Shown piece after piece: positions 1 to 10,224 of a stretch of DNA of 10,224 bases. The notes below the pieces were generated by a model that was given only the letters and a program-made list of their open reading frames with translations, was not told where the DNA came from and ran no database searches. Made by a program: the position numbers and the translations under genes. The stretch is taken from contig MU621562.1 of the NCBI GenBank assembly GCA_025399215.1, positions 1-10,224 on the forward strand. Reading direction: 5' to 3'. Position 1 is the first letter of the stretch. The number at the start of each line of letters is the position of its first letter. Source of the DNA: Globomyces pollinis-pini (lineage: Eukaryota > Chytridiomycota > Chytridiomycetes > Rhizophydiales > Globomycetaceae).

Positions 1-2
1 TG

Positions 3-1544
3 TCATTTTGTTTCAGTCTTCAACTGCATCACATTCTGTGTCAATTTTTGTAAAATTGTACCCAAACGAGACGAGATAAATATATTCAACTGTGAGTGTA
101 TCGTGATAAGCGTGCAATTTATTGTCACTACCGACGCATAACTTAAATCATTACCTATACGTGTTAGACACAAATTCAGTTTACCAAGAATATCCGTGTT
201 AGTTTGAATATAATTGATTATAAAGAATAAGATACAAATCAAGATTTGAATGATAATTCCAAAAGTGAATTTTAAATCTACAGTGAGAATATTACGCTGC
301 TTGGATGCTTGATTCAATTGGTATGTAACTAGAATTGGTGGTATAATATCGTATAGAAATACAAATAGATACCAAAATGGCATTGATCTGGTCCAATATA
401 TGTAAGTGTCAAAAGTCATGCAATTCTTTGCCGCTGGGTTCCAACAAATTCCAAAATAAAATGAACCTGCTAATCCACAATGCAATAATAGGATAACACA
501 ACATACAGTATACTTGAACCGCAGTGTAGGTGCGGGCCTCATTATACCAAAAACGGTAGAAGTGGTCAACATTACTGTCAAGAATGTAGCAACATTTTGC
601 AACAAACAGACAAATTCTAGAATAAAATATTGAGTATCAACATCAGGTAATGCAGTTAATGCATAATATCCAGCAGAGAAATTTGATAGTAACCAGAAAA
701 AAAATGTGATGATTGATAACAGTAGGAATCTTCTTTTGACCTTGAAGTATCGATAAACTGAATACGCTAATATGATCACATCACCAGTTACAGATGCATA
801 GATGCACACATACTGTAGACGATCCCAAATATTATCACGAGTTGGAATAGCTAAATAAGTGGGCATGTACGTTATCCAAGATATCTGAATTTTGTTCTCA
901 CCCCCTTTTAGAATCCGACCCACAATCATTTCATTCGGACGCATTTCAAATGCCAACGGTTCGAAATGTAATGCCACATTGAGTAACTCACCTAAGGTAA
1001 ATGAATTATTCTACCAACCTTGACAACCAGACTCTGTAAAGATACTGACAGTACCATTTTTAGAGCATTGATATTTATCATAGCAGATATTGTCATTTAA
1101 CAAATAAATTGCATCGTAACCATTTACAAGATTGAATCCATCACTCTGCAATATGCAATAGGTACCACCAGCTGCATATTGGTTCATTGCATATTCCAAA
1201 TCATTATCCGGAACTACCATTGCTGACCCACTAGCAATTCCAAAAGAAGATTGGAAATCTAAGGTAGAAACGCAACAATCATGAACCAAATCTATAGATA
1301 ACGTTCCACAATAACCTATCGGAAACTCTTCAACCGTAAATTGATAGAAATCCGGCCACGTTTCATTTAATGGTTGTTGCATTGCTAATAAATCGTTTAT
1401 TTGGAATAGATACATTGTTGTTGGAGGTGAAATGCATTCTATTTTATGCTGGTATTGTACCTGTAAAACACTGTACGCTTTAGTGAAGTTTAATAAAGTG
1501 AGTAGAATCAAATTAAGCTGCAGATTATGTAGGTTGGGGAACAT
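3..1544 (-). CDS. Seven-transmembrane receptor-like protein with Cys-rich ectodomain
   Basis: Two exons, complement(1019..1544) and complement(3..991), are joined across a 27-nt intron (992..1018, phase 1). The intron carries an in-frame TAG; splicing gives 504 aa. The ATG at 1544 starts a hydrophobic signal peptide (about residues 1-24). The secreted-looking ectodomain that follows has eight cysteines (37, 79, 90, 91, 130, 154, 160, 174) and N-glycosylation sequons at N60 and N163. Seven hydrophobic spans lie near 236-258, 264-287, 298-325, 336-358, 380-401, 416-437 and 459-481, followed by a short polar tail of about 23 residues. This is GPCR-like topology, with the N-terminus predicted outside. 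I see no DRY or NPxxY motif, so it is not a recognisable rhodopsin-class receptor; it resembles uncharacterised 7TM proteins I associate with chytrid fungi. Ligand and signalling partner are unknown. The stop TGA is at 3-5, so the gene is complete here. Confidence 0.75.
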
Positions 1545-1566
1545 GCGAACAGAAAACGCGACCTAA

Positions 1567-1822
1567 AATTTTACGCTTTATATTATCACAGCTCAAGTGG
1601 TTAAAGGGAAGAGTGCATCATTAAATGCTTTACGTGATCCATTTAAGTATGATTGCTCGAATGATGGTGAAAGGTGTTTTAAAACCAATGAATAATGATG
1701 ATGGTGGTGTATGTCTAAGAACATTCCACATAGCTTGTAAGTCAGAGACCAATAATGCCCATCTTTTGAGCTCCAATGACCTCACAATTACCGAAAACTG
1801 TCGTCATTGTGTTCAATTTTGA
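1567..1822 (+). pseudogene. Frameshifted coding-like relic, Cys-containing, unknown family
   Basis: Two overlapping open frames look like one broken protein. Frame A is open from 1567 to a TAA at 1693-1695 and ends with 'YDCSNDGERCFKTNE'. Frame B, through the NDDGG-coding stretch at about 1691-1705 to the TGA at 1820-1822, continues with 'VCLRTFHIACKSETNN' and ends in 'ENCRHCVQF'. The switch point lies in a low-complexity aatgaataatgatgatggtggtg run, where slippage indels are easy. Frame A has no ATG, so the 5' end would be lost, or lie under the divergent 7TM gene only 23 bp away. The even cysteine spacing suggests a secreted domain, but I recognise no family. It could equally be chance ORFs in a promoter. 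Confidence 0.25.
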
Positions 1823-1994
1823 AACAGACCTCTTTGGATGTCATGTCAAGTTACAACATATTGCGTGTTTGGTAAAATATTTACATCACATAATTCGAGA
1901 ATGTTATTGCTTTTACTGACGCTCGGATAATTTCATTTCATCGATCGATTCTTTGTTTCAAAGGAGTTCAGAGTTGCGATTGTTTGGTGGAGTG

Positions 1995-2200
1995 ATGGGT
2001 TCTAAATCCCGATCTGGAATGTCGGCTCGCATATGGAAATATCCCACGTCTCATGTACCCTTAATTGGTTAGTATGAAATTTCTAATTCGGCTTCATTGT
2101 ATCATCCAAAAAAAATATGGGTCGTATTTTCGTTTGAGGTTGTTCTTTGTCTTCTTTGGTTGGGTTTAGCATTAAGTTTATAACCAAAGGATACATATAG
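1995..2200 (+). CDS. Possible small single-TM mitochondrial-type protein (doubtful)
   Basis: An ATG at 1995 opens a 25-codon frame (begins MGSKSRSGMSARIWKYP) that stops at TAG 2070-2072. Splicing from GT at 2068 to AG at 2138 would extend it through a hydrophobic segment (2139-2200) to a total of 44 aa. The basic start followed by 'HVPLIG' and one hydrophobic helix faintly recalls the B12D/NDUFA4 (MLRQ) family of small respiratory-chain proteins. Against it, the intron would be 71 nt, well outside the 25-41 nt range of every well-supported intron in this window, and the product would be shorter than that family. A GTATGT donor right after the last codons (2199) could lead to further exons. 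Treat as a hypothesis. Confidence 0.15.
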
Positions 2201-2472
2201 TATGTCGAAAACTCGTTCGGATATGTTTAGTTCAAGTATTTCACTGCTCAATTAGTGCAAGGCCGTTTCATAAATGTTTCACCACCGTGTATATCTTTGT
2301 TTCTGAAGTTTCTAGTTTCTTCAGCGATGATTATTCAAAGTTGAATGTTAATTCAGCATAACTGTCTGGTATCACAATTCATTTAATCTACACATGCCAC
2401 TTTCAGGATGATGATGTCGGATAAACGTAGCTGCGCCACTTGTTTTACTAGGGTCTTTGTTTCAAGTGAACA

Positions 2473-2480
2473 TATAAATA
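2473..2480 (+). promoter_or_regulatory. TATA-like box (TATAAATA) before the permease gene
   Basis: TATAAATA lies 27 nt before the ATG at 2508. It matches the TATA consensus, but at this distance it would leave almost no 5' UTR if it acted at the usual 25-30 nt from the transcription start. It may therefore be only AT-rich sequence. Confidence 0.25.
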
Positions 2481-2507
2481 TCTTAGATTACCATCAGTGC
2501 AATCATA

Positions 2508-3961
2508 ATGTCCAAGGAAATACAAGAAAAAGAAATCGAGGTAGAGACTGAAAATCAGAAGTTTTCCAACAAGACTATCGCTGCCATTTGTGGAATTGCT
2601 TTACTCTCAGATGGTTACGTCAATAACTCTGTTGGTTCTGTCACTAGTATTTTGAAAAGACAGTATCCTGCCGAAGCAAAGACGGCCAAGGCATTTACAT
2701 ACATCACTTCATGGACTTATTTGGGCACTATCTTTGGTATGTTGGCCTTTGGGACAATCGCAGATGTATTTGGTCGTAAAGCTGGAATGATTAGCGCGAA
2801 TCTATTGCTGATTCTTTTTACTTTGGGCTGCGCAGTTTCTTTCAGTCCAAATGGTACCCCAGAAGGTTTATTTTGGATGTTGGTCGTGTTTAGAACGTTA
2901 CTGGGAGTTGCGATTGGTGCTGAGTATCCAACTGGTTCCGTTGCTGCAAGTGAATCTACTCAGACAAGTGGTGGTGCTGGACAATCTATCTTTGTGTTGG
3001 TGACCAGTTGTGCGTGTGATAGTGGATTTGTCTTGTCTGCTTTTGTTACTTATATATTTGCTTCTATTTTTGGTGAAGGTCGACTTGAATTGATTTGGAG
3101 ATTAACTATCGGATTTGGAATAATCATCCCTACATCAATTCTTTGGTTTCGTGTGCAAATCCATGAAGAGAAGGGCGAGAAAGAAATCAAAATCCCATAC
3201 ACTTTAATCTTCAAGAAGTATTGGCCAAATTTATTTGCCTGTTCTGCCATTTGGTTCCTTTACGAGTAAGTTTTTTCTATTATCTCATTCAAAGTATTGT
3301 TTGCTATCCAGTTGCCAATTATGCATCCGTCATCACCGAAGCTGTCTTACCTGCCAATGCACCATTAGCAGATGCGTACTTTTGGGAAACTATTACGTTT
3401 TTGTTTTATATCCCAGGGGCAATTGGTGGTGCTTATTTGACACCAAACACTGTTTTGGGTCCTAGAAACACACTTATTCTTGGTTTTTTCTTGCAAGCAG
3501 TCTGTGGATGCATTTTGTACTTTTGGTACGTGGATATTTCCAAATCAGTTGGTGTATTTACTATATTCTTTGGTTTGTTTTTGTCGTTTGGAGAACTTGG
3601 GCCTGGAGATAGTGTATACCTGATTTCATCTTCATCTTGCCCATCCTCAGTTCGAGGTCGTTTCTTTGGAATTGCTTCAGCAGTTGGTAAAGTAGGCGCG
3701 TATGTTGGGTCTCAATACTTTCGAGATATTCAAAAATGGTTCGGAAATGGTGACGAAACAAGTATTGATGGCAAACGTGGATTCTTTTTGTTTGCTGCTG
3801 GAATCAATGTGATTGGAATTTTAATTGCATTCTTTTTGATTGCCAACTTTAGTGAAACTATTGTTGAAGAAGAAGACGAAGCATTTAAAAAGTATATTAT
3901 CGAAGAAGGTTATACTTTGGAAGAATTTGGACTAGAAGAAAAGAAAAAGATTGATTTATAG
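2508..3961 (+). CDS. GIT1: GIT1-like MFS permease (glycerophosphodiester/phosphate transporter)
   Basis: Exons 2508..3265 and 3295..3961 join across a 29-nt intron (GTAAGT...AAAG, 3266..3294, phase 2), giving 474 aa. Splicing creates 'IWFLYDIVCYPV', the WFLYD motif typical of the phosphate/glycerophosphodiester branch of the major facilitator superfamily; the unspliced frame stops after 'WFLYE'. Other family marks are D86-x-x-G-R-K91 in the loop after the second helix, GAEYPTG at 137-143 and GELGPGD at 352-358 followed by 'VRGRFFGIASAVGKVGAYVG'. The hydrophobic pattern fits 12 helices with cytosolic ends: an acidic/lysine-rich N-terminus and a charged tail ending KKKIDL. Git1-type proteins import glycerophosphoinositol or glycerophosphocholine at the plasma membrane as phosphate and lipid-precursor sources. 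A proton-coupled phosphate transporter of the Pho84 kind is the main alternative. The ATG has an A at -3. Confidence 0.87.
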
Positions 3962-4040
3962 TCGCTATTTATTTAGATTTTAATAATATAATTTGATCAA
4001 GTCCTTGAACAAGAGAGCATTAAACCTTCTGATACCTCAC

Positions 4041-4147
4041 TTCTCACGTCGTTCTAATTTCTCACACCTGGCACTGATGATTTTCTAATTTCTCACTTGC
4101 TGATAACGAAGATTTTTCAATTTCTCACCATGCCATTGGTGATTTTT
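4041..4147. repeat. Degenerate tandem array of CTAATTTCTCAC ... GATTTTT units
   Basis: Three imperfect units of about 31, 33 and 30 nt run head to tail: 4054-4084, 4085-4117 and 4118-4147. Each opens with CTAATTTCTCAC (CAATTTCTCAC in the third) and closes with GATTTT or GATTTTT. A fourth TTCTCAC stands at 4041-4047. The middles differ in sequence. The array ends about 40 nt before the earlier possible start (4186) and 150 nt before the start chosen here (4298) of the exonuclease gene. It could hold transcription-factor sites, 3' UTR signals of the permease, or be plain microsatellite-like decay. Confidence 0.7.
4125..4142. repeat. Perfect inverted repeat TCACCA-tgccat-TGGTGA
   Basis: Six-base arms flank a six-base spacer, overlapping the last TTCTCAC unit. 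It could be a dimeric protein-binding site or a weak hairpin. The other array units do not carry a matching palindrome, so it is specific to the third copy. Confidence 0.6.
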
Positions 4148-4185
4148 AGATAAATAATTTCTTAAACTGTGATTCGACAACGAAA

Positions 4186-4297
4186 ATGTTTGCCCATCAA
4201 GGTAACACTTACCAGTTCACTTATACCAGTAATATCAGCAAGAAGGTCGTTGACTTATCTTACCCGCAAATTTATCTTTCACAAACATTACACTATC
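4186..4297 (+). other. Possible upstream coding exons (N-terminal extension) of the exonuclease
   Basis: ATG at 4186 opens a 16-nt exon (4186-4201, MFAHQ+G). It is followed by a GTAACA...CCAG intron of 28 nt (4202-4229), then 68 open nucleotides in frame with the ATG at 4298. Use of this start would add 28 residues (MFAHQVISARRSLTYLTRKF, then IFHKHYTI) containing several R/K and no acidic residue, like a mitochondrial targeting peptide. The intron length and donor match the rest of the window. The total would become 641 aa. Confidence 0.4.
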
Positions 4298-6334
4298 ATG
4301 AGCTGTTCTGAGAGTGACTGTTCAGACGACTACCGAATTTCCAAATATGATCGATTATTCACCCCCTTTGATAAAGCCGAAACGATCGAAGTATTAAAGT
4401 AATTGAAATAATGTTGATTGCCTTTGTTTATATTGTCAGATGTTATTTTGATATACCACGATTAACATCCAAACGTACCATGGAATTTCCAAAAGAGCTG
4501 CCATTCAAATTTAGTCTGGCTTTGATACTGAATACGAAATTCCCAGTTCAAACTGTATTTCAATTGATTGAAGAGATTTCGATTTCTAATTTTGATCAAC
4601 CTTTCAAGGTAATTAGGACCTTTATTTATTTATCGTACATTAGAAACGCTTTGTGAAATCCTTTGTATCGCTTTTGGAGGCAGTCTTGTTACGAAATCAA
4701 AGTGAATCATTTCTATTGGGAACTATTCTTAAAACCTTACCATACCATAAACATTATGTGAATGCGGAAGAGTTTTGGAATGCTCAAGATAAAGCTTATG
4801 CATCTCAACGGGTTGAATTTTTAAGAATGCTAAATTCACCCAAATTCAGTTACTGGTTTGCCAATGATGCTAATTTACGATCGCAGGATTATCTACTTTA
4901 TTCCAGCTTTTAAAATCCGCTTAGCACCACCAATACCAGATTGTAATGATCAACCTTGTTGTTCTGTTTCTGAAACAACTATACTTTTGGAACGACTATA
5001 CACTGAAGAAGCGTACATGGAATATGCATCATTAATTTCAAGCCATAACCTACATGATCTAGTAGATATGGTTGCCGTTGTATACAGTAATTTTGAAGAG
5101 TGCCACTAACATCAAGAATTTGTAGAAGGGAATCATATACAAATCTTAAATGCATTAACGAAAAGTTCAAATTTGCCGAGAGTGATAGCAATTATAGAAG
5201 ATGAATGTCACAAATATCTAACAGATCAAAGCTATCAACTGAATAGATTTCGATTTTTTTCTATGGCAGGAAAGGTTGCCAATAAACTTTTGAAAGCACC
5301 AGATAATATAAAGAATTATCCGGCTGCATTTTTGTCCTTTTCTATTCCAGTTGCATTATGGATGGTAAATTTGATAAAACCGGTCATCAACACACCAGGA
5401 AACCCATTATTTGATACCAATGAAATTTGTTTAGGGTATGTGGATCGCATCGAATTTTTTCTCTTATCAATACCAGAAGTACATATATTTGATCATCCAA
5501 AAAAGCCTTTAGAAATGCGTTCGATGTTGTTTAAACTAACTTGTGACAAACTTTATGGCTTAGGCCTTTCAATTTATGGAGATGAACTATGTAACCGATT
5601 TGATGATCAGTATGTATGCAAGAGACAGCCAAGCAATTTGGTTTTATATCCAGTGACTGCAAATTCTACATCCACCGAGTATTATACATCAGTGGCCGAA
5701 ATTCATTTCATTGATAGTAAAGAAAAGGTGTCAGAATTAATTGACTATATCCGCCTTTTAAAAATCAAAATAGTGTCAATTGATTGTGAATGGACCAATG
5801 TTGCTTTAAGCATATGTCAACTATGTGTGCAATTTTCAAATGATGAACGGCAAACCTACATTCTTGATATGATTAGTCTAAAAGAACAAGATTTGATGCC
5901 GTTATTAGAAATGTTATGGAGAGCCCCATTATTCATTGGTATTGATTGATATGCATCTAACCAAAAGGATTCTCGTGCCAACAAGATTTTTCAAAAATCC
6001 ATGCCATTTGTCCATTGATTGGAACTCCAGATAATCTATTTGATATTTCACATGTAAAACTACAAGATTTTGGCATGCCATTAACAAAAAAAGGCTTACT
6101 TAGTCTGGATATCTATACCCAGATGACCTTAAAAAAGTCGATTGATAAACGACCAAGAATGACATGCTGGGAAAAACGGCCACTTCGATCAGTTCAACTA
6201 TTGTATGCAGGTTGGCTTATTTATATTAATCATTACTAGCTGGAGATGTGGAAGTACTATTAGACATTTTCATTGCGCTTCAACGCATCAATCCATCTTT
6301 ACTACCAGAAGAAATTGAACATCAACCCCAATAA
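4298..6334 (+). CDS. MUT-7/EXD3-like DEDDy 3'-5' exonuclease
   Basis: Seven exons (4298..4398, 4440..4608, 4644..4855, 4887..5086, 5117..5938, 5968..6210, 6240..6334) give 613 aa. The six introns are 41, 35, 31, 30, 29 and 29 nt; several have CTAAC-like branch sites (for example at 5105-5109 and 5957-5961). The C-terminal RNase D-type domain keeps all catalytic residues: motif I 'SIDCEW' (D450, E452), motif II 'GFSCQQDFSKI' (D508) and motif III 'YAAGD' (Y581, D585). 'RPLRSVQLLYA' before motif III is typical of mut-7/EXD3. The first 400 residues are weakly conserved and look helical. The protein ends 28 residues after motif III, so the C-terminal Mut7-C domain of the animal proteins is absent. 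The family trims RNA 3' ends and in worms acts in small-RNA silencing; the role here is inferred. Intron 3 uses a weak GTTTGC donor. The start is chosen as the first ATG in the long frame; an upstream start is possible. Confidence 0.87.
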
Positions 6335-6335
6335 A
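6330..6335 (+). terminator. AATAAA polyadenylation-type hexamer overlapping the exonuclease stop codon
   Basis: AATAAA contains the TAA stop (6332-6334). If used as the cleavage signal it would place the poly(A) site about 10-30 nt downstream and leave a very short 3' UTR, in keeping with compact genes. T-rich sequence follows. Confidence 0.35.
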
Positions 6336-6776
6336 CATTTTTGTTTGCAATTAATAGAGACGTTGCGTAAAAATTTCTTCACGTTTTTACATATTCGAAT
6401 GTCGGCATTTTTTAATTTCCAATCACTTTTGATGGTCATTCTATTGATTGTAATTGAGGAATAAGGATTTAACGATTAGATTTGCACTTGTACATATTTG
6501 AAAGCACAAGTATTTTAAACATTCAATTAAACTGGTAATAGTTTCCATCTTTGATCACCAACCAAAAAGGAGCAATGGGATTATTTTGGAAAGCTTCAAG
6601 GATAGGTTGATAAAGTGTATTAATTATTAGGGGAACGTTTATCACCATACGTATCACTCTGCTGTGTCATTATGGCATTGAAATTACTATTTGCTGATTC
6701 TTAAAATAAATACTAATACAATAAGTCTCTACTTTTGAAGTTTTTTGTCGTTGACTTTCTTTACTTTTCATTTCTG
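6335..6776. other. Spacer between exonuclease and AP-2 mu genes
   Basis: AT-rich sequence that includes the AP-2 mu promoter. The only coding-like stretch I see is a 41-codon minus-strand ORF at 6523-6648. The last 50 nt before the AP-2 ATG are pyrimidine-rich on the plus strand, as often near fungal starts. No RNA gene was seen. Confidence 0.5.
6523..6648 (-). CDS. Possible small protein or terminal exon (41 codons), unknown
   Basis: From ATG at 6648 to TGA at 6523 the frame is open and protein-like, containing 'LYQPILEAFQNNPIAPFWLV' and ending 'IKDGNYYQFN'. It could be a complete 41-aa protein. It could also be the last exon of a gene starting at ATG 6671 (MTQQSDTYGDK), joined by an intron ending at the AAG near 6594, since a short intron there keeps the 'FQNNPIAPFW' frame. 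I do not recognise the family. The location between two plus-strand genes, 130 nt from the AP-2 start, would need a divergent promoter. Chance remains a real possibility. Confidence 0.25.
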   Translation of the reverse strand: MVINVPLIINTLYQPILEAFQNNPIAPFWLVIKDGNYYQFN

Positions 6777-8349
6777 ATGCTCAGTGCGTTGTTGATAGTG
6801 AATGCCAAGGGTGATGTGCTCATTAGTCGGTCTTACAAGAAGGATATCAAGTAAAATACAATTATTTAACCTTCCCAGAAGAAATGTATCAGATATGTTT
6901 AGAAGTATTTGTTGATTATTAACGCGAGCTCAGTTCATGTTATATCAAACAGTGATATTCGATCTCCTGTTACTACAATCGATAAGCACACTTTCTATCA
7001 TGTTAAAAACGAAAACATATTTCTAGTTGCTGTATCAAACGCTAATCCAAATGCTTGTATGGTGTTTGAATTCCTATACAAAATAATCACTTTGGGAAAT
7101 AGTTATTTTCAAGTATTAAATGAAGACAGCGTCAAAAGCAATTTTACTTTGATATATGAATTGTTTGATGGTAACTTTACCGAATCAAAATTGACTTGAA
7201 TTAGAAATTTGTGACTTTGGAGTTCCTCAAACAACTGAAGCTGATACACGTTTGGAGCATACGAATTACTAACTGGTTTAGTTAAATTGTATATTACAAC
7301 AGAAAGTGTTCAATCTGGAAAAGGACAGGTAATATTTACCACTTAATACTTTAGAGTGACCTTGATGGTTCCAAGATCGCAATACAAGCAACTGGAGCTG
7401 TTAGTTGGAGAAGAGCAGATATCAAGTATAGAAAGAACGAAGCCTTTGTAGATGTTATTGAAAGTATTAACCTTATTGTTTCTGCCAAAGGTAATCCTTT
7501 CAAATCTTTAATATTACAAGGTACTATATTAAGGTCAGATGCATCTGGACAAGTGATTATGCGATCTTATTTGTAATCTTTTAATTATTCATCTTAAGGT
7601 CGGGGATGCCAGAATGTAAATTTGGATTAAATGACAAAGTGATGATTGAAACACAAGCTGGAGATCGTCCTGTCAAAACCACAGCCCAAGTTGAACTCGA
7701 TGATTGCCAGTTTCACCAGTGTGTTAAATTGGGAAAGTTTGATGCTGAAAAGGTTATCAATTTCATCCCACCAGATGGAGAGTTTGAATTGATGAAGTAT
7801 AAATACTGTTGATAACTTTTAGGTATCGAACAACAGAAAATATTAGTGTCCCATTCAAAGTTCGAGCAATTGTTAATGAGGTGTCCTCCAATCGCGTAGA
7901 GTTTAAAGTGAACGTTCGATCAAACTATTCTTCAAAAATATTCGCTCAAAACATTGTTATCAAAATTCCCACACCTTTAAATACAGCTTCCACAAAGATA
8001 TCAGTAAATGGCGGCAAAGCAAAATATGTTGGAAGCGAAAACTGCTTTGTTTGGAAGTACTACTTATTGCTTTAAGATTTTAGAGTTGCAAAATTTCAAG
8101 GTGGAGAAGAAATTTCATTTAGTGCTGTTGCCGATTTGACAGTTTTAAACACAAAAAAGATATGGAGTAGACCGCCAATTAGTTTAGATTTTCAAGTAAG
8201 GATTCCAATACTAAAATTAGGTTATTATGTTCACCGCATCTGGCCTAGTAGTAAGGTTCCTAAAGATTTTCGAGAAGAGCAACTATCAAAGTGTCAAGTG
8301 GGTTCGATACATGACAAAGGCAGGATCATATCAGATTCGCGTAAATTAA
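6777..8349 (+). CDS. apm4: AP-2 clathrin adaptor complex, mu subunit (Apm4/AP2M1)
   Basis: Eleven exons (6777..6850, 6879..6904, 6934..7170, 7205..7249, 7282..7328, 7355..7490, 7521..7572, 7599..7796, 7823..8056, 8084..8195, 8221..8349) give 429 aa; the human protein has 435. Ten introns are 28, 29, 34, 32, 26, 30, 26, 26, 27 and 25 nt, all GT...AG. The longin domain occupies about 1-141, starting [20 protein letters not shown], with '[11 protein letters not shown]' and 'VFEFLYK'. The mu-homology domain runs from about 170 to the end, with '[11 protein letters not shown]', '[15 protein letters not shown]', 'IPTPLNT' and C-terminal '[17 protein letters not shown]'. T156 sits in 'IAIQATG', the AAK1/Ark1-type kinase site; F174 and D176 match the human YxxPhi-cargo pocket, and W414 matches human W421. 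The protein recruits cargo to clathrin pits at the plasma membrane together with the alpha, beta and sigma chains. 'RSPV' and the C-terminus separate it from AP-1 mu. Confidence 0.95.
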
Positions 8350-8435
8350 ATGATTTAACTTTTTAGTTTTAGTGGCACAAAGCTTTAGATGTATTCATTA
8401 TTCCTAGATGGATAGATTATAATTTCAACAAGTAT

Positions 8436-8441
8436 AATAAA
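8436..8441 (+). terminator. AATAAA hexamer downstream of AP-2 mu
   Basis: This AATAAA lies 87 nt after the AP-2 mu stop, just before the ankyrin remnant, and is a plausible polyadenylation signal. AT-rich sequence makes chance matches common. Confidence 0.35.
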
Positions 8442-8454
8442 AATTGTTCATCTG

Positions 8455-8900
8455 AGTACAGTTGTATTGAACGAAGATCCAGTGGATTAACCCTTCTGCA
8501 GTTGATGACTGCGCAATCAGATTAGCTTCAGAAAAAGGACATGCTGCAGTAGTACAGTTGCTATTGATGGATGAACGAGTTAACCCATCCGCAATGGATA
8601 ACTATTCATAATATGGGCATCCTGAGAAGGGCACACCGAATTAGTTAAGCTGTGGTTGGGAAATGAAAGAGTGGACCCAACAGCAAATAATAATTATGCA
8701 ATCAGATGGTCTTCCAAGAATGGACATTCTGAAATGGTGAAGATATTGTTAATTGATGAACGCGTCTATCCCTCTGCAGAAAATAGTTATACTCTTAAAT
8801 GGGCTACCAGAAAGGGATATTTGGATATAATCCAAATGCGGTTGACCATTACCGAGTGGATTGTAATGGTTGCCTTATAAAGTTGTTACTCAAAAAATAA
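8455..8900 (+). pseudogene. Decayed ankyrin-repeat gene, tandem relative of the downstream gene
   Basis: About four to five ankyrin units of the RVDPSA...IRWAS.NGH..VVK.LL type can be read, but in three frames. The first half-unit (from about 8455) hits TAA at 8488. The second unit ('CAIRLASEKGHAAVVQLLLM') is in another frame and ends at TAA 8609. The third and fourth units ('GHTELVKLWLGNERVDPTA', 'NYAIRWSSKNGHSEMVKILL') follow a TGA at 8623. A one-base loss near 8840-8846 shifts the tail, which ends 'DCNGCLIKLLLKK' at TAA 8898-8900. Short introns cannot rescue it: no GT occurs across the lesion between 8583 and 8636 apart from the conserved repeat itself, and the repeat consensus is present on both sides. 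No F-box start is recognisable in 8350-8454. It is probably an older tandem copy left upstream of the intact gene. Confidence 0.85.
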
Positions 8901-9100
8901 ACTAATTTCGACAAAAGACCTACAGCTACACCAGCAACCTAATAATGGCAAAGTACTACAACTTTGCTGACAACAAATTGTGCTTCTGCAGTCTAATATG
9001 AGTCACGCCATCAACCTAAATGGGTGAGTGGAATAATAATAAGTTACCACAATTCAATTAAATGCAAAGCGAATAATTAGTTTTCTAAACATACTTGACA
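8901..9100. other. Short spacer before the F-box/ankyrin gene
   Basis: No gene is supported. An ATG near 8998 opens nine codons (MSHAINLNG) and meets a good GTGAGT donor at about 9023. This could be a 5' UTR or first-exon splice, but joining to the AG at 9080 does not keep the frame of the ATG at 9101. Confidence 0.4.
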
Positions 9101-10224
9101 ATGAACAGCTTACCTAACCAGGTGGAGATTAGAAAAAATTACATAGAAAGACTTCCAGTTGAAATCAAACAAATCATCGTAAATTACCTTCCTATTAATT
9201 CATTGGTCGAGTTCAAATTGTGTTCAAAAGACTTCAACTACAACTACAGTCTTGCCCAAATTCAACTGGTTCAACTGTATTGTAGCAAGACGCTGTTCAA
9301 TAATGCCTCTGCGTTTAAACGTTATTTGCATTTCAAAGAACCAAAGGCAATTGATCTTAAAGAGGTACTCAACAAACAAAAGACTGACATTGTGTGGATT
9401 TTGCTGAAAGATGGCAGATTGGACCCTTCTAGAGATGATAATTATGCCATCAGATGGGCTTCTGAAAATGGTCATACGCAAATAGTAAAAATGTTACTTG
9501 AAAATGAACGAGTAGATCCTTCTGCAGACCACAATCAAGCCATCAGACGGGCTTCCAAAAAGGGTCATACTGAAATAGTCAAAATGTTGTTGGAAGATGA
9601 TCGAGTAGATCCTTCCAGTTTCTCTAATGATCCCATCACATACGCTTCCCGAAACGGCCATACGCAAATAGTAAAGATGTTACTTGAAAATCAACGAGTG
9701 GACCTAACTGCAGGTGGTAATTATGCCATTAGATGTGCTTCCGAAGAAGGCCACGCTGAAGTTGTAAAGATTCTTTTGGAAGATGAACGACTGGATCCTT
9801 CTGTAGACAATCATCATACCATTCGATTAGCTTCCGAAAATGGCCACGCTGAAGTAGTAAAGATTCTTTTAGGAGATAAGCGAGTAGATCCTTCTATGGA
9901 CAATAATCATGCTATTCGATTAGCTTCCGAAAATGGCCACGCTGAAGTAGTAAAGATTCTTTTAGGAGATAAACGAGTAGATCCTTCTGCAGACAATAAT
10001 CATGCCATTCGACTGGCTCTCAAAAATGGCCATACCGAAGTGTTAAAGATTCTTTTGAAAGATGCACGAGTAGACCCCTTTGCAAATGAAAAACTTCCCG
10101 TCCGATTGGCTTCCAAAAATGGCCTTAATGAAGTCGTAAATTTGTTACCCAATGATAAAAATGATAAACAGTATGACCGCTCTTTATATTATAATCGTTT
10201 ACTCCAATTGACTTCCGAATATGG
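9101..10224 (+). CDS. F-box and ankyrin-repeat protein (3' partial)
   Basis: ATG at 9101 opens a frame that runs without a stop to the window end: 374 codons, C-terminus missing. Residues 15-46 ('IERLPVEIKQIIVNYLPINS' followed by LVEFKLCSKDF) match an F-box-like helix bundle, the Skp1-binding part of SCF ubiquitin ligases. From residue 106 to 353 there are eight ankyrin-type repeats of exactly 31 residues (93 nt), two shorter than the canonical 33. Their consensus is RVDPSADNN.AIRLASENGH.EVVKILL.D. Repeat 8 is degenerate (GLNEVV, LLPND) and is followed by a non-repeat segment (QYDRSLYYNRLLQLTSEY). Repeats 5 to 7 are nearly identical in DNA. F-box plus ankyrin suggests a substrate adaptor, but the target is unknown and some F-box-like starts do not bind Skp1. 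No intron is needed. Expanded fungal families of this design are common. Confidence 0.88.
   Translation, partial: MNSLPNQVEIRKNYIERLPVEIKQIIVNYLPINSLVEFKLCSKDFNYNYSLAQIQLVQLYCSKTLFNNASAFKRYLHFKEPKAIDLKEVLNKQKTDIVWILLKDGRLDPSRDDNYAIRWASENGHTQIVKMLLENERVDPSADHNQAIRRASKKGHTEIVKMLLEDDRVDPSSFSNDPITYASRNGHTQIVKMLLENQRVDLTAGGNYAIRCASEEGHAEVVKILLEDERLDPSVDNHHTIRLASENGHAEVVKILLGDKRVDPSMDNNHAIRLASENGHAEVVKILLGDKRVDPSADNNHAIRLALKNGHTEVLKILLKDARVDPFANEKLPVRLASKNGLNEVVNLLPNDKNDKQYDRSLYYNRLLQLTSEY
9821..10006 (+). repeat. Near-identical 93-nt tandem ankyrin units
   Basis: The segment beginning at 9821 (ATTCGATTAGCTTCC) recurs at 9914 with exact 93-nt spacing. The first 59 bases are identical; after one G/A difference (9880 versus 9973) the next 15 match again, then ATG replaces GCA (9896-9898 versus 9989-9991). 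The silent third-position identity points to a recent duplication or gene conversion of one repeat unit. Confidence 0.9.

What the first reader, a model, noticed from the sequence alone, without database searches (positions are those of the whole stretch)
992..8220. Ultra-short introns throughout: 18 introns of 25-41 nt
Every intron needed to restore a conserved protein is 25-41 nt (mean about 30): one in the 7TM gene, one in the permease, six in the exonuclease, ten in AP-2 mu. Donors are mostly GTAA/GTAT, but GTTTGG, GTTTGC, GTTGGC and GTTGGT also occur. Many have a CTAAC/TTAAC-like branch site within 6-15 nt of the AG. This is near the known lower limit for spliceosomal introns and well below the usual fungal 50-80 nt, so ordinary gene finders would report these genes as broken. 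It implies a spliceosome adapted to intron definition over tiny distances.
Basis: partly seen in the sequence, partly recalled or inferred. Interest (0 to 1): 0.75.

Follow-up and report, generated by a model that had tools for sequence, protein, structure and literature searches.

The report
Chytrid genome full of ~28-nt introns
This DNA comes from the chytrid fungus Globomyces pollinis-pini, whose genes really are cut up by spliceosomal introns mostly only about 25-35 bases long, a size best known from a few protists and far below the usual fungal size.

Summary
Two more were missed: 155-184 (-, 30 nt, 7TM gene) and 8341-8366 (26 nt, AP-2 mu). Homology or deposited protein models support 19 of these 20; the 41-nt one (4399-4439) is not in the deposited model. 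The window is contig C456 of an 18.55-Mb assembly; matching deposited proteins name it Globomyces pollinis-pini (Chytridiomycota).

The feature is genome-wide. A gene finder with a flat 12-200 nt length prior on 250 kb gave 649 introns; 403 are 24-35 nt, with a sharp mode at 28-29. Five false splice-signal sets gave no peak. Longer introns exist (77 and 70 nt in AP-1 mu); their share is not fixed. Where a branch motif is seen it lies about 8 nt from the 3' end and 19 nt from the donor, far under the ~52 nt computed for the human B complex. Changed assembly geometry is implied, not shown.

The claim that gene finders would call these genes broken fails for AP-2 mu, deposited spliced exactly so. 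Kind: known (Paramecium-like); a new member, not found described, in an intron-rich fungus.

The parts
   Evidence: spliced reading; relatives P0122-P0125; no Pfam family
992..1018 (-). intron, 27 nt, donor GTTGGT
   Evidence: junction CQG|E matches paralogues P0122 and P0124
   Evidence: P0122-P0125 lack the encoded 10 residues; coordinates
2508..3961 (+). MFS permease gene with 1 intron
   Evidence: PF00083/PF07690
3266..3294 (+). intron, 29 nt, GTAAGT
   Evidence: MFS_1 match 62-391 spans the junction at about residue 253
4298..6334 (+). 3'-5' exonuclease gene (deposited model starts at 4411)
   Evidence: PF01612; deposited P0121
4399..4439 (+). putative intron, 41 nt; not in the deposited model, least secure
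   Evidence: deposited model starts at ATG 4411 inside it
4609..4643 (+). intron, 35 nt
4856..4886 (+). intron, 31 nt, donor GTTTGC
5087..5116 (+). intron, 30 nt, CTAAC branch, in-frame stop
5939..5967 (+). intron, 29 nt, CTAAC branch
   Evidence: lies inside the PF01612 match
6211..6239 (+). intron, 29 nt, donor GTTGGC
   Evidence: lies inside the PF01612 match
6777..8372 (+). AP-2 complex mu subunit gene, 12 exons, 11 introns
6851..6878 (+). intron, 28 nt
6905..6933 (+). intron, 29 nt
7171..7204 (+). intron, 34 nt
7250..7281 (+). intron, 32 nt, donor GTTTGG, CTAAC branch
7329..7354 (+). intron, 26 nt
7491..7520 (+). intron, 30 nt, 3n without stop
7573..7598 (+). intron, 26 nt
7797..7822 (+). 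intron, 26 nt
8057..8083 (+). intron, 27 nt
8196..8220 (+). intron, 25 nt, shortest in the window
   Evidence: deposited P0001 and Terramyces P0002 end QIRF; coordinates

Best explanation
These are ordinary U2-type spliceosomal introns that have been shortened, across the genome, mostly to a narrow band of about 24-35 nt (mode 28-29) in the chytrid Globomyces pollinis-pini. Each intron is little more than its signals: donor GTA(A/T) (or GTT, then mostly with G at +5 making up for the lost A at +3), about 19 nt to a branch A in a YTAAY-like motif, about 8 nt to (T)AG, and no strong pyrimidine tract. Shown from sequence: the introns, their lengths, the signals, the genome-wide mode, a class of longer introns of unknown share, and a canonical U2 snRNA. 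Inferred: that they are removed by a conventional spliceosome whose early complexes tolerate a 5'SS-branch distance that human complexes do not, through shorter U6/5'SS and U2/branch helices or step-wise U1-then-U2 occupancy; and that the sharp lower edge is the functional minimum of this spliceosome while deletion bias presses lengths down to it.
For: Window introns.

Genome-wide: with a flat 12-200 nt prior, 649 introns in 250 kb (window included). 381 are 25-34 nt, against 17-45 in the same bins for five decoy dinucleotide pairs. Donor (GTAWGW) to branch/AG spacing in 200 kb (window included): 20 observed vs 4.3 expected at 25-34 nt; at longer spacings the 5-nt bins stay near expectation (highest 5 vs 3.3 at 70-74).

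Homology outside the window: 23 introns that I counted as lying at least 5 residues inside Pfam matches of five predicted proteins, all 23-34 nt; 7 of 9 AP-1 mu introns at 27-35 nt.

Branch: YTAAY at 6-15 nt from the 3' end in 152 of 376 predicted introns vs 5.9% of random 28-mers; 119 of the 152 have 17-21 nt before the A.

Donor dependency: +5 G in 28 of 38 GTT donors vs 94 of 365 others; in the window 4 of 4 vs 2 of 15.

Canonical U2 with GTAGTA box. U2AF large-subunit-like gene at C16:47098-48225 (see against).

Geometry: the human B complex needs at least ~52 nt between 5'SS and branch site (PMC6692369 passages).
Against: No transcript data were available; splicing itself is inferred. The splice-site matrices of the gene finder were seeded with 17 window introns and retrained on its own calls, so only its length prior is neutral; it recovered exactly 10 of the 17 supported plus-strand window introns (all 17 in its seed set), merged some neighbours into false long introns, and cannot see introns over 200 nt. 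Longer introns are real (77 and 70 nt in AP-1 mu). About 60% of predicted introns lack a strict YTAAY.

Some other donor patterns show chance-like excesses at long spacing (GTTTG[GC] 6 vs 1.0 at 95-99; GTAAG 5 vs 1.7 at 115-119; GTTGG[TC] 3 vs 0 at 100-104). Reversed-pattern controls of the whole-genome searches had more hits than the pattern (1370 vs 405; 1477 vs 302), so only the length shape is evidence.

U1 and U6 were not found: the family searches scored only 41-47 candidates, and two recalled U6 patterns had no match. All 16 U2AF_lg matches were below the family cut-off, and 2 of 14 control genomes also rang.
Confidence: 0.95

Rival explanations
1. The segments are sequencing or assembly indels, or the genes are decaying pseudogenes; removing GT..AG stretches is a hand-made repair.
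For: Most segments break the reading frame or add residues, and by eye the next-door ankyrin-like stretch at 8440-8880 looks broken by stops.
Against: Every segment is GT..AG, 25-41 nt, often with a branch motif near the AG; the spliced AP-2 mu keeps full-length conservation; the same lengths come up across the genome but not with decoy signals.
Confidence: 0.02
2. Short introns are a local or gene-class oddity (for example only adaptor genes), with normal 50-80 nt introns dominant elsewhere in the genome.
For: AP-1 mu has introns of 77 and 70 nt; long predicted introns carry branch motifs somewhat more often (63 of 211) than six decoy long classes (14-28%).
Against: Flat-prior gene finding peaks at 28-29 nt with no second peak; counts above 40 nt (211) lie within the decoy range (162-385); 23 of 23 Pfam-interior introns in five unrelated genes are 23-34 nt.
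Confidence: 0.03
3. The introns are removed without the spliceosome, for instance as tRNA-like, group II-like or transposon-derived self-removing elements.
For: They are shorter than a human-type B complex is thought to accommodate (PMC6692369).
Against: Canonical donor, branch and acceptor signals, all three intron phases (160, 120, 96), an intact U2 branch-pairing box; 25-30 nt leaves no room for a ribozyme (general knowledge).
Confidence: 0.01

Closest known systems
Paramecium (P. tetraurelia, P. bursaria) ultra-short introns
   Same: Genome-wide, tens of thousands, narrow band; median 24-25 nt (PMC12862383 passages)
   Different: Fungus, not ciliate; mode 28-29 nt; a class of introns of 70-77 nt also seen
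Heterotrich (Stentor) 15-16 nt, mikrocytid 16-17 nt and chlorarachniophyte nucleomorph 18-21 nt introns
   Same: Narrow length band, explained there by a functional minimum (PMC10245619 section 7)
   Different: About 10 nt longer here, with a degenerate donor (top hexamer GTAATT only 29 of 403); M. mackini (224 introns) and the nucleomorph (over 800) have hundreds of introns, this genome by extrapolation about 30,000
Short introns of other fungi (Cryptococcus neoformans mean 63 nt; Blastocladiella emersonii mostly 60-79 nt)
   Same: Fungal introns; Cryptococcus is intron-rich too
   Different: About half the length (PMC8476143 section 14; PMC2773782 passages, stress-retained introns)
Human short introns that need SMU1/RED
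   Same: Short 5'SS-branch distance as the limiting feature (PMC6692369 passages)
   Different: Human minimum about 50 nt; here about 19 nt. RED_N and RED_C gave no match, but neither did MFAP1, so the search is uninformative

Membership tests
U2-type spliceosomal introns | GT..AG ends | tested here: met
   18 of 18 in the window plus the 2 missed ones; the finder's main runs allowed only GT..AG, so rarer end types were not looked for, save as decoys
U2-type spliceosomal introns | branch motif complementary to the U2 GUAGUA box near the 3' end | tested here: met
   YTAAY in 152 of 376 predicted introns vs 5.9% of random 28-mers; U2 with GTAGTA. 224 of 376 lack a strict YTAAY
U2-type spliceosomal introns | removed as lariats from transcripts | not testable with these tools
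   no RNA data held
Genome-wide ultra-short-intron eukaryotes | dominant length class well under 40 nt across the genome | tested here: met
   403 of 649 flat-prior introns at 24-35 nt, mode 28-29; five decoy sets without peak; sample 250 kb of 18.55 Mb
Genome-wide ultra-short-intron eukaryotes | long introns absent or rare | tested here: inconclusive
   2 of 32 homology-supported introns outside the window are over 40 nt (70 and 77 nt); excess above 40 nt not resolvable from decoys
Paramecium-type introns | depletion of stopless 3n introns (recalled from the literature, no call) | tested here: inconclusive
   10 stopless 3n introns predicted against 86 stopless non-3n, but the finder can read through the former; two supported ones exist in the window (7491-7520, 155-184)
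Human-like SMU1/RED-dependent short-intron splicing | RED gene present | tested here: inconclusive
   no match for RED_N or RED_C; the MFAP1 comparison was also negative

The most novel reading that the evidence does not exclude
An intron-rich fungus (about 30,000 introns by extrapolation) runs nearly all splicing over a 5'SS-branch distance of about 19 nt, less than the 31 nt taken up by the U6/5'SS and U2/branch helices alone in the human B complex. Its spliceosome must then form shorter helices or occupy the two sites one after the other, a change that arose within the chytrids, whose other members I expect (not checked here) to have ordinary fungal intron sizes.
Probability: 0.4. Interest if true: 0.75.

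Novelty: new member of a known kind. Interest (0 to 1): 0.55.

Why it matters
In the papers seen here, minimal introns are described in ciliates, mikrocytids and nucleomorphs. A chytrid with a dense set of ~28-nt introns would give a lineage in the same kingdom as the well-studied yeast spliceosomes in which to ask how U1 and U2 fit on so short an intron, and when intron length collapsed (Terramyces and Globomyces sp. JEL0801 are near relatives with deposited proteins). In practice, annotation and RNA-seq settings with a minimum intron of 30-50 nt would lose many junctions here.

Tried and rejected
U6 (family, and two patterns recalled by me) and U1: no match. RED_N, RED_C, MFAP1: no match, judged uninformative because all three failed. 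Rfam scan of L013-L026 (14 stretches): 0 matches. Paper searches for chytrid or Globomyces intron lengths gave no statement on intron length in this species in what I saw; of the 6 papers holding 'Globomyces' and 'intron' I read passages of two, and most other listed papers only in the listing.

Considered and rejected: broken genes or indels; a local oddity; non-spliceosomal removal. Also rejected, after AP-1 mu, was my own interim view that all introns of the genome are 24-36 nt. In AP-1 mu the finder's 59-nt call left seven extra residues against the PDB chain; by eye I extended it to 77 nt, and the re-spliced reading was not aligned again. Its sixth intron (28 nt) leaves a two-residue difference at the junction. 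The finder misplaced window introns too (e.g. one 102-nt call for two AP-2 mu introns), so its single calls are not proof, only its distribution. Stop-bearing introns show no 3n bias (101, 95, 84 for mod 1, 0, 2).

Rows and choices: the histogram uses the first 100 of 405 matches (two pairs of rows overlap). One search uses 376 of the 403 introns (genes with an ATG start). The five proteins were picked by me from 24 candidates (14 printed) because they looked conserved; four introns within 5 residues of a match end were left out (29, 20, 190, 174 nt; I judge the last two wrong), and others outside any match, among them calls of 65 and 84 nt, are untested. Introns in genes under 300 nt of coding, or overlapped by a longer gene on the other strand, were dropped before the counts.
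Full report
What was checked. Lengths are 25-41 nt, mean 29.7, median 29; all begin GT and end AG; phases are mixed; four are multiples of three.

Independent support in the window. A protein search with the spliced AP-2 mu returned a deposited protein of Globomyces pollinis-pini, 428 aa, from a contig of 10224 bp, the window's length. It is letter-identical to my reading except at the end, where it reads QIRF instead of QIRVN. The PDB AP-2 mu chain 2bp5_M aligns over residues 1-427 with a few gaps of one to three residues. The exonuclease returned one deposited protein, P0121, which carries introns 2-6 exactly but starts inside the 41-nt intron 1. The 41-nt intron, the longest of the set, therefore has no support beyond an open upstream reading frame. 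The 7TM protein has four relatives, all in the genus. P0122 and P0124 read through and confirm the 992-1018 junction (..CQG|E..); all four lack ten residues that the window's frame would encode further on, which reveals a second 7TM intron at 155-184 (minus strand, 30 nt, a multiple of three without a stop, CTAAC branch). The permease intron lies inside one MFS_1 match. So the window holds 20 introns, 19 of them supported.

Organism. Taxonomy places Globomyces pollinis-pini in Globomycetaceae, Rhizophydiales, Chytridiomycota. The window is all of contig C456 of an assembly of 18,547,825 bases in 459 contigs.

Is it genome-wide? Three lines. (a) In 200 kb (19 stretches and the window), the spacing from GTAWGW donors to YTAAY...YAG was 20 observed against 4.3 expected at 25-34 nt; longer 5-nt bins stay near expectation (highest 5 against 3.3 at 70-74). 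Three of the four other donor patterns run show scattered excesses at long spacing (6 against 1.0 at 95-99 for GTTTG[GC], 5 against 1.7 at 115-119 for GTAAG, 3 against 0 at 100-104 for GTTGG[TC]), which I read as chance. (b) Over the whole genome, GTAWGT..YTAAC..YAG with total length 20-59 nt had 405 matches; of the first 100 listed, 68 are 24-35 nt long where a flat spread would give 34. The tool's reversed-pattern control had more matches (1370), as it did for the 51-90 nt pattern (1477 against 302), so only the shape of the length distribution counts. (c) A gene finder with a flat length prior of 12-200 nt was run on 25 stretches, the window among them, 250,224 bases. Its splice matrices were seeded with 17 window introns and retrained on its own calls. 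It gave 649 introns; 403 are 24-35 nt, with counts of 68 at 28 nt and 60 at 29 nt, falling to 9 at 35 and 4 at 36. Five runs with false splice dinucleotides gave 17-45 introns in the 25-34 nt bins, against 381 for GT-AG, and no peak. On the 17 supported plus-strand window introns it was exact for 10. Scaled up, the 403 correspond to roughly 30,000 short introns in the assembly, a rough figure.

The longer tail. Homology outside the window tests the finder. In AP-1 mu (locus L002, aligned with PDB 4hmy_M), nine introns measure 27, 77, 28, 35, 29, 28, 70, 32 and 31 nt; the 77 nt rest on my correction, by eye, of a 59-nt call. In five further predicted proteins, 23 introns lie at least five residues inside Pfam matches and measure 23-34 nt (positions, matches, counted by me). 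So 30 of 32 homology-supported introns outside the window are 35 nt or less and 2 of 32 are longer; the sample was picked, not random. A run in which introns over 40 nt had false signals, in six versions, gave 162-385 long calls against 211 for GT-AG; branch motifs were in 63 of 211 real long calls against 14-28% of decoy ones. A class of longer introns therefore exists; its share could not be fixed.

Anatomy. In predicted 24-35 nt introns, 360 of 403 donors have A at +3, 38 T and 5 G. Those with T have G at +5 in 28 of 38 cases, the others in 94 of 365. In the window's 19 supported introns it is 4 of 4 against 2 of 15 (p = 0.004). Acceptors are TAG in 322 of 403. YTAAY occurs 6-15 nt from the 3' end in 152 of 376 (random 28-mers 5.9%), and 119 of those 152 have 17-21 nt before the branch A. 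T makes up 47-53% at -6 to -4 against 38-46% at -20 to -12, so there is at most a weak pyrimidine stretch. Among 280 stop-bearing introns, lengths are not biased against multiples of three.

Machinery. One U2 snRNA was found, 135.4 bits, with the branch-pairing GTAGTA. A U2AF large-subunit-like gene lies at C16:47098-48225 (best piece E = 2.3e-26); no piece reaches the family cut-off, and 2 of 14 control genomes also gave matches to this family. U1 and U6 were not found; the family searches score few candidates, my U6 patterns were recalled, and the genes may be missing from the assembly. RED and MFAP1 gave nothing, which is uninformative.

How it most likely works. The U2-type spliceosome removes introns reduced to their signals. 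In the human B complex the U6/5'SS helix takes 17 nt and the U2/branch helix 14 nt, with about 21 nt between them, so that at least about 52 nt are needed (PMC6692369, passages read). Here about 19 nt are available. A human-like B complex cannot span this without change. Shorter helices or step-wise occupancy of the two sites are my inference; nothing here tests them. The narrow band with a sharp lower edge fits the published idea of deletion bias against a functional minimum (PMC10245619, section 7 read).

Comparison. Paramecium (median 24-25 nt; PMC12862383, passages) is the closest in length and abundance. Stentor, mikrocytids and nucleomorphs are shorter (PMC10245619). Fungal figures seen are far longer: mean 63 nt in Cryptococcus (PMC8476143, section 14) and mostly 60-79 nt among stress-retained introns of Blastocladiella (PMC2773782, passages). 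PMC8476143 had two Chytridiomycota species and does not mention Globomyces. Passages of three papers naming Globomyces (PMC9698843, PMC13391722, PMC11797018) say nothing on its intron length; passages of PMC5364385, PMC12204190, PMC11649378 and PMC9505925 gave no chytrid intron lengths either. The nine paper searches named under Tried and rejected showed me no report of it. The length statistics may well be visible on the genome's MycoCosm page (recalled; not seen). Intron lengths of close relatives were not available here, so where in the chytrids the shortening arose is open.

Verdict. It is a new and, as far as these searches show, undescribed member of a known kind, with good value as a fungal system for minimal-intron splicing.

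Noticed in passing
window 8440-8880 and 9102-10224 (+): By eye, an F-box/ankyrin-type repeat gene runs off the contig end at 9102-10224, and a second, apparently broken ankyrin-like stretch with stops lies just upstream at about 8440-8880 (no family search made).
   Followed up: no
window 4298-6334 (+): The exonuclease protein returned only its own deposited copy (1 hit among 6945 scored candidates; a word-based search of limited reach), although it has a clear PF01612 domain at residues 425-598; the long N-terminal part matched no Pfam family.
   Followed up: partly
window 3-1544 (-): The 7TM protein returned 4 hits, all Globomyces (P0122-P0125), and no Pfam family; no deposited copy identical to the window's own was returned.
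   Followed up: partly
donors genome-wide (window 992, 4856, 6211, 7250): 5' splice sites with T at +3 mostly carry G at +5 (28 of 38 predicted, 4 of 4 in the window), a dependency between two donor positions.
   Followed up: yes
G000 whole assembly: U6 snRNA could not be found by family or by two recalled conserved patterns, and U1 not by family, while U2 was found at once; unassembled, intron-split or divergent genes are possible.
   Followed up: partly
L002 (minus strand), AP-1 mu gene: Two introns of 77 nt (GTGAGT) and 70 nt stand among seven of 27-35 nt in the same gene, so a longer class coexists.
   Followed up: yes
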